Assembly (NCBI GenBank): GCA_020072845.1
Contig: JAIQGF010000003.1
Span: 62,001 to 126,000 of the forward strand
Reading direction: 5' to 3'
DNA: 64,000 bases
From: Terriglobia bacterium
GTDB lineage: Bacteria > Acidobacteriota > Terriglobia > Terriglobales > Acidobacteriaceae
Positions 1-64,000 of the stretch are shown here, in pieces. The notes beneath the pieces were generated by a model, which was given only the letters and a program-made list of their open reading frames with translations, was not told the origin of the DNA and searched no databases. A program made the translations under genes and the position numbers. Numbering within the stretch: the first letter of the stretch is position 1; the number at the start of each line of letters is the position of its first letter.

Positions 1-2
1 GG

Positions 3-89
3 GCGGCACGGGGAGCCACCGATCCTTACAAATTGCTCGCTGACGAGGTGTGGCGCAGCGTGCAGCCGAGGCGAACTCCTGCGCCATAA
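3..89 (+). CDS. C-terminal end of an upstream gene (partial)
   Basis: This reading frame is open from the window edge and stops with TAA at 87-89. It encodes about 28 residues ending in RRTPAP. It lies 30 bases upstream of the heptose kinase on the same strand and is probably the tail of another polysaccharide-locus gene. Too little is visible to name a family, and reality as coding sequence rests only on the open frame and the position. Confidence 0.4.
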   Translation, partial: AARGATDPYKLLADEVWRSVQPRRTPAP

Positions 90-119
90 GCGCTGTCCAT
101 TTGCCGGAAAGAGGAACGC

Positions 120-1262
120 ATGATCATCACGCAGACACCATTTCGCCTGACGCTGGGCGGCGGCGGCACCGATCTGCCCAGCTACTACAGCCAGTACGGC
201 GGTTTCATTCTCAGCATGGCCATTGACAAGTACATGTACATCAGCCTGAACACGCCGCTGCTGAGCGCCTGCATTCAGGTTCGGTACTCCCAGAATGAGG
301 TCTGCCGAGGGCCCTCGGAAGTGCGCCACACGCTGGCCCGCGCGGCCCTGGAATTTCTGGGCGTCGCGCAGCAGATCGAGATTGTGTCCATCGCCGACAT
401 CCCCTCCGGCACGGGCCTGGGTTCCTCGGGCTGTTATCTCATCGGTTTGCTCAACGGCCTGCACACGCTGCTCGGGTGCCCCGTCGGGCCCGAGCAACTC
501 GCCGAAGAGGCATGTCACATTGAACTGGACCTGCTGCGCAAGCCGGTCGGCAAGCAGGACCAGTACATGGCGGCGTTCGGCGGGTTGACGACGCTCAACA
601 TTGACGCGAGCGGGAGGGTGCAGGTGGACGCGCTGCGCGTGCATCCCGAGACTTTGGAGTCGCTCGAGGCCAACACGCTGCTCTTCTACACCGGGGTTTC
701 GCGGGACGCTCTCGACATCCTCGGCCAGCAGAGCCGTGAAGTTCGGCGGGACAATGCGGTGGTGGTCGAGAGCCTGCACCAGATCAAGGCGATCGGGCTG
801 GAAATCCAGAGCGCGCTGATGCGCGGCGACGTGCACCGCTTCGGGGAGCTGCTCGACGTTCACTGGCAATCGAAGAAGCGCCTGTCGAACGGCATCTCCA
901 ACCCGCAAATCGACGCCTGGTACGAATTGGCGCGCAAGAACGGAGCCGTCGGCGGGAAGATTTCCGGCGCCGGCGGCGGCGGCTTTCTCATGGTGTATTG
1001 CGACAACGGCAAGGCGCGACTGCGTGAGGCCATGAGCGCTGCCGGCCTGGTCGAGCTCCGCTTCCGTCTCAACTACGAGGGGAGCAAGGTGCTGGTGAAC
1101 TGCATGCCCACCGACAAATGCTGGCAGCACGTCATGCGGCTGAAGGAAGTCATCGTTCGCGTACCGGAAAAAGTCGACCTGCCCGTCGCCCCGCCCGAGG
1201 TTGCGGCAGCTCCCATGGGACTGCCGGCAGCGGGCGCTGACCGGCCCCACGTGCGGCCATGA
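120..1262 (+). CDS. hddA: GHMP-family D-glycero-D-manno-heptose 7-phosphate kinase
   Basis: Predicted to phosphorylate D-glycero-D-manno-heptose 7-phosphate at C1 with ATP, a cytoplasmic step toward GDP-heptose for surface glycans. The 380-residue protein opens with the RLTLGGGGTDLP segment (about residues 9-20). The GHMP phosphate-binding motif PSGTGLGSSG lies at about 95-104, and the C-terminal KISGAGGGGF motif at about 280. Length and motif order fit HddA-type sugar kinases. A GAGGAA ribosome site lies just ahead of the ATG. The gene overlaps gmhB by 4 bases (ATGA), and the next pathway enzyme following directly supports the substrate assignment. A related fucose kinase-type activity cannot be excluded from sequence alone. 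Confidence 0.8.
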   Translation: MIITQTPFRLTLGGGGTDLPSYYSQYGGFILSMAIDKYMYISLNTPLLSACIQVRYSQNEVCRGPSEVRHTLARAALEFLGVAQQIEIVSIADIPSGTGLGSSGCYLIGLLNGLHTLLGCPVGPEQLAEEACHIELDLLRKPVGKQDQYMAAFGGLTTLNIDASGRVQVDALRVHPETLESLEANTLLFYTGVSRDALDILGQQSREVRRDNAVVVESLHQIKAIGLEIQSALMRGDVHRFGELLDVHWQSKKRLSNGISNPQIDAWYELARKNGAVGGKISGAGGGGFLMVYCDNGKARLREAMSAAGLVELRFRLNYEGSKVLVNCMPTDKCWQHVMRLKEVIVRVPEKVDLPVAPPEVAAAPMGLPAAGADRPHVRP

Positions 1263-1858
1263 ACGTGCCGGCGAAAGCCGTGTTTCTCGACCGGGACGGC
1301 GTCATCAACGAGATCGTGTATGACCGCGAGCTCGGCCTGATTGACTCACCCCGTTGCGCCCGTCAATTCCGCCTGTTGCCGCACGCCGCCGAAGGCATCC
1401 GCCTGCTCAACCAGGCTGGGTTCAAAGTCATCGTGGTGACCAACCAGCCTGGAATCGCCAAGAAGAGCCTGACCCGCCGGGCGTTGCGCGAAATCCATGG
1501 CCGCATGACGCGGATGCTGCAAGCCCGCGGAGCTCGACTGGACGCGATCTATTGTTGCCTGCACCATCCCGAAGCGAAGATCAAAACCCTGCGCCAGGTA
1601 TGCGAGTGCCGCAAGCCCGGTTGCGGCCTGCTGCGCGCGGCGGCGCGCGACTGGTCGCTGGATTTGCCCAGATCGTTCATGGTCGGCGACAGCTTTACCG
1701 ACATCGAGGCCGGGCATGCGGCGGGCTGCCGCACCATCTTCGTCGGGCGATGGAAGTGCGAAGCCTGCCAGCTGATGGGTGAGGACGGCGCCCGTCCTGA
1801 CATCCTGGCACGCGACCTGTCGGAAGCTGCGCAATTGATTCTCCGGGGCGCAGCATGA
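1259..1858 (+). CDS. gmhB: HAD-family heptose 1,7-bisphosphate 7-phosphatase
   Basis: Predicted to remove the C7 phosphate of D-glycero-D-manno-heptose 1,7-bisphosphate, the product of the preceding kinase. The 199-residue protein has the HAD motif I FLDRDGVIN near residue 10. A T/N motif VVTNQPG follows, then a Cys/His-rich zinc loop (CCLHHPE ... CECRKPGCG, about residues 99-122) typical of the GmhB/HisB-N group, and motif IV GDSFTDIEAG near 141. It overlaps both neighbours by the ATGA arrangement, which suggests translational coupling within the polysaccharide operon. Family and subfamily are clear; the anomer it uses is inferred from the hddA neighbour. Confidence 0.85.
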   Translation: MNVPAKAVFLDRDGVINEIVYDRELGLIDSPRCARQFRLLPHAAEGIRLLNQAGFKVIVVTNQPGIAKKSLTRRALREIHGRMTRMLQARGARLDAIYCCLHHPEAKIKTLRQVCECRKPGCGLLRAAARDWSLDLPRSFMVGDSFTDIEAGHAAGCRTIFVGRWKCEACQLMGEDGARPDILARDLSEAAQLILRGAA

Positions 1859-3282
1859 GCAGTCGACTGCAACCGGCCGCCGGCATCAAGCCAGCGCCGA
1901 CCCTGGCACGGGCACACCCCTGCTCCAGCGTCGCGCTGGACGGCAAAGCGCGCCGCCGACTCAGCTCACGGGTGGCAGGTGCCAGGTTCAAGACGGCACT
2001 GATGATCGCCATCGATGCCGCCGCGGTACTGGCGGTGATGCTGATGCTGAACCGGGGACAATGGAGTTGGCTGGCGGCCGTGTTTCAGGTCAGCATCCTG
2101 GCCGGCGGAGGGTACAAGCCGTTGGATCGGCTGCGCCCGGAGCGGGAGTTCGAGATCCTGTTCAAGTCTCTGCTGATCACTCTGTTGCTCGGCAGCGCAA
2201 TCGTTGTCCTCGGATTTCCCGCACGTACTTTGCCAGCGCTGGCGGTCGCCATGCTGGCGGCGGCAACCTGCCGCGCACTCCTGCGCTGCGGATTCCAGTA
2301 CTTGTGGAAACACGATCGGGGACGGCAACGCGCGATCGTAGTCGGTGGCCGCGCCGCCCTCGAGGTGCAAACCCTGCTGCGGACGCAGCGCCATTTCGCT
2401 CTGCACCTGCTCGGGTATGTCGACCGCTCCTGCGCCACCGCGACGGCGGGCGCGCTGCCCTGCCTGGGCAGCGTATCCGATCTGCCCATGTTGGTGCGGC
2501 GCCTCCGCCCGGACGTGGCGATCGTTGCCGCAGGACAACTCGACGAAGACGTTGCGGCCGAGCTTGCCCGCTGGGTGGAATTGATCATGTACGGCAAGCC
2601 ACTTCCATCGTTTTGGCGGAGCCGCGGTCAACATGATTTTCTGGGCCCGCGGCCCGCTTGTGCCGCGCCGAGAGTTGCCGCCCTGCAGGGCGCGAGCAAG
2701 CGGCTGATGGACCTGGCGCTTGGCTCGCTGGGCTGTCTGGTGACCCTGCTGCTGTGGCCGCTGATCGCCTTGGCCATCAAACTCGATGATGGCGGGCCGG
2801 TGCTCTATCGCCAGCAGTACCTGGTGGCTCCGGGAAAAGCGGCCACGTACTGGAAATTCCGCAGCATGCAGGTCGATGCCGCCGCACAACTGGAGCGCGA
2901 TGCCGCGCTACGCCGGGCATTCGAACGAAATTTCAAGCTGATGAACGACCCTCGCATCACGCGTGTCGGCAGGTTTCTGCGCCGCTACAGTCTGGACGAG
3001 TTGCCGGAAATGGCGAGCGTGGTACGGGGCACGATGAGCCTGGTCGGCCCGCGGACGTTGTCACCCGCGGAAGCTGCGCGCTACGGCCCGGCCTTGGAGA
3101 AAGTTCTGTCCGTCAAGCCCGGAGTCAGCGGTTTGTGGCAGGTGATGGGACGTCAAACCACCACGCGGGAGGAGCGCATTGCCATGGATTTGTTCTATGT
3201 CAACCATCGCTCGCCCTGGATGGACTGGTGGATTGTCGCGCGTACGGTTTGGAAGGTCATCGCCGCTGAAGGAGCCTACTAG
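1855..3282 (+). CDS. Polyprenyl glycosylphosphotransferase (WbaP-like)
   Basis: An initiating enzyme of exopolysaccharide synthesis that transfers a sugar-1-phosphate to undecaprenyl phosphate at the inner membrane. The N-terminal half of 475 residues has hydrophobic helices (about 40-62 and 95-140) and a CoA-binding-like Rossmann region. The C-terminal bacterial sugar transferase domain starts near residue 281 with KRLMDLALG. It carries the signature segments KFRSM, DELPE, SLVGPRTL and KPGVSGLWQV. Such C-terminal domains define the WbaP/WcaJ superfamily. The start overlaps the gmhB stop by 4 bases. The sugar donor (Gal-, Glc- or other phosphate) cannot be read from the sequence. Confidence 0.88.
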   Translation: MSSRLQPAAGIKPAPTLARAHPCSSVALDGKARRRLSSRVAGARFKTALMIAIDAAAVLAVMLMLNRGQWSWLAAVFQVSILAGGGYKPLDRLRPEREFEILFKSLLITLLLGSAIVVLGFPARTLPALAVAMLAAATCRALLRCGFQYLWKHDRGRQRAIVVGGRAALEVQTLLRTQRHFALHLLGYVDRSCATATAGALPCLGSVSDLPMLVRRLRPDVAIVAAGQLDEDVAAELARWVELIMYGKPLPSFWRSRGQHDFLGPRPACAAPRVAALQGASKRLMDLALGSLGCLVTLLLWPLIALAIKLDDGGPVLYRQQYLVAPGKAATYWKFRSMQVDAAAQLERDAALRRAFERNFKLMNDPRITRVGRFLRRYSLDELPEMASVVRGTMSLVGPRTLSPAEAARYGPALEKVLSVKPGVSGLWQVMGRQTTTREERIAMDLFYVNHRSPWMDWWIVARTVWKVIAAEGAY

Positions 3283-3284
3283 CA

Positions 3285-4004
3285 GTGCAAGCTGCGATCC
3301 TGGCGGGAGGGTTGGCGACGCGGCTGCGGCCGCTGACAGCGAACCTGGCCAAAGCGATGCTGCCCATCGCCGGCAAACCGTTTCTCGAGCACCAGCTAGG
3401 TTTGCTGCGGCGCTGCGGTATCCGCGACATCGTGGTGTGCGTCGGCTACCTCGGCGGCCAGATCGAAAGTTACTTCGGCGATGGCGCCAACTTCGGTGTG
3501 CACCTCGCCTACAGCCGCGAGGGCGACACCTTGCGGGGAACCGGCGGCGCGCTCCGCCAGGCCGAACCGCTGCTGGCGGAGGACTTCGTCGTGCTGTACG
3601 GCGATTCCTACCTGCCGTTGGATTACGCCGATCTCTTCCGCCATGCCCGCCGCTCGAGCCTGCCGGCGACCATGGTGGTCTACCGCAACCAGGATCGCTG
3701 GGACCGCAGCAACGTGCTCGTCATCCGCGAGCGCGTTGCCGTCTACAGCAAGAGCGCGCGCCGTCCCGGCACCGTGCACATCGATGCCGGCGCGACCGTG
3801 CTGCGCAAATCGACGCTGGCGATGCTTCCCGAGCAGAGCCCGGCTGGGCTCAACGTGCTCCAGCAAGAGCTGGCGAGGAAGGGCCTGCTGGGGGCCTACG
3901 AAAGTCCCGAGCGGTTCTATGAGATCGGATCGTTCTCCGGTCTGGCGGAACTCGAGCAGATGCTCGCCCGGCGATGGAGAGCGGATGTCGCCCATGCCGG
4001 CTAG
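3285..4004 (+). CDS. hddC: Sugar-1-phosphate nucleotidyltransferase, HddC-like
   Basis: Predicted to activate a sugar 1-phosphate with NTP; in this context most likely D-glycero-D-manno-heptose 1-phosphate with GTP. The 239-residue protein starts with the nucleotide-binding signature AILAGGLATRLRPLT, followed by KAMLPIAGKPFLEHQL. The KPFLE form is typical of HddC and related guanylyltransferases. A catalytic-metal type segment VVLYGDSYLP lies near residue 105. It starts at GTG two bases after the previous stop. The gene symbol is an inference from hddA and gmhB next door; a different NDP-sugar product is possible, and a second nucleotidyltransferase lies at 9400. Confidence 0.65.
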   Translation: MQAAILAGGLATRLRPLTANLAKAMLPIAGKPFLEHQLGLLRRCGIRDIVVCVGYLGGQIESYFGDGANFGVHLAYSREGDTLRGTGGALRQAEPLLAEDFVVLYGDSYLPLDYADLFRHARRSSLPATMVVYRNQDRWDRSNVLVIRERVAVYSKSARRPGTVHIDAGATVLRKSTLAMLPEQSPAGLNVLQQELARKGLLGAYESPERFYEIGSFSGLAELEQMLARRWRADVAHAG

Positions 4005-5028
4005 TTTGCTGGAGCCGGCTGCGATCGCCATGTCAGAGCGCAAGTATCGCCACGTCATTACCGGCGGCGCCGGCTTCATCGGAAGCCATTTGACGGAGAC
4101 CCTGCTGGCCCGCGGCGAGCAGGTCGCCATCGTCGACAACCTGCGCCACAGCCAGACCGAATGGCTGCGCCGGATTCGGTCGCACCCGTGCCTGCAGTTC
4201 CATGAACTCGATGTGCGGCGCAGCGCCCGGCTGCGGCGGATTCTCGCGGAAGACGACATTGTCTGGCACCTGGCGGCCAACACCGACATGGAAATCGGCG
4301 CGCAATCGACGCGCGTCGACGTGCAACACGGCCTGCTGGCGACGCACGGCGTCCTGGAAGCCATGCTCGCCAGCGGCGCCCGCAAACTGCTGTTTGCCTC
4401 CAGCGGCGCTGTCTATGGCGACATCGCCCGGCCGCCGGCCGGCGAGCACTACGGTCCGATGCTTCCGGTTTCTGTTTACGGCGCCTGCAAAGTCGCGGCC
4501 GAAGCCCTGATCAACGCCTATTGCACTCTGTTCGAACTGCAGGCGTGGATGTTTCGCTTCGGCAACGTGCTGGGCGCGCGGATGAGCCACGGCGTGATTT
4601 ACGACTTCATCCACAAGCTGCAGCGCGACGCCACGGAGCTGGAAATCCTGGGCGATGGCACGGCGGAGAAGAACTACATTCTGGTGGAAGAAGTCATCGA
4701 CGGCATGCTCTTCGCCTGGCAACACACGACGCCGTGCTGCGAGGTGTTCAACTTGGGGACCGGCAGCACCACACGCGTCACCGACATCGCCAACATTGTC
4801 TGCCAGGAGATGCAACTGCCGCACGTGCGCCGGCGCTTCACCGGCGGAAAGCGCGGCTGGCCGGGGGATCAGCCCCAGGTTTTCATGGACGTCACGAAGA
4901 TGTGCCGCCTCGGCTGGAGCGCCCGCCATACTTCCACCGAAGCGGTGCGGATTGCCACCCGCCGCTACTTGGGCAAAGCGGACCAACAAGAAATCACATT
5001 TGAGGAGGCAGCCAGCCGCCATGCCTAG
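3985..5028 (+). CDS. NAD-dependent epimerase/dehydratase (extended SDR)
   Basis: A nucleotide-sugar-modifying enzyme of the UDP-glucose 4-epimerase/GDP-mannose dehydratase group, acting in the cytoplasm on a polysaccharide precursor. The NAD-binding GGAGFIGSH motif lies near residue 22-30. LAANTDME, FASSGAVYGD and the catalytic YGACK (YxxxK) follow in order. The start at 3985 is chosen because GGAGAG stands five bases before it. This overlaps the preceding gene by 20 bases; ATG at 4030 is an alternative without a ribosome site at good distance. Substrate is not predictable. Confidence 0.82.
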   Translation: MSPMPASLLEPAAIAMSERKYRHVITGGAGFIGSHLTETLLARGEQVAIVDNLRHSQTEWLRRIRSHPCLQFHELDVRRSARLRRILAEDDIVWHLAANTDMEIGAQSTRVDVQHGLLATHGVLEAMLASGARKLLFASSGAVYGDIARPPAGEHYGPMLPVSVYGACKVAAEALINAYCTLFELQAWMFRFGNVLGARMSHGVIYDFIHKLQRDATELEILGDGTAEKNYILVEEVIDGMLFAWQHTTPCCEVFNLGTGSTTRVTDIANIVCQEMQLPHVRRRFTGGKRGWPGDQPQVFMDVTKMCRLGWSARHTSTEAVRIATRRYLGKADQQEITFEEAASRHA

Positions 5029-6379
5029 CCGCGTATGCGTTATCGGTTTGTGGCATCTGGGGACCGTCTCGGCGGTCGGATTCGCGGAGTTGGGTCTCGA
5101 GGTTATCGGGGTCGACGACGATGCCATGCGCATCGAGCGCCTGAAGTCCGGGCACCCGCCGCTGTTCGAGCCCGGGCTGGAAGATGCGCTCCGGGAGCAG
5201 TTGGCCGCCGGACACCTGCACGTCACCACCGATTATGCGGAGGCCCTGCACGGCGCCCGCTACGTCGTGCTCGCTTTCGACACCCCGGTGAACGAACAGG
5301 ACGAGGTGGATCTGACTACCGTATTCGGGGCAGCCGAAACCATGGCGCCTTGGCTCAAACCCGAGGCTGTCGTCATCGTCAGCAGCCAGGTTCCGGTGGG
5401 CACTTGCGAGCGGCTGGACCGCATGATCGGGGCCGCCGACCCGGCGCGCCCCTTCGGACTGGCCTGCGTCCCGGAAAATCTTCGCCTGGGAAGCGCGCTG
5501 GACTGCTTTCGGCACCCCAGCATGGTGGTGATCGGCGCGGAGCAGCGGCGCACCCAGGATCGCGTCGAGGCTCTCTATGAGCCGCTGCCGGCCCCGAAGA
5601 TCCGGATGAGCTTGCGCAGCGCCGAGATGACCAAGCACGCGATCAACGCCTATCTCGCCACCTGCGTGAGCTACATCAACGAACTGGCGAACCTGTGCGA
5701 TGCCGCCGGCGCCAATGCCGAGCAGGTCGCGGCGGCGCTGCAACTGGACGGGCGTGTCAGCCCACATGCTCCGCTGCGTCCCGGCGGTGTCGGTTTCTCG
5801 GGAGCAACCTTGGCGCGCGATCTGCGCGTCCTGCAGGCCCTCGGCCGCTCCACCCGGCATCCGACCCATTTGGTGGACGCGGTGCTCGCGGTGAACCAGG
5901 AGCAGCGGCGGCTGGTGGCGCGTCGGCTGGGAAGCATCTTCGGCTCGCTCGCCGGCTTGACCATCGGCCTCTTGGGACTGACCTACAAACCCGGCACCAG
6001 CACGCTGCGGCGTTCCGCCGCGCTGGAGATCGCGCAGGCCCTGCATGCCGGCGGCGCCCGCGTGAAAGGCTACGATCCCAAGGCTGACGCCGAAGAACTG
6101 CGCGGCCAAGAGGCCATCGAAGTCTGCGCCCGGCCGGAAGACGCGGCCAGCCAGAGCGATGCGCTGGTCATCGTCACCGGCTGGCCCGAGTTCCGGCAAC
6201 TGGATTTCAGCGGCCTGGGAAAGCTGATGCGCAACCAGATCGTGATTGATGCCGGCAATCTGCTGGATGGAGAACGGATGCGCGCGCTGGGATTTGCCTA
6301 TTGCGATGTGGGGCGCGGATCCAAGCTGCCGCCAGCGATTGCCGGCCGTGCCCAGGAGGAGGTTGCGCTATGCGAGTAG
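5021..6379 (+). CDS. UDP-glucose/GDP-mannose dehydrogenase family protein lacking the catalytic cysteine
   Basis: The 452-residue protein has all three domains of the nucleotide-sugar 6-dehydrogenase family. The N-terminal Rossmann motif is GLWHLGTVSAVGFAELG, the helix containing AEMTKHAINAYLAT lies near 205-220, and the C-terminal segment GLLGLTYKPGTSTLRRS is near 320. In the central block where active enzymes have GFGGSCFPKD, this one reads GFSGATLARD: the nucleophilic Cys is Thr263 and the following Lys is Arg. It may therefore not make a uronic acid in the usual way. It starts eight bases before the previous stop with a GAGGAGG site upstream and overlaps the next gene by 10 bases. Confidence 0.8.
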   Translation: MPSRVCVIGLWHLGTVSAVGFAELGLEVIGVDDDAMRIERLKSGHPPLFEPGLEDALREQLAAGHLHVTTDYAEALHGARYVVLAFDTPVNEQDEVDLTTVFGAAETMAPWLKPEAVVIVSSQVPVGTCERLDRMIGAADPARPFGLACVPENLRLGSALDCFRHPSMVVIGAEQRRTQDRVEALYEPLPAPKIRMSLRSAEMTKHAINAYLATCVSYINELANLCDAAGANAEQVAAALQLDGRVSPHAPLRPGGVGFSGATLARDLRVLQALGRSTRHPTHLVDAVLAVNQEQRRLVARRLGSIFGSLAGLTIGLLGLTYKPGTSTLRRSAALEIAQALHAGGARVKGYDPKADAEELRGQEAIEVCARPEDAASQSDALVIVTGWPEFRQLDFSGLGKLMRNQIVIDAGNLLDGERMRALGFAYCDVGRGSKLPPAIAGRAQEEVALCE

Positions 6380-7401
6380 CCATCATCGGCGCCGGCTTGC
6401 AGGGCACACGGCGAGCCCAGGCGCTGCAAGCCATGCACGATGCGGAGCTGGCCGTCATTACGGCGCGGGAGTTGCGCGCCGCCGAGCCGCTGGCGGCGCG
6501 CATGGGATGCGCTGCCGGCGCCGGCTGGGACCAGGCAGTGCGCCGGCGGGACGTGGATGTCGTGGTGATCTGCACGCCGCCGGACTTGCATGCGCCGATC
6601 GCCCTGGCCGCTCTCGGCGAAGGCAAGCACGTGCTCTGCGAGAAGCCGCTGGCGCGCACGGTAGCGGAAGGCGAGGCGATGGTCGCGGCAGCCGCGAAAC
6701 GCGGCCTGATGCTGAAGTGCGGATTCAATCACCGGCACCATCCCGCTATCGCCGCGGCCAAACAACATCTCGACCAGGGCACGATTGGCCGGGCGGTGTT
6801 TCTGCGGGCCGCTTATGGCATCTGCGGACGGCCGGGGTACGAGAAGGAATGGCGCGCCGATCCTGCCGTCGTCAGCGGCGGCCACTTGATGGAGCAGGGA
6901 ATCCACGTCATCGATCTCTTCCGCTGGTTCCTCGGTGAACTGCAGGACGTCACCGCGGTGGTCCAAACCTGCTACTGGCCGATCGCGCCGCTGGAAGACA
7001 ACGCTTTTGTGACCTGCCGAGGCGCCGACGGCACTCCCGCCAGCCTGCACTCCAGCCTGACGCAGTGGAAGAACTTGTTCTCGTTTGAGGTCTATGGAGA
7101 AGACGGCTACGTTGCGGTCGAAGGACTCGGCGGCGGCTACGGAACCGAGAAGTTGGTGGCCGGACAAACCACCTTCCACCGCCCCTTCGCCTGCAACGTA
7201 ACGGAATTTCGCGGTGGCGACGTGTCCTGGCAGGAAGAGTGGAAGGTATTCTCGGAAGCCATCATGACCGGCAAGGCGCCCATCGGTGACGGACGCGATG
7301 GAGTCCAAGCCTTGCGCGTTGTGTTCGCGGCCTACGAGTCGGCGCATCGCGGGGAGCGCGTCTCGCTCGCCTGCGAATCAGCGGAGACGGTGGGCCGATG
7401 A
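6370..7401 (+). CDS. Gfo/Idh/MocA-family sugar oxidoreductase
   Basis: A 343-residue NAD(P)-dependent dehydrogenase, probably oxidising or reducing a nucleotide sugar or an intermediate for the glycan. The N-terminal Rossmann motif IIGAGLQGTRRAQAL and the CEKPL segment (about residue 93, holding the conserved Lys) are typical. The C-terminal active-site block is GGHLMEQGIHVIDLFRWFLG near 175. The start has an AGGAGG site nine bases upstream and lies inside the end of the preceding dehydrogenase homologue. This coupling suggests the two proteins act in one pathway. The gene ends in an ATGA overlap with the next epimerase. Substrate unknown. Confidence 0.82.
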   Translation: MRVAIIGAGLQGTRRAQALQAMHDAELAVITARELRAAEPLAARMGCAAGAGWDQAVRRRDVDVVVICTPPDLHAPIALAALGEGKHVLCEKPLARTVAEGEAMVAAAAKRGLMLKCGFNHRHHPAIAAAKQHLDQGTIGRAVFLRAAYGICGRPGYEKEWRADPAVVSGGHLMEQGIHVIDLFRWFLGELQDVTAVVQTCYWPIAPLEDNAFVTCRGADGTPASLHSSLTQWKNLFSFEVYGEDGYVAVEGLGGGYGTEKLVAGQTTFHRPFACNVTEFRGGDVSWQEEWKVFSEAIMTGKAPIGDGRDGVQALRVVFAAYESAHRGERVSLACESAETVGR

Positions 7402-8384
7402 AGTCGCTGATCACGGGCTGCAGCGGCCTCATCGGTCCGCACCTTGCGGAGCGCCTGCTCGCTGGCGGCGACCAGGTCCACGGCACCTACGCGTTCTCGG
7501 CGGACAACCTGCGGCCTCTGCGCGGCAGGATGAGTGTATCGTATTGCGATATTCGCGAGGCGGCCGCGGTGAGCGCGACGGTCGAAGCGACACGCCCGGA
7601 GCGGATCTTCCATCTGGCCGCACAGAGCCGGCCGCTCCGGTCCTGGGAAGATCCGGAAAGCGCTTTCCGCGTCAATGTCCTGGGCACGCTTCACCTGCTC
7701 GAAGCCGTGCGCCGTCAATGTCCCGAGGCGCTGGTTGTGGTCTTCGGCTCCAGTGCCGAGTACGGGCAATCCCTGGATCGGCCGCTGGACGAAGCCAGCC
7801 CGCTGCGGCCCGACAGCCCTTACGGGGCGAGCAAGGCCGCCGCCGAAATGCTCGCCGACGTTTATGGCCGTGCCTACAAGATCAAGGTGATTCGCCTGCG
7901 GCCGTTCTTTGTCGTGGGCCCGGGCCGCGCGCACAACATCTTTGTAGATTTTGCGCAGCGCATCGTGGCGGCGGAGAACGGCCTTGTCGATGGCCTCGAT
8001 GTGGGCCGGCAGTCCACGGTGCGCGACATCCTGGACGTGCGCGACGCCGCTTCGGCCATTGCGCTCATCGCGGAGCGCGGCGGCTCGGGCGAGGTCTACA
8101 ACGTGTGCACCGGGAAAGGCGTTGGCATCTCTGCGGCCCTGATGGGCATGGCCAAGCTTTCGTCCAAACCGTTGCGCCTGCGTTTCGAAGCCACCGGCGC
8201 GCGGCCGCTGGACGCTGCCGCGCTGGTAGGCGACAACACGCGGCTGCGCCGGCTGGGCTGGGAACCGCGCATCGCTCTGGAACAGACACTGGCGGATATT
8301 TTGGACTTCTGGCGCGCCGAGTTTCTCCAGCGGCAGAGCCACAACCGCGCCCAGCCGGTTGTCGTCCCTGACGGTCGCTGCTGA
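7398..8384 (+). CDS. NAD-dependent epimerase/dehydratase, GDP-mannose 4,6-dehydratase/RMD-like
   Basis: A 328-residue extended SDR enzyme for nucleotide-sugar conversion. It begins MKSLITGCSGLIGPHLAERL (a variant GxxGxxG). It then has FHLAAQSRPLRSWEDP, FGSSAEYG and the catalytic SPYGASKAAAEML near residue 140. The segment after the YxxxK motif (RPFFVVGPGR) resembles GDP-mannose dehydratase or GDP-6-deoxy-mannose reductase. With a GDP-heptose pathway in the same locus, a GDP-heptose 4,6-dehydratase role is conceivable but only inferred. Its ATG overlaps the preceding stop. Confidence 0.8.
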   Translation: MKSLITGCSGLIGPHLAERLLAGGDQVHGTYAFSADNLRPLRGRMSVSYCDIREAAAVSATVEATRPERIFHLAAQSRPLRSWEDPESAFRVNVLGTLHLLEAVRRQCPEALVVVFGSSAEYGQSLDRPLDEASPLRPDSPYGASKAAAEMLADVYGRAYKIKVIRLRPFFVVGPGRAHNIFVDFAQRIVAAENGLVDGLDVGRQSTVRDILDVRDAASAIALIAERGGSGEVYNVCTGKGVGISAALMGMAKLSSKPLRLRFEATGARPLDAAALVGDNTRLRRLGWEPRIALEQTLADILDFWRAEFLQRQSHNRAQPVVVPDGRC

Positions 8385-8449
8385 CGAGCCTCGGACTCAT
8401 GAAAGCAGTTGGGATGAGTGGTGATCCCTAAATCCTCCCGGAGGCAGGT

Positions 8450-9394
8450 ATGAAAGCACTGGTGACCGGCGGCGCCGGATTCATTGCGTCGCACATCGTC
8501 GACGCTTACGTCGAGCTTGGCATGGAAGTCGTGGTGGTGGACAACCTGTCGCGCGGATTTCGGGCGAACCTGAACCCGCGAGCGCGATTCTACGAGGCGG
8601 ACATCCGTGACTCTGCCGCCATGCGCTCCATCTTCCAGGCGGAAGAGCCGGATTACATCAATCACCATGCGGCCCAGATGGACCTGCGCCGCGCCGTCCA
8701 TGAGCCGGTGTTCGACGCCGAGGTCAACATCCTGGGCTCGCTCCACCTGCTGAACCTGGCGGTGGAGTTCGGCATTCGCCGGTTCATCTACGCCTCGACC
8801 GGCGGCGCGGCCTACGGCGAGCCGCTCTCGGTGCCGATCGCGGAGGAGCACCCGATCCGGCCCATCACTCCGTACGGCATCAGCAAGCACACGGTCGAGC
8901 ACTACCTGTTCAATTACCGGGTCCTCTACGGACTGGAATATGTCGTACTGCGATACGGCAACGTCTATGGCCCGCGACAGAGTTCGCAGGGAGAAGCGGG
9001 CGTGGCGGCCATCTTCTGCGAGCAGATGCTGGCGGGCGAGACGCCCAGGATTTTCGGCAATGGCGCCAAGACGCGGGATTACATCTACGTGAGCGATGTG
9101 GCGAGGGCCAACGTGCAGGCGTTGCGGCTCGGCAATGGCGAGCTGTTCAACATCGCCACCGGAGTGCCGACCACCGACGAGGAGGTCTTCCACGCCGTGC
9201 GCGCGGCGATCGGGATCGCTCCGTTCACGCCGCGCTACCTGGACAAGCGCCCGGGAGAGATCGATCACTGCTACCTGAACGTCGACAAAGCGGCGCGCCA
9301 ACTGCGGTGGCGTTCCGAGGTCAAGCTGGCGGACGGGCTGCGGGAAACCGTCGCCTATTTTCAGGAGCGCCACGCCGGCGCGGCGGCGCGGTGA
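8450..9394 (+). CDS. NAD-dependent epimerase, GalE-like
   Basis: A 314-residue extended SDR with the GGAGFIASH cofactor motif at about residues 6-14, VVVDNLSRG, NHHAAQMDLRRAV, YASTGGAAYGE and the catalytic TPYGISK (YxxxK). Length and motifs match the bacterial UDP-glucose 4-epimerase-like group. It follows a 65-base gap after the previous gene, the longest within this stretch. An AGGCAGG ribosome site lies close to the ATG. It is followed almost without spacing by a nucleotidyltransferase. Probable role is C4 epimerisation of a nucleotide sugar for the glycan; the substrate is unresolved. Confidence 0.82.
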   Translation: MKALVTGGAGFIASHIVDAYVELGMEVVVVDNLSRGFRANLNPRARFYEADIRDSAAMRSIFQAEEPDYINHHAAQMDLRRAVHEPVFDAEVNILGSLHLLNLAVEFGIRRFIYASTGGAAYGEPLSVPIAEEHPIRPITPYGISKHTVEHYLFNYRVLYGLEYVVLRYGNVYGPRQSSQGEAGVAAIFCEQMLAGETPRIFGNGAKTRDYIYVSDVARANVQALRLGNGELFNIATGVPTTDEEVFHAVRAAIGIAPFTPRYLDKRPGEIDHCYLNVDKAARQLRWRSEVKLADGLRETVAYFQERHAGAAAR

Positions 9395-9399
9395 GGACG

Positions 9400-10143
9400 A
9401 TGAAGGCGATGTTGCTGGCTGCCGGATGCGGTGAGCGGCTGCGGCCCCTGACCTGCCGGACGCCGAAATGCATGTTGAAATTTGCCGGCAAGCCCTTGCT
9501 GGAACATTGGATCGACAAACTCAGCGCCGGCGGAATCCGCGACCTGGTGATCAACGTGTCGCATCTGGCGGAGAAGGTGACCGGCTATTTCGGCTCGGGC
9601 GAGCGCTGGGGCGTCCGCATCGAGTACGCGCGCGAGCCGGCCCTGCTGGGGACCGCCGGCGCGGTGCGGCAAATGCGCCCCGTGCTAGGCGATGCTCGCT
9701 TCCTGGTGATCTATGCCGACAACCAGAGCGACTGCGGGCTGCGGGAGATCGTGGACTTCCACGCGGCGCGCCGGGCCGTGGCCACCATGGCGGTGTGCCG
9801 CATTGAAGATCCCAGTTCGTGCGGAATTGTCGGCCTGGCCGAAGACGGACGCATCACCCGCTTCCTGGAGAAGCCCACGCCGGAGCAAACCTTCAGCCAC
9901 TACATCAATGCCGGGATTTACGTCATGGAGCCGGACATCTTCGAACACATTCCCGCCGACGGGACGCCGGACTTCAGCCGCGACGTGTTTCCCCGCATGC
10001 TGCGGACGGAGGCGCCGCTCTACGCGTTCTGCTACGGCGGTCATGTGCTGAAGTTCGACACCTTCGCCGACTGGCACCAGTCGGAGATGTGGGCGCGGCA
10101 AAGACAAGCCGCCTCGGCATCGCAATCGGCGGCGCATTCCTGA
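9400..10143 (+). CDS. Sugar-1-phosphate nucleotidyltransferase
   Basis: A 247-residue NTP-transferase, the second in the locus. The signature MLLAAGCGERLRPLT with CMLKFAGKPLLEHWI and the metal-site segment FLVIYADNQSD (near residue 103) define the family. The middle part GIVGLAEDGRITRFLEKP resembles mannose-1-phosphate guanylyl-, glucose-1-phosphate thymidylyl- and MurU-type enzymes, so the nucleotide is uncertain. ATG at 9400 is used here; GTG at 9391 (overlapping the previous stop) is an in-frame alternative. Confidence 0.8.
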   Translation: MKAMLLAAGCGERLRPLTCRTPKCMLKFAGKPLLEHWIDKLSAGGIRDLVINVSHLAEKVTGYFGSGERWGVRIEYAREPALLGTAGAVRQMRPVLGDARFLVIYADNQSDCGLREIVDFHAARRAVATMAVCRIEDPSSCGIVGLAEDGRITRFLEKPTPEQTFSHYINAGIYVMEPDIFEHIPADGTPDFSRDVFPRMLRTEAPLYAFCYGGHVLKFDTFADWHQSEMWARQRQAASASQSAAHS

Positions 10144-10152
10144 ACGGAAGCG

Positions 10153-11232
10153 GTGGTCACAGCAGCGACAGCCATCGGCGATGAGATTGGGTTCGGCGCC
10201 GCACGCCTCGCCGTGTCGGTGATCATTGCCACCTACCGCCGCCGCGAACTCCTGTGCGACACACTCCGGCACATCCTGAACCAGGGCTACCCCAACCTGG
10301 AAGTAATCGTGGTGGACCAGACGGAGCCTGGCTTGGGCGAGGGGATTGACCACGATTTGCTGGCGTGCGTGCAGTATGTGCGGACGGCGCAGCCCAATCT
10401 TTCTCGCGCCCGCAACCTCGGGCTCGACCGCAGTCATGGCGCCATCCTTCTGTTCTGCGACGATGACATCGTTCCCTGCCAGGACTGGATTGCGGCGCAC
10501 GCGCGCCGCTACTGCGATCCCCAGGTGATGGCCGTCGCCGGCGGAGAACGGGTGTGCGGTTCCAGCCTGGCCGATAAAAGCGTGCAGCGCGCCCGGTGGA
10601 AGAGGCTGATTTTTCGCCTGCTGATGCTCGGTCAGAACCTGAAAACCAGGTTGACAGGCCAGGCCGTGAGCGGCCGCATCGGCAACCGCATTGTCGCCCA
10701 GTTCAGCGCCAGCGGGGCGATCTTGCACGACTGGACCGTGCAGGGGACCGGCGATGTGGACTTTGCCAAGGGCTGCAACATGTCGTTCCGCCGGCAGGTT
10801 TTTGAAATCGTCGGCCGATTCGACCCGGGTTGCACCGGGCGCGAGGAGACGGACCTCTTCCTGCGCATGAAGCGTGCCGGGCTGCGCGTCCTGTACGACT
10901 CTTCCGCCGCCGTCCTGCACCTGAAATCCGACGTGGGCGGAACGCGCGTGTCGGACCCGGCGGCGCATTACCAGTGGCTCTTCTATTACGAGGCCTACTT
11001 CTTCCTGAAAAATTTTCCGTGGCGGTACTTTCCCCTGTTTCTCGCGCGGCTGTTGCCGGAAATTGCCGGTTGCGGCAAAGCGGTCGGGTTGCGCGGGGCG
11101 AAACTCTTGTGGAGGAGTCTCAAGCAGGCTGGGGCAGCGGCGCGACAGGCGAGAACGAACCCCGAGCTTGCCGGGACCGATCCAAGCTGCGGGAGGAGCG
11201 CGCTGGCGCCTCACAGCACGCAGCATCCGTGA
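10153..11232 (+). CDS. Family 2 glycosyltransferase
   Basis: Transfers a sugar from a nucleotide donor to the growing lipid-linked glycan at the inner leaflet. The 359-residue protein has the GT-A core: SVIIATYRRRELL near residue 19 and VIVVDQTEPG. The metal-binding DDDI (FCDDDIVP, about residues 97-104) and the acceptor-site GREETDLFLRMKRAG (ED-like motif) near 233 follow. It starts at GTG nine bases after the previous stop, and its end overlaps the GTG start of the polymerase by 4 bases. Donor and acceptor are unknown. Confidence 0.85.
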   Translation: MVTAATAIGDEIGFGAARLAVSVIIATYRRRELLCDTLRHILNQGYPNLEVIVVDQTEPGLGEGIDHDLLACVQYVRTAQPNLSRARNLGLDRSHGAILLFCDDDIVPCQDWIAAHARRYCDPQVMAVAGGERVCGSSLADKSVQRARWKRLIFRLLMLGQNLKTRLTGQAVSGRIGNRIVAQFSASGAILHDWTVQGTGDVDFAKGCNMSFRRQVFEIVGRFDPGCTGREETDLFLRMKRAGLRVLYDSSAAVLHLKSDVGGTRVSDPAAHYQWLFYYEAYFFLKNFPWRYFPLFLARLLPEIAGCGKAVGLRGAKLLWRSLKQAGAAARQARTNPELAGTDPSCGRSALAPHSTQHP

Positions 11233-12644
11233 ACCCGGCATTGAGCAGCGCCACCGAAACCGTTCCCTCCAGCTCGGTTGTTCTGCTGCTGGCCGTTACC
11301 GTATGGATTGCGGTCGTGCTGGCCTCGATCGTGATCTCCCCCATGGTTCTGCTCTCCAGCGTGCTGGTGGTGCCTGCGATCTGCTTCCTCCGGCCGGCCG
11401 CTCTGCCCTATCTTCTCTTGCTTGCGATCTGCGCCACCGGCCTGTTGGTAGTGAGCAACTCCGAACTGGGAGCAGGCCTGGCCAGCGCAGGCTTGTTTCA
11501 CGTCACCTTTGCCGACGCCGTATTGCTAGCGGCGCTGGTGGCCGAGGCCGCGCGCAAGCTGGTGTGGGGTTCGCCGTGGCTGCCCTGGTCGCGCATCGAC
11601 ACCGGCCTGTGCGCCGTCACTGCGGCCACCCTGATCAGCGCGGTCTTCGCGCTCGACCGCGGCACCGGCTTCGTCGCGGTCGTACAGACGGTGGAATTCT
11701 GGATTCTTGCCCGCATCATCGCCCAAGGCCTGGAGCGGCTGGAGAGCGCGCTCGCCTTTTACCGCTTCTTCGTCGCCGTGGCGCTGGGCGAGCTGGCGCT
11801 GGGCCTGGTGCAATACCTTTTCGCCGATGCCGCCGCCGGACGTGAGCCGCTGATGGCAGGAACCCTGGGCAGTCCGTATCTGTTCGGCTTGTTGCTCGGA
11901 TGGGCAGCGATGATTGCCTATACGCAGCTCCTCGCCAAACCCCGCCCCCTGCACCAGTGGGCGTGGGTGGCTGCCTTCATTTGCCTGATTGCCGGCTTGC
12001 TGCTTTCCGGCAAGCGGAGCCAATGGCTGGCGCTGACGGCGACCATCCTGGTTCTGACGGCGACACGCTGGAGCCGGCGAACGGCGGCTGCGGTCCTGTT
12101 GTTTATCGCGATCGCCGCTGCCTCCCTCAGCCTTCCGCCCGTGCGGGAGACCGTCGCCGGCAAGATCGAGCAGGCGCTGCGGTACGAGGAGATCGGTACG
12201 CAGGGCTACGCGCGGTACCGGCTGGTGCAGACCTGCTGGCAGTTGTTCGTGGCTAATCCATGGTTGGGGATCGGCCCCAAGAACTTCCGCGCCGTGTCGG
12301 AACGCTACATTGCCAGCCGGGAAACCGGAGGCTACAGCGCACTGGCGACGGAGCAGTGGCCGCTCGGCAAGCTGGCGGAGCAGGGCGTGGTTGGCTACGC
12401 CGCCTTCCTTTATCTTATGTACGTCCTGCTGCAGCAATCGTTCCAGGTCATGCGCCGGCAGCCGCTGGACCGCGTCACCGTCACGCTGTTTGCCTTCTTC
12501 GTATACATCACGGCCGAGCTGGGCGAGTGGTTCGCCACCGAACGCGGGCACATCAACTTCATTTTCATCGGACTCCTGATGGCAGCGACCTATCGAGGCT
12601 CGCCCAGCGCACGGCCGCAAGCGGTTGACGGTGATCTGGCGTGA
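11229..12644 (+). CDS. O-antigen ligase/Wzy-type polymerase membrane protein
   Basis: A 471-residue polytopic inner-membrane protein with roughly ten hydrophobic helices. A large periplasmic loop near residues 300-390 contains RYRLVQTCWQLFVANPWLG and GIGPKNF. That NPWxGIGPxNF pattern is characteristic of the O-antigen ligase/polymerase (Wzy_C) family. The function is to join or polymerise lipid-linked repeat units. No ATG occurs before the first helix, so GTG at 11229 overlapping the previous stop is the most economical start. Gene order (glycosyltransferase, polymerase, flippase) supports the role. Ligase and polymerase cannot be separated by sequence. Confidence 0.8.
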   Translation: MNPALSSATETVPSSSVVLLLAVTVWIAVVLASIVISPMVLLSSVLVVPAICFLRPAALPYLLLLAICATGLLVVSNSELGAGLASAGLFHVTFADAVLLAALVAEAARKLVWGSPWLPWSRIDTGLCAVTAATLISAVFALDRGTGFVAVVQTVEFWILARIIAQGLERLESALAFYRFFVAVALGELALGLVQYLFADAAAGREPLMAGTLGSPYLFGLLLGWAAMIAYTQLLAKPRPLHQWAWVAAFICLIAGLLLSGKRSQWLALTATILVLTATRWSRRTAAAVLLFIAIAAASLSLPPVRETVAGKIEQALRYEEIGTQGYARYRLVQTCWQLFVANPWLGIGPKNFRAVSERYIASRETGGYSALATEQWPLGKLAEQGVVGYAAFLYLMYVLLQQSFQVMRRQPLDRVTVTLFAFFVYITAELGEWFATERGHINFIFIGLLMAATYRGSPSARPQAVDGDLA

Positions 12645-14257
12645 GCGACGATCGCGCCCCGGCCGCGGCGGGGCTCGAGCCCGGCAGGCCCTGGCCGACC
12701 TTTGCCAGCGTGGCGCGCCAGAGCGTGGCGCTGATGCCTGTCCTGCTGCTGGCGCGCGTGGCGGACCTGGCGAAATTCATGGTGATTGCCCGCGCCTTTG
12801 GCGCCTCTGCCGTCATGGATGCCTTCTTTGTGGCGTCGAGCATCCCCTTCGGCCTCAGCAGTCTGGTAGAAAGCACCGCGGAGCAGGGCTTCGTGGCCCT
12901 GGGCACGGGTGCGCGCGCGGAGAAGGAGGGCAGCGATTGGACGCTGCAAGCGGTTCTGCTGCAACTCGCCGTGCTGACGTTCTGCCTGATCGCGGCCCTC
13001 TACCTGTTGTGCGCCGACTCCGTCGTTGCCCTGGTCGGGCGCGGCCTCTCCCCGGCGGCGCGCGTGGCGGCGGCGCGGCTGACGCAACTGCTGGCGCCCA
13101 TCCTGCTGCTCAGCCCGGTCTTCGGATTGCTCACCGGCTTCCACTACGCGCGCGGCCATTATGTTTGCCGCACGCTGACGCCGGCGATCGGCGCGGTGGT
13201 TTTGGCGCTCTGCCTGTGGTGGCTGCGCGGCCGGATGGGCATCCACGGCCTCGCCATCGCTTACAGCGCCGCCTACGTGGTGCAGGTGGGCCTGTTGCTG
13301 CCGCTGTTTTGGAATTTGCGGCGACACCGGACCCCTCTGCCGCACCCTCTGTCCCACTACGGCGGGACGGCGATCCGGTTCCTGCTTCCGATGTTGGCGG
13401 TTTCGGCGTTTACCAACATGAACCTGATTGTGGACCGCGCCGTCGCCTCTTTTCTTCCGCCGGGCGCGATCTCCTATGTCGATTACGCGAACCGGCTGGG
13501 AAACATGTTCTGCAACCTGGTGGTGGGCACCTTCGTGATGGTGTTCTACCCGTTCCTGGCGCGCCAGGCGGCGGTGTTCGATGCGACGGTGGTCGCCGGA
13601 GGAACGGAAAAGGCCTTGCGTGCGGTGTCGCTGGTGATGGTTCCCACGCTCGCCATCGCCGCCTGGATGCGTGTTCCCACGGTGCGGCTTCTGTTCGAGC
13701 GCGGCGCGTTTACCCACGCCGATTCGCTGGCGACCGGCGCCGCCTTTGCCGCGCTCGCGCCCGGCCTGCTGTTCCTGTCTTTAAACACGGTGCTGATTCG
13801 AGGCTTCTACAGCCTGCACGACTCTCACATGCCGATGCTGGCCGCCACCGCCAGCGTGGTGCCTAACTTTCTCCTGGACATTCTGCTGGCCCGCTATTGG
13901 AGCTTCGTGGGAATTGCCGCGGCGACGTCGGCCGTGCAGGCGCTCATGTTCCTGATGCTGGCGTGGTTGTTTCAGCGGCAGCACGCGCCTCTGCGGCTGC
14001 GACCGCTGGCCTGCGGCGGAGCGAGGATGATGTTGGCCGCTGCCGTCTCCATCGCGTCGGTGCAGGGCTTGTTGTGGTGCGCGCGCGACTCGGCTGCGGC
14101 TGAGGAAGCCGGACTGGCGACCGTCGCAGCCATCCTGCTCGCGGCCCTCATCTATGTCACGGCCGCGAGTGCGCTGGGCGTGCGCGAGTGCCAGCGCCTG
14201 CTGGCGTGGTGCATGGCGCTGGCCACCGGGCCGACCATGGGCACAACCCGCAAATGA
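12641..14257 (+). CDS. MurJ/MviN-like lipid-linked glycan flippase
   Basis: A 538-residue membrane protein with about 14 hydrophobic helices and the MviN/MurJ organisation. The N-terminal segment AKFMVIARAFGASAVMDAFFVASSIPF is followed by an EQGFVAL segment, and NRLGNMFCNLVVGTFVMVFYPFLAR lies in the middle. It likely flips a polyprenyl-linked oligosaccharide, rather than lipid II, because it sits inside a glycan locus. The GTG start overlaps the preceding stop, and its end overlaps the next small gene by 4 bases. It could still be the organism's general MurJ. Confidence 0.78.
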   Translation: MSDDRAPAAAGLEPGRPWPTFASVARQSVALMPVLLLARVADLAKFMVIARAFGASAVMDAFFVASSIPFGLSSLVESTAEQGFVALGTGARAEKEGSDWTLQAVLLQLAVLTFCLIAALYLLCADSVVALVGRGLSPAARVAAARLTQLLAPILLLSPVFGLLTGFHYARGHYVCRTLTPAIGAVVLALCLWWLRGRMGIHGLAIAYSAAYVVQVGLLLPLFWNLRRHRTPLPHPLSHYGGTAIRFLLPMLAVSAFTNMNLIVDRAVASFLPPGAISYVDYANRLGNMFCNLVVGTFVMVFYPFLARQAAVFDATVVAGGTEKALRAVSLVMVPTLAIAAWMRVPTVRLLFERGAFTHADSLATGAAFAALAPGLLFLSLNTVLIRGFYSLHDSHMPMLAATASVVPNFLLDILLARYWSFVGIAAATSAVQALMFLMLAWLFQRQHAPLRLRPLACGGARMMLAAAVSIASVQGLLWCARDSAAAEEAGLATVAAILLAALIYVTAASALGVRECQRLLAWCMALATGPTMGTTRK

Positions 14258-14601
14258 CGCATCGCGTGCAACAAACGGTCCACGAGCCGGCGGCGGAATT
14301 CGTTGCCGTGACCTGCAGCTTCTGCGGCGTGGACGACGCGGTCACCCTCGGTTTCCGCGACCGCCTCTGTGCCATCCTGCGGCGCCTCGGGCTGACGCTG
14401 GAACGCCTGTGGGTGAGCGGAGCCGGCAGCCACCGCTATCCGCCGCACCGGGAGCTGCAGACTTTCTTCCAGATGGAGCGGCCGGTTAGCAAGCGAATCA
14501 TCATGCGCGCCGGGCAATGGCTGAGGTGCGGGGAATTGCTGGTAGCCTACGCTCGCAAGCCGTTGTCCGTCGCTGCGGGCGACCGCCTGGCGCCGACCTA
14601 A
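14254..14601 (+). CDS. Hypothetical protein, 115 residues
   Basis: I do not recognise this protein. It starts in an ATGA overlap with the flippase gene and ends 35 bases before the next glycosyltransferase. The sequence is soluble, with an N-terminal CSFCG pair of cysteines near residue 20 and a basic, aromatic middle (GSHRYPPHRELQTFFQ). It has no signal peptide or membrane helix. The tight coupling argues that it is translated. It might be an accessory protein of the flippase or a glycosyltransferase, but that is only positional inference. Confidence 0.5.
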   Translation: MTHRVQQTVHEPAAEFVAVTCSFCGVDDAVTLGFRDRLCAILRRLGLTLERLWVSGAGSHRYPPHRELQTFFQMERPVSKRIIMRAGQWLRCGELLVAYARKPLSVAAGDRLAPT

Positions 14602-14636
14602 GGCCGCGGCGCCTGCTGAACTCCACAGTCTCGTTG

Positions 14637-15827
14637 GTGCGCATCGCCATCGTTCATCCCGATCTGAGCAGCGGCAAGGGCGTGGAAAGTTACACGCTGG
14701 AGCTGGCGCGATCGCTGGCCACCGAGCACGAGGTGCACGTGTTCGCCAACCGCTGGGAGGCCCTGCCCGCCAACGTGCGGCTGCACAAGGTGTGGGCGAT
14801 GCCCGGCCCGCATTTTCTCCGCCTGCTGACCTTCGCGGTGAACGTCACGCGCCAACTGCGCCGGCAATCCTTCGACCTGGTCAACGTGCAAGGCTTTTGC
14901 GCGCTGGCGGGCGACGTGGTGACCGTGCACGGCTGCTATCGTTCTTACTGGCAGTTGCGCCGGAAATTGCCGGCTCGCCTGCGGAAGTGGCTGAACCCGT
15001 TTCATTATGTCGCCCTCGGCCTCTCGGACCGGCTGTTCACCAGCCGCCACACGCGCTGGGTGATTGCGCTTTCCCAGGGCGCCGAGAAGGATATCTGCGA
15101 CGTTTACGGTTTTCCGCCCCAGCAAATCCTGGTGAGAACCCCGGGAGTGGATCGCGACAAATTTCATCCTGCCAACCGCGTCCGCTACCGCCATGAGGTT
15201 CGTGCGGGATTTGATCTCCGCGAGGACGACTTCGTCCTGCTGTTCGCCGGCAACGAGTTTCAGCGCAAGGGGCTCGATCTGGTGCTGCAGGCGATGGCCC
15301 GCATCAGCCAGCCTCGGTTGAAGCTGCTGGTCGCGGGCGCGACACATCCGGCAGTCCAGTGGCAGTACCGGCGCCTGGCGCGGAAGTTGGGCGTGCAGGT
15401 GCGTTTTGCCGGCCGGCAGCGCAACATGGATCGAATCTACGCCGCGGCTGACGTGTTCATTCTCCCGTCGCGGTATGAAGCTTTCCCTGCCGTAGTCCTG
15501 GAGGCGGCAGCCTCCGGCCTGCCGCTGCTCGGCTCGCGTACCAATGGCATCCGCGATGTTCTGATCCACGATCGCAACGGCTGGTACGTCGAACTCGATC
15601 CTGCCGACATTGCGGCCCGGATCACCGCGCTGATGGACCACCCGCTGCAGTTGTTGCGCGTGGGCATGGCGGCGCGCGTCAGCACCGAAGACTTTGACGC
15701 AAACCGGGCCAGGGCCTCGCTGCTCTCCACCTACACCAGCCTGGCGAAGAACGGTTTGCCTGCGACGGCGCCGACCAGCCAGGAGTGCGAAGCGCAGCAG
15801 CCGGAGCAGCCGCATGCGCTCTTCTGA
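14637..15827 (+). CDS. Family 4 glycosyltransferase
   Basis: A GT-B retaining glycosyltransferase, about 396 residues, acting at the cytoplasmic face of the membrane. The N-terminal domain begins RIAIVHPDLSSGKGVESYTLEL. The C-terminal donor-binding domain has LLFAGNEFQRKGLDLVLQAM and RYEAFPAVVLEAAASGLPLLGSR, the EX7E motif of GT4. No strong ribosome site is visible. GTG at 14637 is chosen because the conserved N-terminal strand starts immediately after it; TTG at 14634 or a far upstream ATG are alternatives. The gene overlaps the next glycosyltransferase by 14 bases. Confidence 0.83.
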   Translation: MRIAIVHPDLSSGKGVESYTLELARSLATEHEVHVFANRWEALPANVRLHKVWAMPGPHFLRLLTFAVNVTRQLRRQSFDLVNVQGFCALAGDVVTVHGCYRSYWQLRRKLPARLRKWLNPFHYVALGLSDRLFTSRHTRWVIALSQGAEKDICDVYGFPPQQILVRTPGVDRDKFHPANRVRYRHEVRAGFDLREDDFVLLFAGNEFQRKGLDLVLQAMARISQPRLKLLVAGATHPAVQWQYRRLARKLGVQVRFAGRQRNMDRIYAAADVFILPSRYEAFPAVVLEAAASGLPLLGSRTNGIRDVLIHDRNGWYVELDPADIAARITALMDHPLQLLRVGMAARVSTEDFDANRARASLLSTYTSLAKNGLPATAPTSQECEAQQPEQPHALF

Positions 15828-17115
15828 CCTGCCAACCGGACTGAGGCTGGCGGACCCCGCCGCCCACCTCGGCGACTTGCGTGTTGCCATTGTTCATTAC
15901 TGGTTGCTGAACCGGCGCGGTGGAGAGCACGTCGTCGATGCTCTGCTCGACATTTTTCCCCAGGCTGATTTGTTCACCCTGGTGCTGGATCGGCGCTCGC
16001 TGCCTCCGGCCTACTCGTCGCATCGCGTGAACGCTTCCTGGCTGCAGCACCTTCCCGGTATCCGTCGCCACTACCAGAAACTGGTATTTCTCGCGCCGCA
16101 CGCGTTGGAGCAGTTCAACCTCGGCGCCTACGACCTGGTGATCAGTTCGGAGGCGGGGCCGGCCAAGGGCGTCCTGACACGCTCCGATGCCTGCCATATC
16201 TGCTACTGCCACTCACCCATGCGGTACATCTGGGACCTGTACCACGATTACCTTCACGAGGCGCCATGGGGGGTAGTAGGGCGGGTATTCTATTCGGCGG
16301 TCGCCCATTACCTGCGCCAGTGGGACTACGCCACGGCGGCGCGCGTCGACTACTTCATCACCAATTCGCAGGCCGTGGCCGACCGCATTCGCAAGGCTTA
16401 TCGCCGTGAGGCGACCGTCATTCCTCCGCCCGTCGATGTCGCCGCTTTCCGGTTGGCGAACGGGCCCGGCGAGTTCTACCTGGTCATCGGCGCTTTATCT
16501 CCGTACAAGCGAGTCGACCTCGCGGTCAGCGCCTGCACCCGCCTGAATCGCAAGCTGGTCGTCATTGGCGAAGGCAAGGAGTTCAAAGCTCTCCGCCGGC
16601 TCGCGGGCAGCTCGGTAACATTCCTCGGCTACCAACCGGATGCTGTCGTCCGCGATCATTACCGGCGTTGCCGCGCGTTGCTTTTCCCCGGGGAAGAGGA
16701 TTTCGGCATCACCGTGGTGGAAGCGCAGGCGTGCGGCCGGCCGGTCATCGCGTACGGCCGTGGTGGCGCGCTCGACACCGTCCAGGGAGTCTTTCCTGGT
16801 GAGGCGTGGCGGCCGGGCACGACCGGCGTGTTTTTCCCGCGGCAGGAGGTGCACGACGTGATGGAAGCCCTGCTCAGGTTTGAGCAATCGGAGTCGCAAT
16901 TTGATGCCGTCGGCATTCGCCGCCATGCAGAGCAGTTCGATGTGCGGCGTTTCAAGCAGCGACTCGCTGCGTTTGTCGCCAGCAGGCTCGCTGAATTTCG
17001 GGCGCAGTTGCACTCGCATCCGGCGGCGGGCAGCACCATCGCGGAAGCTGCGCCAGCGCCGATCGTGGACACAGCGGTCGAACTGCTTCCGACAGCGGGG
17101 AATCGCCATGACTGA
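15814..17115 (+). CDS. Family 4 glycosyltransferase
   Basis: A second GT-B glycosyltransferase of 433 residues. It contains VAIVHYWLLNRRGGEHVVDALLDIFPQADL. The CHSPMRYIWDLYHDYL block marks a mannosyltransferase-like WbaZ/WcaI group. The donor-site strand YLVIGALSPYKRVDLAV and GEEDFGITVVEAQACGRPVIAYGRGG (EX7E) follow. A GGAG site precedes the ATG by seven bases. It overlaps the neighbours on both sides, so it belongs to the same coupled set. Mannose transfer is suggested by subfamily resemblance only. Confidence 0.83.
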   Translation: MRSSDLPTGLRLADPAAHLGDLRVAIVHYWLLNRRGGEHVVDALLDIFPQADLFTLVLDRRSLPPAYSSHRVNASWLQHLPGIRRHYQKLVFLAPHALEQFNLGAYDLVISSEAGPAKGVLTRSDACHICYCHSPMRYIWDLYHDYLHEAPWGVVGRVFYSAVAHYLRQWDYATAARVDYFITNSQAVADRIRKAYRREATVIPPPVDVAAFRLANGPGEFYLVIGALSPYKRVDLAVSACTRLNRKLVVIGEGKEFKALRRLAGSSVTFLGYQPDAVVRDHYRRCRALLFPGEEDFGITVVEAQACGRPVIAYGRGGALDTVQGVFPGEAWRPGTTGVFFPRQEVHDVMEALLRFEQSESQFDAVGIRRHAEQFDVRRFKQRLAAFVASRLAEFRAQLHSHPAAGSTIAEAAPAPIVDTAVELLPTAGNRHD

Positions 17116-17821
17116 CCAGGCTCGAGTGCCGGGGACGAGCAGGAGAGTCTTGGACGCCCTGCTGTTCATGGCGGGCTCGCCGCTGGAAACCCTCCGCTGG
17201 GCGCACCATCGCAGCCAGAGAAACCATGTGGAGCGCTTCTGCCGGCCGCTGGACAAAATCTTTCCCGGTATCGGCGGTACTTCGATCGCGCTGGCGGGGG
17301 CTGAAGGGCTCGCGGGCGAAGTCTTTGATCGCGACCTGATGTACTTGTGTCTGCTCGCCAAGCACCTGAACCCCACGCGCACCCTGGAGATCGGGACACT
17401 GTACGGCAGGACGACATTGAATCTCGCCATGAATACTACCGAGGCGGCAAGGATCTGGACGGTGGATCTCGGCGCCGCGGAAATCGGTATCGGCAAGCAG
17501 CCAGCCGATGTCGGCATGAAGTTTCGTAACACGCCATTCGCGGGCAAGATTACGCAGATCATCCATGACTCGCGGACCCTGGACCTCGATCCCCTCTTGC
17601 CGTTGGACCTGGTGTTCATTGATGGAGACCACCGCTACCAGAGCGTCAAGCAGGACACTTTGAAGTGTTTGCCCGCAATCCGTCGCGGCGGCGTCCTGGC
17701 GTGGCACGACTATGGCTTGTCGGAAGACGTGACCGCGTGGCTCGACGAATCGCGCGCCACGCGCGGCCTGGACATCTGGTGCCTGCCCGAGAGCTGTGTG
17801 GCGGTGCATCGCCGGCCCTGA
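17108..17821 (+). CDS. Class I SAM-dependent methyltransferase (Methyltransf_24/CmcI-like)
   Basis: Likely O-methylates a sugar of the surface glycan or a precursor. The 237-residue protein carries motif I TLEIGTLYGRTTLNLA near residue 97, and the acidic strand ENDS in DLVFIDGDHRYQSVKQD near 167-183, which is the pattern of CmcI-like and sugar O-methyltransferases. A WHDYG segment follows. Its ATG lies eight bases inside the preceding glycosyltransferase, so the two are translationally coupled. It is the last of the strictly overlapping genes. Substrate is inferred from location. Confidence 0.75.
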   Translation: MTDQARVPGTSRRVLDALLFMAGSPLETLRWAHHRSQRNHVERFCRPLDKIFPGIGGTSIALAGAEGLAGEVFDRDLMYLCLLAKHLNPTRTLEIGTLYGRTTLNLAMNTTEAARIWTVDLGAAEIGIGKQPADVGMKFRNTPFAGKITQIIHDSRTLDLDPLLPLDLVFIDGDHRYQSVKQDTLKCLPAIRRGGVLAWHDYGLSEDVTAWLDESRATRGLDIWCLPESCVAVHRRP

Positions 17822-17894
17822 TCGGAGTCTACGCCCACCCGGAACATCCCCTGCAGTCCCAAGCACAGCGGCAGCGAGCCGCGGTGGAGGAATC

Positions 17895-18497
17895 ATGCCC
17901 ACAAACTACACCTCGCAATACGTGAAGGAAGCGGCCGAGATCCTGCAGGCGCTGGATCAAGCCTCGGTGGAAGAAATGGTTCGCCTGCTGGTGCAGGTGC
18001 GCCGCGGTGGAGGCCGTCTCTTCTTCGTCGGCGTGGGCGGCGGCGCCGGCCATGCCTCGCACGCGGTGTGCGACTTTCGCAAGATCGCCGGCATGGAGGC
18101 TTACAGCGTCACCGACAACGTTTCGGAGCTGACGGCGCGCATCAACGACGACGGCTGGGACAGCGCTTATGAACATTGGCTGCGCGGCAGCCGCTTGCGT
18201 GGCGGCGACATGCTGTTTGTCTTTTCCGTTGGGGGTGGAGACCTGGAGCGCCGCATCAGTTCCAACGTGGTGCACGCCGTGCGCTACGCCAAGCAGGTGG
18301 GCGCCCTGGTATGCGCCATCGTCGGCCGCGACGGCGGATACGCGGCCAAGGCGGCCGACGTCGCCATCGTCGTGCGCACCGTCAATCCGGACACGGTCAC
18401 GCCGCATACAGAGTCGTTCCAGGCGATGCTGTGGCACCTGCTGGTATCGCATCCCGAATTGAAGTGCAACCCGATGAAGTGGGAATCCGTCCGCTGA
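17895..18497 (+). CDS. gmhA: SIS-domain phosphosugar isomerase, GmhA-like
   Basis: Predicted to convert sedoheptulose 7-phosphate to D-glycero-D-manno-heptose 7-phosphate, the first committed step of heptose synthesis. The 200-residue size is typical of GmhA. The phosphosugar-binding core reads RLFFVGVGGGAGHASH near residue 40. LFVFSVGGG follows near 112, then AIVGRDGGYAAKAADVAI and a C-terminal TPHTESFQAMLWHLL. GGAGG stands four bases ahead of the ATG. hddA, gmhB and an hddC-like gene in the same locus support the substrate. The P-loop differs from E. coli GmhA (GNGGSA), so another phosphosugar is possible. Confidence 0.68.
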   Translation: MPTNYTSQYVKEAAEILQALDQASVEEMVRLLVQVRRGGGRLFFVGVGGGAGHASHAVCDFRKIAGMEAYSVTDNVSELTARINDDGWDSAYEHWLRGSRLRGGDMLFVFSVGGGDLERRISSNVVHAVRYAKQVGALVCAIVGRDGGYAAKAADVAIVVRTVNPDTVTPHTESFQAMLWHLLVSHPELKCNPMKWESVR

Positions 18498-18658
18498 CCG
18501 AACTCGACCCAGTTTGCCCATCTCGTGGAGCAGACCACCGTTGCGGGTAGCCCACCGGCCCGCCGGCGGCCTGCTGCCATCACCGATCACCGAAAAACTT
18601 GTTTGCGCGTGCGCGGGCCTGCGCTGTCGGCTTGGCGCATGCGGAATGGAGGTCTACC

Positions 18659-19402
18659 TTGCATTCAAACCTGGAAAAACTGCAGGTGCAAATCTTTGCC
18701 GACGGCGCTGACCTTGCCGGCGCACTGGAGCTGTACAAGAACCCCCTGATCCGCGGCTTCACCACCAATCCGACGCTGATGCGCGCCGCCGGCGTCACCG
18801 ACTATGCGCAGTTTGCCCGCACCTTGCTGGGCGCCATCCCCGACCGGCCGATTTCGTTCGAAGTGATTGCCGATGACTTCGAAGAAATGGAGTGGCAGGC
18901 GATGGAAATCGCGTCGTGGGGTGGACAGGTCAACGTCAAGATTCCCGTCACCAATACGCGCGGAGAGAGTTCCGTGCGCCTGATTCGGCGCCTGGCCCGT
19001 GCCCAGGTGCGGCTGAACGTGACCGCACTCCTGACTCTGGACCAGGTGCGCGAAGTGGCGGAGTCCCTGGGGGGTAGTCCGTCGTACGTCTCGGTGTTTG
19101 CCGGCCGCATCGCCGACACCGGCCGCGACCCGGTGCCGCTGATGACCGAGGCGGTCAAGATTTTGGAACCCTATCAGCGCCTGCAACTGATCTGGGCCAG
19201 CCCGCGCGAACTCCTCAACATCTTCCATGCCGACGCAATCGGTTGCCACGTCATTACCGTCACTCACGACGTTTTAAGGAAACTGGCACTCGTGGGCAAA
19301 AGCCTCGACGAATATTCACTGGCGACGGTGAAAATGTTCTACGACGATGCGCAGAAGGCAGGATTCCGCCTGGCAAGGCCGGGTATGGAACAGGTCGCCT
19401 GA
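18659..19402 (+). CDS. Short transaldolase (TalC/Fsa-like)
   Basis: A Schiff-base aldolase of 247 residues that interconverts sugar phosphates of the pentose phosphate pathway, generating sedoheptulose 7-phosphate. It has IFADGADLAGALELYKNP and GFTTNPTLMRAAG (class signature). The catalytic-lysine strand is VNVKIPVTN near residue 98, and LNVTALLTLDQV and YVSVFAGRIADTGRD follow. The start is TTG at 18659, because GGAGG lies six bases before it and no ATG is near. Position directly after the gmhA-like gene suggests it feeds heptose synthesis. Fructose-6-phosphate aldolase activity cannot be excluded. A strong terminator follows. Confidence 0.82.
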   Translation: MHSNLEKLQVQIFADGADLAGALELYKNPLIRGFTTNPTLMRAAGVTDYAQFARTLLGAIPDRPISFEVIADDFEEMEWQAMEIASWGGQVNVKIPVTNTRGESSVRLIRRLARAQVRLNVTALLTLDQVREVAESLGGSPSYVSVFAGRIADTGRDPVPLMTEAVKILEPYQRLQLIWASPRELLNIFHADAIGCHVITVTHDVLRKLALVGKSLDEYSLATVKMFYDDAQKAGFRLARPGMEQVA

Positions 19403-19520
19403 CCGCGCCGAGGCGTTACCGTCAAGCAACACGGGAAATGGGGTGTAATAATCCGGCGGGTTTGCAGGTTCAACGGAATCTCCCGAATGCTTGAGTAACA
19501 CGCTGCTCCGGCCTCTTGCA

Positions 19521-19560
19521 GCCGCTCGGACCCAGGTAGTGGGTCGAGCGGCTTTGTTGT
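19521..19560 (+). terminator. Rho-independent terminator after the polysaccharide/transaldolase genes
   Basis: A GC-rich stem of 13 base pairs with one bulged base (arms 19521-19534 and 19540-19552) and a five-base loop is followed by the T-rich run TTTGTTGT. It lies 118 bases after the transaldolase stop and probably ends the long plus-strand operon. Confidence 0.75.
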
Positions 19561-19883
19561 CTGGCTCAGGCCCGCGTATCCAACAAGGCCTGTTTTTCTC
19601 AGCTTTTCGAAGATGGGGAACGCGACGTGCCCGATTTGGTTTCATTGTCTTGCACTGGATCGCGTGATCTAGACCTGCACACACTTGGGCGCGCTCTTGC
19701 TCACGCTCGTGATCGTCCTCGGCATCGCCGTTGTTTTATACTCGGGAGCAGTCAGGCGATGAACAGCAAAGGTAGCGATGGCACGCTGTTTGTGTAAGGC
19801 ATCATGAAGACCGAAAACGAGAGGGCCATGCAGAAAGCTGTGGGCCAGTAAGTTTGTTCAATTAACCGAGGAGACCACGAACT
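19561..19883. other. Intergenic region without a convincing gene
   Basis: This stretch separates the operon terminator from the cytochrome gene. A short open frame at 19683-19760 would encode a hydrophobic peptide (LGALLLTLVIVLGIAVVLYSG), but it has no good start or ribosome site. A 15-codon frame at 19804 has no support either. A TATACT hexamer at 19737-19742 could be a -10 element, but no matching -35 is seen. The cytochrome ribosome site GAGGAG is at the right end. Confidence 0.5.
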
Positions 19884-20219
19884 ATGAGTCGACACGCGTT
19901 ACGTATCACTGCGGTAGTGCTGGTACTGATAGTGGCTGCAATCACGCCCGCGCTGGCCGCTGATGCCGTTGCCGGGCACGCCGTCTACGACAAGAAGTGC
20001 AAGATGTGCCACGGCGCCACCGGCGAAGGGAACCCGGGTATGGCCAAGGCGCTCAATACGGCCATTCCACCGCTGGGTTCGCCTGAGGTGCAGAAGATGA
20101 GCGATGCCGACCTGAAGAAGATCGTCACCCAGGGCAAGGGCAAGATGAAACCGCCCGCGGGTCTGAGCAGCGCCGATGTTGACAACGTGATCGCGTTCAT
20201 TCGCACGCTGAAGAAGTAG
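19884..20219 (+). CDS. Small secreted c-type cytochrome
   Basis: A 111-residue periplasmic electron carrier. An N-terminal signal peptide (hydrophobic core VVLVLIVAAI, cleavage after ALA near residue 26) is followed by one haem-attachment motif CKMCH near residue 39-43. A distal KMKPP segment (Met ligand) lies near residue 85. The length and single haem fit the cytochrome c6/c-553-like class. A GAGGAG ribosome site lies eight bases before the ATG. It stands alone between the transaldolase and the isomerase, so its partner oxidase or reductase is not visible here. Confidence 0.9.
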   Translation: MSRHALRITAVVLVLIVAAITPALAADAVAGHAVYDKKCKMCHGATGEGNPGMAKALNTAIPPLGSPEVQKMSDADLKKIVTQGKGKMKPPAGLSSADVDNVIAFIRTLKK

Positions 20220-20374
20220 GTTTGTGAGAGCGGTTGTTTCATTGGTGGAAACAGTCTCCGGCCAGCGAACGGGGGCGCCCGCGATTGGCCGGAGGCGAAT
20301 TCCACGTAGCCTGATTGACGCCCTCGGTGTGGGGTCGGCTGCGTCGCTACAATCAGTGGCCGCGGAGGAAACGT

Positions 20375-22117
20375 GTGGGTACTATGCGCACGGTGAAGAT
20401 CAACCGCCAGACTTTCAAAATGCCGGCCGACCTCACCAACGCCGTCCGCGCCACGCTCGATGACTGGAAAAAGCAGGAGAAGGCGCGGCGGCTGTGGCGC
20501 GGCGACGCCTCGCTGTGGACCGGCGCCGACGAAGCCAACTGGCTCGGCTGGATGGGCATCCTTGACGACCAGCTCGCGCGCATCCAGCACCTGAAGGCAA
20601 TCGCCGAGGAGGTGAAGGCCGCTGGGTTCAAGCACGCGCTGCTGCTGGGCATGGGCGGATCCAGTCTTTGTCCCGAAGTCATGCGGCTGACCTTCGGCAA
20701 GATCGCGGGCTCGCCGGAACTGCACGTACTCGATTCCACCGACCCGGCGCAAATCAAGGCCATCGAAAGCCGGATTGATTACAAGAGCACGATCTTCATC
20801 GTGTCGAGCAAGTCCGGCAGCACCCTGGAACCCAACATTTTCAAGCAGTACTTCTTCGAGCGCGCCAAGCAGGAATTGGGCGCCGCCGAAGCCGGCAATC
20901 GCTTCATCGCCATTACCGATCCGGGATCCAACATGCAGCGCGTGGCCGAGAGCGACTGCTTCCGCCACATTTTCTACGGACTGAAGAGCATCGGCGGGCG
21001 CTACTCGGCGCTGTCCGACTTCGGCATGGTTCCGGCGGCGGTGATGGGCGTCGATATGCCGCGTTTCCTCAACGCGACGGAAGAGATGGTGCACGCCTGC
21101 GGCGCGACCGTGCCGGTCGAAGAGAATCCCGGTGTCGTGCTGGGCGTAATCCTGGGCACGCTCGGCGTTCGCGGCCGCGACAAGGTCACCATCATCACCT
21201 CGCCGGGCATTTTCGATCTTGGCGCATGGCTCGAACAGTTGGTCGCCGAGTCCACCGGCAAAATCGGGAAAGGCCTGGTCCCGGTGGATCGCGAACGTCT
21301 CGGCAGGCCCGAGGTGTACGGCAATGACCGTGTGTTCGCCTACCTGCGGCTTGACTCGGCGCCGGACAAGGCACAAGACGCGGCCATCGAAGCGTTGGAA
21401 AAGACCGGGCAGCCGGTGGTTCGTATTGCTGTCGAGCGGGAGTACAGTCTGGGAGAGGAATTCTTCCGCTGGGAGATTGCGACGGCGGTGGCGGGCTCGG
21501 TGATCGGGATCAATCCGTTCGACCAGCCCGACGTCGAAGCCGCCAAGATCGCCACTCGCAAGCTGACCTCGGAATACGAGCAGCAAGGCAGCCTGCCGCC
21601 GGAGACCCCGCTGTTTGAGGCGGACGGCATTCGCCTGTTTACCGATCCGAAGAATGCGGAAGCGCTGAAGAAATCCGCGCAGCAGCAATCGCTGGCGGGA
21701 TATCTGAAGGCGCATCTCGACCGCACGAAGGCCGGAGATTACTTCGCGGTGCTGGCGTTCATCGAGATGAACGACGCGCACGAAGCTGCTCTCCAGGGCA
21801 TCCGGCACGATATCCGCGATGTCAAGCGGGTTGCCACCTGCCTTGGTTTCGGACCGCGATTCCTGCATTCCACCGGCCAGGCTTACAAAGGCGGTCCCAA
21901 CAGCGGCGTGTTCCTGCAGATCACCTGTGACGACGCCCGGGACCTGCCGGTTCCCGGACAGAAGTACACCTTCGGAGTGGTGAAGGCGGCGCAAGCGCGC
22001 GGCGACTTCCAGGTGCTGGCCGATCGCGGCCGGCGTGCGTTGCGCGTGCATCTCGGTCCCAATGTCGGCGCTGGGCTTGCGACCCTGGCGGCGGCGGTGA
22101 AGCAGGCGCTCCAGTAA
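20375..22117 (+). CDS. pgi: Phosphoglucose isomerase of the Tal-Pgi fusion type, standalone
   Basis: Interconverts glucose 6-phosphate and fructose 6-phosphate in the cytoplasm. The roughly 580-residue protein contains two SIS-like halves: LLGMGGSSLCPEV near residue 90, then IFIVSSKSGSTLEPN near 147 and SIGGRYSALSDFG near 207. A C-terminal extension follows (HSTGQAYKGGPNSGVF, near 510). This architecture matches the isomerase half of bifunctional transaldolase/phosphoglucose isomerase proteins; here no transaldolase is fused, although a separate one lies 1 kb upstream. GTG at 20375 is preferred because GGAGGA stands five bases before it; ATG at 20384 is the alternative. Confidence 0.82.
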   Translation: MGTMRTVKINRQTFKMPADLTNAVRATLDDWKKQEKARRLWRGDASLWTGADEANWLGWMGILDDQLARIQHLKAIAEEVKAAGFKHALLLGMGGSSLCPEVMRLTFGKIAGSPELHVLDSTDPAQIKAIESRIDYKSTIFIVSSKSGSTLEPNIFKQYFFERAKQELGAAEAGNRFIAITDPGSNMQRVAESDCFRHIFYGLKSIGGRYSALSDFGMVPAAVMGVDMPRFLNATEEMVHACGATVPVEENPGVVLGVILGTLGVRGRDKVTIITSPGIFDLGAWLEQLVAESTGKIGKGLVPVDRERLGRPEVYGNDRVFAYLRLDSAPDKAQDAAIEALEKTGQPVVRIAVEREYSLGEEFFRWEIATAVAGSVIGINPFDQPDVEAAKIATRKLTSEYEQQGSLPPETPLFEADGIRLFTDPKNAEALKKSAQQQSLAGYLKAHLDRTKAGDYFAVLAFIEMNDAHEAALQGIRHDIRDVKRVATCLGFGPRFLHSTGQAYKGGPNSGVFLQITCDDARDLPVPGQKYTFGVVKAAQARGDFQVLADRGRRALRVHLGPNVGAGLATLAAAVKQALQ

Positions 22118-22135
22118 GCGCAACTTGGCGAAACT

Positions 22136-22330
22136 TCACGAAGGAGCATTTCGACATGCAAATCGGAATGCGAAGCCGTGATGGTGCACGAGCCAGCAGC
22201 GCTGCTGTGAACCGTCGAGCCGGTCACGGTGCAATTGCCGCTGGCCGCAAAGGTCACCGCGAGTCCAGAGGACGCGGTCGCGCTCACGGTGAAATCGCAA
22301 ACAATCGGAATCGCAGAAACGACAGCGCAC
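22136..22330 (-). pseudogene. Relic of a bacterial Ig-like repeat surface protein
   Basis: Read on the minus strand, the frame encodes a segment containing SATASSGLAVTFAASGNC, TVTGSTVH and AAGSCTITAS. This is the recognisable core of an Ig-like/MBG-type repeat of large secreted acidobacterial proteins. It has no complete neighbours, no start with a ribosome site and stops soon on both sides, and it runs into the end of the isomerase gene. It is best explained as a fragment left from a decayed gene. Confidence 0.5.
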
Positions 22331-22375
22331 CGAATCCTGCGGGCAGCAACGGTTCTGAATCGCGACGGATACGAC

Positions 22376-23584
22376 CTAAGAAAGATCGCTTGTCATGATG
22401 AAGAGGGGCTTCATCTCGAAGCTCTTGTAGTGCGGCCGCAGTCGTTCGGTGTTGTAGTTTTCTTTCACGTTCACGACTTTCTTCGAGGCGGTTACCACGT
22501 CGATCGGCATGTTGTCGTAGCGGCCGTTCTTGAGGACCACCAGCCTGCCGTGGGCCTTGTTCAGAATCAGGTCGAGGGCAAGATTGCCGTAGGCCATGGG
22601 GACGATCGAATCGATCGCGTCGGGATCGCCACCGCGGACCAAATAGCCCAGCTTTTGGTTGATGACGTGGATAAGGTCGCCGTTGTTGTATTTCGGGGAG
22701 AGTTCCTGCAGCTTTTCCGAGACCAGATCCCCGATTCCGCCCAGTTTCTTATGCCCGAAGGCGTCGGTCGTCTCCTTTTCAAAGACCATTTCCCCACCTT
22801 CGAACATCGCTCCTTCTGACAGCAGCAGGACAGAATACCGGCTTGGGTTCTTGCGGCGGTCGGCCACCAGCAATTCCGTCAAGCGCTCGATATTGAACTG
22901 ATGCTCCGGGATGACGCAGCGGTTCGCTGCCCCCGCCATGGTCGGCAACATGGCGGTGAAGCCGGCATAACGGCCGAACACCTCGACCACCAGAAAACGT
23001 TCATGCGAACCGGCGGAAGTCCGCAGACTGTTGATCATCTGAATGGTGCGCGTCACGCAGGTGCTGAACCCGATGCAGTAGTCGGTTCCCGGAACATCGT
23101 TATCCATGGTCTTGGGAATCCCGACCACCTTCACGCCTTCCTGATACAGGCGTACCCCATAGCTCAGCGTGTCATCGCCGCCGATCGGAATCAAATAGTC
23201 GATCCCGAGCCAGTCAAGATTCTTGAGCACTTCCGGCGTCAAGTCGTTCCTCTCGGCTTGGTATGTGCCCTGCAAGTGAGTGGGGATATGGGATTTCCTG
23301 ACCTGACTTGGATTCGTGCGGGACGTATGCAGGAAGGTTCCCCCGGTCCGGCCTGCCCGATTGACGAGTTCCTCGGAGAGGGTCTGGAAATTGTTGCGAT
23401 TGTCGTAGTCCTTGTCGCGGATGATGTCGACCAGGCTCGCCCATCCGCGGCGCAGCCCGATCACCTGGTAGCCCTCCCGCAGCGCCCTGATGGTGACCGC
23501 CCGAATCGCCGGGTTCAAACCGGGCACGTCGCCGCCGCCGGTGAGGATTCCGATCACGCCTTTGGTTGTACTGATATTGGACAT
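22376..23584 (-). CDS. Phosphofructokinase, residues of the PPi-dependent type
   Basis: Phosphorylates fructose 6-phosphate. The 402-residue protein has the PFK phosphate-donor loop GVIGILTGGGDVPGLN near residue 12-24, GGDDT at about 135-139, PKTMDND at about 157-163, and the substrate-site segment MINSLRTSAGSHERFLVVEVFGR near 184. Known ATP-dependent enzymes have GGDG and PGTIDND at the two diagnostic sites, while PPi-dependent ones have GGDD and PKT, as here. The ATG at 23584 begins the conserved part. A GAGGAG lies 15 bases upstream, which is rather far, and GTG at 23611 is an in-frame alternative. Confidence 0.85.
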   Translation of the reverse strand: MSNISTTKGVIGILTGGGDVPGLNPAIRAVTIRALREGYQVIGLRRGWASLVDIIRDKDYDNRNNFQTLSEELVNRAGRTGGTFLHTSRTNPSQVRKSHIPTHLQGTYQAERNDLTPEVLKNLDWLGIDYLIPIGGDDTLSYGVRLYQEGVKVVGIPKTMDNDVPGTDYCIGFSTCVTRTIQMINSLRTSAGSHERFLVVEVFGRYAGFTAMLPTMAGAANRCVIPEHQFNIERLTELLVADRRKNPSRYSVLLLSEGAMFEGGEMVFEKETTDAFGHKKLGGIGDLVSEKLQELSPKYNNGDLIHVINQKLGYLVRGGDPDAIDSIVPMAYGNLALDLILNKAHGRLVVLKNGRYDNMPIDVVTASKKVVNVKENYNTERLRPHYKSFEMKPLFIMTSDLS

Positions 23585-23743
23585 AGTGCGCTTTGTGGTC
23601 TCCTCATACACTACACCACGTAGTCACCCCAAGCGTGCTATTTGCGTGAGTCAGTCTGGGGTGGGTAGAGCACGTCCCCAGTCACCACGCCGAGAATCGC
23701 TGCTAAGGCGGGCGCAATCGCAAAGGCGGCCTTACTGCGCTGG

Positions 23744-23761
23744 CTACTATTTTGGTAGTAG
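23744..23761. promoter_or_regulatory. Inverted repeat, possible BlaI-type operator
   Basis: The arms CTACTA and TAGTAG are separated by six bases, 60 bases upstream of the TonB-dependent receptor start. BlaI/MecI repressors bind TACTA/TAGTA-type dyads, and a BlaI-family gene lies downstream in the same direction. Binding is inferred, not shown. Confidence 0.4.
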
Positions 23762-23821
23762 ACATTTCGCCCGCTGTAAGGTGTTGCGCGTCAATAGATA
23801 ACGCTTCCGCCGGGGTGGGGA

Positions 23822-26749
23822 ATGTCTCGCTTGGCCGTTTGCTTCCTGATGACACTGTGGTTTGCCGCCGCGTCGCACGCTCAAACGCCTGATACTGCGA
23901 CCCTTCGAGGCCAAGTGCTGGATCAGAGCCGCGCCGCCGTTGTCGGAGTCGAAGTCAAGGTCAAGAACGCGAGGACTGCGGCCGAGCGCAGCGCCGTGAC
24001 CGATGCCTCGGGAAACTTTGTAATCTCGGGACTGCCCGTCGGAACCTACACGACGACGGCACACAAAGAGGGTTTTGCGGACGCCAGCCGCGAGCTCACG
24101 CTGGTTGGTGGAGGCACGGCAGACCTCAGGCTGCAATTAAGCGTTTCGCAGGTGCAAGAACAAGTCATTGTGACCGGAGTTGCAGGAGAGGTGCGCAGCG
24201 ACGAGCCCCAGCTCGGCGACCGCCTCGGCGCGATGCAGCTTGAAGAGACTCCTTTGTTGAACCACCGGATTACCTATTTGCCGCTGCTGAATGCGGCGAA
24301 CCGGCCGGCTCTGAACCAGGGCGATGTATTCATGAACCAGAATCTTTTTACGACGAACGGGTCTGGGCGCCGCCAGACCGCGTGGGTAGTGGACGGCAGC
24401 TCCGGAAACGACAGTTGGGGCCGGCAGACGATCTTCACGAACGTGCCGCTGGTGGCGATTCAAGAAATGACGGTCCTGGAGAATGCATTCTCCGCGGCGT
24501 ACGGCGCCACCACCGGCGGCGTCGTCAATCTGGTGACGAGAAGCGGCGGCAACCAATACCACGGCGATCTGTTGGGACTTTGGCGGCCAAGCGATACGGC
24601 AGCAAGGCTATCGGGGTTCACGGCCAACACGGCCACCAGCGGCAACCAGGTGGTGACGGATTCCCTGGGACAACTTGGCGCAGCATTCTCCGGGCCAATC
24701 CCGGGAAGCGACCGGACGCACTTCTTCTTCGCCGGCGAGTACAGCCGGCAGAACCGCGGCTCGCCGGTTACGTCTCCGATTGCTCCCGGTGTATTCGTCG
24801 GGCACTACGCAGACTGGATGACGTTTCTGCGCCTCGATCACGCATTGAATCCAAGCAACACGGTATTTGTTCGCGCGAATACCGACAGTTTTCACGATAC
24901 GAATCCGAATGGCGCAGTGGGAGGCAACAGCCTGCCCACGGTGGATCGTATTTTCCGGAGACGGACTTACTCGCTGGAAGCAGGCGAAACTGCGGTCTTA
25001 ACGCCGGCGCTGCTGAACAATGTGCGGGCGCAATTCCAGTTGGCTTCGCCAATTACGCAATTCGATCCTGTGATTCTCGGCACACAATTCGTGGTTCCCA
25101 TCTCCACCGGCGGAACGTTTACCACGGGCACATCACAATCCGCGCTTCTTCTGAACCGGCAATATGGATTCAGCGACACGCTGGCGGCGGCCTGGGGCCG
25201 GCACCAGGTGAAATTTGGGGCCGATGTGCTGCATGCGCACAATGGCGGCAACAGCAAGGAGTTCGGGGGCCCGATCTTTCTCGGGCAGCTCCAATACAAC
25301 ACCTGCACCCAGCCGCTTACGGTGTGCGAAGGTCCAACGTTCCTCAACAATATCACCAACGTTCGCAGCTATACGCAGAGTTACGGCAGCGCCAATTACA
25401 CGGTCGATGACACGCTATGGTCGTTATTCGTGCAGGACGACTTCCGGGTTCGCCCCGACCTTACCCTGAACCTGGGGCTGCGGTATGAGCAGCAGACTTT
25501 TACCGACGCGCGCAAGAACTTCGCTCCCCGCGTGGGCTTCGCCTATGACTGGCGCGGCGCGGGCAGGACGGTGGTCCGCGGTGGATTCGGCATCTATTAC
25601 TCTCAGGTTGTCGACAACTCCGAGGCCAACTACGCGCTCGGCGGGCCGACCGGAGTGTTCAATTTCACCGCCACTCCCGGACAGATTGGTTTTCCGAGCA
25701 GTGTTTCCGCCGTGCCCTTACCTGCATTCCCGGCCGGCGCCGTCGCTCCGGTGCGAAGCCTGTATATCCGGCCCGGACGGAGAGCATTCTACGATCAGTT
25801 CTTTTCCACGTCGGTTCTTATGGGCTACCCCGATGCGCTTCTGAACCCCTACTCGGAGCAATGGACACTCGGATTCGAGCACCAATTCGGCCGAGGCTGG
25901 GTACTCAGCGCGGATTATCTCGGGTCACACACGGTACATGTCGTTCGCCCGTTGGATGTCGATCCGCCGACACCGTTCCTGCGAACGGCGCAGGGACAGA
26001 CGCGGAGCGCACAGGCTGCCAATTGCACGCGCCCACTCTGGGTGAAGTTCTATGCTGATGCCGGGCGCACCTGCAATCCGGCAACGGCAAATCCGCCGCA
26101 GCCGGCTTATGCCGTGATTCAGACGGATGTCAACAACGGCTTTGTGCAATACCAGGCGTTGAACGTCAACCTCAATCATCATTTCAGCCGCCGTTTCGTT
26201 ATGCTGGCCAGCTATGTGTACTCGCACTCGATTGACAACGTCGATCCCGACGCTCCGGGCGGCAACCCGAACGATCCTAATTTCACCGGCCGAGAGGAAA
26301 AGGGCAGCGCGATCTACGACCAGCGCCACCGCTTTGTGCTCAGTGGAACTTACAGTGCGCCCTTGGGATTCAATCTTGGTGGAGTCGCGACGCTGGCCTC
26401 AGGCCTGCCGTTCAATTTCGTGACGGGCACCAATAACAGCGGCGATACCGGCGCAACGACGGACCGGCCGGTGATCAACGGCGCGGTCGTGCCCCGCAAT
26501 GCCGGCCGTGGCCGGGCCATCTACGAGGTCGCGCCCTTTGTGGAGAAGGACATTGCGTTTGGTGAACGGTTCCACGTGAGAGCTCGCGCCGAGGCATTCA
26601 ATGTCTTCAATCACCCGAACTTTGTCGGCTACAGCGGGACGTACGGAAACGGAGCGACGGCCGGGACCGGCTTTGGTCTGCCGCTGACCGGCATCACGAA
26701 CCAGTTGCCGGCGCGTTCGCTGCAATTTTCGCTGCGCCTGATGTATTGA
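23822..26749 (+). CDS. TonB-dependent receptor with carboxypeptidase-regulatory domain (Oar-like)
   Basis: An outer-membrane beta-barrel transporter or adhesin-like receptor of 975 residues. A signal peptide (residues 1-20, cleavage after SHA) leads into a CarboxypepD_reg/Cna-B-like domain (about 24-100: LRGQVLDQSRAAVVGVEV). A plug region with GATTGGVVNLVTRSGGNQYHG near 230 follows, then a long barrel. The barrel ends in a typical aromatic beta-signal (SLQFSLRLMY). GGGGTGGGGA precedes the ATG. It is followed by a BlaI-type repressor and an M56 protease. Substrate is unknown; acidobacterial members may import oligosaccharides or peptides. Confidence 0.88.
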   Translation: MSRLAVCFLMTLWFAAASHAQTPDTATLRGQVLDQSRAAVVGVEVKVKNARTAAERSAVTDASGNFVISGLPVGTYTTTAHKEGFADASRELTLVGGGTADLRLQLSVSQVQEQVIVTGVAGEVRSDEPQLGDRLGAMQLEETPLLNHRITYLPLLNAANRPALNQGDVFMNQNLFTTNGSGRRQTAWVVDGSSGNDSWGRQTIFTNVPLVAIQEMTVLENAFSAAYGATTGGVVNLVTRSGGNQYHGDLLGLWRPSDTAARLSGFTANTATSGNQVVTDSLGQLGAAFSGPIPGSDRTHFFFAGEYSRQNRGSPVTSPIAPGVFVGHYADWMTFLRLDHALNPSNTVFVRANTDSFHDTNPNGAVGGNSLPTVDRIFRRRTYSLEAGETAVLTPALLNNVRAQFQLASPITQFDPVILGTQFVVPISTGGTFTTGTSQSALLLNRQYGFSDTLAAAWGRHQVKFGADVLHAHNGGNSKEFGGPIFLGQLQYNTCTQPLTVCEGPTFLNNITNVRSYTQSYGSANYTVDDTLWSLFVQDDFRVRPDLTLNLGLRYEQQTFTDARKNFAPRVGFAYDWRGAGRTVVRGGFGIYYSQVVDNSEANYALGGPTGVFNFTATPGQIGFPSSVSAVPLPAFPAGAVAPVRSLYIRPGRRAFYDQFFSTSVLMGYPDALLNPYSEQWTLGFEHQFGRGWVLSADYLGSHTVHVVRPLDVDPPTPFLRTAQGQTRSAQAANCTRPLWVKFYADAGRTCNPATANPPQPAYAVIQTDVNNGFVQYQALNVNLNHHFSRRFVMLASYVYSHSIDNVDPDAPGGNPNDPNFTGREEKGSAIYDQRHRFVLSGTYSAPLGFNLGGVATLASGLPFNFVTGTNNSGDTGATTDRPVINGAVVPRNAGRGRAIYEVAPFVEKDIAFGERFHVRARAEAFNVFNHPNFVGYSGTYGNGATAGTGFGLPLTGITNQLPARSLQFSLRLMY

Positions 26750-26884
26750 AGACGCACGCTCCCGTGCGGGCCGCTGTTCTTGCGTTTCCCCAGTCAAGCA
26801 GTGCGTCCGCGGGCGTCGCGGGGCGCAGCGATTGATGAACCCAGGAATTGATCGTAAGCTGGTCAGCCGGAAAGAACGGGTCAA

Positions 26885-27307
26885 ATGTTGCGCAGGCTCA
26901 AATCGTCGATCGCCCGCAGCCACGCGTTGGGCCCTCTCGAAATGGAGCTGCTGGAGGCATTACGGAGACGCGGTGATGCCACGGTACGAGAGTTGCTCGA
27001 CGGGGCGGCGGTTCAGGCGGCCTACACGACCGTCATGACAACTCTTGATCGGCTGTATAAGAAGGGGCTGCTCGAGCGCGCCCTTGACGGCCGCGCCTTC
27101 CGCTACCGGTCCCGGGAGACAGAAGAGGAATACAACCGCAACACGGTTGCAGCCAGCCTGCAGAATCTGCTCCGTTCTGGCGACCCAGCGTTGCCAGTCT
27201 CCTTCCTGGTCGACACCGTCACCGAGCACGACGCCGCCTTGCTCGATGAACTGGCGCGCGCTGTCGGCCGCAAGCGACGCGCGCTGAGGAAGAGGGAGGC
27301 GCGCTGA
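26885..27307 (+). CDS. BlaI/MecI/CopY-family transcriptional repressor
   Basis: A 140-residue winged-helix repressor. The N-terminal DNA-binding part has LGPLEMELLEALRRRGDATVRELLD and AAYTTVMTTLDRLYKKGLLER (about residues 16-60), the family signature. A C-terminal dimerisation helix is followed by a basic tail. Such repressors are inactivated by proteolysis triggered by a partner M56 membrane protease. That partner begins at the last base of this stop codon, so the two are translationally coupled. The likely target is the receptor gene upstream and the pair itself. Confidence 0.88.
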   Translation: MLRRLKSSIARSHALGPLEMELLEALRRRGDATVRELLDGAAVQAAYTTVMTTLDRLYKKGLLERALDGRAFRYRSRETEEEYNRNTVAASLQNLLRSGDPALPVSFLVDTVTEHDAALLDELARAVGRKRRALRKREAR

Positions 27308-28233
27308 TGTATTGGCTTCGTGGCGCCGTGGTCTCGCTGGGTGTTTTCTTCCTCGTGTACGCCGCTTTGTCTGTAATCATTGCCTGCGTTTGGACGTTGG
27401 TCGGGAGGAAATACCCGCCGCGGAGCGACGCCGCTCTTTATGGCATTCGCGTTGCTCCGTTGTTCGGCGCTTGCGCCCTGGTCGCACTTTTCACAGTGCC
27501 CTCCTTTCTGTACCTGGAGCCTCGGTTCACCGACGAGACAATTGGCGCCGGTGCTATTGCTCTTGCTGTTGGCGCGGCTGGAGTGCTGGTCGCTGGGTGC
27601 TTCAATGCCGCTAGAGCCTGGTTGAAGACGGCGCGGTTCGTCGCTGCGTGCCTGGCCCAAGCGCGGCGGCCGGAGATGCCCGCCGGGATTCCAGCCTATG
27701 AGGTGTTGGGCGGGGCTCCGATGTTCTGTGTCAGCGGTGTATGGCGTCCCAAGCTATTGGTTTCCAGCGGAGTGGTTGCGCTCCTGGATGCAGTGGAGAT
27801 CGAGGCTGCGATTCGACACGAGGTGGCCCACGTCCAGCGCAAAGACAATCTCAAGAAGCTGGTGCTCCGCTTCTGCCCCTTTCCGGCGCTCGCTTCCCTG
27901 GAGCGAGAGTGGTCGAGAGCGGCTGAAATTGCCGCCGACGATGACGCAGTCTGCCACGAACACACAGCGCTCGATCTGGCTTCCGCCTTGCTCAAGATGG
28001 CTCGCGTATCTGCACAAGCGCGAACGCCAGAAATAGGAATGACCCTGATTCCCGAGAATGGCGCTCCGTTAAGCACCCGAGTCGAGAGATTGTTGGCCTG
28101 GAAACATTCTCAGAGGCAGGGAAGGCGTCATCTCCAGTGGGCGTTGCTCGTTGGCGCTCTCGTCGGCGTCGGACTCAACTACGCTTGGGCACTGGCCCAG
28201 ATGCACGAGTTTACTGAGCTCCTCGTCCGCTAG
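27307..28233 (+). CDS. M56 (BlaR1-like) membrane metalloprotease without sensor domain
   Basis: A 308-residue integral membrane zinc protease that should cleave or inactivate the BlaI-type repressor. Hydrophobic helices lie at about residues 4-30, 50-66 and 78-100, and a last one near 280-300. The zinc motif HEVAH is at residues 171-175 within the cytoplasmic loop, followed by AEIAADDDAV (third ligand region). Unlike BlaR1 it has no C-terminal penicillin-binding sensor domain, so the signal must be sensed otherwise. It overlaps the repressor stop codon by one base. Confidence 0.83.
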   Translation: MYWLRGAVVSLGVFFLVYAALSVIIACVWTLVGRKYPPRSDAALYGIRVAPLFGACALVALFTVPSFLYLEPRFTDETIGAGAIALAVGAAGVLVAGCFNAARAWLKTARFVAACLAQARRPEMPAGIPAYEVLGGAPMFCVSGVWRPKLLVSSGVVALLDAVEIEAAIRHEVAHVQRKDNLKKLVLRFCPFPALASLEREWSRAAEIAADDDAVCHEHTALDLASALLKMARVSAQARTPEIGMTLIPENGAPLSTRVERLLAWKHSQRQGRRHLQWALLVGALVGVGLNYAWALAQMHEFTELLVR

Positions 28234-28259
28234 TTGGCGTCCAGGTTGCCCCGATCCGA

Positions 28260-28580
28260 TCATCGTAAATACAGGCGCTGCGAGGAAAGCTGAGCCGTGT
28301 CCTTCTCCTGCAGATCGCGCGCTTCTTTAAGCGACAGCTCGGCCGCAGTCGCGCGGCGCGGTATCTGGCTGTACAGGTAGCGGCCGATCACCCCGCTGAG
28401 CGCGACCGCGCTCATGATCCAACACGCCGTGCCAACAAATCCACGAAACTTGAACGAGGCGTGGAAGGCGATCACGAACGGAGCCGCCAGGCCAAGCAGG
28501 ACGTGATCATCCATCCAGTGCTTGGCGAGTCCCTGCTCAGTTCGCAGGGCGCATCTTGAATGTGTGGCACCGATGGCCAT
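28260..28580 (-). pseudogene. Probable truncated membrane protein
   Basis: The frame encodes 106 residues with two hydrophobic segments (HVLLGLAAPFVIAFHASF and TACWIMSAVALSGVIG) ending in GRYLYSQIPR. This block resembles the last membrane part of longer bacterial membrane proteins that I know from memory as cytochrome b561- or reductase-like. Here the N-terminal part (residues 1-25) is unlike a membrane protein, and there is no ribosome site. It lies downstream of phoU on the same strand. A decayed gene is the best reading; a short intact protein is possible. Confidence 0.4.
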
Positions 28581-28650
28581 GGCCAGACGGTGAAAGGACT
28601 TACCGTGTCCGAGGTTCAGCGGAGTTTGGCGGAAGAGCGCCGCGAGCCGA

Positions 28651-29325
28651 TCAGCGGTTCGGTTCCCCGCCGAAGTGGTGGCGGACGTCGGCCCCGCGCA
28701 CCCAAAAGATCACGTCCTCGGCGATATTGGTGGCGTGGTCGCCGACGCGCTCCAGGTTGCGCGCGATGATGATCGCATCCATTGCCTGCTCGGTCACTTC
28801 CGGCGACTTCTTCATCAGATCCATCATCACGTCGGCGATCTCGTAGTTCATGCGGTCCACGGTGTCGTCCATGGTGAGCACCCGCTCGGCAAGATTGGCA
28901 TCGCCGAGCACGAACGCTTCCAGGGCCATCCGGATCATCTTTGCGGAGGTCGCAGCCATCAGCGGGATGTCAATCGGCAAGTCCACCGCGGGCACGGTCA
29001 GCAATCGTTCGACCCGTTCGGCGATGTTGACCGCCTGGTCGCCGACGCGCTCCAGATCGGCGTTGATCTTAATCACGGCGACGATGAAGCGCAGGTCGAT
29101 CGCCATCGGCTGCTGCATGGCGAGCAGGTCGAGCGCCAATTCGTCAATTTCGCGCTCGTCGGCGTTGATGGCGGCCTCGCTGGCGAACACCAGCCGGCAC
29201 TGGGCCCCGTCGCGCTCGCGGAAAGCATTGATCGCGCGCGTAATCGACAGTTCCGCCATGCCTGCCATGCGCAGCAGCCGGTCCTTCAGTTCGTCCAGGC
29301 CTTCGTGAAAGCGAGTGCGCGTCAT
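28651..29325 (-). CDS. phoU: Phosphate signalling protein PhoU
   Basis: A 224-residue cytoplasmic negative regulator that links the Pst transporter to the PhoR kinase. Two repeated three-helix PhoU domains are visible, each with the metal-binding helix: [16 protein letters not shown] near residue 74 and [16 protein letters not shown] near 177. Its ATG overlaps the pstB stop (ATGA), so translation is coupled. It is the last gene of the pst operon, the usual position. Confidence 0.93.
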
Positions 29326-30083
29326 CCGAACCTGCCGGTAATGTAGTCCTCGGTCCTCTTGTCCCCGGGAGTGGTAAAGATCTTCTGGGTTTTGTCGAAC
29401 TCGATCAGATCGCCGAGGAGGAAAAACCCCGTCCACTCCGCGACCCGGGCCGCCTGCTGCATGTTGTGGGTGACGATCACGACCGTGAAGCGCTCCTTCA
29501 ACTGGTAAATCAGGTCTTCAATTTTCGCGGTGGAGATCGGATCCAACGCCGACGCCGGCTCATCCATCAGCAGCACTTCCGGCTGTACGGCCAAAGCGCG
29601 CGCGATGCACAACCGCTGCTGCTGCCCGCCGGAAAGGCTCGCCCCCGATTGTTTCTTGAGCCCGTCCTTGACCTCGTCCCACAGGGCGGCCAAGCGCAGC
29701 GACCGCTCGACGGTTTCCTCCAGCTCGCGGCGGTTGCGAAATCCGTTGAGCTTCAATCCCGCGGCCACGTTGTCATAGATCGTCATGGTCGGAAAAGGAT
29801 TCGGCTTTTGAAAAACCATGCCCACGCGCCGGCGCACTTCCACCGCCGGCGTTCCGTTCCCGTACACGTCGGTGTTGCCGATCAGCAGCTTGCCCTCGAC
29901 CCGGGCTCCCGGAATGGTCTCATGCATGCGGTTGATGCAGCGGACGAAGGTGGACTTCCCGCAACCGGACGGCCCGATGATCGCCGTGACCGTGTTGGGC
30001 TGCATCTGCACGCTGATGCCGTGCAGCGCCTCGATTTTGCCGAACCAGGCGCGCAGCCCGCGGACATCGATTCCCACGCCCAC
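29322..30083 (-). CDS. pstB: Phosphate ABC transporter ATP-binding protein
   Basis: The 253-residue ATPase that powers high-affinity phosphate uptake together with PstA and PstC. Walker [10 protein letters not shown] is near residue 36, the Q-loop [12 protein letters not shown]-like segment near 90, the signature [15 protein letters not shown] near 150 and Walker [14 protein letters not shown] near 170. The start is GTG at 30083, one base after the pstA stop, preceded by a purine-rich run. The gene order pstA-pstB-phoU is standard. Confidence 0.95.
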
Positions 30084-30084
30084 G

Positions 30085-30963
30085 TTAAGCCGCCCCCTTC
30101 AACAGCCCGCGGCTGGCGAAAATGCGCACCACCGAAATCGTCCCGATGATCATCACGATCAGCACGAGCGCTCCCGCCCACGCCATGCGGTGCCAGTCGT
30201 CGTACGGCGAAATCGCGTAAGTGTATACCTGCAGCGACAAGGCGGCGGTCGGCTGGCTGAATTTCAAGTTCCAGAACTGGTTTCCGAACGCGGTGAATAG
30301 CAGCGGGGCCGTCTCGCCGGCCACGCGGGCAAACGCCAACATGATTCCGGTAATCACTCCCGCGCTCGCCGTGCGCAAGGTGACCGACAAGGTGGTCCTC
30401 CACTGCGGAATACCCAGGCCGAGCGCCGCTTCGCGGATGGTCTGCGGCACCATGAGCAGCATCTCCTCCGTCGCCCGGACGATGATGGGGATCATCATGA
30501 TGCCCAAGGCGATGCCGCCCGCGAATGCAGAGAAATGCTTCTGCGTCACCACCACCAGCCCGTACACTGCGATCCCGGTAACAATCGAGGGCACACCGTT
30601 GAGCACGTCGGCCGTGAAGCGGATGACGTTGCCTAACGTATTGCGGCCGTATTCGGACAAGTAAATTCCCCCGGCAATCCCCCAGGGCACTCCGATCAGG
30701 CTGGCCACGCCCAGGATCATAAACGTCCCTACGATCGCGTTTCCTACACCGCCACCGGTTTCGCCAACCGGTTTCGGAATATGGGTCAGAAACGCCCAGT
30801 TCACCGAGCCAACTCCCTTGATCATCAGGAATCCGAGAATCAGGAACAGAGGCACCAGCACCAGCAGGGCAGCCAGGCCGGTGGCCGCCATGACGGCGCG
30901 ATTGACGATCCGCCGGTACCAGCTCACCCGGACCGGCATCCCGGATTGAAGCACCTCAGCCAT
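30085..30963 (-). CDS. pstA: Phosphate ABC transporter permease PstA
   Basis: A 292-residue inner-membrane permease with about six transmembrane helices. The ABC permease EAA loop is [19 protein letters not shown] near residue 179, and the family segment [15 protein letters not shown] is near 120. Together with PstC it forms the translocation channel. Its start overlaps the pstC stop by eight bases, so expression is coupled. Confidence 0.93.
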
Positions 30964-31993
30964 ACACCCTCGACGGCGAGCCCCGCGTCGTCATCCACAC
31001 CAGCAGCCGGGCCAAGGCGTTGACCACGAGGGTCAGCAGAAACAGCGCCAGCCCGATTTCAACAATCGCGCTGAGATAAAGATTGCCGGTGGCCTCGGTG
31101 AACTCGTTGGCGATCATGCTGGCCATCGTGTACCCGGGCGCGAACAATGATTTCGCAATTTCCGGGCGATTGCCGATCACCATCGTTACCGCCATGGTTT
31201 CGCCCAGCGCCCGGCCGAGGCCCAGCATGACGCCGCCGACGATGCCCACCCGCGCGTTGCGCAGGATCCCGGTGCGAATCATCTCCCACTGCGTGGCGCC
31301 CAGGGCGAGAACGCCTTCCCGCTGGTGCTGCGGAACGGTGAGCATCACTTCGCGCGTGATCGACGAGATGAACGGCACCACCATGATCGCCAGGATCACT
31401 CCCGCGGCCAGCATCCCGATCCCGTAGATTGGGCCGGTGAATAGGCCCGTCCACCCCAAGGACTGCTTGAGGAACGGGTCAATGTGCAGGCGCAGGAAAG
31501 GCACCAGAACGAAAATGCCCCACAGACCGTAAATCACGCTCGGAATCGCGGCCAGCAGCTCCACCGTGAACGACAAAGGCGCGCGCAGCGGGCGCGGGCA
31601 CAATTCGTTGATAAAGATCGCCACTCCGATTCCGAGCGGCACCGCGATGATCAGCGCGATCAGCGAGGAGACCAAGGTGCCATAGATAAACGGAAACGCT
31701 CCAAACTCGCCGCCGACGGGGTCCCAGTTGCTGCCGACGAAGAAACCAAATCCGAATTTCGAGATCGCCAGCCGGGAGTGCCAGACCAATTCGAAAACGA
31801 TGAGTAACACGGCTGCGACAACCGACAGCGCTGCTGCCACCGTTACGTACTTGAAGATTTGGTCTGGAGCGGCGCTCGTGCGGAAAGCCGGCGGCTGCGG
31901 TAACGGCTTCCCCGCCTGTGCCATCGACTCAAGGTCAGGCACTTTCGACTGTGGGTCGGCCACGCGCAACTCCGGCTTGCTTCGCGTATTCAA
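30956..31993 (-). CDS. pstC: Phosphate ABC transporter permease PstC
   Basis: A 345-residue permease. About 45 hydrophilic residues precede the first helix (VTVAAALSVVAAVLLIVFELV), then a periplasmic segment and about six helices, with LAAIPSVIYGLWGIFVLVPFL and GVLALGATQWEMIRTGIL (EAA loop). TTG at 31993 gives this length; ATG at 31924 would remove 23 residues and is plausible. A Pho-box-like repeat ends only 26 bases before the TTG, which would leave little room for a leader and slightly favours the internal ATG. It is separated from pstS by a terminator. Confidence 0.9.
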   Translation of the reverse strand: MNTRSKPELRVADPQSKVPDLESMAQAGKPLPQPPAFRTSAAPDQIFKYVTVAAALSVVAAVLLIVFELVWHSRLAISKFGFGFFVGSNWDPVGGEFGAFPFIYGTLVSSLIALIIAVPLGIGVAIFINELCPRPLRAPLSFTVELLAAIPSVIYGLWGIFVLVPFLRLHIDPFLKQSLGWTGLFTGPIYGIGMLAAGVILAIMVVPFISSITREVMLTVPQHQREGVLALGATQWEMIRTGILRNARVGIVGGVMLGLGRALGETMAVTMVIGNRPEIAKSLFAPGYTMASMIANEFTEATGNLYLSAIVEIGLALFLLTLVVNALARLLVWMTTRGSPSRVYG

Positions 31994-32019
31994 GTTCGTG
32001 TGGCCAAGCTAACAGACCT

Positions 32020-32037
32020 TTGTTACAGGATTGTTAA
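32020..32037 (-). promoter_or_regulatory. Pho-box-like direct repeat upstream of pstC
   Basis: Two copies, TTGTTAC and TTGTTAA, are spaced by four bases, an 11-bp period. This is the spacing of PhoB boxes in enterobacteria, and the same core occurs upstream of pstS. Position just before pstC suggests separate phosphate control of pstCAB-phoU. Confidence 0.6.
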
Positions 32038-32149
32038 ACACTGAGGGAAGGCGAAACGGGCCACGTTCCAACTTGTGCTTGACGAGCGCTCAGGCAGCCC
32101 TCTCGGGTGCGTCGGGGGGTTGGAAGCGGCTCATCATCGGTGGCCAATG

Positions 32150-32179
32150 AAAAAGGGCGCCGGCAGTGCCGTCGCCCTT
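32150..32179 (-). terminator. Rho-independent terminator after pstS
   Basis: On the minus strand the stem AAGGGCG/CGCCCTT encloses a second stem CGGC/GCCG and is followed by a run of five T. It lies 22 bases after the pstS stop. It likely limits read-through so that the binding protein is made in excess over the permease. Confidence 0.75.
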
Positions 32180-32200
32180 ATCCTCATCCCCAAAATTCAA

Positions 32201-33214
32201 TTACCGGATTTCCTTGAGCTTGGCCCGCTCCATTTCCGCGACTTGCTTGGGCAGAGGAGCGTAGTTCAACGCGGTTACCATGGGCTCCCCGTTGTTGAGC
32301 ATCCACGTCAGGAAGTTCACCATCGCGGTTTTCTTCGTCTGGTCCTGCCATTGCGTGGGCACCAGCAAGTAGGTGAAGCTCGCAATCGGGTACGCGTCCT
32401 TTCCTGGCGCATTCGTGATGGACACGCGGAAATCCGGCGGCACCTTCGTGCCCGCGGCCGCCTTGGTGGTCGTATCGAGGCTGGCTTTCACGAAGGTCCC
32501 GGACGAATTCTTCACCGTGCCAAACGGGATGTTGTTCTGCAGCGCGTAGATCAGTTCCACGTAACCAATCGCTCCCGGCTGCTGCCGCACCACTCCCGAA
32601 ACGCCCTCATTGCCCTTGCCGCCCAGGCCGACCGGCCATTTCACGGAGGTATTGGCACCGACCTGCGATTTCCACTCCGGGCTGATCTTGGAAAGGTAGT
32701 CGGTCCAAACAAAGGTTGTTCCACTGCCGTCGGAGCGGTGGACCACCACGATGTCCGTGTCGGGCAGCTTCAGCCCAGGGTTGGCGCTGGTCAGCGCCTT
32801 GTCGTTCCACTTGGTGATCTTCCCCAGATAAATACCCGCCAGCGCCTCGGGTGTGAACTTGATCTCCCCTGAGACCCCTGGCACGTTGTAGGCCGGCACC
32901 ACGCTGCCCAGCACGGTCGGAAATTGAATGATCGTCTTGCCCATTTCCTTAAGCTGATTATCATCGAGCGGCATGTCGCTGGCGCCGAAGTCCACCGTTC
33001 CGGACTGCAACTGCCGGATTCCGCCGCCGCTGCCGATCGATTGATAGTTAATTTGTACGCCATGCACCTTCTGGAATTCGTTGAACCACTTCGAATAGAT
33101 CGGGTACGGGAAGGTCGCGCCCGCCCCGTTCAGGTTTGTTTGCGCTACGGCCGCGCTCGTAAGGAACGCCAGCGTCAACACCAACACTGCGCCAACCAGC
33201 ATGCGTCGAGTCAA
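32201..33214 (-). CDS. pstS: Periplasmic phosphate-binding protein
   Basis: The 337-residue high-affinity phosphate receptor of the Pst system. A signal peptide (LVGAVLVLTLAFLTSAAVAQ, residues 6-25) precedes LNGAGATFPYPIYSKW and YQSIGSGGGIRQLQ, which contribute the phosphate-binding loops. HRSDGSGTTFVWTDYL near residue 180 is the second binding block. The start is TTG at 33214, supported by AGGAGG nine bases upstream; ATG at 33202 would lack that spacing. It faces phoB across a control region with a Pho-box-like repeat. Confidence 0.95.
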   Translation of the reverse strand: MTRRMLVGAVLVLTLAFLTSAAVAQTNLNGAGATFPYPIYSKWFNEFQKVHGVQINYQSIGSGGGIRQLQSGTVDFGASDMPLDDNQLKEMGKTIIQFPTVLGSVVPAYNVPGVSGEIKFTPEALAGIYLGKITKWNDKALTSANPGLKLPDTDIVVVHRSDGSGTTFVWTDYLSKISPEWKSQVGANTSVKWPVGLGGKGNEGVSGVVRQQPGAIGYVELIYALQNNIPFGTVKNSSGTFVKASLDTTTKAAAGTKVPPDFRVSITNAPGKDAYPIASFTYLLVPTQWQDQTKKTAMVNFLTWMLNNGEPMVTALNYAPLPKQVAEMERAKLKEIR

Positions 33215-33254
33215 GGTTAAATTCCTCCTGTTCCTCCCAATTGTTAGTAACGAA

Positions 33255-33272
33255 CTGTTACAGCCGTGTTAC
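33255..33272. promoter_or_regulatory. Pho-box-like direct repeat between pstS and phoB
   Basis: CTGTTAC and GTGTTAC are separated by four bases (11-bp period), matching the repeat ahead of pstC. It is placed to serve pstS on the minus strand and possibly phoBR on the plus strand. Confidence 0.65.
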
Positions 33273-33298
33273 AACCCGGTGAATTCTCAGTGAAACAA

Positions 33299-33331
33299 CC
33301 GGGCAGGATGGAATCGCATGCACCTGCCCGG
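33299..33331. repeat. Perfect inverted repeat just upstream of phoB
   Basis: The nine-base arms CCGGGCAGG and CCTGCCCGG are separated by 15 bases and end 14 bases before the phoB start. It could be an operator or a hairpin in the leader region. It has no T-run, so it is not a standard terminator. Confidence 0.55.
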
Positions 33332-33345
33332 CTACACTAGGGGGA

Positions 33346-34038
33346 GTGAAACAGCAGATATTTCTGGTCGAAGACGACGCCGACATCACGCGCCTGGTGC
33401 GCCATCATCTCGAGGCCTCCGGCTACCTGGTGCGCACCTACTCCGCGATCGGGGGCGTGCTGCCCGACGCCCTCAAGCACCGCCCCGCTCTGTTTCTGCT
33501 CGACATCATGGTTCCCGGCGGCAGCGGCCTGGCTCTGTGCGAGCAGGTACGAGCCTCGGAGATTCTGGCCCCCACGCCCATCATCTTTCTTACTGCCAAG
33601 ACGTCCGAAACCGACCGCGTGCTCGGCTTCGAAGTGGGCGCCGATGATTACATTTCCAAGCCCTTCAGCCCGCGCGAGTTGGTGGCGCGCATCAAGGCCG
33701 TGCTGCGCCGCTTCGAACCCCCGCTGCCGTCCACCGTCCGCGAGCTCGGCGACCTCCGCATTGACACCGGCGCCATGACGCTCACCGTCCGCGGCAACAA
33801 CGTTTCGACCACCGCCACCGAGTTTCGCCTGCTCGACTATTTCGCGCGCCACACCGGCCGCGTCTTCACCCGCGACCAATTGCTGGACGCGGTGTGGCGC
33901 GACACCGCCTTTGTCACCCCGCGTTCGGTGGATGTCTATGTCCGCCGCCTGCGCGAGAAAATCGAAAGCAATCCCGAAGACCCGCGTTATTTAAAGACCG
34001 TCCGCGGCACCGGCTACCGTTTCGAGGTGCCGCGATGA
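33346..34038 (+). CDS. phoB: Phosphate response regulator, OmpR/PhoB family
   Basis: A 230-residue DNA-binding response regulator. The receiver domain has the acidic pair VEDDAD near residue 8, the phospho-acceptor Asp53 in LLDIM, the Thr/Ser site FLTAKTSE and the Lys in SKPFSP. The C-terminal winged helix (about 130-228) ends RYLKTVRGTGYRF. It is predicted to bind the repeats upstream of pstS and pstC. The start is GTG at 33346, with a GGGGGA run directly adjacent, an unusually short spacing. It overlaps phoR by 4 bases. Confidence 0.92.
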   Translation: MKQQIFLVEDDADITRLVRHHLEASGYLVRTYSAIGGVLPDALKHRPALFLLDIMVPGGSGLALCEQVRASEILAPTPIIFLTAKTSETDRVLGFEVGADDYISKPFSPRELVARIKAVLRRFEPPLPSTVRELGDLRIDTGAMTLTVRGNNVSTTATEFRLLDYFARHTGRVFTRDQLLDAVWRDTAFVTPRSVDVYVRRLREKIESNPEDPRYLKTVRGTGYRFEVPR

Positions 34039-35792
34039 CGAATCGCATCTTCTTTAAGCTGCTCGGCGCCTTCCTGCTGGTGATCGCGGTCGCCACTCTC
34101 ACGCTCGACTTCTCCGTCCGCAAGGCGTGGGAAGAGTCTCTTTACAGGGAAATCCGCACCTCGCTGGAGCAGAAGGCGACACTGTTCGCCCAGGCGGTGC
34201 AGCAGGACCGTGAACGCCGAAGCCTGCAAGCCATTGCCGACGATGTTTCTCGCGCCGCCGACGCCCGCGCCACCATCATCACGCCTGACGGCCTTGTGCT
34301 CGCCGACACTCGCGCCAATCCCGCCGAGATGGAAAACCACGCGACCCGGCCGGAATTCATCGCCGCGCTGCACGGCAGCATCGGCAGCGCCACGCGCACC
34401 AGCCATACCGTCGGTATTCCTTTTCTTTACGTCGCTGCGCCCATCCAGGGTGGCGCCGTGCGCCTCGCTTATCCGCTCTCCTTCATCCAGCAGACGACCC
34501 GCAACATTCGCCTGCACCTGCTATGGGCATCGTTGGCGGCGTTGTTGCTGGCGACCATCATCTCGGCTGTAGTGGCGCGCCTCGTCTCGGGCCGCCTCCA
34601 GCGTATCGTCGTGTTCGCCGATCGCATCGCCTCTGGTGACCTCAGCGCGCGAATCGAGGAATCCTCCGGCGACGAGATCGCCCATGTGGCCTCCGCCCTT
34701 GACCGCACGGCGCGCCAGTTGGAGGGGAGCTTTGCTGCCGTTGAAACCGGCCGCAAGCAGCTGGAAGCGCTGCTCAACAGCATGCAGGACGCGGTGCTCG
34801 CCGTCTCCCACGACCGCCGCATCCAGTGGTCGAACGGTCCCATGAACGCCATCGCGCGCGTTTCCATCGGCTCGCCGCTGGTGGGCGCGGTTCGCGACCC
34901 CGACTATCTCGCCGCGGTCGAGGGCGCGCTGGAGCACAACGAACCTCGAACCGCGCGCGCCACCGCCCTGGTTCCCGGCCGTACCTTCGGAGTGACCGCC
35001 GCCCCCCTGCCCGGCGGCGGTGCGGTCGCCGTGCTGCACGACCATACCAACATCGAGCGCGTGGAAAAAACCCGCCGCGATTTCATCGCCAACGTCTCGC
35101 ACGAACTCCGCACACCGCTGACCTCGATCCAGGGATTCGCCGAAACTCTGCTCGATCTGGAGTCCTCCGGCAGCGCCGATGCGGCGACCAAGCAAGACTT
35201 CCTCGAGGTGATCCGCAAGAACGCCGCCCGCATGGCCCGGTTGACCGAAGATCTGCTGGTGCTGGCGCGCGTCGAATCGGGCGAGCGCGCCTTCAGTCTC
35301 CGCCCCACGTCGCCCGCCGCGCTGCTCGACGACGCCGTCGAAACCTTTCCTGCCGCCGCCAAGGCCGGCGGCATCGAGATCGAAGTCGAGAACACGGCCA
35401 CGCAGATGGTGCAGGCCGACAAGGATGCCATCCACCAGGTGTTCACCAACCTGATTGACAACGCGATCAAGTACGCAGGGTCGGGTGCGCGCATCGCGGT
35501 CGGTGCGCAGGATGACGAAAACGGGGTGGAGTTCTACGTGCGCGACTACGGTCCCGGCATCGCCAGCGAACATCTGCCGCGCCTGTTCGAGCGCTTCTAC
35601 CGGGTGGACAAAGCGCGCTCGCGCGAATCCGGCGGCACCGGCCTCGGTCTTGCCATTGCCAAGCACATCGTGCGCGCCCACGGCGGAAATATTCGCGTGG
35701 CCAGCCAGCTCAACCACGGTTGTACCTTCGCGTTTGTCCTGCAACCAGCGGCCGGAACATCCAGCAACGTAGCGGCGGTTCACGGTCACTAA
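34035..35792 (+). CDS. phoR: Phosphate-type sensor histidine kinase
   Basis: A 585-residue membrane sensor kinase, partner of the overlapping response regulator. An N-terminal helix (LLGAFLLVIAVATLTLDF, about 9-26) is followed by an extracytoplasmic sensor of about 130 residues. A second helix (LLWASLAALLLATIISAVVA, near 160-180) leads to a HAMP segment, a PAS domain (about 250-335) and the HisKA domain with His356 in SHELRTPLTSI. The ATPase domain has NLIDNAIKYA, YGPGIA and GGTGLGLAIAKHI. The periplasmic sensor is larger than in E. coli PhoR, so it might sense more than Pst/PhoU status. Confidence 0.88.
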   Translation: MTNRIFFKLLGAFLLVIAVATLTLDFSVRKAWEESLYREIRTSLEQKATLFAQAVQQDRERRSLQAIADDVSRAADARATIITPDGLVLADTRANPAEMENHATRPEFIAALHGSIGSATRTSHTVGIPFLYVAAPIQGGAVRLAYPLSFIQQTTRNIRLHLLWASLAALLLATIISAVVARLVSGRLQRIVVFADRIASGDLSARIEESSGDEIAHVASALDRTARQLEGSFAAVETGRKQLEALLNSMQDAVLAVSHDRRIQWSNGPMNAIARVSIGSPLVGAVRDPDYLAAVEGALEHNEPRTARATALVPGRTFGVTAAPLPGGGAVAVLHDHTNIERVEKTRRDFIANVSHELRTPLTSIQGFAETLLDLESSGSADAATKQDFLEVIRKNAARMARLTEDLLVLARVESGERAFSLRPTSPAALLDDAVETFPAAAKAGGIEIEVENTATQMVQADKDAIHQVFTNLIDNAIKYAGSGARIAVGAQDDENGVEFYVRDYGPGIASEHLPRLFERFYRVDKARSRESGGTGLGLAIAKHIVRAHGGNIRVASQLNHGCTFAFVLQPAAGTSSNVAAVHGH

Positions 35793-35829
35793 ATCACCAG
35801 CTCGGAGGATCACCCCATACTCCGCATCG

Positions 35830-35835
35830 TATAAT
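35830..35835 (+). promoter_or_regulatory. Possible -10 element of the mrp gene
   Basis: A perfect TATAAT lies 32 bases before the proposed TTG start of the ATPase gene. No good -35 is seen 16-18 bases upstream, so this is a tentative promoter. Confidence 0.4.
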
Positions 35836-35866
35836 CAAGGATTAGTCCTAACCACGAGGTTTTCCC

Positions 35867-36706
35867 TTGAGTCACATGCACGCACAACCCCCGGTGGGGC
35901 CGCAGCCGTTGCCCGGAGTGGACGCGATCGTCGCCGTAGGATCGGGCAAGGGCGGTGTCGGCAAGACCACGCTCGCCGTCAACCTGGCGCTGGCGCTCTC
36001 CAAGCTCGGTCACAAGGTGGGCCTGCTCGATGCCGACGTGTACGGTCCCAACGTGCCGCTGATGCTGGGTTCCAACTCGACGCCGCGCATCGTCGGCGAC
36101 AACCGCATCGAGCCGCTGGAGCGCTACGGCATCAAGGTCATCTCGGTGGGCTTTCTCAATCCCGGCGACAAGCCGCTGATTTGGCGCGGGCCCATGCTGC
36201 ACCAGATGATCCGCGAATTCGTGCAGCGGGTGGAGTGGGGCACGCTCGAGTACCTGGTCGTAGACCTGCCGCCGGGCACGGGTGACGTCGCCATCTCGCT
36301 CATTCAGACAGTGCCGGTCACCGGGTCGATCGTGGTCTCCACCCCGTCCGATGTCTCGCTGCAGGACGCGCGCAAGGCCATCGAGATGTTTCGCCAGGTG
36401 AAAGTGGACATCGTTGGGCTGGTGGAGAACATGAGCTACTTTCTGTGTCCGCATTGCCACCAGGAGATTGACATCTTCTCCAAGGGCGGAGGCGCGCGCA
36501 CCGCCGAACAGTTCGGGCTCGCGTTCCTCGGACAAATCGAGATTGATCCTGATATCCGCAAGGGCGGTGATAGCGGCCATCCGGTTGTGCTCGAAGGGCC
36601 CGGTTCGCCGCACGCGAAATCCCTCTACGCCTTCGCGCAGCGGGTGAAAGAGCGCGTGCAGGAAATCCGCGCCGCCAGTCCGCAGGACGTGATCCAGATA
36701 ATGTAG
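35867..36706 (+). CDS. mrp: Mrp/NBP35-type iron-sulfur carrier ATPase
   Basis: A 279-residue P-loop ATPase that probably carries or inserts Fe-S clusters. The deviant Walker A GSGKGGVGKTT lies near residue 26, the switch segment LLDADVYGPNVP near 55 and VDLPPGTGD near 131. The CPHC pair near residue 195 would bridge a cluster in the dimer. It lacks the N-terminal DUF59/MIP18 domain found in longer Mrp proteins. TTG at 35867 with an AGGT site upstream is used; ATG at 35876 is an alternative. Confidence 0.88.
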   Translation: MSHMHAQPPVGPQPLPGVDAIVAVGSGKGGVGKTTLAVNLALALSKLGHKVGLLDADVYGPNVPLMLGSNSTPRIVGDNRIEPLERYGIKVISVGFLNPGDKPLIWRGPMLHQMIREFVQRVEWGTLEYLVVDLPPGTGDVAISLIQTVPVTGSIVVSTPSDVSLQDARKAIEMFRQVKVDIVGLVENMSYFLCPHCHQEIDIFSKGGGARTAEQFGLAFLGQIEIDPDIRKGGDSGHPVVLEGPGSPHAKSLYAFAQRVKERVQEIRAASPQDVIQIM

Positions 36707-36730
36707 TTTCAGTTTCAGTTTCGGTTTCAG
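36705..36730 (+). repeat. GTTTCA hexamer repeat array
   Basis: Four consecutive hexamers of the GTTTCA type (one changed to GTTTCG) begin inside the mrp stop codon. The same 26-base string occurs inverted at 38560-38585. Confidence 0.8.
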
Positions 36731-36771
36731 CACGGAACTCGCGATCTGACGCTGAGGAATGAAACTGCCGT

Positions 36772-36798
36772 TTAGCACTCCGGCGTCGTGACTGCCAA
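36772..36798. promoter_or_regulatory. Degenerate CIRCE operator
   Basis: The left half TTAGCACTC is the perfect CIRCE arm. After exactly nine bases comes GACTGCCAA, which matches seven of nine positions of the consensus GAGTGCTAA. It ends two bases before the -35 of the hrcA promoter. HrcA repressor binding and heat-shock autoregulation follow from knowledge of the element. Confidence 0.7.
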
Positions 36799-36800
36799 CC

Positions 36801-36829
36801 TTGACTTCCCACTCCTCTGTTCCTACAAT
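36801..36829 (+). promoter_or_regulatory. Sigma-70 promoter of hrcA-grpE-dnaJ
   Basis: TTGACT and TACAAT are separated by exactly 17 bases and lie 72 bases before the hrcA start, immediately downstream of the CIRCE element. This is the best promoter match in the window. Confidence 0.75.
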
Positions 36830-36900
36830 CAGAGAAGACGCGAATGGAATCCTAAGTTTTTGCATCTAAAGGTACTTAGGGCTAGGCCCTTGGCAATACT

Positions 36901-37947
36901 ATGCCGCCCAGTGGACAAATCGGCCCGCGCGAACACGAGATCCTGACGGCCATCGTGGAGAGCTACATTGCGACCGGGGAGCCGATCGGCTCGCGCACTC
37001 TGGCGCGCATGAACCGCGAGGGGCTCAGTCCGGCGACCATCCGCAACGTCATGAGCGACCTCTCCGAGGCCGGATTGCTGGAGCAGCCCCACACCTCCGC
37101 GGGACGCATTCCTACCGCCGACGCTTACCGCTACTACGTGGACCAGATCAGCGGCCGGGCACAGCTCTCGCCCGAGGACAAGGGCGTGATCGAAACCACG
37201 CTGCACGGCGCCAGCGACGTGCAGGAATTCATGGAGCGAACCTCGCACGTGCTGTCGCTGATTTCGCACGGCGTGGGTGTCACCATGGCGAGCGGCGGGC
37301 CGAAGAACGCTCTTGACCACATCTACTTCTCGCGGCTGGGCGACAAGAAGATCTTGGCGGTGGTGATCATGAAGTCGGGGGTGGTGCGCGACCGCGTGCT
37401 GCGCATGGGCGCCGACTTGCCGCAGTCTGACCTGGAAATCGCCGCGCGCTACATCAACGACAATTACCGGGGTTGGACGCTGACGGCGATCCAGTCTGAG
37501 CTGGAGCAGCTCATCCAGCGCGAGCGCAGCGAGTATGACCGGTTGATGCAGTCGCTCGAGCAACTCTGCCGCCAGGGGGCGCTTGGAGCCGAAGAGGCCG
37601 CGCCCGGCATCTATCTGGATGGCGCCTCCAACCTGGTGGCCAGCGAGGAAGACAAGGAGCGCCTGCAGCAGCTTCTGCATACGCTGGAGGAAAAGCAGCG
37701 TGTCGTGCAGTTGCTGAATGCCTACCTGGATGCCAAGCAGGAGGCGGTGCGGGTGGTGATCGGGCTGGAGGAAGCAGCGCCGTACCTGCGGAATTTTGTG
37801 CTCATCGGCGCGCCGGCGCGTGTCGGAGGAGAAGTGATGGGATCGCTGGCGGTGATTGGCCCAACGCGGATTGACTATCAGCACACCATCACCGCGGTTT
37901 CGTACATCGCGCGGTTGTTCGACAAGATTTTGAACGAATCGGAATAG
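36901..37947 (+). CDS. hrcA: Heat-inducible transcription repressor HrcA
   Basis: A 348-residue repressor that binds CIRCE and is kept active by GroEL in known bacteria. The N-terminal winged helix has GPREHEILTAIVESYIATGEPIGS and GLSPATIRNVMSDLSEAGLL, with the PHTSAGRIPTADAYRYYV signature near residue 64. A GAF-like middle and dimerisation part follow. Its own promoter has a CIRCE-like site, so it is autoregulated. grpE follows after six bases. Confidence 0.93.
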   Translation: MPPSGQIGPREHEILTAIVESYIATGEPIGSRTLARMNREGLSPATIRNVMSDLSEAGLLEQPHTSAGRIPTADAYRYYVDQISGRAQLSPEDKGVIETTLHGASDVQEFMERTSHVLSLISHGVGVTMASGGPKNALDHIYFSRLGDKKILAVVIMKSGVVRDRVLRMGADLPQSDLEIAARYINDNYRGWTLTAIQSELEQLIQRERSEYDRLMQSLEQLCRQGALGAEEAAPGIYLDGASNLVASEEDKERLQQLLHTLEEKQRVVQLLNAYLDAKQEAVRVVIGLEEAAPYLRNFVLIGAPARVGGEVMGSLAVIGPTRIDYQHTITAVSYIARLFDKILNESE

Positions 37948-37952
37948 GAGTT

Positions 37953-38522
37953 ATGGCACCAGGAAACGGAAAGGCCGACGGCGATCCTCAAGCCCTCGAT
38001 CTCGAGCACGAGCTGCCGGCGGCGGATGAAAACGAACCCGAAGCGACGATCACCGCCACGGTGCAGCCGGAAGAACTGGAACGGTTGCGCCAGGAGCGCG
38101 ACACGCTTCTGGACCGGCTGGCGCGCCTGCAGGCGGAATTCGATAACTTCCGCAAGCGCAATACGCGCGAGCAGCAGGATTTCCGCGATTACGCGCTCGC
38201 CGACGCCATCCAGTCGCTGCTGCCGATCGTGGACAGCTTCGATCGTGCGCTGCACAGCCCGGCGCGCGACAGCGATGAATTTCACGCCGGGATTGAGCTG
38301 ATCAACCGGCAATTTCATGACGCGCTCGCCAAGCTCGGCGTGCAAGCCATCGCAGCGCGCGGCGAACCGTTCGATCCCAACCTGCACCAGGCGGTGCAGA
38401 TGGTGGAGACCGACGAGGCCGAACATCACCACGTGCTGGACGAACTCCAGCGCGGCTACAAGTTGAAGAACCGGCTGCTGCGGCCCGCGATGGTGCGCGT
38501 CGCTACCAATCCTAAGAAATGA
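37953..38522 (+). CDS. grpE: Nucleotide exchange factor GrpE
   Basis: A 189-residue cochaperone that releases ADP from DnaK. An acidic disordered N terminus is followed by a long coiled-coil helix with RLQAEFDNFRKRNTREQQDF near residue 55. The C-terminal beta part holds the signature NLHQAVQMVETDEAEHHHVL. An AGGAG site precedes the ATG. It is co-transcribed with hrcA and probably dnaJ. The DnaK it serves is encoded elsewhere. Confidence 0.92.
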   Translation: MAPGNGKADGDPQALDLEHELPAADENEPEATITATVQPEELERLRQERDTLLDRLARLQAEFDNFRKRNTREQQDFRDYALADAIQSLLPIVDSFDRALHSPARDSDEFHAGIELINRQFHDALAKLGVQAIAARGEPFDPNLHQAVQMVETDEAEHHHVLDELQRGYKLKNRLLRPAMVRVATNPKK

Positions 38523-38585
38523 AGTTTCAGTTTCAGTTTCAGTCGAAAGCCGGCTGAGTCTGAAACCGAAACTGAAACTGAAACT
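38523..38585. repeat. Inverted pair of GTTTCA repeat arrays (grpE-dnaJ gap)
   Basis: Arm 38523-38542 carries the GTTTCA hexamers forward, arm 38560-38585 carries them in reverse, with 17 bases between. The transcript could fold into a long stem of about 20 pairs. The right arm equals the reverse complement of 36705-36730. Confidence 0.85.
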
Positions 38586-38589
38586 TACT

Positions 38590-39726
38590 GTGGCTAACAA
38601 CGGCAAACGCGATTATTACGAAGTCCTGGGTGTGACCCGCTCCGCGACCGAGCAGGAGATCAAGAGCGCCTACCGCAAGCTCGCGCTGCAGCATCATCCC
38701 GACCGCAATCCCAACAATCCCGATTCCGAGGAGCGCTTCAAGGAGTGCACCGAGGCCTACACCGTGCTCGCCGACACCGATAAGCGCGCCAATTACGACC
38801 GCTTCGGGCACGCCGGGGTCAACGCGATGGGCGCGGGCGGATTCGATCCCTCCATCTTCCAGGACTTCGGCGATCTCGGCGACATTCTCGGCAGCATCTT
38901 CGGCATGGGCGACATGTTCGGCGGCGCGGGCGGCCGGCGCCGCAGTTGGGCGCAGCGCGGCGGCGACCTGCGCCACGACCTGACCCTGGAATTCGAGCAG
39001 GCGGTGTTCGGAACGGAAAAGAAAGTTCAGGTCCGGCGTCACGAATCGTGCGTAACCTGCGACGGTTCGGGGATTGCGCCCGGCCACGAGCCGGTCAGCT
39101 GTCGCACCTGCGGCGGCCGCGGACAAGTCCGGTACCAGCAGGGGTTCTTCAGCATTGCGCGCACCTGCTCCGCCTGCCAGGGACGCGGCACCGTGATCAC
39201 CCATCCCTGCCGATCCTGCCGCGGCGAAGGCCGCCAGGTGGGCGAGCGCACCATCGAGGTCAAAGTCCCTGCCGGGGTCGAAGACGGAACCCGCATCCGC
39301 TACGCGTCGCAGGGCGAGGCGGGAGTGCACGGCGGGCCCGCGGGCGACCTCTACATCGTGCTCCATGTCAAAGAGCATGCCATGTTTGACCGCGATGGCC
39401 ACGACCTACATTGCGCCGTCCCGGTCTCTTTCGCGCAGGCGGCGCTCGGCGCGGAACTGGAAATCCCGACCTTGGAAGGCCCGGAGAGGCTCAAGGTTCC
39501 GGAAGGCACCCAGAGCGGGACGGTATTCAAGATCCGCAACCGCGGCGTGCCGGTGCTGAACGGACGCGGCAAGGGCGACCTCTACGTCGAGGTGAAGGTG
39601 CACACGCCCGCGAAACTCAGCAAGCGCCAGCGCGAGCTGCTGGAAGAATTCGCCGCCACCGACGGAGTGGAAAACAGGCCGGAGCGCAGTACGATTCTCA
39701 GCAAGGTCAAGGACATCTTTGGATAA
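38590..39726 (+). CDS. dnaJ: Chaperone DnaJ (type I)
   Basis: A 378-residue DnaK cochaperone. The J domain (residues 6-70) has the HPD motif in HHPDRNP. A short G/F-rich linker follows, then the zinc region with four CxxCxGxG units (CVTCDGSG, CRTCGGRG, CSACQGRG, CRSCRGEG, about 150-215) and the C-terminal substrate-binding domains. The start is GTG at 38590, straight after the hexamer inverted repeat. No Shine-Dalgarno is seen; the hairpin may influence its translation. Confidence 0.93.
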   Translation: MANNGKRDYYEVLGVTRSATEQEIKSAYRKLALQHHPDRNPNNPDSEERFKECTEAYTVLADTDKRANYDRFGHAGVNAMGAGGFDPSIFQDFGDLGDILGSIFGMGDMFGGAGGRRRSWAQRGGDLRHDLTLEFEQAVFGTEKKVQVRRHESCVTCDGSGIAPGHEPVSCRTCGGRGQVRYQQGFFSIARTCSACQGRGTVITHPCRSCRGEGRQVGERTIEVKVPAGVEDGTRIRYASQGEAGVHGGPAGDLYIVLHVKEHAMFDRDGHDLHCAVPVSFAQAALGAELEIPTLEGPERLKVPEGTQSGTVFKIRNRGVPVLNGRGKGDLYVEVKVHTPAKLSKRQRELLEEFAATDGVENRPERSTILSKVKDIFG

Positions 39727-39768
39727 GTTCGTTCGCTATTCCGTGCGGGTCTCTTTCCTCCTCCGCAT

Positions 39769-40491
39769 ATGACCCGCCGCCGCTGGATTGCCGACGAGGT
39801 CTCGGGCGCGCGCGCGTCCCTGCTGGGCCGCAACGCCGCGCACCTGGCCCGCTCGCTTCGCGTCCGCGTCGGGCAGGAGTACGAAGTCTCCACCGGCGAC
39901 GCGGTGCGCGTGGGCCGCGTGGTCCACGTCGCCGACGACCGAGTGGAGTTCGAACTCGGCGAGTCCGTGCCGCAGAAGGAACCGGCGCGCATCACGCTGC
40001 TGCTGGCGATTTTCAAGTTCGATCGCATGGATTGGGCAATCGAGAAAGCGACCGAGCTCGGAACGGCCGCCATCGTGCCGGTGATCGCGCGCCGCACCGA
40101 GCCGCACCTGGCAAAGGCGGCAGGGAAGCGGGTGGAACGCTGGCGGCGCATCGCGCATGAGGCGGCGCAGCAGTCGCGGCGCGTGTCGCCGCCCGAGATC
40201 GCCGCGCCGCAGCCCCTGGAATCCGCCCTCGCAGTGCCGTCGGAGCTCAAGATCCTGCTCTCCGAAAGCGAGCGCGGCCTCACCCTGAAACAAGCGATTG
40301 ACGGCAACTGGAAACTTGAATTTGGCAGCTCCATCATCCTCGGGATCGGCCCCGAGGGTGGCTGGACGGCCGACGAACTCGCCGCTTTCGATGCCGAGGG
40401 CTGGACATCGGCCTCGCTTGGCAACACTATCCTGCGCGCGGAGACGGCGGCGATTGCCGCGCTCGCCATCGCTATCTCCGAGGTGAGTTAG
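39769..40491 (+). CDS. rsmE: 16S rRNA (uracil1498-N3)-methyltransferase
   Basis: A 240-residue SPOUT-family methyltransferase of 16S rRNA U1498. An N-terminal PUA-like part (LARSLRVRVGQEYEVSTGD) precedes the knotted SAM-binding domain, with ATELGTAAIVPVIARRT near residue 93, IILGIGPEGGWTADEL near 187 and SLGNTILRAETAAIAAL near 220. The last two are the hallmark of RsmE. It follows dnaJ by 42 bases, a neighbourhood common in bacteria. Confidence 0.92.
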   Translation: MTRRRWIADEVSGARASLLGRNAAHLARSLRVRVGQEYEVSTGDAVRVGRVVHVADDRVEFELGESVPQKEPARITLLLAIFKFDRMDWAIEKATELGTAAIVPVIARRTEPHLAKAAGKRVERWRRIAHEAAQQSRRVSPPEIAAPQPLESALAVPSELKILLSESERGLTLKQAIDGNWKLEFGSSIILGIGPEGGWTADELAAFDAEGWTSASLGNTILRAETAAIAALAIAISEVS

Positions 40492-40577
40492 CGCCAGCAA
40501 TGGCGCCTAAGGCGAAATTCAGAGTTGCTGACCTTCCTTGACTCACACATAATGGCCCGCTCCCCAAGAAGCAGGCG

Positions 40578-43475
40578 ATGAGCGGCTTCGTACCCAATCC
40601 TCGGCAGAAGGAAGCGATCGAGCACGTCCACGGGCCGATGCTGGTCATCGCCGGCGCGGGCACGGGAAAAACCACTGTGCTGGTCGAGCGCATTGCACGC
40701 CTGGTTGCAACCGGCGAAGCCCGCCCGGAAGAAATCCTTGCGGTCACGTACACCGACAAAGCCGCCACCGAACTGGTGGAGAGGCTCGCCGCGCGCGTCG
40801 GCGAGGGCTTGCACGCATGCACCTTTCATTCCTTGTGTTACGGCATTCTGCAGCGGGCGGGGCAGGAATTCCGCCTGCTCGAAGAAAAAGACCTCTGGAT
40901 TCTGCTGAAGCGCCGCCTCCACGAACTCGGCCTCCAGTACTACATCAAGGCAGCGAAACCGCACGAGTTTCTCGACGCGCTGCTGGATTTCTTCAGCCGC
41001 TGCCAGGACGAACTGGTGGACGCGGCGCGCTTCAGCCGGTACGTGGAAGAGCTGCGTGAGGGCCAGCACACGCCGCCGCGGGTGACGAAGTCAAAGAAGT
41101 CCGCCGGCATCACGCCCGCCGAGCACCTGGAGCGCTGCGAGGAGATTGCGCGCGTCTTTGCCCGTGTCGAAGCCATGCTGCGCGAACGGAATCTTGGCAC
41201 CTACGGTGACATGATCACGGGTGCGGTCCGCCTGTTGAGCGCCGATCCGAGCGTGCTGCGCCGCGAACAGCAACGCGCGCGCTTCCTGCTGATTGACGAG
41301 TTCCAGGACGCCAACGTGGCGCAGATCCAAGTGGCGCACCTGCTCGCGGGCGAGGAGCACAACGTATTCGCGGTCGGCGATCCCGACCAGGCGATCTTCC
41401 GTTTCCGCGGCGCCTCCAGCGCCGCCTTCCAGGAATTCCAGCGCCGCTTCCCGGGCACGAAGGCGGTTCCGCTCGACGAAAACCAGCGTTCGACTTCCAA
41501 CATTCTCGCTTGCGCCTTTTCCGTGATCGACGGCAACGCCGCCGTGGACTGCCGGTTACCGGACGGTTCCGAGTATGAGCGCCACGCACTGCGTTCCGCC
41601 CGCGAAGAGCGCGCGGTGGAGGAAGGGAAGCCGCTGACGCCCGCCAGGGTCGAGATCGTTCTGCATGGCGGGAAAGAGGAGGAGGCCGCCGATATCGCCG
41701 CCGAGATCGAAGAACTGCGCAGCTCGGGGCAAGGCGGCGACACTGCAATCGTCTACCGCATGCATTCCCATCGCGAGGAGATGGCCAGGGCTCTGGCGGA
41801 ACGCGGCATACCGTTCGTCGTGAAGGGTCTCGACGTGCTCGAGACCGCCGTGATTCGCGATCTGCTGGCATGCCTGGCCGCGGTAGCGTCGCTGTCGGAT
41901 TCAGAAGCACTCTTCCGCGTCGCCGCCCTGCCCATGTTCGGCGTGGACGGCGATGCCATGCGTGCGGCGCTCGCCGCCGCGTCCCGGGAAGCCTCATTCG
42001 TCTCACTGCTGCCGAGAATTCCCGGCGGCGCGCGCGTGCTCGCGGCGGTGGAAAAGGCGCGGGGTTACGCCGCGTCGGTGAACTGGGAAGCGGCGCCGGT
42101 GTGCGCATTCGCGGTCCGCGCCTTCGGCTTTAGCGAGTCCGACGACCCGGTGCGCATCCTGCGCGAGTTCGTCGAGAAATGGCATACCAGGCCGATCACC
42201 GAATCCGGCTCGCTCGAGGAATTCATCGCCTACGTTGATCTGTTCCGGGAGGCCGGGGGCAAGCTCGAGCTTCCCGTGCCCGCCGCTGAGGGCGCGGTGC
42301 AACTGATGACCGCGCACTCCGCCAAGGGCCTGGAATTCGAGACCGTGTTCGTGCTGCGCGCCAACTCTGGGTCGTTTCCGATGAGCTACAAGGAAGCGGT
42401 CTTCGAATTCCCGCAGGCGCTGCGCGAAATGCCGCTGCCGGACGACAGCAAGCAGATTCACGCCGAAGAAGAGCGGCGCCTGTTCTACGTTGCGCTGACA
42501 CGGGCGCGCGATTCGCTCCGCGTCTATGCGCGTCCGGGAAGAGGCAAGGACACCACGCCCGCCGGCCTGCTCCGCGGCATCATGAGCGGCGCCCGGGCCG
42601 AAGGCTGCTGGCGGCAGCACTCGGCGCGCCCGTTCACCGCCACCATCGAGGCAGGCGCGGCGCCGGCCTCTGGGGTCGCGACCTGGCTCCTGATGAAGCC
42701 GCGGCCCGAAATCGCGCAGCGGGGTTTGAGCGCCACCTCCATCGACGCCTACGACACCTGCCCGATGAAATACAAGCTGATGCAGGACTGGCAAATTCCC
42801 GGCCCAGCCTCCGCTTCGATGCTGTACGGGAAGATCGTGCACGACGTGCTGCGCGACATTCATCAGGCAATCCTCGATGGCCGCGCGCGCACCGAGGGCG
42901 AGGTGCTGCAACGCTTTCGCGAACTCATTGCCGCCGCCGCTTTCGATGACGACTACCAGCGCACGCTCTTCGAACAGCAGGGCGCGCGACAACTAGGCGC
43001 CTACCTCAGCGCTCTCGCCCGGCAGCCCGCGCCGCCCGTCCTGCACGCGGAAAGAGGTTTTCAGATGAAAGTGGGCGGCGTCCCGGTTCGCGGGCGCATG
43101 GATCGCGTGGACCGGCTCGAGGGCAGTGGCGTGCGCGTCATCGATTTCAAGACCGGCTCGGTGTTCGACCAGGACAAGGCCGACAAGAGCCTGCAACTTT
43201 CCATCTATGCCATCGCCGCGCGCGAGACCCTGAACGCCGAACCCGCCGAGTTGGTCATCCACAACCTGGAAGACAACTCCGAGGTGCGCACCGCGCGCGA
43301 TGAAGCAGCGGTGCTAGAGACGCGCGCCAAGATCGCGGAGGTAGCGGAAGGAATCGCCGCGGAACGGTTCGACCCGAAAGCGGGCTTCTGGTGCCGCTGG
43401 TGCGAGTATCGCAACCTGTGTCCGGCGACCGAGCAGAAGTTGTACGTGATTGCGACTGCGGCGGGAGCGGGTTAA
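40578..43475 (+). CDS. UvrD-type helicase fused to a Fe-S PD-(D/E)XK nuclease
   Basis: A 965-residue DNA repair protein. Residues 1 to about 640 are a superfamily 1A helicase: Walker A AGAGTGKTT at 25-33, LIDEFQDAN near 237, GDPDQAIFRFRGA near 266 and motif VI RLFYVALTRARD near 632. Residues from about 715 are an AddB/Cas4-like nuclease: DTCPMKYK with Cys728, the catalytic VIDFKTGS near 855, and a C-terminal CxxCx5C (Cys939, 942, 948). The four cysteines should hold a 4Fe-4S cluster. A single-chain helicase-nuclease for double-strand break processing is inferred. A hairpin terminator follows. Confidence 0.88.
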   Translation: MSGFVPNPRQKEAIEHVHGPMLVIAGAGTGKTTVLVERIARLVATGEARPEEILAVTYTDKAATELVERLAARVGEGLHACTFHSLCYGILQRAGQEFRLLEEKDLWILLKRRLHELGLQYYIKAAKPHEFLDALLDFFSRCQDELVDAARFSRYVEELREGQHTPPRVTKSKKSAGITPAEHLERCEEIARVFARVEAMLRERNLGTYGDMITGAVRLLSADPSVLRREQQRARFLLIDEFQDANVAQIQVAHLLAGEEHNVFAVGDPDQAIFRFRGASSAAFQEFQRRFPGTKAVPLDENQRSTSNILACAFSVIDGNAAVDCRLPDGSEYERHALRSAREERAVEEGKPLTPARVEIVLHGGKEEEAADIAAEIEELRSSGQGGDTAIVYRMHSHREEMARALAERGIPFVVKGLDVLETAVIRDLLACLAAVASLSDSEALFRVAALPMFGVDGDAMRAALAAASREASFVSLLPRIPGGARVLAAVEKARGYAASVNWEAAPVCAFAVRAFGFSESDDPVRILREFVEKWHTRPITESGSLEEFIAYVDLFREAGGKLELPVPAAEGAVQLMTAHSAKGLEFETVFVLRANSGSFPMSYKEAVFEFPQALREMPLPDDSKQIHAEEERRLFYVALTRARDSLRVYARPGRGKDTTPAGLLRGIMSGARAEGCWRQHSARPFTATIEAGAAPASGVATWLLMKPRPEIAQRGLSATSIDAYDTCPMKYKLMQDWQIPGPASASMLYGKIVHDVLRDIHQAILDGRARTEGEVLQRFRELIAAAAFDDDYQRTLFEQQGARQLGAYLSALARQPAPPVLHAERGFQMKVGGVPVRGRMDRVDRLEGSGVRVIDFKTGSVFDQDKADKSLQLSIYAIAARETLNAEPAELVIHNLEDNSEVRTARDEAAVLETRAKIAEVAEGIAAERFDPKAGFWCRWCEYRNLCPATEQKLYVIATAAGAG

Positions 43476-43498
43476 GAAATCGTCCCCCAAAAAACTTA

Positions 43499-43529
43499 GG
43501 GGACGCTTCCCGCGTCCCCCTTGCTTTTT
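43499..43529. terminator. Bidirectional rho-independent terminator
   Basis: The stem GGGGACGC/GCGTCCCC with a five-base loop is followed on the plus strand by TTGCTTTTT. On the minus strand it is followed by TAAGTTTTTT. It can end both the helicase gene and the minus-strand micro-gene. Confidence 0.8.
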
Positions 43530-43541
43530 CAACGTGAAGGC

Positions 43542-43595
43542 TTAGTGCTTCTTCGTTTTCTTTGCAGCCTTCTTGCCACCCTTTTTCGTTGCCAT
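43542..43595 (-). CDS. Micro-gene for a 17-residue lysine-rich peptide
   Basis: The peptide MATKKGGKKAAKKTKKH has eight lysines and resembles a piece of histone H1-like lysine/alanine repeats. It could bind nucleic acid, but I know no named family. Signals support translation. A GGGAG site lies nine bases before the ATG, a sigma-70 promoter (TTGACT-N17-TATACA) lies 62 bases before it, and a hairpin with a T-run lies 13 bases after the stop. It is divergent from nothing and stands alone between the helicase and the CPBP protease. Alternatively the transcript is a small RNA and the frame is incidental. Confidence 0.6.
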   Translation of the reverse strand: MATKKGGKKAAKKTKKH

Positions 43596-43656
43596 GGTTC
43601 TATTCTCCCTTCCATTGTTCATGGTTCGCAACGATGTTCCGTTGCAATTGCTTGAA

Positions 43657-43685
43657 TGTATAGAGTCATTCAAAATCGAAGTCAA
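43657..43685 (-). promoter_or_regulatory. Sigma-70 promoter of the lysine-rich micro-gene
   Basis: On the minus strand TTGACT (43685-43680) and TATACA (43662-43657) are separated by exactly 17 bases. The predicted leader is about 55 bases and includes the ribosome site. Confidence 0.7.
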
Positions 43686-43767
43686 GCAAAAAATCCACGG
43701 AACCAGAGAACACACGCGCGCCGGTGAAGAAATTTCGCGCGCCCTCGCAAAAAAATCGCGAGCCCAC

Positions 43768-44520
43768 TCACTTCAGTAACCGGAAGGCGATGCCGCTGAC
43801 AGAATCCTGCAGCGTGTGCTGGATCATCCCCGGCCGCAGGCTCTTGCGCCATGCCGCCAGCATGCCGAAAAGCGCGCCGTAGACGGCGATCAGGATGATG
43901 CGGCGCCCGCCCTGGTAGGCGTGCGCGATGCCGAAGATCACCGCCTGAAGAACGATGGCCGCCGCGGTGCTGCGCGTCGCCGCGAGGAATTGTTTCTGCA
44001 GGTATCCACGGAACATGATCTCCTCGCAGAACCCGGCGGTAGCACTGAGCAGGATCCATATTCCCAATTCCAGTCCGCTGCGCGGCAGCAGCGGGCCGAG
44101 TTGTTTTCTTGCTTCCGCCACTTGCGAGGGCGACGCCAGCCCGAGTGCGAACGACAATCCCGCCAGCCCGGCCGCGGCGACTACCCAGAATCCACACGCG
44201 ACCGCCACATCGAGCAGGAAGTTTTTCGGCGACTTCCATCTGCCGCCGACAATTTCCCGCAGCCTGACACCCCTCTTGCGTGCACCCCACAGGATGAATC
44301 CCACCAGCAGGTACTCCCATGCCAGCGTGAGCAGATAGACGGTGACGCGCCCGCGATGCGCGATCATCTCCCCTTGCGTTCGGGCGGTGACGGCCGCAAA
44401 CACCATGACCACCGCGACGAACAGCGCCGTGTGCCAGGCGGGCGCCACCAGCGCCGGCGGTGTCGCTGCGGGCGGCTCGGTCGGTGAAGTTTCCGGTGCG
44501 ACAGGCGGGTTGGTGGACAA
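43768..44520 (-). CDS. CPBP-family intramembrane protease
   Basis: A 250-residue membrane protein with about seven hydrophobic helices after a proline-rich N terminus. The family motifs are [12 protein letters not shown] near residue 166 (EExxxR) and, further on, [10 protein letters not shown] (motif 2, FxxxH). Such Abi/CaaX-like glutamic proteases process membrane peptides or prenylated proteins in some hosts. The target here is unknown. TTG at 44520 is chosen because GGGAGG stands five bases upstream. It is divergent from the thiolase gene. Confidence 0.85.
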
Positions 44521-44538
44521 TCGATCCTCCCGGAATTG

Positions 44539-44569
44539 TTGTGGGCCGGTTCCTGCCGCATCTTATAAT
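44539..44569 (+). promoter_or_regulatory. Possible promoter of the thiolase gene
   Basis: A perfect TATAAT at 44564-44569 lies 34 bases before the thiolase ATG. TTGTGG stands 19 bases upstream of it, a slightly long spacer. Confidence 0.45.
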
Positions 44570-44603
44570 GAAGGGTTTGGAATTCACTATAGGAGCACTT
44601 TTT

Positions 44604-45794
44604 ATGCCTAGCGCAGACGATGTGGTGATCATCGCCGGAGTTCGCACTCCGATCGGAAAATTCCAGGGTTCGCTCGCCGATTTGTCAGCTCCCAAACTGG
44701 GCGCGATCGTGGTACGCGAAGTGGTCAAGCGCGCCAATCTCGATCCTGCCTCCGTGGACGAATGCATCATGGGCAACGTCGTCTCTGCCGGGCTGGGACA
44801 GAACCCGGCGCGCCAGGCGGCGATTTATGGCGGACTGGCGCCCTCGGTCAGCGCCATGACCATCAACAAGGTTTGCGGATCGGGACTGAAGTCGGTCGCG
44901 CTCGGGGCGCAGGCCATCCAGACCGGCAACAGCGACATCGTGGTGGCCGGCGGCATGGAGTCCATGACCAACGCGCCCTACCTGCTGCCCAACGCGCGCA
45001 AGGGCTTCCGCCTCGGCAATGTCACCATGCTCGACTCCATGATCTGCGACGGCCTGTGGGACATCTACAACGACTACCACATGGGCAATACCGGCGAGAA
45101 CGTGGCCGAGAAATATCACATCTCACGCGAGGAGCAGGACGAGTTCGCGGTCAACTCGCATCGCAGGGCGGTGGCGGCGATCAAGGAGTGCCGCTTCCAA
45201 TCGCAGACCGTCCCCGTCGAAGTGCCCGGTAAGAAGAAAGGCGAGACCGTGCTTTTCGAAAAGGACGAAGGCCCGCGCGAGGACACCACCGCCGAAGCGC
45301 TGCGCGCGCTCAAGCCCGCCTTCAAGAAGGATGGCACCGTGACCGCCGGCAACGCGCCCAGCGTCAACGACGGCGCGGCAGCCGTGGTGGTCACCAGCGC
45401 GAAAACGGCGGAGCGGCTCGGGGCCAAGCCGATGGCGCGCATCGTGGCGCAGGCCACCAGCGGCCTCGACCCCAAGTGGGTGATGATGGCGCCGGTGGAT
45501 GCCGTCCGCCTGCTTTGGAAAAAGACCGGCTGGAACAAGGACGAAGTTGGCCTGTACGAGATCAACGAAGCGTTCTCCGTGGCTGCCATCGCAGTCACCC
45601 GCGAACTCGGCCTGAACCTGGACAAGGTGAACGTGAACGGCGGCGCGGTCGCGCTGGGGCATCCCATCGGGGCCAGCGGCGCGCGCATCCTGGTCACCCT
45701 GCTGTACGAGATGATCCGCCGCGACGTGAAGAAGGGAATCGCCGCGCTCTGTTTGGGCGGCGGCAACGCCGTCGGTGTGGCGATCGAGCGATAA
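44604..45794 (+). CDS. Acetyl-CoA C-acetyltransferase (thiolase)
   Basis: A 396-residue thiolase that condenses two acetyl-CoA or cleaves 3-ketoacyl-CoA. The nucleophilic Cys is in [11 protein letters not shown] near residue 90, the catalytic His in [11 protein letters not shown] near 352, and the second Cys in CLGGGNAVG near 382. Length and motifs fit AtoB/PhaA-type enzymes. The ATG at 44604 follows AGGAG at an eight-base distance. No other fatty-acid or PHA genes are adjacent, so the pathway direction is open. Confidence 0.92.
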
Positions 45795-45850
45795 GATCAA
45801 CGCAAGGCGCCCACATTTTTGGTAGAGAAGGGAAGGGTGTGCCACGCGTG

Positions 45851-45879
45851 TTGACATCTGTTACGTGACGCGTTACGGT
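45851..45879 (+). promoter_or_regulatory. Promoter and probable operator of higBA
   Basis: A perfect TTGACA is followed after 17 bases by TACGGT. The near-palindrome GTGACGCGTTAC at 45865-45876 sits across the spacer and -10, where a HigA repressor would block polymerase. Confidence 0.6.
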
Positions 45880-45884
45880 ACGGG

Positions 45885-46163
45885 ATGGTCCGGTCGATCC
45901 GCCACAAGGGGCTCAAACGCCTTTACGAGGAAGGCGACCCGCGCGGCGTCGTTGCCGAGCACGCCGCAAAGCTGCGAGACATTCTTGCGCGGCTCGATGC
46001 TGCCGGTACGGTTGCGGACATGGATTTGCCGGGGTTCCGGCTTCATCCACTCAAGGGCGCGTTAAAAGGCTTTTGGGCGGTGACTGTGCGCGCGAACTGG
46101 CGGGTGATCTTCCGCTTTGCCGACGGCGATGCACTGGACGTTGATTATGCCGATTACCACTGA
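45885..46163 (+). CDS. higB: HigB-type toxin (RelE superfamily)
   Basis: A 92-residue mRNA-interferase-like toxin. The family pattern starts IRHKGLKRLYEEGD, continues through LPGFRLHPLKGALKGFWAVTVRANWRVIFRF near residue 50-78 and ends DVDYADYH. The last block resembles the RelE/HigB active-site strand and C terminus. The toxin gene precedes the antitoxin gene by 12 bases, the reversed order typical of higBA. The ATG lies close to the predicted transcription start, so the leader is very short. Confidence 0.88.
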   Translation: MVRSIRHKGLKRLYEEGDPRGVVAEHAAKLRDILARLDAAGTVADMDLPGFRLHPLKGALKGFWAVTVRANWRVIFRFADGDALDVDYADYH

Positions 46164-46175
46164 CGGAGGTTATCC

Positions 46176-46457
46176 ATGCCGATGAAGAATCCGCCACATC
46201 CCGGAGGCGTTGTATTTCGCCAGTGCATCGAGCCTTTGGGCTTGACCATCACGGACGCCGCCGCCGCCCTGGGAGTGACCCGGACAACCCTGTCAGAACT
46301 GGTGAACGGGAAGCGCGGGATTTCTCCCGAAATGGCCGTGAGACTGTCGCAGGTCTTCGGCGGCAGCGCCGAAAGCTGGCTCACCCAGCAGGCGCATTAC
46401 GAGCTTACGCATGTCCGCGCCGACCGAATCAAGCTGAAGCGGCTCGAAACCGTTTAA
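46176..46457 (+). CDS. higA: HigA-type antitoxin (XRE HTH)
   Basis: A 93-residue DNA-binding antitoxin that neutralises the preceding toxin and represses the promoter. The HTH spans about residues 27-65 ([26 protein letters not shown]). The N-terminal [19 protein letters not shown] is the recognised start of the VapI/HigA family. A GGAGG site lies shortly before the ATG at the toxin end. The pair probably serves stress response or local stabilisation. Confidence 0.9.
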
Positions 46458-46545
46458 AGAACAAAGTCGACCCAGCGGCCGCGATGGAGTCTCGCGGGGA
46501 TCAGGCCTCGACCAATCAGCGTGGATTGATTGCCCGGTGAAGGCT

Positions 46546-48723
46546 TCAGCGCCCGGCGCGTCCCGCGGTCGCAAGCGTCTTCGCATTCGAGGTCTTCACC
46601 GCCGGCAGAGTGACCGTGAACACCGAGCCTCCGCCCGGTGCGGCCTGCGCTTCGATCGTGCCGTCGTATTTCTTCAGGATCGCCATGGCCACGCTGAGTC
46701 CGAGTCCGGTGCCGCGGCCCGGCCGTTTGGTGGTGAAGAACGGATCGAAGATTTTCGGCAGCAATTCGGGGCTGATGCCGGGACCGTCGTCCTGGAAGCT
46801 GACCCACACGCGGTCGCCGTTTCTTCCCAGCCGCACGCGCACGGTGCCGCGCGGCCGGATTTCACGGACCGCCTGCTCCGCGTTGATGATCAAGTTCAAA
46901 AACACCTGCATGATTTGATGGGGGTCGCCGACCACGTCCGGCAGACCCGGGTCGCCGATGAAGTCCACCGCGATGTTATTGACCCGCAGCGAATGCTCGT
47001 GCAGTTGCAGCGAGCGCTGCACCATGTCGCTGAGATTGAGCGGCGCCTTGCCCGGCGCGGGCGGGCGCGCGAAGAACAGCAGGTTCTGCACCACCTCCGC
47101 CGCGCGCTTGGCCTGCTGCTTCAGCAGTTCGAACTTGCGGCTGGAGGCCGAGTCGGGCGTCGTTCCCTCCAGCAATTCGATCGCGCCCAGGATGGCGGTG
47201 AGCGGGTTGTTCAGTTCGTGCGCGAATCCGTCAATCATCTGCCCCATCGCCGCCAGGCGCTCGGTCTGGATCAACTGCTGCTCCATCTGCTTCACCGTGG
47301 TCACATCGCGCACCGACGCCACCACTCCGGTCAGCTTTCCCTGCGCGTCGAACAGCGGGCTGGCGGTCGCGCGCAGCGCTCGCCAGGTGCCATCGCGATG
47401 TTGCGCTCCGTACTCGGCCGTCTGGAAGACTTCCTTGCCGGTGATCAGTTCGCGGAACAGCGCTTGCAACTCCATCGCCGCCACCGGCGCCTGGTCGCTG
47501 ATCATGTTGCGCCCAATGAACATCTCCGGTTCGTAGCCCAGGATTTCGCGCACCCGCGGGCTGACGAACGTGTACTGTCCGTCCTTGTCGAGCGCCAGGA
47601 TCAGGTCAGGGAAGCTCTCCACCAGCCGCCTTCCGAATTCCTCCTGCTGCTGCAGCCGGTCTTCCACCTTGCGCCGCTCCGTGATATCGAAGAGCGCGCC
47701 CTGCAGCCGCACTAGCTCCCCGCTGTCGTCGCAGATGGCGCGCGCCGTGTCGAGGCAGATGACGACGCTGCCGTCCTTGCGCCGCAGCCGCACTTCCTGG
47801 CAGCGGATGGCCGCGCTCTGTTGCAGGGTTCTCACCTGTTCGCGGCGTTCCGCCGAATCCACGAACAACTGCGGCACCGGGATTTGCAGCAACTCTTCCT
47901 TGCTCTCGTACCCCAGCATGCGCACCAGCGCGATGTTGCAGTCCATCAGCCCGCCGGCAGGCGTGGTGAAATACACGCCTTCCTGCAAGGTCTCGAACAA
48001 CTCGGTAAACCGCGTCTCGCGTTCCCGCGCCGCGGTAATGTCCTTGGCTAGCACCCCGATTCCGACCACCTCGCCGGCGGCGACAATGGGATGCAGCACG
48101 GTGTCGAAGTAGCGCACGCCGGCTTCATGCTTGAAGCGCACGCGCAGCACGCCCGACCACTGCCGCTGCTGCAGGAACCGCGCCACCTGATTTTCCGCCT
48201 GCTCGCGCGTCGGCTCGGCGAGGAACTCTTCCAGGTTATGCCCGGCGATGTCCGCAAACGCCTTGCCCATCAGATCGGTGAACGCGCGGTTGGTGGTGCG
48301 GATGGTCCCTTGCAGCGACAATCCCAGCACCATCTCTTCCATGCTGTCGATCAGTTCGCGGTAATTGCGCTGCGAGTTGCTGACCGCCTCCAGCAGCTTG
48401 TTGAGTTGTTGCTCGCTGGGCGGCGTTTTTTCGCGCTCCTGCATGCCCCTGAGCACGCCCTGGAGTTCGGCGATTTCCTTGCGCTTCAGCGTGACGTAGA
48501 CGGCGAACAACACCGCCACCACCACCGTGCCCAGCGGGATGGCTTCCAAGTGGCGTGGGATGCCGGCCAGGCTCTGCCAGGAAGTTGCTCCCACACCTGC
48601 CGCGAGGATGGTCAGGAAGATCAGCGCCGTACGCCACAGCCGGCTCTCTTCTTGCTGGAGCCGCTGCAGCTTTTTCGACTGCTCTTTCACCGGGTCCTGC
48701 TTGAGGTCTACCGTGCTCGTCAT
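46546..48723 (-). CDS. Membrane-anchored multi-PAS sensor histidine kinase (NtrB-like)
   Basis: A 725-residue sensor kinase. Two hydrophobic helices near residues 30-46 and 58-78 form a membrane anchor. A short coiled coil and three PAS domains follow (about 110-235, 240-355 and 365-485, with PAC-like ends such as GALFDITERRK and VASVRDVTTVKQ). The HisKA domain has FAHELNNPLTAILGAIELL. The ATPase domain has NLIINAEQAV, DDGPGI and GRGTGLGLSVAMAI. ATG at 48723 is chosen because the conserved part begins there; no clear ribosome site is seen and a longer start at 48819 is possible. No response regulator is adjacent. Confidence 0.85.
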   Translation of the reverse strand: MTSTVDLKQDPVKEQSKKLQRLQQEESRLWRTALIFLTILAAGVGATSWQSLAGIPRHLEAIPLGTVVVAVLFAVYVTLKRKEIAELQGVLRGMQEREKTPPSEQQLNKLLEAVSNSQRNYRELIDSMEEMVLGLSLQGTIRTTNRAFTDLMGKAFADIAGHNLEEFLAEPTREQAENQVARFLQQRQWSGVLRVRFKHEAGVRYFDTVLHPIVAAGEVVGIGVLAKDITAARERETRFTELFETLQEGVYFTTPAGGLMDCNIALVRMLGYESKEELLQIPVPQLFVDSAERREQVRTLQQSAAIRCQEVRLRRKDGSVVICLDTARAICDDSGELVRLQGALFDITERRKVEDRLQQQEEFGRRLVESFPDLILALDKDGQYTFVSPRVREILGYEPEMFIGRNMISDQAPVAAMELQALFRELITGKEVFQTAEYGAQHRDGTWRALRATASPLFDAQGKLTGVVASVRDVTTVKQMEQQLIQTERLAAMGQMIDGFAHELNNPLTAILGAIELLEGTTPDSASSRKFELLKQQAKRAAEVVQNLLFFARPPAPGKAPLNLSDMVQRSLQLHEHSLRVNNIAVDFIGDPGLPDVVGDPHQIMQVFLNLIINAEQAVREIRPRGTVRVRLGRNGDRVWVSFQDDGPGISPELLPKIFDPFFTTKRPGRGTGLGLSVAMAILKKYDGTIEAQAAPGGGSVFTVTLPAVKTSNAKTLATAGRAGR

Positions 48724-48949
48724 GGGGTCATATGTGATCGTATGTTGCGGGATTGCCACCCGCAATAGGGGGGAACTGATATGTGACCCCTCGCGCGCAG
48801 TCTCGGGAACGTCGCCCAAATCCGTTTTTGGGCTAAATTTCCTCTCGCGGAGACGTCCCGACGCGGGAAATCACCGCTTTTGCCGGTTCCCCTTTGCTAT
48901 ACTCCGCCCTTGATTTTGCGGGACTTGGGCGCGCTCAGCGCCTAATGGA

Positions 48950-50497
48950 ATGCTTTACAAGACCCTCAGCGCCGCGGTCTACGGCATTGACGCCAGCATC
49001 ATCGAGGTCGAGGTTGACGTTTCCGGCATCCGCTGTGAGAAAGACAATTTCATGACCGTCGGCCTGCCCGACGCGGCGGTGCGCGAGAGCCGCGAGCGCA
49101 TCCGCTCCGCGCTGCGCAACTGCGGATACGACATCCCGCCCACCCACATCACGGTCAACCTCGCCCCCGCCGACATAAAGAAGGAGGGCTCGGGCTACGA
49201 TCTCCCCATGGCGCTCGGCATCCTGGGCGCCTATGGCGGAATCTCGCGCAAGGAAGTGCCGGACTATGTTTTTGTCGGCGAACTTTCGCTCGATGGCGGG
49301 GTGCGCGGCATCCGCGGCGCGCTGCCCATTGCCGTCGCCGCCCGCGCCGGCAAGATCCCCAACCTGATCGTCCCGGTCATCAACGCCAAGGAAGCCGCCG
49401 TGGTCAGCGGCGTGAATGTCTACCCGGTCACCTCGCTGGTGGAGGTGGTCCACATGCTGAACGGGGGTAACAGTATCGCCCCCATCCACGTGGACGCCGA
49501 CGCACTGTTGAGCGAAGCCCAGCAGTTCACCGTGGACTTCAAGGACGTCCGCGGCCAGTACACCGCCAAGCGCGCCCTCGAGGTCGCCTGCGCCGGCGGG
49601 CACAACATTTTGATGATTGGCCCGCCCGGATCCGGCAAGACCATGCTCGCCAAGCGCATGCCGACCATCCTGCCGCCGCTGACCTTTGACGAAGCGCTGG
49701 AGACCACGAAAATTCATAGCGTCGCCGGCGTGCTCGACGCCAAGGCGGGCCTGGTCGGCACCCGCCCCTTTCGCGCGCCCCACCACACCATCTCGGACGC
49801 CGGCCTGATCGGCGGCGGGGTGGTGCCGCGCCCCGGCGAGGTCTCCCTCGCCCATCACGGTGTCCTGTTTCTGGACGAGCTGCCGGAGTTCCCGCGCAAC
49901 GTGCTGGAGGTCATGCGCCAGCCGCTGGAAGACGGCACCGTCTGCATCGCGCGCGCTTCCATGTCGCTCACCTTTCCGGCGCGCTTCATGCTGGCCGCCG
50001 CCATGAACCCCTGCCCCTGCGGATACTTCAACGACCGCAGCCGCGAGTGCCACTGCACGCAGCCCATGATCCAGCGCTATGTCGCCAAGATCAGCGGCCC
50101 GCTGCTCGACCGCATCGATATCCACATCGACGTTCCGGCGGTGAACTACAAGGAACTGCGCAGCGCGGCCAGCCCGGAAACCTCGGCGCACATCCGCGAG
50201 CGCGTGGTGCGCGCCCGCGAGGTCCAACTCCGCCGCTTTGCCGCCGCCCGCCCGCGCATCTTCTGTAACGCGCAGATGCAAACCGGCCAGATCCGCACCC
50301 ACTGCGAGCTCTCGCCCGACTGCGAGCGCCTGCTGGAGCGCGCCATCAACCAGCAGGGACTCAGCGCCCGCGCCCATGACCGCATCCTCAAGGTCGCCCG
50401 CACCATCGCCGATCTGGAGGGCGCCGCCCAGCTCGACTCCAAACACATTGCCGAGGCCATCCAGTACCGCACGCTTGACCGCAACTACTGGGCTTGA
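48950..50497 (+). CDS. comM: YifB/ComM family Mg-chelatase-like AAA+ ATPase
   Basis: A 515-residue AAA+ helicase-like protein that promotes branch migration during natural transformation in known bacteria. The N-terminal ChlI-like domain has [21 protein letters not shown] near residue 40. Walker [11 protein letters not shown] lies near 223-232, Walker [11 protein letters not shown] near 305 and a C-terminal zinc-like NPCPCGYF with CHCTQP near 350-370. Gene length is standard. It may indicate competence, although no other com genes are in view. It diverges from the histidine kinase. Confidence 0.93.
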
Positions 50498-50530
50498 GTT
50501 CTCCGCCCTGAGCCGATCTTGTGCGGCTCG

Positions 50531-50558
50531 GTACTGAGTACTGGGTACTCGGTACTTT
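50531..50558. repeat. Heptamer microsatellite (GTACTNN x4)
   Basis: GTACT recurs at 50531, 50538, 50545 and 50552, a perfect seven-base period with variable last two bases. It lies in the gap between comM and the flavoprotein gene. Confidence 0.8.
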
Positions 50559-50570
50559 TCGGGCATAATG

Positions 50571-50583
50571 GTGACGACGTCAC
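50571..50583. promoter_or_regulatory. Palindrome upstream of the flavoprotein gene
   Basis: GTGAC and GTCAC arms are separated by three bases (13-base site), 88 bases before the gene start. It is a possible operator; a related dyad stands before the 52852 gene with a different spacing. Confidence 0.4.
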
Positions 50584-50670
50584 AAGCCCCTGAGACCGGC
50601 GTCACAGTCCTCTGGTAGCCTGTCCCGGTACCCTGTCCGGGTTGTAATTGATGGCAGGAGGCAGCACGGA

Positions 50671-52032
50671 ATGAAAACTGTATTCGTCGTTGGCGCGGGC
50701 CCGGCAGGAATGTTTGCGGCCCAGAAGATCGCCCTAGCCGGCCACCAGGTGGTCATCTTTAACCGTGACATCAAGCACGGCGGCCTGGCCGAGTACGGCA
50801 TCTATCTGGTCAAGGACAAGATGAAGAGCGGCCTGCGCAAGCAGTTCGCCAAGGTGCTCTCCCTCCCCAACGTCCACTACTTCGGCCACGTGCCGGTCGG
50901 AACCAAGCAGGCGATCACGGTGGACGACCTGCGCGCCTTCCATCCCGACGCGATCATCTTCTCCGTCGGCGCCCAGGGCACCAAGAAACTCGGTCTTCCC
51001 GGCGAGGACGCCAAGGGCGTCTATTCCGCCAAGGACTTCGTGTACTTCTACAACTCGCTGCCGCCGTTCTCCAGCCGGGATTTCTCCACCGGCAAGAAGA
51101 TCGCCATCGTCGGCATGGGCAACGTCATGGTGGACATCGCGCGCTGGGTCTTGCTGGACGATCCCAACCGCACGACCGAGGAACTCACCATCGTCGCCCG
51201 CCGCGGTCCCTTCGAGGCCAAGTTCGACGAAAAGGAAATCAAGTACGTCGAGCAGAACCTCCATCGCGATCAGCTGCAGGCGGAAATGCAGCGCTGCGCC
51301 GAGCGCGTCGCCGCCGTCGGCCAGGACATCACCAAGGTCGACGAAATCTTCACCATGCTCAAGAAGACCGACCTGCCCCAGGTCAACCCGGTGATGAAAT
51401 TCCGCTTCCTGTGCTCGCCCAAGGAAATCGTCAAGGGTCCCGACGGCCGCATCTGCAAGCTGATCGTCACCGAGAACAATTTGGTCAAGAAGGGCGAGGG
51501 CACCGCCGCCAAAGCCACCGACCAGACCACCGAGCTCGACATTGACACCATGATCTTCGCCATCGGCGACGTGCACGATCCCGACTTCGGCCTGCCCATG
51601 GGTCCGGAGGGCTACAGCACCAAGCCGGTGCAGGGCGACGAGCGCTCGCTCTACCAGGTCGCCGATCCGCAGACCGGCGTCGAGATGGAAGGCCACTTCG
51701 TTGTCGGCTGGGCGCGCCGCGCCAGCGACGGCCTGGTCGGCATCGCGCGTCATGACGCCGAGGTCGGCGCCACCTACGTTCTGAATTACCTCCAGGGCAA
51801 GCCGGAGAAGGGAACCACGCCGGTGGAGACGATTGAGAACACCCTCCGCGCCCGCAGCGTCCTTGCGGTCAACAAAGCCGAGTTGGCCCTGCTCGTCAAG
51901 GCCGAGGAGAAGGAAGCGACGGCCCGCAATCTCACCTACTTCAAGTACTCCGACGACACCAGCATGCTGCGGGCGATCACGCGCGAAAAAAACTCGACGA
52001 GCGCCCCCGCCATGGCCGGCGCCGGCGACTAA
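50671..52032 (+). CDS. Ferredoxin-NADP reductase-like FAD oxidoreductase (adrenodoxin-reductase type)
   Basis: A 453-residue flavoprotein predicted to pass electrons between NADPH and a ferredoxin-like partner. The FAD-binding Rossmann motif FVVGAGPAGMFAAQKIA starts at residue 5, with GGLAEYGIYLVKDKMKSG following. The second nucleotide-binding motif IAIVGMGNVMVDIARWVL lies near residue 145, and the ARRGPFEAKFDEKEI block is typical of adrenodoxin reductase/GltD relatives. A C-terminal extension of about 80 residues ends in low-complexity sequence. AGGAGG stands eleven bases before the ATG. The partner protein is not encoded next to it. Confidence 0.82.
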   Translation: MKTVFVVGAGPAGMFAAQKIALAGHQVVIFNRDIKHGGLAEYGIYLVKDKMKSGLRKQFAKVLSLPNVHYFGHVPVGTKQAITVDDLRAFHPDAIIFSVGAQGTKKLGLPGEDAKGVYSAKDFVYFYNSLPPFSSRDFSTGKKIAIVGMGNVMVDIARWVLLDDPNRTTEELTIVARRGPFEAKFDEKEIKYVEQNLHRDQLQAEMQRCAERVAAVGQDITKVDEIFTMLKKTDLPQVNPVMKFRFLCSPKEIVKGPDGRICKLIVTENNLVKKGEGTAAKATDQTTELDIDTMIFAIGDVHDPDFGLPMGPEGYSTKPVQGDERSLYQVADPQTGVEMEGHFVVGWARRASDGLVGIARHDAEVGATYVLNYLQGKPEKGTTPVETIENTLRARSVLAVNKAELALLVKAEEKEATARNLTYFKYSDDTSMLRAITREKNSTSAPAMAGAGD

Positions 52033-52035
52033 CGG

Positions 52036-52059
52036 GAAGGGCACGGCTTCAGCCGTGCC
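52036..52059. repeat. REP palindrome (unit 1)
   Basis: A perfect nine-base inverted repeat, GGCACGGCT / AGCCGTGCC with a two-base loop, just after the flavoprotein stop. The same core recurs downstream of the transposase. Confidence 0.85.
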
Positions 52060-52079
52060 GCCCAGCCGCCATCAGCTGT

Positions 52080-52098
52080 GCGGCTTTAGCCGCCGAGG
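52080..52098. repeat. REP palindrome (unit 2) carrying the RAYT ribosome site
   Basis: GCGGCT / AGCCGC with a two-base loop is followed by CGAGG, which is the Shine-Dalgarno of the transposase start six bases later. The 19-base unit recurs inverted at 52550-52568. Confidence 0.8.
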
Positions 52099-52104
52099 TT
52101 AGGT

Positions 52105-52599
52105 TTGAAACCTACCCGCCGCATCTCGCCGCCGGGCACTTACTTCGTCACGACATCGACTCAATCCGGTCGAGCTATCCTGCAACGCGACATCATCGCC
52201 GAACTATTCGTCAACACCCTTTACGAATACCGTTCTCAACATCGATTTCAACTTCACGCGTTCGTCGTAATGCCGGAACATGTGCACTTGATCATCACCC
52301 CCGCCGAAAGCCTCGAGCGCGCCATGCAATTCATCAAGGGCGGTTTCTCGTTCAGACTAGCGCGGCAACTAGGTTCGCAATCGGAAGTATGGGCGCGTGG
52401 ATTCACGGATCACCGTATTCGCGATGAGAATGATTTCGTTATTCATCGCAATTACATTCACCTCAATCCTGTTCGCCGACACCTGGTTGAGCGCCCGGAG
52501 CAATATCGCTTCTCTTCCGCACACGGTTCTTACGATCTCGATAGCTTTCCCTCGGCGGCTAAAGCCGCAGAACAGGTCAGCCCTGATCGGCACGGCTAA
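52105..52599 (+). CDS. REP-associated tyrosine transposase (RAYT)
   Basis: A 164-residue Y1 single-strand DNA transposase of the TnpA_REP family, thought to recognise and process the flanking REP hairpins. The metal-binding HUH-like motif is PEHVHLII near residue 56-63, and the catalytic Tyr lies in NYIHLNPVRR near 128. The start is TTG at 52105 with GAGG six bases upstream. The last 16 codons and the stop codon lie inside REP palindromes, so the 3' end was likely shaped by REP insertion. It appears intact. Confidence 0.88.
   Translation: MKPTRRISPPGTYFVTTSTQSGRAILQRDIIAELFVNTLYEYRSQHRFQLHAFVVMPEHVHLIITPAESLERAMQFIKGGFSFRLARQLGSQSEVWARGFTDHRIRDENDFVIHRNYIHLNPVRRHLVERPEQYRFSSAHGSYDLDSFPSAAKAAEQVSPDRHG
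52550..52568. repeat. REP palindrome (unit 3), inverted, inside the RAYT 3' end
   Basis: The reverse complement of 52080-52098, so the transposase gene is bracketed by an inverted pair. It encodes part of the C-terminal PSAAKAAE. Confidence 0.8.
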
Positions 52600-52707
52600 A
52601 GCCGTGCCCTTCCCATTTCTGCTTCCTATACTCTGATCGGAACGGCGTCAGCCGTGCCCTTCCCATATCCCTTCCTACACTCTGATCGGAACGGCTAACC
52701 TAGGCCC
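52583..52707. repeat. Three tandem REP units of about 50 bases
   Basis: Units begin with CTGATCGG at 52583, 52633 and 52682 and contain the palindrome ACGGCTAAAGCCGT or a variant (ACGGCGTCAGCCGT). Each is followed by GCCCTTCCCAT-like sequence. The third is degenerate. The RAYT stop codon lies inside the first unit. Confidence 0.85.
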
Positions 52708-52738
52708 TTTTTCATATCCGCCGCGCGCATAAATATAC

Positions 52739-52755
52739 ATATCGTGCCACGATAT
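52739..52755. promoter_or_regulatory. Perfect palindrome upstream of the 52852 gene
   Basis: ATATCGTG and CACGATAT flank a single C, a 17-base site about 97 bases before the gene start. The AT-rich setting and perfect symmetry suggest a repressor operator at the promoter of the ornithine cluster. The regulator is unknown. Confidence 0.6.
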
Positions 52756-52785
52756 TGCCCGATTCGGGACGCCGCCCACCCCGCG

Positions 52786-52801
52786 TGTGACAGGCGTCAC
52801 T
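52786..52801. promoter_or_regulatory. CRP/FNR-type half-site pair
   Basis: TGTGA-N6-TCACT, one base off the CRP consensus TGTGA-N6-TCACA. It lies 51 bases upstream of the gene start. This is a tentative call. Confidence 0.4.
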
Positions 52802-52851
52802 TGCCACCCGCCCGCCGCGGGTCACACTACAAGGTTAAGGGGGAGGAAGCC

Positions 52852-54198
52852 ATGAAGCGCGTTGTCATCCTCGGTGCAGCCGGCCGCGATTTTCACGATT
52901 TCAACACCCTGTTCCGCAACAATCCCGAGTACCAGGTGGTGGCTTTTACCGCCACCCAGATCCCCGACATCGCCGGACGCCGCTACCCGGCCGAACTTGC
53001 CGGGCCGCTCTATCCGGACGGCATTCCCATCGTGGAGGAAAAGGAACTCGAGTCCCTGGTCGCCGATCGCGCCATCGACATCGTGGTTTTTTCCTACAGC
53101 GACATCGCGCACAGCGCGCTCATGCACGTGGCATCGCGCGCGCTCGCTGCCGGCGCCGACTTCTGGCTGCCCGGCGGACGCCATACCGAGCTGAAGGCCA
53201 ACGTTCCGGTCATCTCCGTCTGCGCCGTGCGCACCGGATGCGGCAAGAGTCCGGTGGCGCGCCGCGTTCTCGCCGAATTGCGCAACCTCGGCTGGAACCC
53301 CGTCGTCGTACGCCATCCCATGCCCTACGGCGACCTTGCCCGCCAGGCGGTGCAGCGCTTCGCCACCCTCGACGACCTGCAGCGCAACGAATGTACGATC
53401 GAAGAGTGTGAGGAATACGAGCCGCACCTGGTTCACGGCACCGTGGTGTATGCCGGCGTCGACTACGAGGCCATTCTCCGCCGCGCCGAGAAGGAAGCCG
53501 ACCTGGTGCTTTGGGACGGCGGCAACAACGACACGCCCTTCTTCCACTCCGACCTCGAGATCGTGGTCGCTGACCCGCTTCGCGCCGGTCACGAAATGAG
53601 CTACTTTCCGGGCGAGGTCAATCTCCGCCGCGCCCAGGTCGTCGTCATCAACAAGGTCAACACCGCGCCGGCGCCGGCGGTGGAAATCGTCCGGAAGAAC
53701 ATTAGCCTCGCCAATCCCAACGCCACCGTCATTGAGGCCGCCTGCCGCGTCTCGGTGGACAATCCCGACGCCATCAAGGGCAAGTACGTGCTCGTCGTCG
53801 AGGACGGCCCCACCCTCACCCACGGCGAGATGCCCTATGGCGCGGGCGTCGTCGCCTCAGGCCAGTACTGGGCGGCGCAGCGCGTGGATCCGCGCCCGCA
53901 CGCCGTCGGATCCATTCGCCAGACATTCGAAAAATATCCGCACCTGCACGACCTGCTGCCCGCCATGGGTTACAGCGAAGCGCAGCGGCACGAACTGGAG
54001 GAGACCATCAACCGTACGCCGTGCGACGTGGTGGTGCTGGCGACGCCCGTGGACCTGCGACGCATCCTGCACCTGAACAAGCCCTGCGTGCGCGTGGGAT
54101 ACGAGGTCGAAGAGCTTACCAAGCCGAACCTGGCGGATGTCCTTTCCGACTTCACCACCCAGCACCAGGAGCAGTGCGCCGCCACGGCGGCGCATTGA
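52852..54198 (+). CDS. COG2403-type GTPase / cyclic 2,3-diphosphoglycerate synthetase-like protein
   Basis: A 448-residue protein related to the cyclic 2,3-diphosphoglycerate synthetase of thermophilic methanogens. Bacterial members have no proven function. The N-terminal Rossmann-like part is VVILGAAGRDFHDFNTLFRN. A P-loop variant RTGCGKSPVARRVLAEL lies near residue 125, and LVLWDGGNNDTPFF near 215 would bind nucleotide and metal. A GGGGGAGGA ribosome site precedes the ATG. It leads a plus-strand set with ornithine carbamoyltransferase and ornithine aminotransferase, so a link to carbamoyl phosphate or arginine metabolism is likely. Making cyclic diphosphoglycerate is only a family-based guess. 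Confidence 0.78.
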   Translation: MKRVVILGAAGRDFHDFNTLFRNNPEYQVVAFTATQIPDIAGRRYPAELAGPLYPDGIPIVEEKELESLVADRAIDIVVFSYSDIAHSALMHVASRALAAGADFWLPGGRHTELKANVPVISVCAVRTGCGKSPVARRVLAELRNLGWNPVVVRHPMPYGDLARQAVQRFATLDDLQRNECTIEECEEYEPHLVHGTVVYAGVDYEAILRRAEKEADLVLWDGGNNDTPFFHSDLEIVVADPLRAGHEMSYFPGEVNLRRAQVVVINKVNTAPAPAVEIVRKNISLANPNATVIEAACRVSVDNPDAIKGKYVLVVEDGPTLTHGEMPYGAGVVASGQYWAAQRVDPRPHAVGSIRQTFEKYPHLHDLLPAMGYSEAQRHELEETINRTPCDVVVLATPVDLRRILHLNKPCVRVGYEVEELTKPNLADVLSDFTTQHQEQCAATAAH

Positions 54199-54200
54199 TC

Positions 54201-54300
54201 GGATTGGGTGATTGAGTGATTTAGCGATTGAGTGATTTAGGGATTGAGGCGTTTACCGACGAGGCACTCAATCACTAAATCACAAATCACTAAATCACCA
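54201..54300. repeat. Octamer microsatellite with inverted arms
   Basis: Left arm 54201-54247 repeats GATTNAGN with an eight-base period. Right arm 54264-54300 carries the reverse complement type (AATCACTAAATCACC-like). The arms can pair imperfectly. It fills most of the gap before argF. Confidence 0.8.
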
Positions 54301-54322
54301 AATTGCCGGAAGGCAGGACAAC

Positions 54323-55300
54323 ATGACTCCTATTGCTAAGGATTTCCTCTCCATCCGCGATTTCACGCCCTTCCAAATTCGCGAACTCCTCGACCTTGCC
54401 GCCGACATCAAGGCCAGCCCGAAAACCTATGCGGAAAGTTTGAAGGGCAAGGCCCTGGCCATGATCTTCGAGAAGCCCTCACTGCGAACGCGAGTGACGT
54501 TTGATGTCGGCATCCATCAGCTCGGCGGTTTTTCCGTCTATCTATCGCCAGCGGAGATCAGCCTCGGCAAGCGCGAGTCGGTGCACGACATCGCCAGGAA
54601 TCTCGAACGCATGGTGCAGGGCATCATGATCCGCACCTTTGCGCACGAGATCGTCGAGCGCATGGCCGAATACGCCGCCATTCCCGTCATCAACGGCCTC
54701 ACCGACTTCAGCCATCCCTGCCAGGCCATGGCCGACTACCTCACCATCCGCGAAGTCAAAGGCCGCATCTCCGGCCTGAAGATCGCCTATGTCGGTGATG
54801 GCAACAATGTCGCGCATTCTTTGATGTTCGCCGGTGCGCAACTCGGCGCGCGCGTCTGGATCGCAACCCCTGCCGATTATGAACCCAGCGCCCAGGCGGA
54901 GACATGGGCGCGCGAGCGCGGCGCGCAGACCGGCGCCACCCTCACCCTGACCAACGATCCCGTCGAAGCCGCTTTTGATGCGGACGTTATCTACACCGAC
55001 GTCTGGGCCAGCATGGGCCAGGAAGCCGAGGCCGAAAAACGTGACCGTATCTTCCGTCCGTTCCAGGTCAATTCCGAGCTGTTTGCCAACGCCAAGCGCG
55101 ACGCCATCTTCCTCCACTGCCTGCCCGCGCATCGTGGCTGCGAGGTGACCGACGAGGTCATGGACTCGCCCAATTCCGTCGTCTTCCAGCAAGCCGAAAA
55201 CCGGCTCCACGTCCAAAAGGCAATCATGCTGGAACTGATGAAGGGTGAAGTCGTCCTTCGCCCGCACAGAGTGGTTGCCGAACATCCGGTACACGCATAG
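54323..55300 (+). CDS. argF: Ornithine carbamoyltransferase
   Basis: A 325-residue enzyme that makes citrulline from ornithine and carbamoyl phosphate, or runs in reverse in arginine breakdown. The carbamoyl-phosphate loop is FEKPSLRTRVTFD near residue 50. HPCQ lies in FSHPCQAMAD near 133, and the ornithine-binding HCLPAHRG near 265. The lack of other arginine biosynthesis genes here, and rocD 9 bases downstream, suggest a catabolic role, but anabolic use is possible. An AGGCAGG site precedes the ATG. Confidence 0.93.
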   Translation: MTPIAKDFLSIRDFTPFQIRELLDLAADIKASPKTYAESLKGKALAMIFEKPSLRTRVTFDVGIHQLGGFSVYLSPAEISLGKRESVHDIARNLERMVQGIMIRTFAHEIVERMAEYAAIPVINGLTDFSHPCQAMADYLTIREVKGRISGLKIAYVGDGNNVAHSLMFAGAQLGARVWIATPADYEPSAQAETWARERGAQTGATLTLTNDPVEAAFDADVIYTDVWASMGQEAEAEKRDRIFRPFQVNSELFANAKRDAIFLHCLPAHRGCEVTDEVMDSPNSVVFQQAENRLHVQKAIMLELMKGEVVLRPHRVVAEHPVHA

Positions 55301-55309
55301 GGAGCTGAA

Positions 55310-56521
55310 ATGCCGACCCTGACAGAACAGAATCTCGCGCACGAACTGATTGACCTTGAGAATCAATACGGAGCTAGCAATTACCGTCCTCTCGATGTTG
55401 TCATTCACAAAGCCGAAGGCGTCTGGGTGTACGACGTCGAAGGGAAACGCTATCTCGACTGCCTGGCGTCGTATTCAGCGGTAAACCAGGGCCACTGCCA
55501 TCCCCGCATCCTGGAAACCCTGATCGAGCAGGCCCACAAAGTCACGCTCACTTCGCGCGCCTTCCGCAACGATCAGCTTCCGCTGCTGTATCGCGACCTG
55601 CACGCGCTCACCGGCTTTGACATGGCGCTACCCATGAACACCGGCGCGGAAGCCGTCGAGACCGCCATCAAAGCCGCGCGCAAGTGGGGCTACACCGTCA
55701 AGGGCATCCCCGATGGCCAGGCCGAAATCATCGTCTGCGCCAACAATTTTCACGGCCGCACCACCACCATCGTGGGCTTCTCCAGCGACGAGCAGTACCG
55801 CCGCGGATTCGGCCCGTTTACGCCCGGGTTCAAGATCATTCCATTCGGCGATGCGCACGCCTTGCAAGCGGCCATCACGCCCCACACCTGCGCGTTCCTG
55901 GTCGAGCCCATCCAGGGCGAGGCCGGCATCATCATTCCGCCGGACGGCTTCCTGCGCGACGCGGCGCGGCTCTGCCGCCTCAATCGCGTTCTCCTGATGT
56001 GCGACGAAATCCAGTCCGGTCTCGGCCGCACCGGCAAGCTCTTCGCGTTCATGCACGACGGCATTACGCCCGACGTGCTCATCATCGGCAAGGCGCTCGC
56101 CGGCGGCTTCTATCCCGTTTCAGCCGTGCTTGCCGCGCGCGAAGTTCTCGGTGTCTTCCAGCCCGGCGACCACGGCAGTACCTTCGGCGGAAACCCGCTC
56201 GCTTGTGCCGTCGCCCGCACCGCGCTCCGTGTCCTGGTGGAGGAGAAACTGGTGGAGCGCTCCGCCGAACTGGGCGCCTACTTTCTGGAGCGCCTGAAAA
56301 CTCTCCGCAGCCCCGACATCCGGGAAGTCCGCGGACGGGGCCTGTGGATCGGGATCGAGCTGCTGAGTCCCGCGCGGCCCTACTGCGAGGCCCTGAAAGA
56401 GCAGGGAGTTCTCTGCAAGGAGACGCACGAGAAGGTCATCCGCCTGGCGCCGCCGCTGGTCATCACCCGCGACGAAATCGACTGGGCCTTCGCCCGCATC
56501 AAAAAGGTGATCGAGCACTGA
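55310..56521 (+). CDS. rocD: Ornithine--oxo-acid transaminase
   Basis: A 403-residue PLP-dependent class III aminotransferase converting ornithine to glutamate semialdehyde. It contains the ornithine aminotransferase-like N terminus [22 protein letters not shown] and [13 protein letters not shown]. The [13 protein letters not shown] segment lies near residue 105, [15 protein letters not shown] near 230, and the PLP lysine in [16 protein letters not shown] near 262. Length and the GGFYPVSAV form favour RocD over ArgD. It lies 9 bases after argF with a GGAG site. Confidence 0.9.
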
Positions 56522-56838
56522 TTCCGAGGCCACGGCGGCGCGGTAGCCGCCCACTCGAAGCGGGTGGCCTTGTCCCAGCTACCAGCGGCTCGGAGCCATT
56601 GGCTGGCGACTTCCGGCAGCCCGCGAAATATTTGTTTGCCACCAGGGTTAGCGGCGGCTAATCTGACTTATCCAGGCAACCGGACCCTCGATTTGGCAGC
56701 AACTTTGGAGGCCGGTGCGGCATCTATATGCAAGCAGCAGATCCGCACTGTTTCCCACGTCCCTAAAATTTACGAGGATGGCAGTCGGACCGGAACTCAT
56801 GGTTCCGCCGCGGGTCTCAGTACAAGAGGAGATTTGGA
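56522..56838. other. Intergenic region without a recognised element
   Basis: This stretch between rocD and the small omega-like gene holds no supported gene. A TAAAAT hexamer at 56764-56769 could be a -10 element, but no clear -35 is seen. The ribosome site GAGGAG of the next gene lies at the right end. Confidence 0.5.
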
Positions 56839-57057
56839 ATGAAGCGCTCGGATCTGGTATTCGAAGCTTTACACACCTTCCGGAACCGGTATATGCTTTG
56901 TCAGCTTGCCTCCAAGGCCACCCGCAGATTTCACCGGCCCAATACCCGCATCCAGGAAACCATGAACGAGGTATTGAACCGCATCGGGGTCGCCGACCGG
57001 GAGCAAGTCCTGGCGGAACCGGAAAAGGTTGCAGAAGCGCAGCGTCGGGCTGCATAA
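56839..57057 (+). CDS. Small protein resembling RNA polymerase omega subunit
   Basis: A 72-residue basic protein with a GAGGAG ribosome site seven bases before the ATG, so it is very likely translated. The segment NRYMLCQLASKATRRFHRPN near residues 16-35 resembles the core of the omega subunit (E. coli NRFDLVLVAARRARQM). The helical tail ITRIQETMNEVLNR-like and a C-terminal charged helix follow. It lies 77 bases before rho. Identification rests on this short similarity; it may be an unrelated conserved small protein. Confidence 0.5.
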   Translation: MKRSDLVFEALHTFRNRYMLCQLASKATRRFHRPNTRIQETMNEVLNRIGVADREQVLAEPEKVAEAQRRAA

Positions 57058-57134
57058 TAGTAGTTCCTAGAGCGCGCCTTCGTACCGCGCAGCACGTCTT
57101 CTGACCCCCCTTGAAAATCTCGCCGTAGGTGAAC

Positions 57135-58385
<1,251 letters not shown>

Positions 58386-58537
58386 ACGCGGCTCTCGGCT
58401 GTCGGCGCTCGGCTAAAGGCTCGGGCACCGGCTCGGGCCATTCGTTCAAAAACCCCGCAGCTGAGAAACGCGGACCAGCCCCGCCATGCTTCTTCCCCAA
58501 GCCAGCGGGCGGGAACAAGTCTGCTCAGCCAATTATT

Positions 58538-58556
58538 ATGGTAGAATCTCTACCAT
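58538..58556. promoter_or_regulatory. Operator overlapping the vapB start codon
   Basis: A perfect inverted repeat, ATGGTAGA and TCTACCAT around three bases, ends inside the ATG start codon. A further TACCATG occurs at 58564. A TAGAAT hexamer inside it could be the -10. VapB-type antitoxins repress such sites. Confidence 0.65.
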
Positions 58557-58818
58557 GATTACTACCATGGATCGGGCCGGACGGCTGGTCATCCCCAGCG
58601 AGATTCGCCGGGAAGCCGCACTCGAGCCGGGTACGCCTCTTGATGTCCGCTGGCATGACGGCAGAATCGAGATCGAGCAGCGGCCGCTGCCGATAAAGCT
58701 TGAGCGAAAGGGACGGTTGCTCGTTGCCCAAGCTGCAGTGAAGGTGCCACCGCTCCGGACGGAAACGGTGGAACGCACCCGGCATCAGCTCCGGGCCAGA
58801 AACCGTCCGCGGAAATGA
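58555..58818 (+). CDS. vapB: VapB/AbrB-type antitoxin
   Basis: An 87-residue antitoxin with an N-terminal SpoVT/AbrB swapped-hairpin DNA-binding domain: DRAGRLVIPSEIRREAALEPGTPLDVRWHDGRIEI (about residues 6-40). The C-terminal part would wrap the PIN toxin. The gene lacks a Shine-Dalgarno and its start codon lies in the operator palindrome, so the mRNA may be nearly leaderless. It overlaps vapC by four bases. Confidence 0.85.
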   Translation: MITTMDRAGRLVIPSEIRREAALEPGTPLDVRWHDGRIEIEQRPLPIKLERKGRLLVAQAAVKVPPLRTETVERTRHQLRARNRPRK

Positions 58819-59252
58819 GGCCCGTATTCGCTCTCGACACGAGCTGCATGATTGCGGCTGTATGCGGCTGGCACGAACATAATACGGCGGCCGTCGGGGA
58901 AATCGAGCGTCGGCTCGGGCGAGGCGAGCGGCTGGCGGTCTCGGCGCCGGCACTGATGGAGACCTATGCGGTGCTGACACGACTTCCCGCCCCCTACCGT
59001 TTATCCGCTGCCGAAGCATGGGCGTTAGTCGAGGCGAACTTCGTCGAGGGCCGTACCATCTTCGCTCTGGACAGCGCGGCTTATGTCGCCCACCTTCGCC
59101 AACTGGCGATGCAAGGTGTGGGTGGCGGCCGTACTTACGACGCGGTGATTGCCGCGTGCGCTCGCCAATCGAAAGCCACCACGTTGCTGACATTTAATCG
59201 GCGACATTTCGACCCGCCCCCGGAGGGGGTCACCGTCGTCGAACCGGCGTGA
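58815..59252 (+). CDS. vapC: VapC-type PIN-domain toxin
   Basis: A 145-residue PIN-domain ribonuclease. The acidic active site begins FALDTSCMIAAV (Asp8), with Glu in APALMETYAVL near 49 and Asp in GGRTYDAVIAACARQ near 107. TLLTFNRRHF closes the domain. The ATG overlaps the antitoxin stop, the classical vapBC order. It likely cleaves tRNA or rRNA when free. Confidence 0.88.
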   Translation: MRPVFALDTSCMIAAVCGWHEHNTAAVGEIERRLGRGERLAVSAPALMETYAVLTRLPAPYRLSAAEAWALVEANFVEGRTIFALDSAAYVAHLRQLAMQGVGGGRTYDAVIAACARQSKATTLLTFNRRHFDPPPEGVTVVEPA

Positions 59253-59280
59253 CACACTATCGAGGTTGCTCCACCCTTGT

Positions 59281-59299
59281 CGCTCCCGGGTTGGGAGCG
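59281..59299. terminator. Stem-loop downstream of vapC
   Basis: CGCTCCC and GGGAGCG with a five-base loop, 29 bases after the vapC stop. It is not followed by a T-run, so termination would need Rho or the hairpin is only a 3' stabiliser. Confidence 0.4.
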
Positions 59300-59484
59300 A
59301 GAGTGTGGGGGACCAGCAACGCCGAAACGACTGCCAGGAAAATTCGCGTTCCGCGATAATTCTCCGCCATGGCTTCACGTCCATCGCGCGAGATAGTAAC
59401 GCTTCAGGTTCCGCCGATGGACTTCGCGCTGCTTCCAGTCTAATTTTTCAGCAACAGCTAATTTCAGATCATGAAGGCAGCATC

Positions 59485-59796
59485 ATGACTACGGGCGTCG
59501 AACGCCGCAGGGCCCCGCGGCATTCAGTCTTCCTGCCGGTACACATGCCAACCAGCGGAACGGAAGAAATGTTCGGTGTTACCCGGGACGTCAGCTCCGG
59601 CGGCTTGTTCTTTTACACCGAATTAGAGTACTTGGAAGCGGGCAGCCGCATCGACTTCGTCTTCCAGTTTCCGACGCAAGTAGGCGGTCACTCCGCGACC
59701 ACGCGCTGCCGCGGCACCGTGATGCGCACCGAAGCCGCGAAAAATGCGCGCGGCATCGCCGTCCGCATCGACCGCATTTCCTTCGTGGACAGTTAG
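59485..59796 (+). CDS. PilZ-domain protein
   Basis: A 103-residue single PilZ domain. The cyclic-di-GMP motif is ERRRAPRHSV (RxxxR) near residues 6-15, and RDVSSGGLFF (D/NxSxxG) is near 34. The ATG at 59485 follows GAAGG at a seven-base distance. It probably acts as a c-di-GMP adaptor in the cytoplasm; partners are not adjacent. A GAF protein follows on the same strand. Confidence 0.85.
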   Translation: MTTGVERRRAPRHSVFLPVHMPTSGTEEMFGVTRDVSSGGLFFYTELEYLEAGSRIDFVFQFPTQVGGHSATTRCRGTVMRTEAAKNARGIAVRIDRISFVDS

Positions 59797-59879
59797 CTCG
59801 CCAGGTCATGGTCGTTGGTAATTTGTGCGTCCGGCCAGGCACGCTCACACTAGCAGTATTCAAGGTCCAAGAGGTTTGC

Positions 59880-60683
59880 ATGCAGCAGGTTACACTCCCG
59901 ACCGAACCCAATACGAGGTTAACCGTTCAGACCCGATCGCTGGCACATCGCAGGCCCGAACATCAGGCTGGAAACGTCGCCGAGATGCGCCCGAAGCAGG
60001 CGCCGGCGACCGATATTGAGGTCGCGGAGGGCTTCAACCTGGCAGCGAAATTCCTGTTGGCGACAACCCGCGCCAGCGGCGTGGCCGTCGCCATCCTCGA
60101 TGAAACCGGGCTTCACTGCCGGGCCAGCGCCGGGGAAGCGCCGCAGCCCGGTACCGCGATCCGCCTGGAGAACACCATTTCCGGAGAATGCATCCGCAGC
60201 GGAGCATCCTTCCACTGCGAAGACACACTGACCAAGTGCCCCAACGCGCTGCCGGCCAGATCCATCCTGCTATTACCGATCGTGTGGGGACGCAACACGC
60301 GCGGTCTGGTGGCGCTGTTCTCGCGACAGCCGCAGGCGTTCGGGCCGGCCAGCGTCGCGATTGCGCGCTCGGCCGCGGCGATGGTGGCGATCGCACTCAG
60401 TGCCTGGTCGCCCCAGCTTGACTGCCCCATCGACGGCCAGGTGCTGGAAGCCGATCTCGTTGAGCCCGCACCGCCGGCGCCCGCGCTGGCTGCTGCGCCG
60501 GCCGCTGCGCCGTCCAAGATTGCTGCGCCCGCGGTCCCAGGCGAAACTGATTCACCGCTTGCGCCCGAGTGGCACGGCCGGCTGAGTCCTAGCAAAGTGC
60601 TGTGCGGCCTGCCGTGCGCGAAATGCGGCTCGTATTTCGCCGCCACCGAGCCGCGCTGCCCGGTGTGCAAGGCGGCGCAGTAG
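59880..60683 (+). CDS. GAF-domain protein with C-terminal zinc-ribbon
   Basis: A 267-residue cytoplasmic protein. A GAF-like domain spans about residues 40-175 (ASGVAVAILDETGLHCRASAG and SILLLPIVWGRNTRGLVALF). A proline/alanine-rich linker follows. The end has two cysteine pairs, CAKCGSYF and CPVC (last 25 residues), a likely zinc ribbon. GAGG lies five bases before the ATG at 59880. It could sense a ligand or redox state. No output domain is recognised, so its signalling partner is unknown. Confidence 0.72.
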   Translation: MQQVTLPTEPNTRLTVQTRSLAHRRPEHQAGNVAEMRPKQAPATDIEVAEGFNLAAKFLLATTRASGVAVAILDETGLHCRASAGEAPQPGTAIRLENTISGECIRSGASFHCEDTLTKCPNALPARSILLLPIVWGRNTRGLVALFSRQPQAFGPASVAIARSAAAMVAIALSAWSPQLDCPIDGQVLEADLVEPAPPAPALAAAPAAAPSKIAAPAVPGETDSPLAPEWHGRLSPSKVLCGLPCAKCGSYFAATEPRCPVCKAAQ

Positions 60684-60760
60684 AAGCGGTAGACGCTTAC
60701 CCATTCCCTGTTAACACAGCCTCGCACGAGGCTGCCCGCCAAGACTTAGAAGCCTGCGTG

Positions 60761-61078
60761 CTACACCCCGGGCGTATGGGTGGCGGCGATTTCGTAGTGC
60801 TGCGACTTGGGGTCGCAGCGCGAGAGGTGTTTCTTCCGCTCCTCGGGGATGACAGCAGTTTCGTAGTCGGGGCCGGCGACGGCGCGAATGGCGTCAATGG
60901 AATCCCACAGCATGATGGTGACGAACTCGATTTCGGCGCCGGCGTTTCTGCGCAGCAAGTAACTTCCTCTATAACCTCTTACTTTGCCGATGCCCGGCAG
61001 AAGTTCCGGTTTCAACATGGACTCATAGGCCTCGGCGTGCTCAGGCCTGGTGTAACCGTGCCAGATCCTTGCGATCAT
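60761..61078 (-). CDS. ABM-type monooxygenase-like protein
   Basis: A 105-residue protein with the antibiotic-biosynthesis-monooxygenase fold: ARIWHGYTRPEHAEAYESML at the start, then GYRGSYLLRR and EFVTIMLWDSIDAIRAVAG. This is a dimeric alpha-beta barrel family that includes haem-degrading and quinol-oxidising enzymes, as well as proteins of unknown role. The start at ATG 61078 follows GGAGC; longer in-frame starts lie upstream but overlap the terminator of the next gene. Confidence 0.75.
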   Translation of the reverse strand: MIARIWHGYTRPEHAEAYESMLKPELLPGIGKVRGYRGSYLLRRNAGAEIEFVTIMLWDSIDAIRAVAGPDYETAVIPEERKKHLSRCDPKSQHYEIAATHTPGV

Positions 61079-61095
61079 GATGGTAGCTCCGCGGT

Positions 61096-61128
61096 AGAAA
61101 AAGGCCGGCAGGATGCTGCTGCCGGCCT
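61096..61128 (-). terminator. Rho-independent terminator of the 61176 gene
   Basis: On the minus strand the ten-base stem AGGCCGGCAG/CTGCCGGCCT with a seven-base loop is followed by TTTTTC. It ends transcription of the small secreted-protein gene. Confidence 0.8.
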
Positions 61129-61175
61129 GAGAGGAAAGGGACAAGGAGATTCCTGAGATCAGCTCAGTGTTTCAT

Positions 61176-61520
61176 CTAGTCCTTCTTCTTGCTGTCGCCG
61201 GTGTTCATGGACAGGGACATGACGTGCGCTTCGCCCTTGTCGGGATAGAAATGGGCGTTCAGCTTGACATGGTGTCCCTCGTGTCCCTTCACGGCTTCGG
61301 GGTTCACGAGTTTCCAGCTCTTCTTGTCCTTGTCGCTGGTGAAGGTCTTGCCATCCTTGCCGATGGTGCCTACGACGTCCTTGGCCGCCGGGCCCGCGCT
61401 GGTCTTGGCCGAGCTGTCCTTTTTGCCGGTGCTTTCCTGCTTGTCCGAACCGTACTGGGCGAGGGCAGACAGGGAAATCAGGACTACAAGCGCGAGCAGA
61501 GCCACCGATAGTTTCTTCAT
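61176..61520 (-). CDS. Small secreted protein, DUF5818-like
   Basis: A 114-residue exported protein. The signal peptide MKKLSVALLALVVLISLSALA covers residues 1-21. The mature part is lysine-rich, with VVGTIGKDGKTFTSDKDKKS and GHEGHHVKLNAHFYPDKGE, then HVMSLSM. This resembles a small acidobacterial family that I recall as DUF5818 (from memory). The second of two ATGs (61520) is chosen because AGGAGG stands six bases before it, directly abutting the first ATG. The role is unknown. Confidence 0.75.
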   Translation of the reverse strand: MKKLSVALLALVVLISLSALAQYGSDKQESTGKKDSSAKTSAGPAAKDVVGTIGKDGKTFTSDKDKKSWKLVNPEAVKGHEGHHVKLNAHFYPDKGEAHVMSLSMNTGDSKKKD

Positions 61521-61663
61521 TGCCATCCTCCTGTGTCGTTTGTCCCTTTGGTGGGCGCGAGCCATTGTAGGTGTCGGGCGTGGGGAATGACAAGGGAAAG
61601 GGACGTGTGGAGACCAGGGGAACTTGATAATTGAAGTTTGAGATTGCGGAGGAAAATACAAAG

Positions 61664-61698
61664 ATCCTGCGTGGGCGAGCACCGCGCCCACGCAGGAT
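61664..61698 (-). terminator. Perfect 14-bp hairpin after the M48 protease gene
   Basis: The arms 61664-61677 and 61685-61698 pair perfectly around seven bases. On the minus strand the hairpin is followed by CTTTGTATTTT, a moderately T-rich tail, 18 bases after the protease stop. It may terminate the protease transcript; its strength and symmetry also fit a REP-like element. Confidence 0.65.
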
Positions 61699-61715
61699 GA
61701 CACTACGTTCAGGAG

Positions 61716-63410
61716 CTATTGCTGCGGCGCATTGGCGGCTGCGACCTTGGTTTTGTCGTCCGCGCCTATGCGCGTTACGTACGGGAACACGGGCGTGACT
61801 TCAAAGGACATCTTCTCGCGGGGCGAGATCAGCGGTACGCGGCTGGTCTTGGTCATTTCGATCTTGTCCGACCAGGCGTCCATGTGGATGCGCGCGCCCA
61901 GCGGCAGGGCGGCAATCTGGTCCGCGTTGCGCTGCTCCAGTTTCGGCGCGCCGGTCATGAGCGCCGACATGCGCAGGCCGCCCTTCTCCGCCAAGCTGTT
62001 GCCGAGATGGGCGCGCAGCAGGTTGGGCAGCTCCTTCTCACGAGCCTGGAGAGCTTGCAGGAAGAGGCCGGCATTGCCGAGTTTGTCCTTGTAAGGAGAG
62101 TTCTGCAGCAAGGCGATCGCTTTCTGATCGGCCTCGGCTTGGGCGTGCTCGTCGCGGGTCATGCGGAGGCGGCGGAACGCCTGCTCGTCGGGGAAGATCA
62201 TGCGGTCGTTGAAGGCGTACTGGCTGTCGAGATCCTGGCCGAGGGTAATGTGCGCCAGTTCGTGGGCGATGACGGCGGCCAGCGTGGCTTCGTCGGGCAG
62301 GACGTCAATCAGGCCGCGGCTGAGCACAATGGTGTGGCCGATGGTGAAGGACTCCAGCGGGGCGGTGAGCAGCACGCGGGCGTGCACTTCCGGCTGAAGG
62401 CTGAGGTTGTTGGTGACTTCCAGGTTGTTGATGACGGTCTCCAGGACCTTGTCCACGTCGCCGGCGGGCGCCAGCAGTCCGGCCACTTCGAGGCGCTCAA
62501 CAACATTGGTTTCGGCCAGGCGTTCCCAGGCGCGCTGCGCCTGTACGGGCGAGGCATCGTGCGCGGCCTCGCTCTGATCCTGCACCTTGGGCGAGTCCAC
62601 CGTGATGGCGGAGTACTCGTCGTGGTGGCCGATGTGCGCCTGGTCATAGCCCCAGAGACGCGTCTGCGACTTGAAGCGCACGGTGCTGAACAGGTGATTG
62701 GGCACGGCAGATTCCTCGCTGTAGACGTAGGCGGGGAGCCACAGGCCCGGACGCATGTTCAGGCGCCAGCTGTCGAAGTGCAGATAGCTGGCGAAGCGCG
62801 GCGCGGGAGCGTAGGTGCCGTTGAAGCGGATGATGTTGTAATCCTGGTCTTCCACCCAGATACGGCCGAGGAAGCGCCCGTTGCCGGTGTTCTTCTTGGG
62901 CGAGACGTCAATGACGAGGCAGCGCACTTCGCCGAGGAACTCGCGGCGGACGAACTTGAAGTCATAGTGGGCGCGGTCGAAACTGCTGTCGTCCATCACG
63001 ATCATCTGCATGAAGCCGAGCGGCAGGTACTTCATCGAATAGAAGGCCGTCAGCTTGTCCGCGAAAGCGCGCATGAACCCCGGCTGCGGCATAAAGGAGC
63101 GGCTGTGGCGGGCGCCGTTGCTCATATCCATGCGGCCGAGGAAGTAAGTGTCTTTCTCGGGAACGAAGCCGAGGTCGTTATCGCGCCGCATGTTCTGGAT
63201 GTAGGTTTCGACCACGGGCGAGTACTTGCGCAATTCCTGCAAGGTCGCCTTCTCGCGCTCGGTGGCGCGGTCCACGACCTGCTCGAAGGAATTCTGCGCC
63301 ACGCTGTCGGGCGCCTGGAGCGCGGTGGTCTTGGGTTCGTCGTTGCCGGCCATCAGCGGCAGGCTGAGGCACAGGACCAAAGCTGGGAACAGTAACTTGG
63401 CAATCCGCAT
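61716..63410 (-). CDS. Secreted M48-family zinc metalloprotease with N-terminal extension
   Basis: A 564-residue exported protein. A signal peptide (AKLLFPALVLCLSLPLMA) covers residues 1-22. About 300 residues of beta-rich N-terminal domain follow (no named domain seen). The M48-like peptidase region has VLSRGLIDVLPDEATLAAVIAHELAHITLGQ, with HELAH as the zinc motif near residue 370. A downstream AEADQKAI segment offers the third ligand. GAGGAG precedes the ATG at 63410. It probably acts in the periplasm in envelope protein quality control. It lies downstream of a TonB-like gene on the same strand. Confidence 0.82.
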   Translation of the reverse strand: MRIAKLLFPALVLCLSLPLMAGNDEPKTTALQAPDSVAQNSFEQVVDRATEREKATLQELRKYSPVVETYIQNMRRDNDLGFVPEKDTYFLGRMDMSNGARHSRSFMPQPGFMRAFADKLTAFYSMKYLPLGFMQMIVMDDSSFDRAHYDFKFVRREFLGEVRCLVIDVSPKKNTGNGRFLGRIWVEDQDYNIIRFNGTYAPAPRFASYLHFDSWRLNMRPGLWLPAYVYSEESAVPNHLFSTVRFKSQTRLWGYDQAHIGHHDEYSAITVDSPKVQDQSEAAHDASPVQAQRAWERLAETNVVERLEVAGLLAPAGDVDKVLETVINNLEVTNNLSLQPEVHARVLLTAPLESFTIGHTIVLSRGLIDVLPDEATLAAVIAHELAHITLGQDLDSQYAFNDRMIFPDEQAFRRLRMTRDEHAQAEADQKAIALLQNSPYKDKLGNAGLFLQALQAREKELPNLLRAHLGNSLAEKGGLRMSALMTGAPKLEQRNADQIAALPLGARIHMDAWSDKIEMTKTSRVPLISPREKMSFEVTPVFPYVTRIGADDKTKVAAANAPQQ

Positions 63411-63471
63411 GGTGCTCCTCCCCGGCTTCCGTCGCGTGGGGATGGCGCGGAAGTGACCGGGTTCAATAGGT

Positions 63472-64000
63472 TCAAGCCATCTGAAAAACAATGTGCAACG
63501 TTGCGGTGGAGTCAATGGGCGCTCCCCCGCGGGTTGCAGGTTTATAGCGAATCTGTTCGGCGGCGCGGATGGCGGACTCGTCAAGACCATGACCTAGTCC
63601 GCGCACAATGCGCAGCACGTGCAACTTGCCGGAGGCGCTGAACTCCACCTCGAGCAAAACTTCTCCTTCCACGCGGGCGGCGCGAGCGTCGGGCGTATAG
63701 CTGGGCGTGGGTTTGGAGATAATCTGTACCGGGAGCGCGTCGGCCTTGGGCGCCAGGTCGCGAGGCGCGACCTGCTTGACCGGTTCGCTGTTGGTGAAGC
63801 CGGCCTGCTTGATGGTGCCGCCGCGCCTTCCGCCGCCGGTGCCGGTGGCGACGCCATTGCCGAAGCCGGCGCTGGTCACCACGGCGCGGATGCCACGGCT
63901 GCCGCCAGTGCCGTTGCCATAACCGGATCCCTGCGGCAGATCAAATGAACCGAGAGCGGCGATATTCACCCGCCCGCTGGTGTTATTGCCGGCGGGAACG
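63472..64000 (-). CDS. TonB-family protein, C-terminal part (cut by window edge)
   Basis: The frame is open to the right edge of the window and stops at 63472. A glycine-rich segment (GNGTGGSRGIRAVVTSAG) is followed by a TonB C-terminal domain: PSYTPDARAARVEGEVLLEVEF and GLGHGLDESAIRAAEQIRYKPA, the pattern of periplasmic TonB domains that touch outer-membrane receptors. The N-terminal membrane anchor lies outside the window. It may be an energy transducer or a TonB-domain protein of the M56 type. Confidence 0.8.
   Translation of the reverse strand, partial: VPAGNNTSGRVNIAALGSFDLPQGSGYGNGTGGSRGIRAVVTSAGFGNGVATGTGGGRRGGTIKQAGFTNSEPVKQVAPRDLAPKADALPVQIISKPTPSYTPDARAARVEGEVLLEVEFSASGKLHVLRIVRGLGHGLDESAIRAAEQIRYKPATRGGAPIDSTATLHIVFQMA

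Follow-up and report, generated by a model that had tools for sequence, protein, structure and literature searches.

The window, a stretch of 64,000 nucleotides, carries on its minus strand an open reading frame of 17 codons plus TAA (43542..43595; ATG at 43595-43593, TAA at 43544-43542), and the frame is conserved at the codon level. A sequence-only reading had proposed a 17-residue lysine-rich micro-gene here, preceded by GGGAG nine bases before the ATG and by a TTGACT-N17-TATACA promoter. Although that reading gave no strand, each of these elements was found on the minus strand. The encoded peptide is MATKKGGKKAAKKTKKH, the GGGAG lies at 43609-43605 within the Shine-Dalgarno block AAGGGAGAATA (43601..43611), and the -35 element TTGACT (43680..43685) is separated by 17 bases from the -10 element TATACA (43657..43662). 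Scanning and folding also located an intrinsic terminator, with a stem GGGGACGC..GCGTCCCC at 43498..43520 and a T run at 43494-43489. The presence of a hairpin terminator was therefore as predicted, but its predicted distance of 13 bases from the stop can be reconciled with the fold only by counting the outer A/U stem as well, since the GC stem begins ~21 bases past the stop. Upstream and in the same direction is a CPBP (Rce1-like) protease gene (43768..44520, minus strand; PF02517, E 1.7e-19), followed by a divergent thiolase gene (44610-45794). Downstream and convergent is a plus-strand gene for a UvrD helicase fused to a PD-(D/E)XK nuclease (40578..43475; PF00580, PF13361, PF12705). When both strands of the 64 kb window were scanned for K/R-rich ORFs of 8-60 codons preceded by a Shine-Dalgarno sequence, the micro-gene was the sole match; the same scan of 833,135 bases from 117 loci gave 5 other matches, none of which reached a lysine content of at least 45%. 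It is conservation in relatives that places the micro-gene far beyond chance. An in-frame ATG further upstream (27 bases 5' in the window) was considered as the start and rejected; because such upstream starts vary in position and sequence among relatives, the conserved ATG following the ribosome site was adopted.

To a DNA search with the 241-base region (E <= 0.01), 41 of 61 genomes responded: 35/37 from the window's own family (f1, own genome included), 4/14 from the sister family f2 and 2/10 from others of the class. At least two of the matches, in G034 and G055, were other lysine-rich proteins. Thirty of the matching loci were read fully and the remainder partly, and all 30 (L002-L031, own included) contain a lysine-rich ORF of 12-30 codons starting no more than 15 bases from GGGAGAA, with one mismatch allowed. 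The sequence GGGAGAATA is present in 28 of the 30. These loci, together with 84 found by pattern and 21 found by model, make up a set of 135 distinct complete members; to be included, a member needed a promoter match, five or more lysines and a sequence close to AGGGAGAA. The pattern behind the 84 fixed codons 2, 4 and 5. In this set AGGGAGAATA occurs in 132/135, a count to be read knowing that 84 of these members were fetched with that pattern and that all were located via a near match to AGGGAGAA.

The promoter is conserved too. TTGAC is the same in all 29 rows of alignment A3, which is without L028, and TTGAC..TATA is present in 30/30 loci that had not been chosen for it; the spacer measures 17 in 128 of the 135 members, which had themselves been selected partly for having a promoter match. 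An automatic promoter scan of the window reported none at the micro-gene, because its rule requires a T as the final -10 base. Searching the window for TTGAC-N18-TATAC with up to one mismatch gave a single match, at the micro-gene and with 0 mismatches; since 0.60 matches are expected by chance and 43/100 shuffles hold at least one, the pattern taken alone is weak evidence.

Between promoter and ribosome site the leader forms two stems that covary. In hairpin 1 (UGCAAC..GUUGCG; 43627..43646, minus strand), 95.3% of cells are paired and 6/7 pairs are changed on both sides; in hairpin 2 (CCAU..AUGG; 43612..43624, minus strand), which lies directly 5' of the ribosome site and is missing from some members, the values are 87.3% and 4/4. 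Together, 92.7% of cells are paired and 10 of 11 pairs show both-side changes, a count matched by 1/500 shuffles and obtained from an alignment (A4) that was fitted to the model and retains two probably spurious opposite-strand rows (L012 and L021). The covariation score was 0.407, whereas shuffles gave 0.159 (sd 0.011) and sliding no more than 0.066, and a 171-nt stretch folded better than all 200 of its shuffles (z -4.86). The fold also suggested a switch in which leader GUUGC would pair with the GCAAC of codons 2-3. We rejected this candidate, since the leader stem is altered in several members (L026, L028, L029 and L030) without a matching change in codons 2-3. At the other end of the unit, the terminator was recognised in 124/135 members (pattern with one mismatch allowed per arm). 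Its arms are GGGGACGC/GCGTCCCC in 98 members and the changes in others mostly preserve pairing, as in GGGAACGC/GCGTTCCC and GGGGATGC/GCATCCCC, whereas the loops are variable, with 63 types among the 124 members. In its own genome the GGGGACGC-N5-GCGTCCCC stem is found once in exact form, and at 6 places when up to two mismatches are allowed. Comparison of relatives shows that, in Acidobacteriaceae-type Terriglobia (family by record titles), the whole set of promoter, leader hairpins, terminator and ribosome site is conserved along with the micro-gene.

Sampling with a covariance model of the leader pointed to the same group, as the model matched 36 of 396 genomes of the phylum, once in each, and all 36 were among the 44 f1 genomes sampled. 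The 8 f1 genomes without a match all belong to genera g32 and g52. No micro-ORF was found near rsmE in these 8, in two further g52 genomes or in two g251 genomes, which is no proof of absence, because G624 has the gene elsewhere (L248) and none near rsmE. Genomes of g32 and g52 encode proteins of 79-131 aa with an N-terminal MATKK or MATTKK lysine repeat and a DUF6496-like end (L249, L250, L252-L254, L256, L261 and L262; PF20106 was confirmed for one, L252), possibly a fusion or a substitute for the micro-gene. In a search with the start pattern, 63 of 80 contigs among the matches listed had Acidobacteria-type titles (Acidobacteriaceae, Terriglobales, Sulfotelmatobacter, Terracidiphilus and others). 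The remaining listed contigs held no short lysine-rich ORF, the exceptions being L040 and L101, with proteins of 141-149 aa, and L072, where the frame is cut short by the contig end. Further micro-ORFs rich in lysine, differing from the micro-gene in ribosome site and terminator, were also observed (L194 in G013:C130, L193 in G035, L224 and L259), for example MATKKKAAKKAAKKKKH, at a second place in G013, and MAAKKKGKKKKR; we regard these as paralogues or independent copies.

Gene order was compared over 152 loci, in which some genomes were fetched twice and many flanks are short, so that misses are not absences. The thiolase gene is upstream and divergent in 101/152 and the CPBP gene upstream in 55/152, while downstream the helicase-nuclease gene lies on the opposite strand in 66/152 and rsmE, for a 16S methyltransferase, on the same strand in 49/152 and the opposite strand in 23/152. 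As a separate observation, the divergent neighbour of the micro-gene is a thiolase gene, and PhaF, whose tail is H1-like, is believed to act as a tether of PHA granules (PMC9239181).

Whether the frame is coding was addressed by comparing codons along minimum spanning trees (not a true phylogeny) of same-length groups of the 135 members, with 117 edges; L085, whose frame extends past the contig end, was left out. Among the findings that would tell against the gene, the sequence-only reading had named beforehand a frame not conserved in relatives and substitutions at equal rates in all codon positions. The frame is conserved, and changes at positions 1, 2 and 3 numbered 149, 113 and 490. Among codons with a single change, 377/424 were synonymous and 47 non-synonymous, where the expected synonymous share is 0.206-0.295 for transition biases of 1 to 8. 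Since part of the set had been found by a pattern fixing early codons, the test was repeated without codons 1-5; again 294/338 changes were synonymous, and from codon 6 onward synonymous exceeded non-synonymous changes in the BLAST-found (57 vs. 8), pattern-found (142 vs. 25) and model-found (52 vs. 3) members alike. In the remaining two sense frames only 53/359 (53 vs. 306) and 14/362 (14 vs. 348) were synonymous. One antisense frame is rich in silent changes (239/362), a weaker signal than that of the sense frame (294/338), and in this register the third codon positions lie opposite those of the sense frame. When members with identical peptides are grouped, variation in the six largest groups is confined to third positions. 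Of the three sense frames, the micro-gene's own is therefore the only one in which selection on the amino-acid sequence is seen. Moreover, ORF length changes by whole codons, from 12 to 30, while leader length and stop-to-terminator distance cover all three remainders modulo 3. By these comparisons, the micro-gene is a real protein-coding gene under protein-type selection. That the frame is a chance ORF within a conserved non-coding RNA might be argued from its A-richness and its mere 17 codons; both the restriction of purifying selection to one sense frame and the in-frame length changes contradict this, and short of an error in the codon comparisons we consider it refuted.

After the initial Met, the 135 peptides use only K (1309), A (735), T (171), P (66), H (55), S (33), G (28) and V (14), and acidic, large hydrophobic, aromatic and arginine residues are absent from all of them. 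Lysine makes up 43-67% of residues, or 7-15 per peptide. In the window's family the peptides are built of KK-A/T/P units, about half lysine, with MATKKKAKKKKKH and MATKKAAKKAPAKKAAKKAAKKK as typical forms and MATKKAAKKAVKKAAKKPAKKAAKKTAKKK as a 30-aa form; a 32-aa f1 form found later (L196) ends in arginine. The histone H1-like lysine composition remarked on in the sequence-only reading holds throughout the 135 members, in that each is a lysine/alanine-rich repeat tail free of acidic residues. Neither the 30-aa form nor a 23-aa f2 form matched Pfam or NCBIfam, whose models are ill-suited to such short low-complexity peptides, and the 17-aa form of the window falls under the 20-residue limit of the model search. 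In all, the observation of the sequence-only reading was confirmed and its interpretation partly supported.

Beyond the window's family, seven families of the class (f2, f3, f5, f7, f10, f96 and f99) have similar peptides, 9-26 aa long. Forms with a ribosome site include MATKKPAKKAAKKPAAKKTSKKK and its kin (L185-L188) and MAAKKKAAKKTAKKKK (L257) in f2, MAKKPAKKAAKKKK (L228) in f3, and forms of 9-13 aa such as MAAKKKAKKKKR and MPKKKKKKR in f5. Six f5 loci (L218-L220 and L225-L227) differ in their leader hairpin, and the terminator in most of them is of the CGGGGATGC type, whereas L224 carries a different terminator and L221 ends at the contig edge. A pattern search matched 83/299 genomes, versus 2 genomes with a control pattern. 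Of 12 places examined in these 83 genomes, 9 contain micro-ORFs rich in lysine, all but one of them in f5 and the ninth in f3, and 3 are unrelated sequences (L222, L223 and L229). A further pattern search matched 17/39 genomes, many of the matches being longer, different proteins. A route independent of the peptide, through the nuclease domain, led to 22 places in 18 of 39 chosen genomes. At 6 of the 22, a lysine-rich micro-ORF is convergent to the nuclease gene at a distance of 82-791 bases (one in f96, two in f7, one in f99 and two in f10); two of these genomes (G511 and G447) were already known from this further pattern search and four (G055, G574, G058 and G450) were new. The 22 loci held seven K-rich ORFs, and the arginine-rich L277 was set aside as background. 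One f5 locus, L225, has a nuclease match in the same convergent arrangement, and in G053 and G459 the micro-ORF is convergent to the nuclease gene ~1.6 kb away on the same contig. With the patterns used, and few genomes for each family, the micro-gene was not seen in f4, f6, f8, f9, f11 or f97 (one f6 match was left unread). In our reading, the cases across the class represent a single old gene; for such short low-complexity peptides homology is argued from gene order and architecture and not from sequence alone.

Several other lysine-rich or pattern-matching sequences were encountered. In L246 (G447:C53, 1512-2366), from another family of the class, five related lysine-rich ORFs of 41-43 aa (MKSKKQNKKAAKS..., with ends like NHNETLVR) form a tandem array, and a ribosome site precedes each. 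A phage origin of the micro-gene was also considered and set aside on searches of IMG/VR and PLSDB. Matches to the start pattern in IMG/VR (20 contigs) gave 20 other, longer ORFs of 61-416 aa, and PLSDB plasmids gave no match at the sensitivity used. Among the IMG/VR sequences are mutually related ORFs of 72-74 aa (MARKK..IDL.., with an acidic end; L198-L201, L204, L205, L207, L210 and L214-L217) that share the AAGGGAGAATAA start signal and are unrelated to the micro-gene.

The explanation we favor, with moderate confidence, is that this is a real free-standing small-protein gene whose product is a polycation most likely acting by charge on polyanions. The main rival, which we consider unlikely, is a lineage-specific ribosomal or ribosome-assembly micro-protein seated in an rRNA pocket like mycobacterial bL37. 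According to PMC5876184, bL37 is a previously unidentified, very short protein (24 aa) of mycobacterial ribosomes that was recognised only once the ribosome structure was solved, and like the micro-peptide it is small and restricted to one bacterial lineage. The single leader-model match per matching genome and the presence of rsmE near 72/152 loci would also suit a ribosomal role. However, bL37 has a helix and a loop in a defined rRNA pocket, while the micro-peptides are low-complexity repeats of variable length. A range of 12-30 residues within one family and no fixed core are unlike a peptide filling one pocket, and the lack of aromatic residues and arginine in all 135 members also argues against it. 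Somewhat less probable again is a dual-function RNA, in which the ~160-nt transcript would be regulatory as well as peptide-encoding. The sequence-only reading had thought this conceivable, and the two covarying leader stems lend it some support, as does its own terminator, the stem of which is strongly conserved and, in exact form, found nowhere else in the genome. The variability of the terminator loops, however, speaks against it, no Rfam family matched at the gathering cut-off across the window (below the cut-off, 43400-43800 gave only two implausible matches, far under it), and mRNA stability and termination can account for the structures. Nevertheless, the conserved leader suggests a control or RNA role that simple charge leaves unexplained.

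A short lysine-rich ORF followed by a terminator also recalls an attenuator leader peptide, whose lysine codons would control a downstream gene, and rsmE does lie downstream on the same strand in 49/152 loci. Leaders of the peTrpL type, peTrpL itself being an attenuator leader peptide that also acts in trans, likewise consist of a tiny ORF and then a terminator (PMC7298713). Unlike them, the micro-gene is without an attenuated downstream operon; in the window the gene beyond the terminator faces it. Since this helicase-nuclease gene is convergent in the window and in 66/152 loci, there is no same-strand gene there to attenuate, and the occurrence of terminators in both downstream arrangements also counts against attenuation. 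We know of no link between rsmE and lysine supply. Attenuation is accordingly a very improbable explanation.

The nearest precedents for a charge-acting polycation are the AlgP tail, the PhaF tail and chlamydial Hc2. According to PMC9239181, the AlgP tail has an H1-like composition and KPAA peptides bind DNA, and according to PMC2848022, Hc2 varies by lysine-rich pentamers. As far as these sources go, all three share with the micro-peptide disordered repeats rich in lysine, alanine and proline and variable in number. However, AlgP (352 aa) also has an N-terminal domain for which a helical structure is predicted, and Hc2 is 165-237 aa long, whereas in the window's family the tail-like part, at 12-30 aa, would be the whole protein. 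With no model match and no body domain, we do not claim membership of these families for it. The micro-gene has the signals of an independent transcription unit (promoter, structured leader, ribosome site and terminator), and the peptide may be made from it in quantity, in many copies. The peptide would be disordered and free, a counter-ion resembling a histone H1 tail, and, at 12-30 residues in the window's family, would bind DNA, rRNA or mRNA, or polyphosphate by charge. Composition, tolerance of length and strong-looking expression signals all point to such polyanion binding. Nucleic-acid binding may reasonably be inferred from composition, which does not decide between DNA, RNA and polyphosphate.

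More tentatively, and with rather more doubt than belief, we propose that several families of Terriglobia share old proteins of 9-32 aa that would be either body-less, free H1 tails expressed from a structured leader, a genetically encoded polyamine substitute condensing DNA, RNA or polyphosphate, or an undiscovered component of the ribosome. To our knowledge, peptides of this size may rank among the shortest conserved bacterial proteins. A literature search that covered only a minority of subscription papers returned no paper on this peptide family, and the string MATKKAAKK was absent from the papers it covered; nor do the terms "histone", "lysine-rich" or "small protein" appear in the body of an omics study of Granulicella sp. 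WH15. Genes of this kind readily escape notice, because genome databases have applied minimum length cut-offs (PMC11796252) and trypsin would fragment a lysine-dense peptide in proteomics. Predictions in the GMSC catalogue begin at 30 nucleotides (PMC11364881), and the catalogue may already contain members as unnamed entries. The comparison shows that a bacterial group can retain genes as small as 12-30 codons, and in a related family probably 9-13 codons, together with a full set of expression signals, and a polycation this simple would offer a direct test of whether charge alone, in the form of a peptide, can shape the bacterial nucleoid or ribosome.
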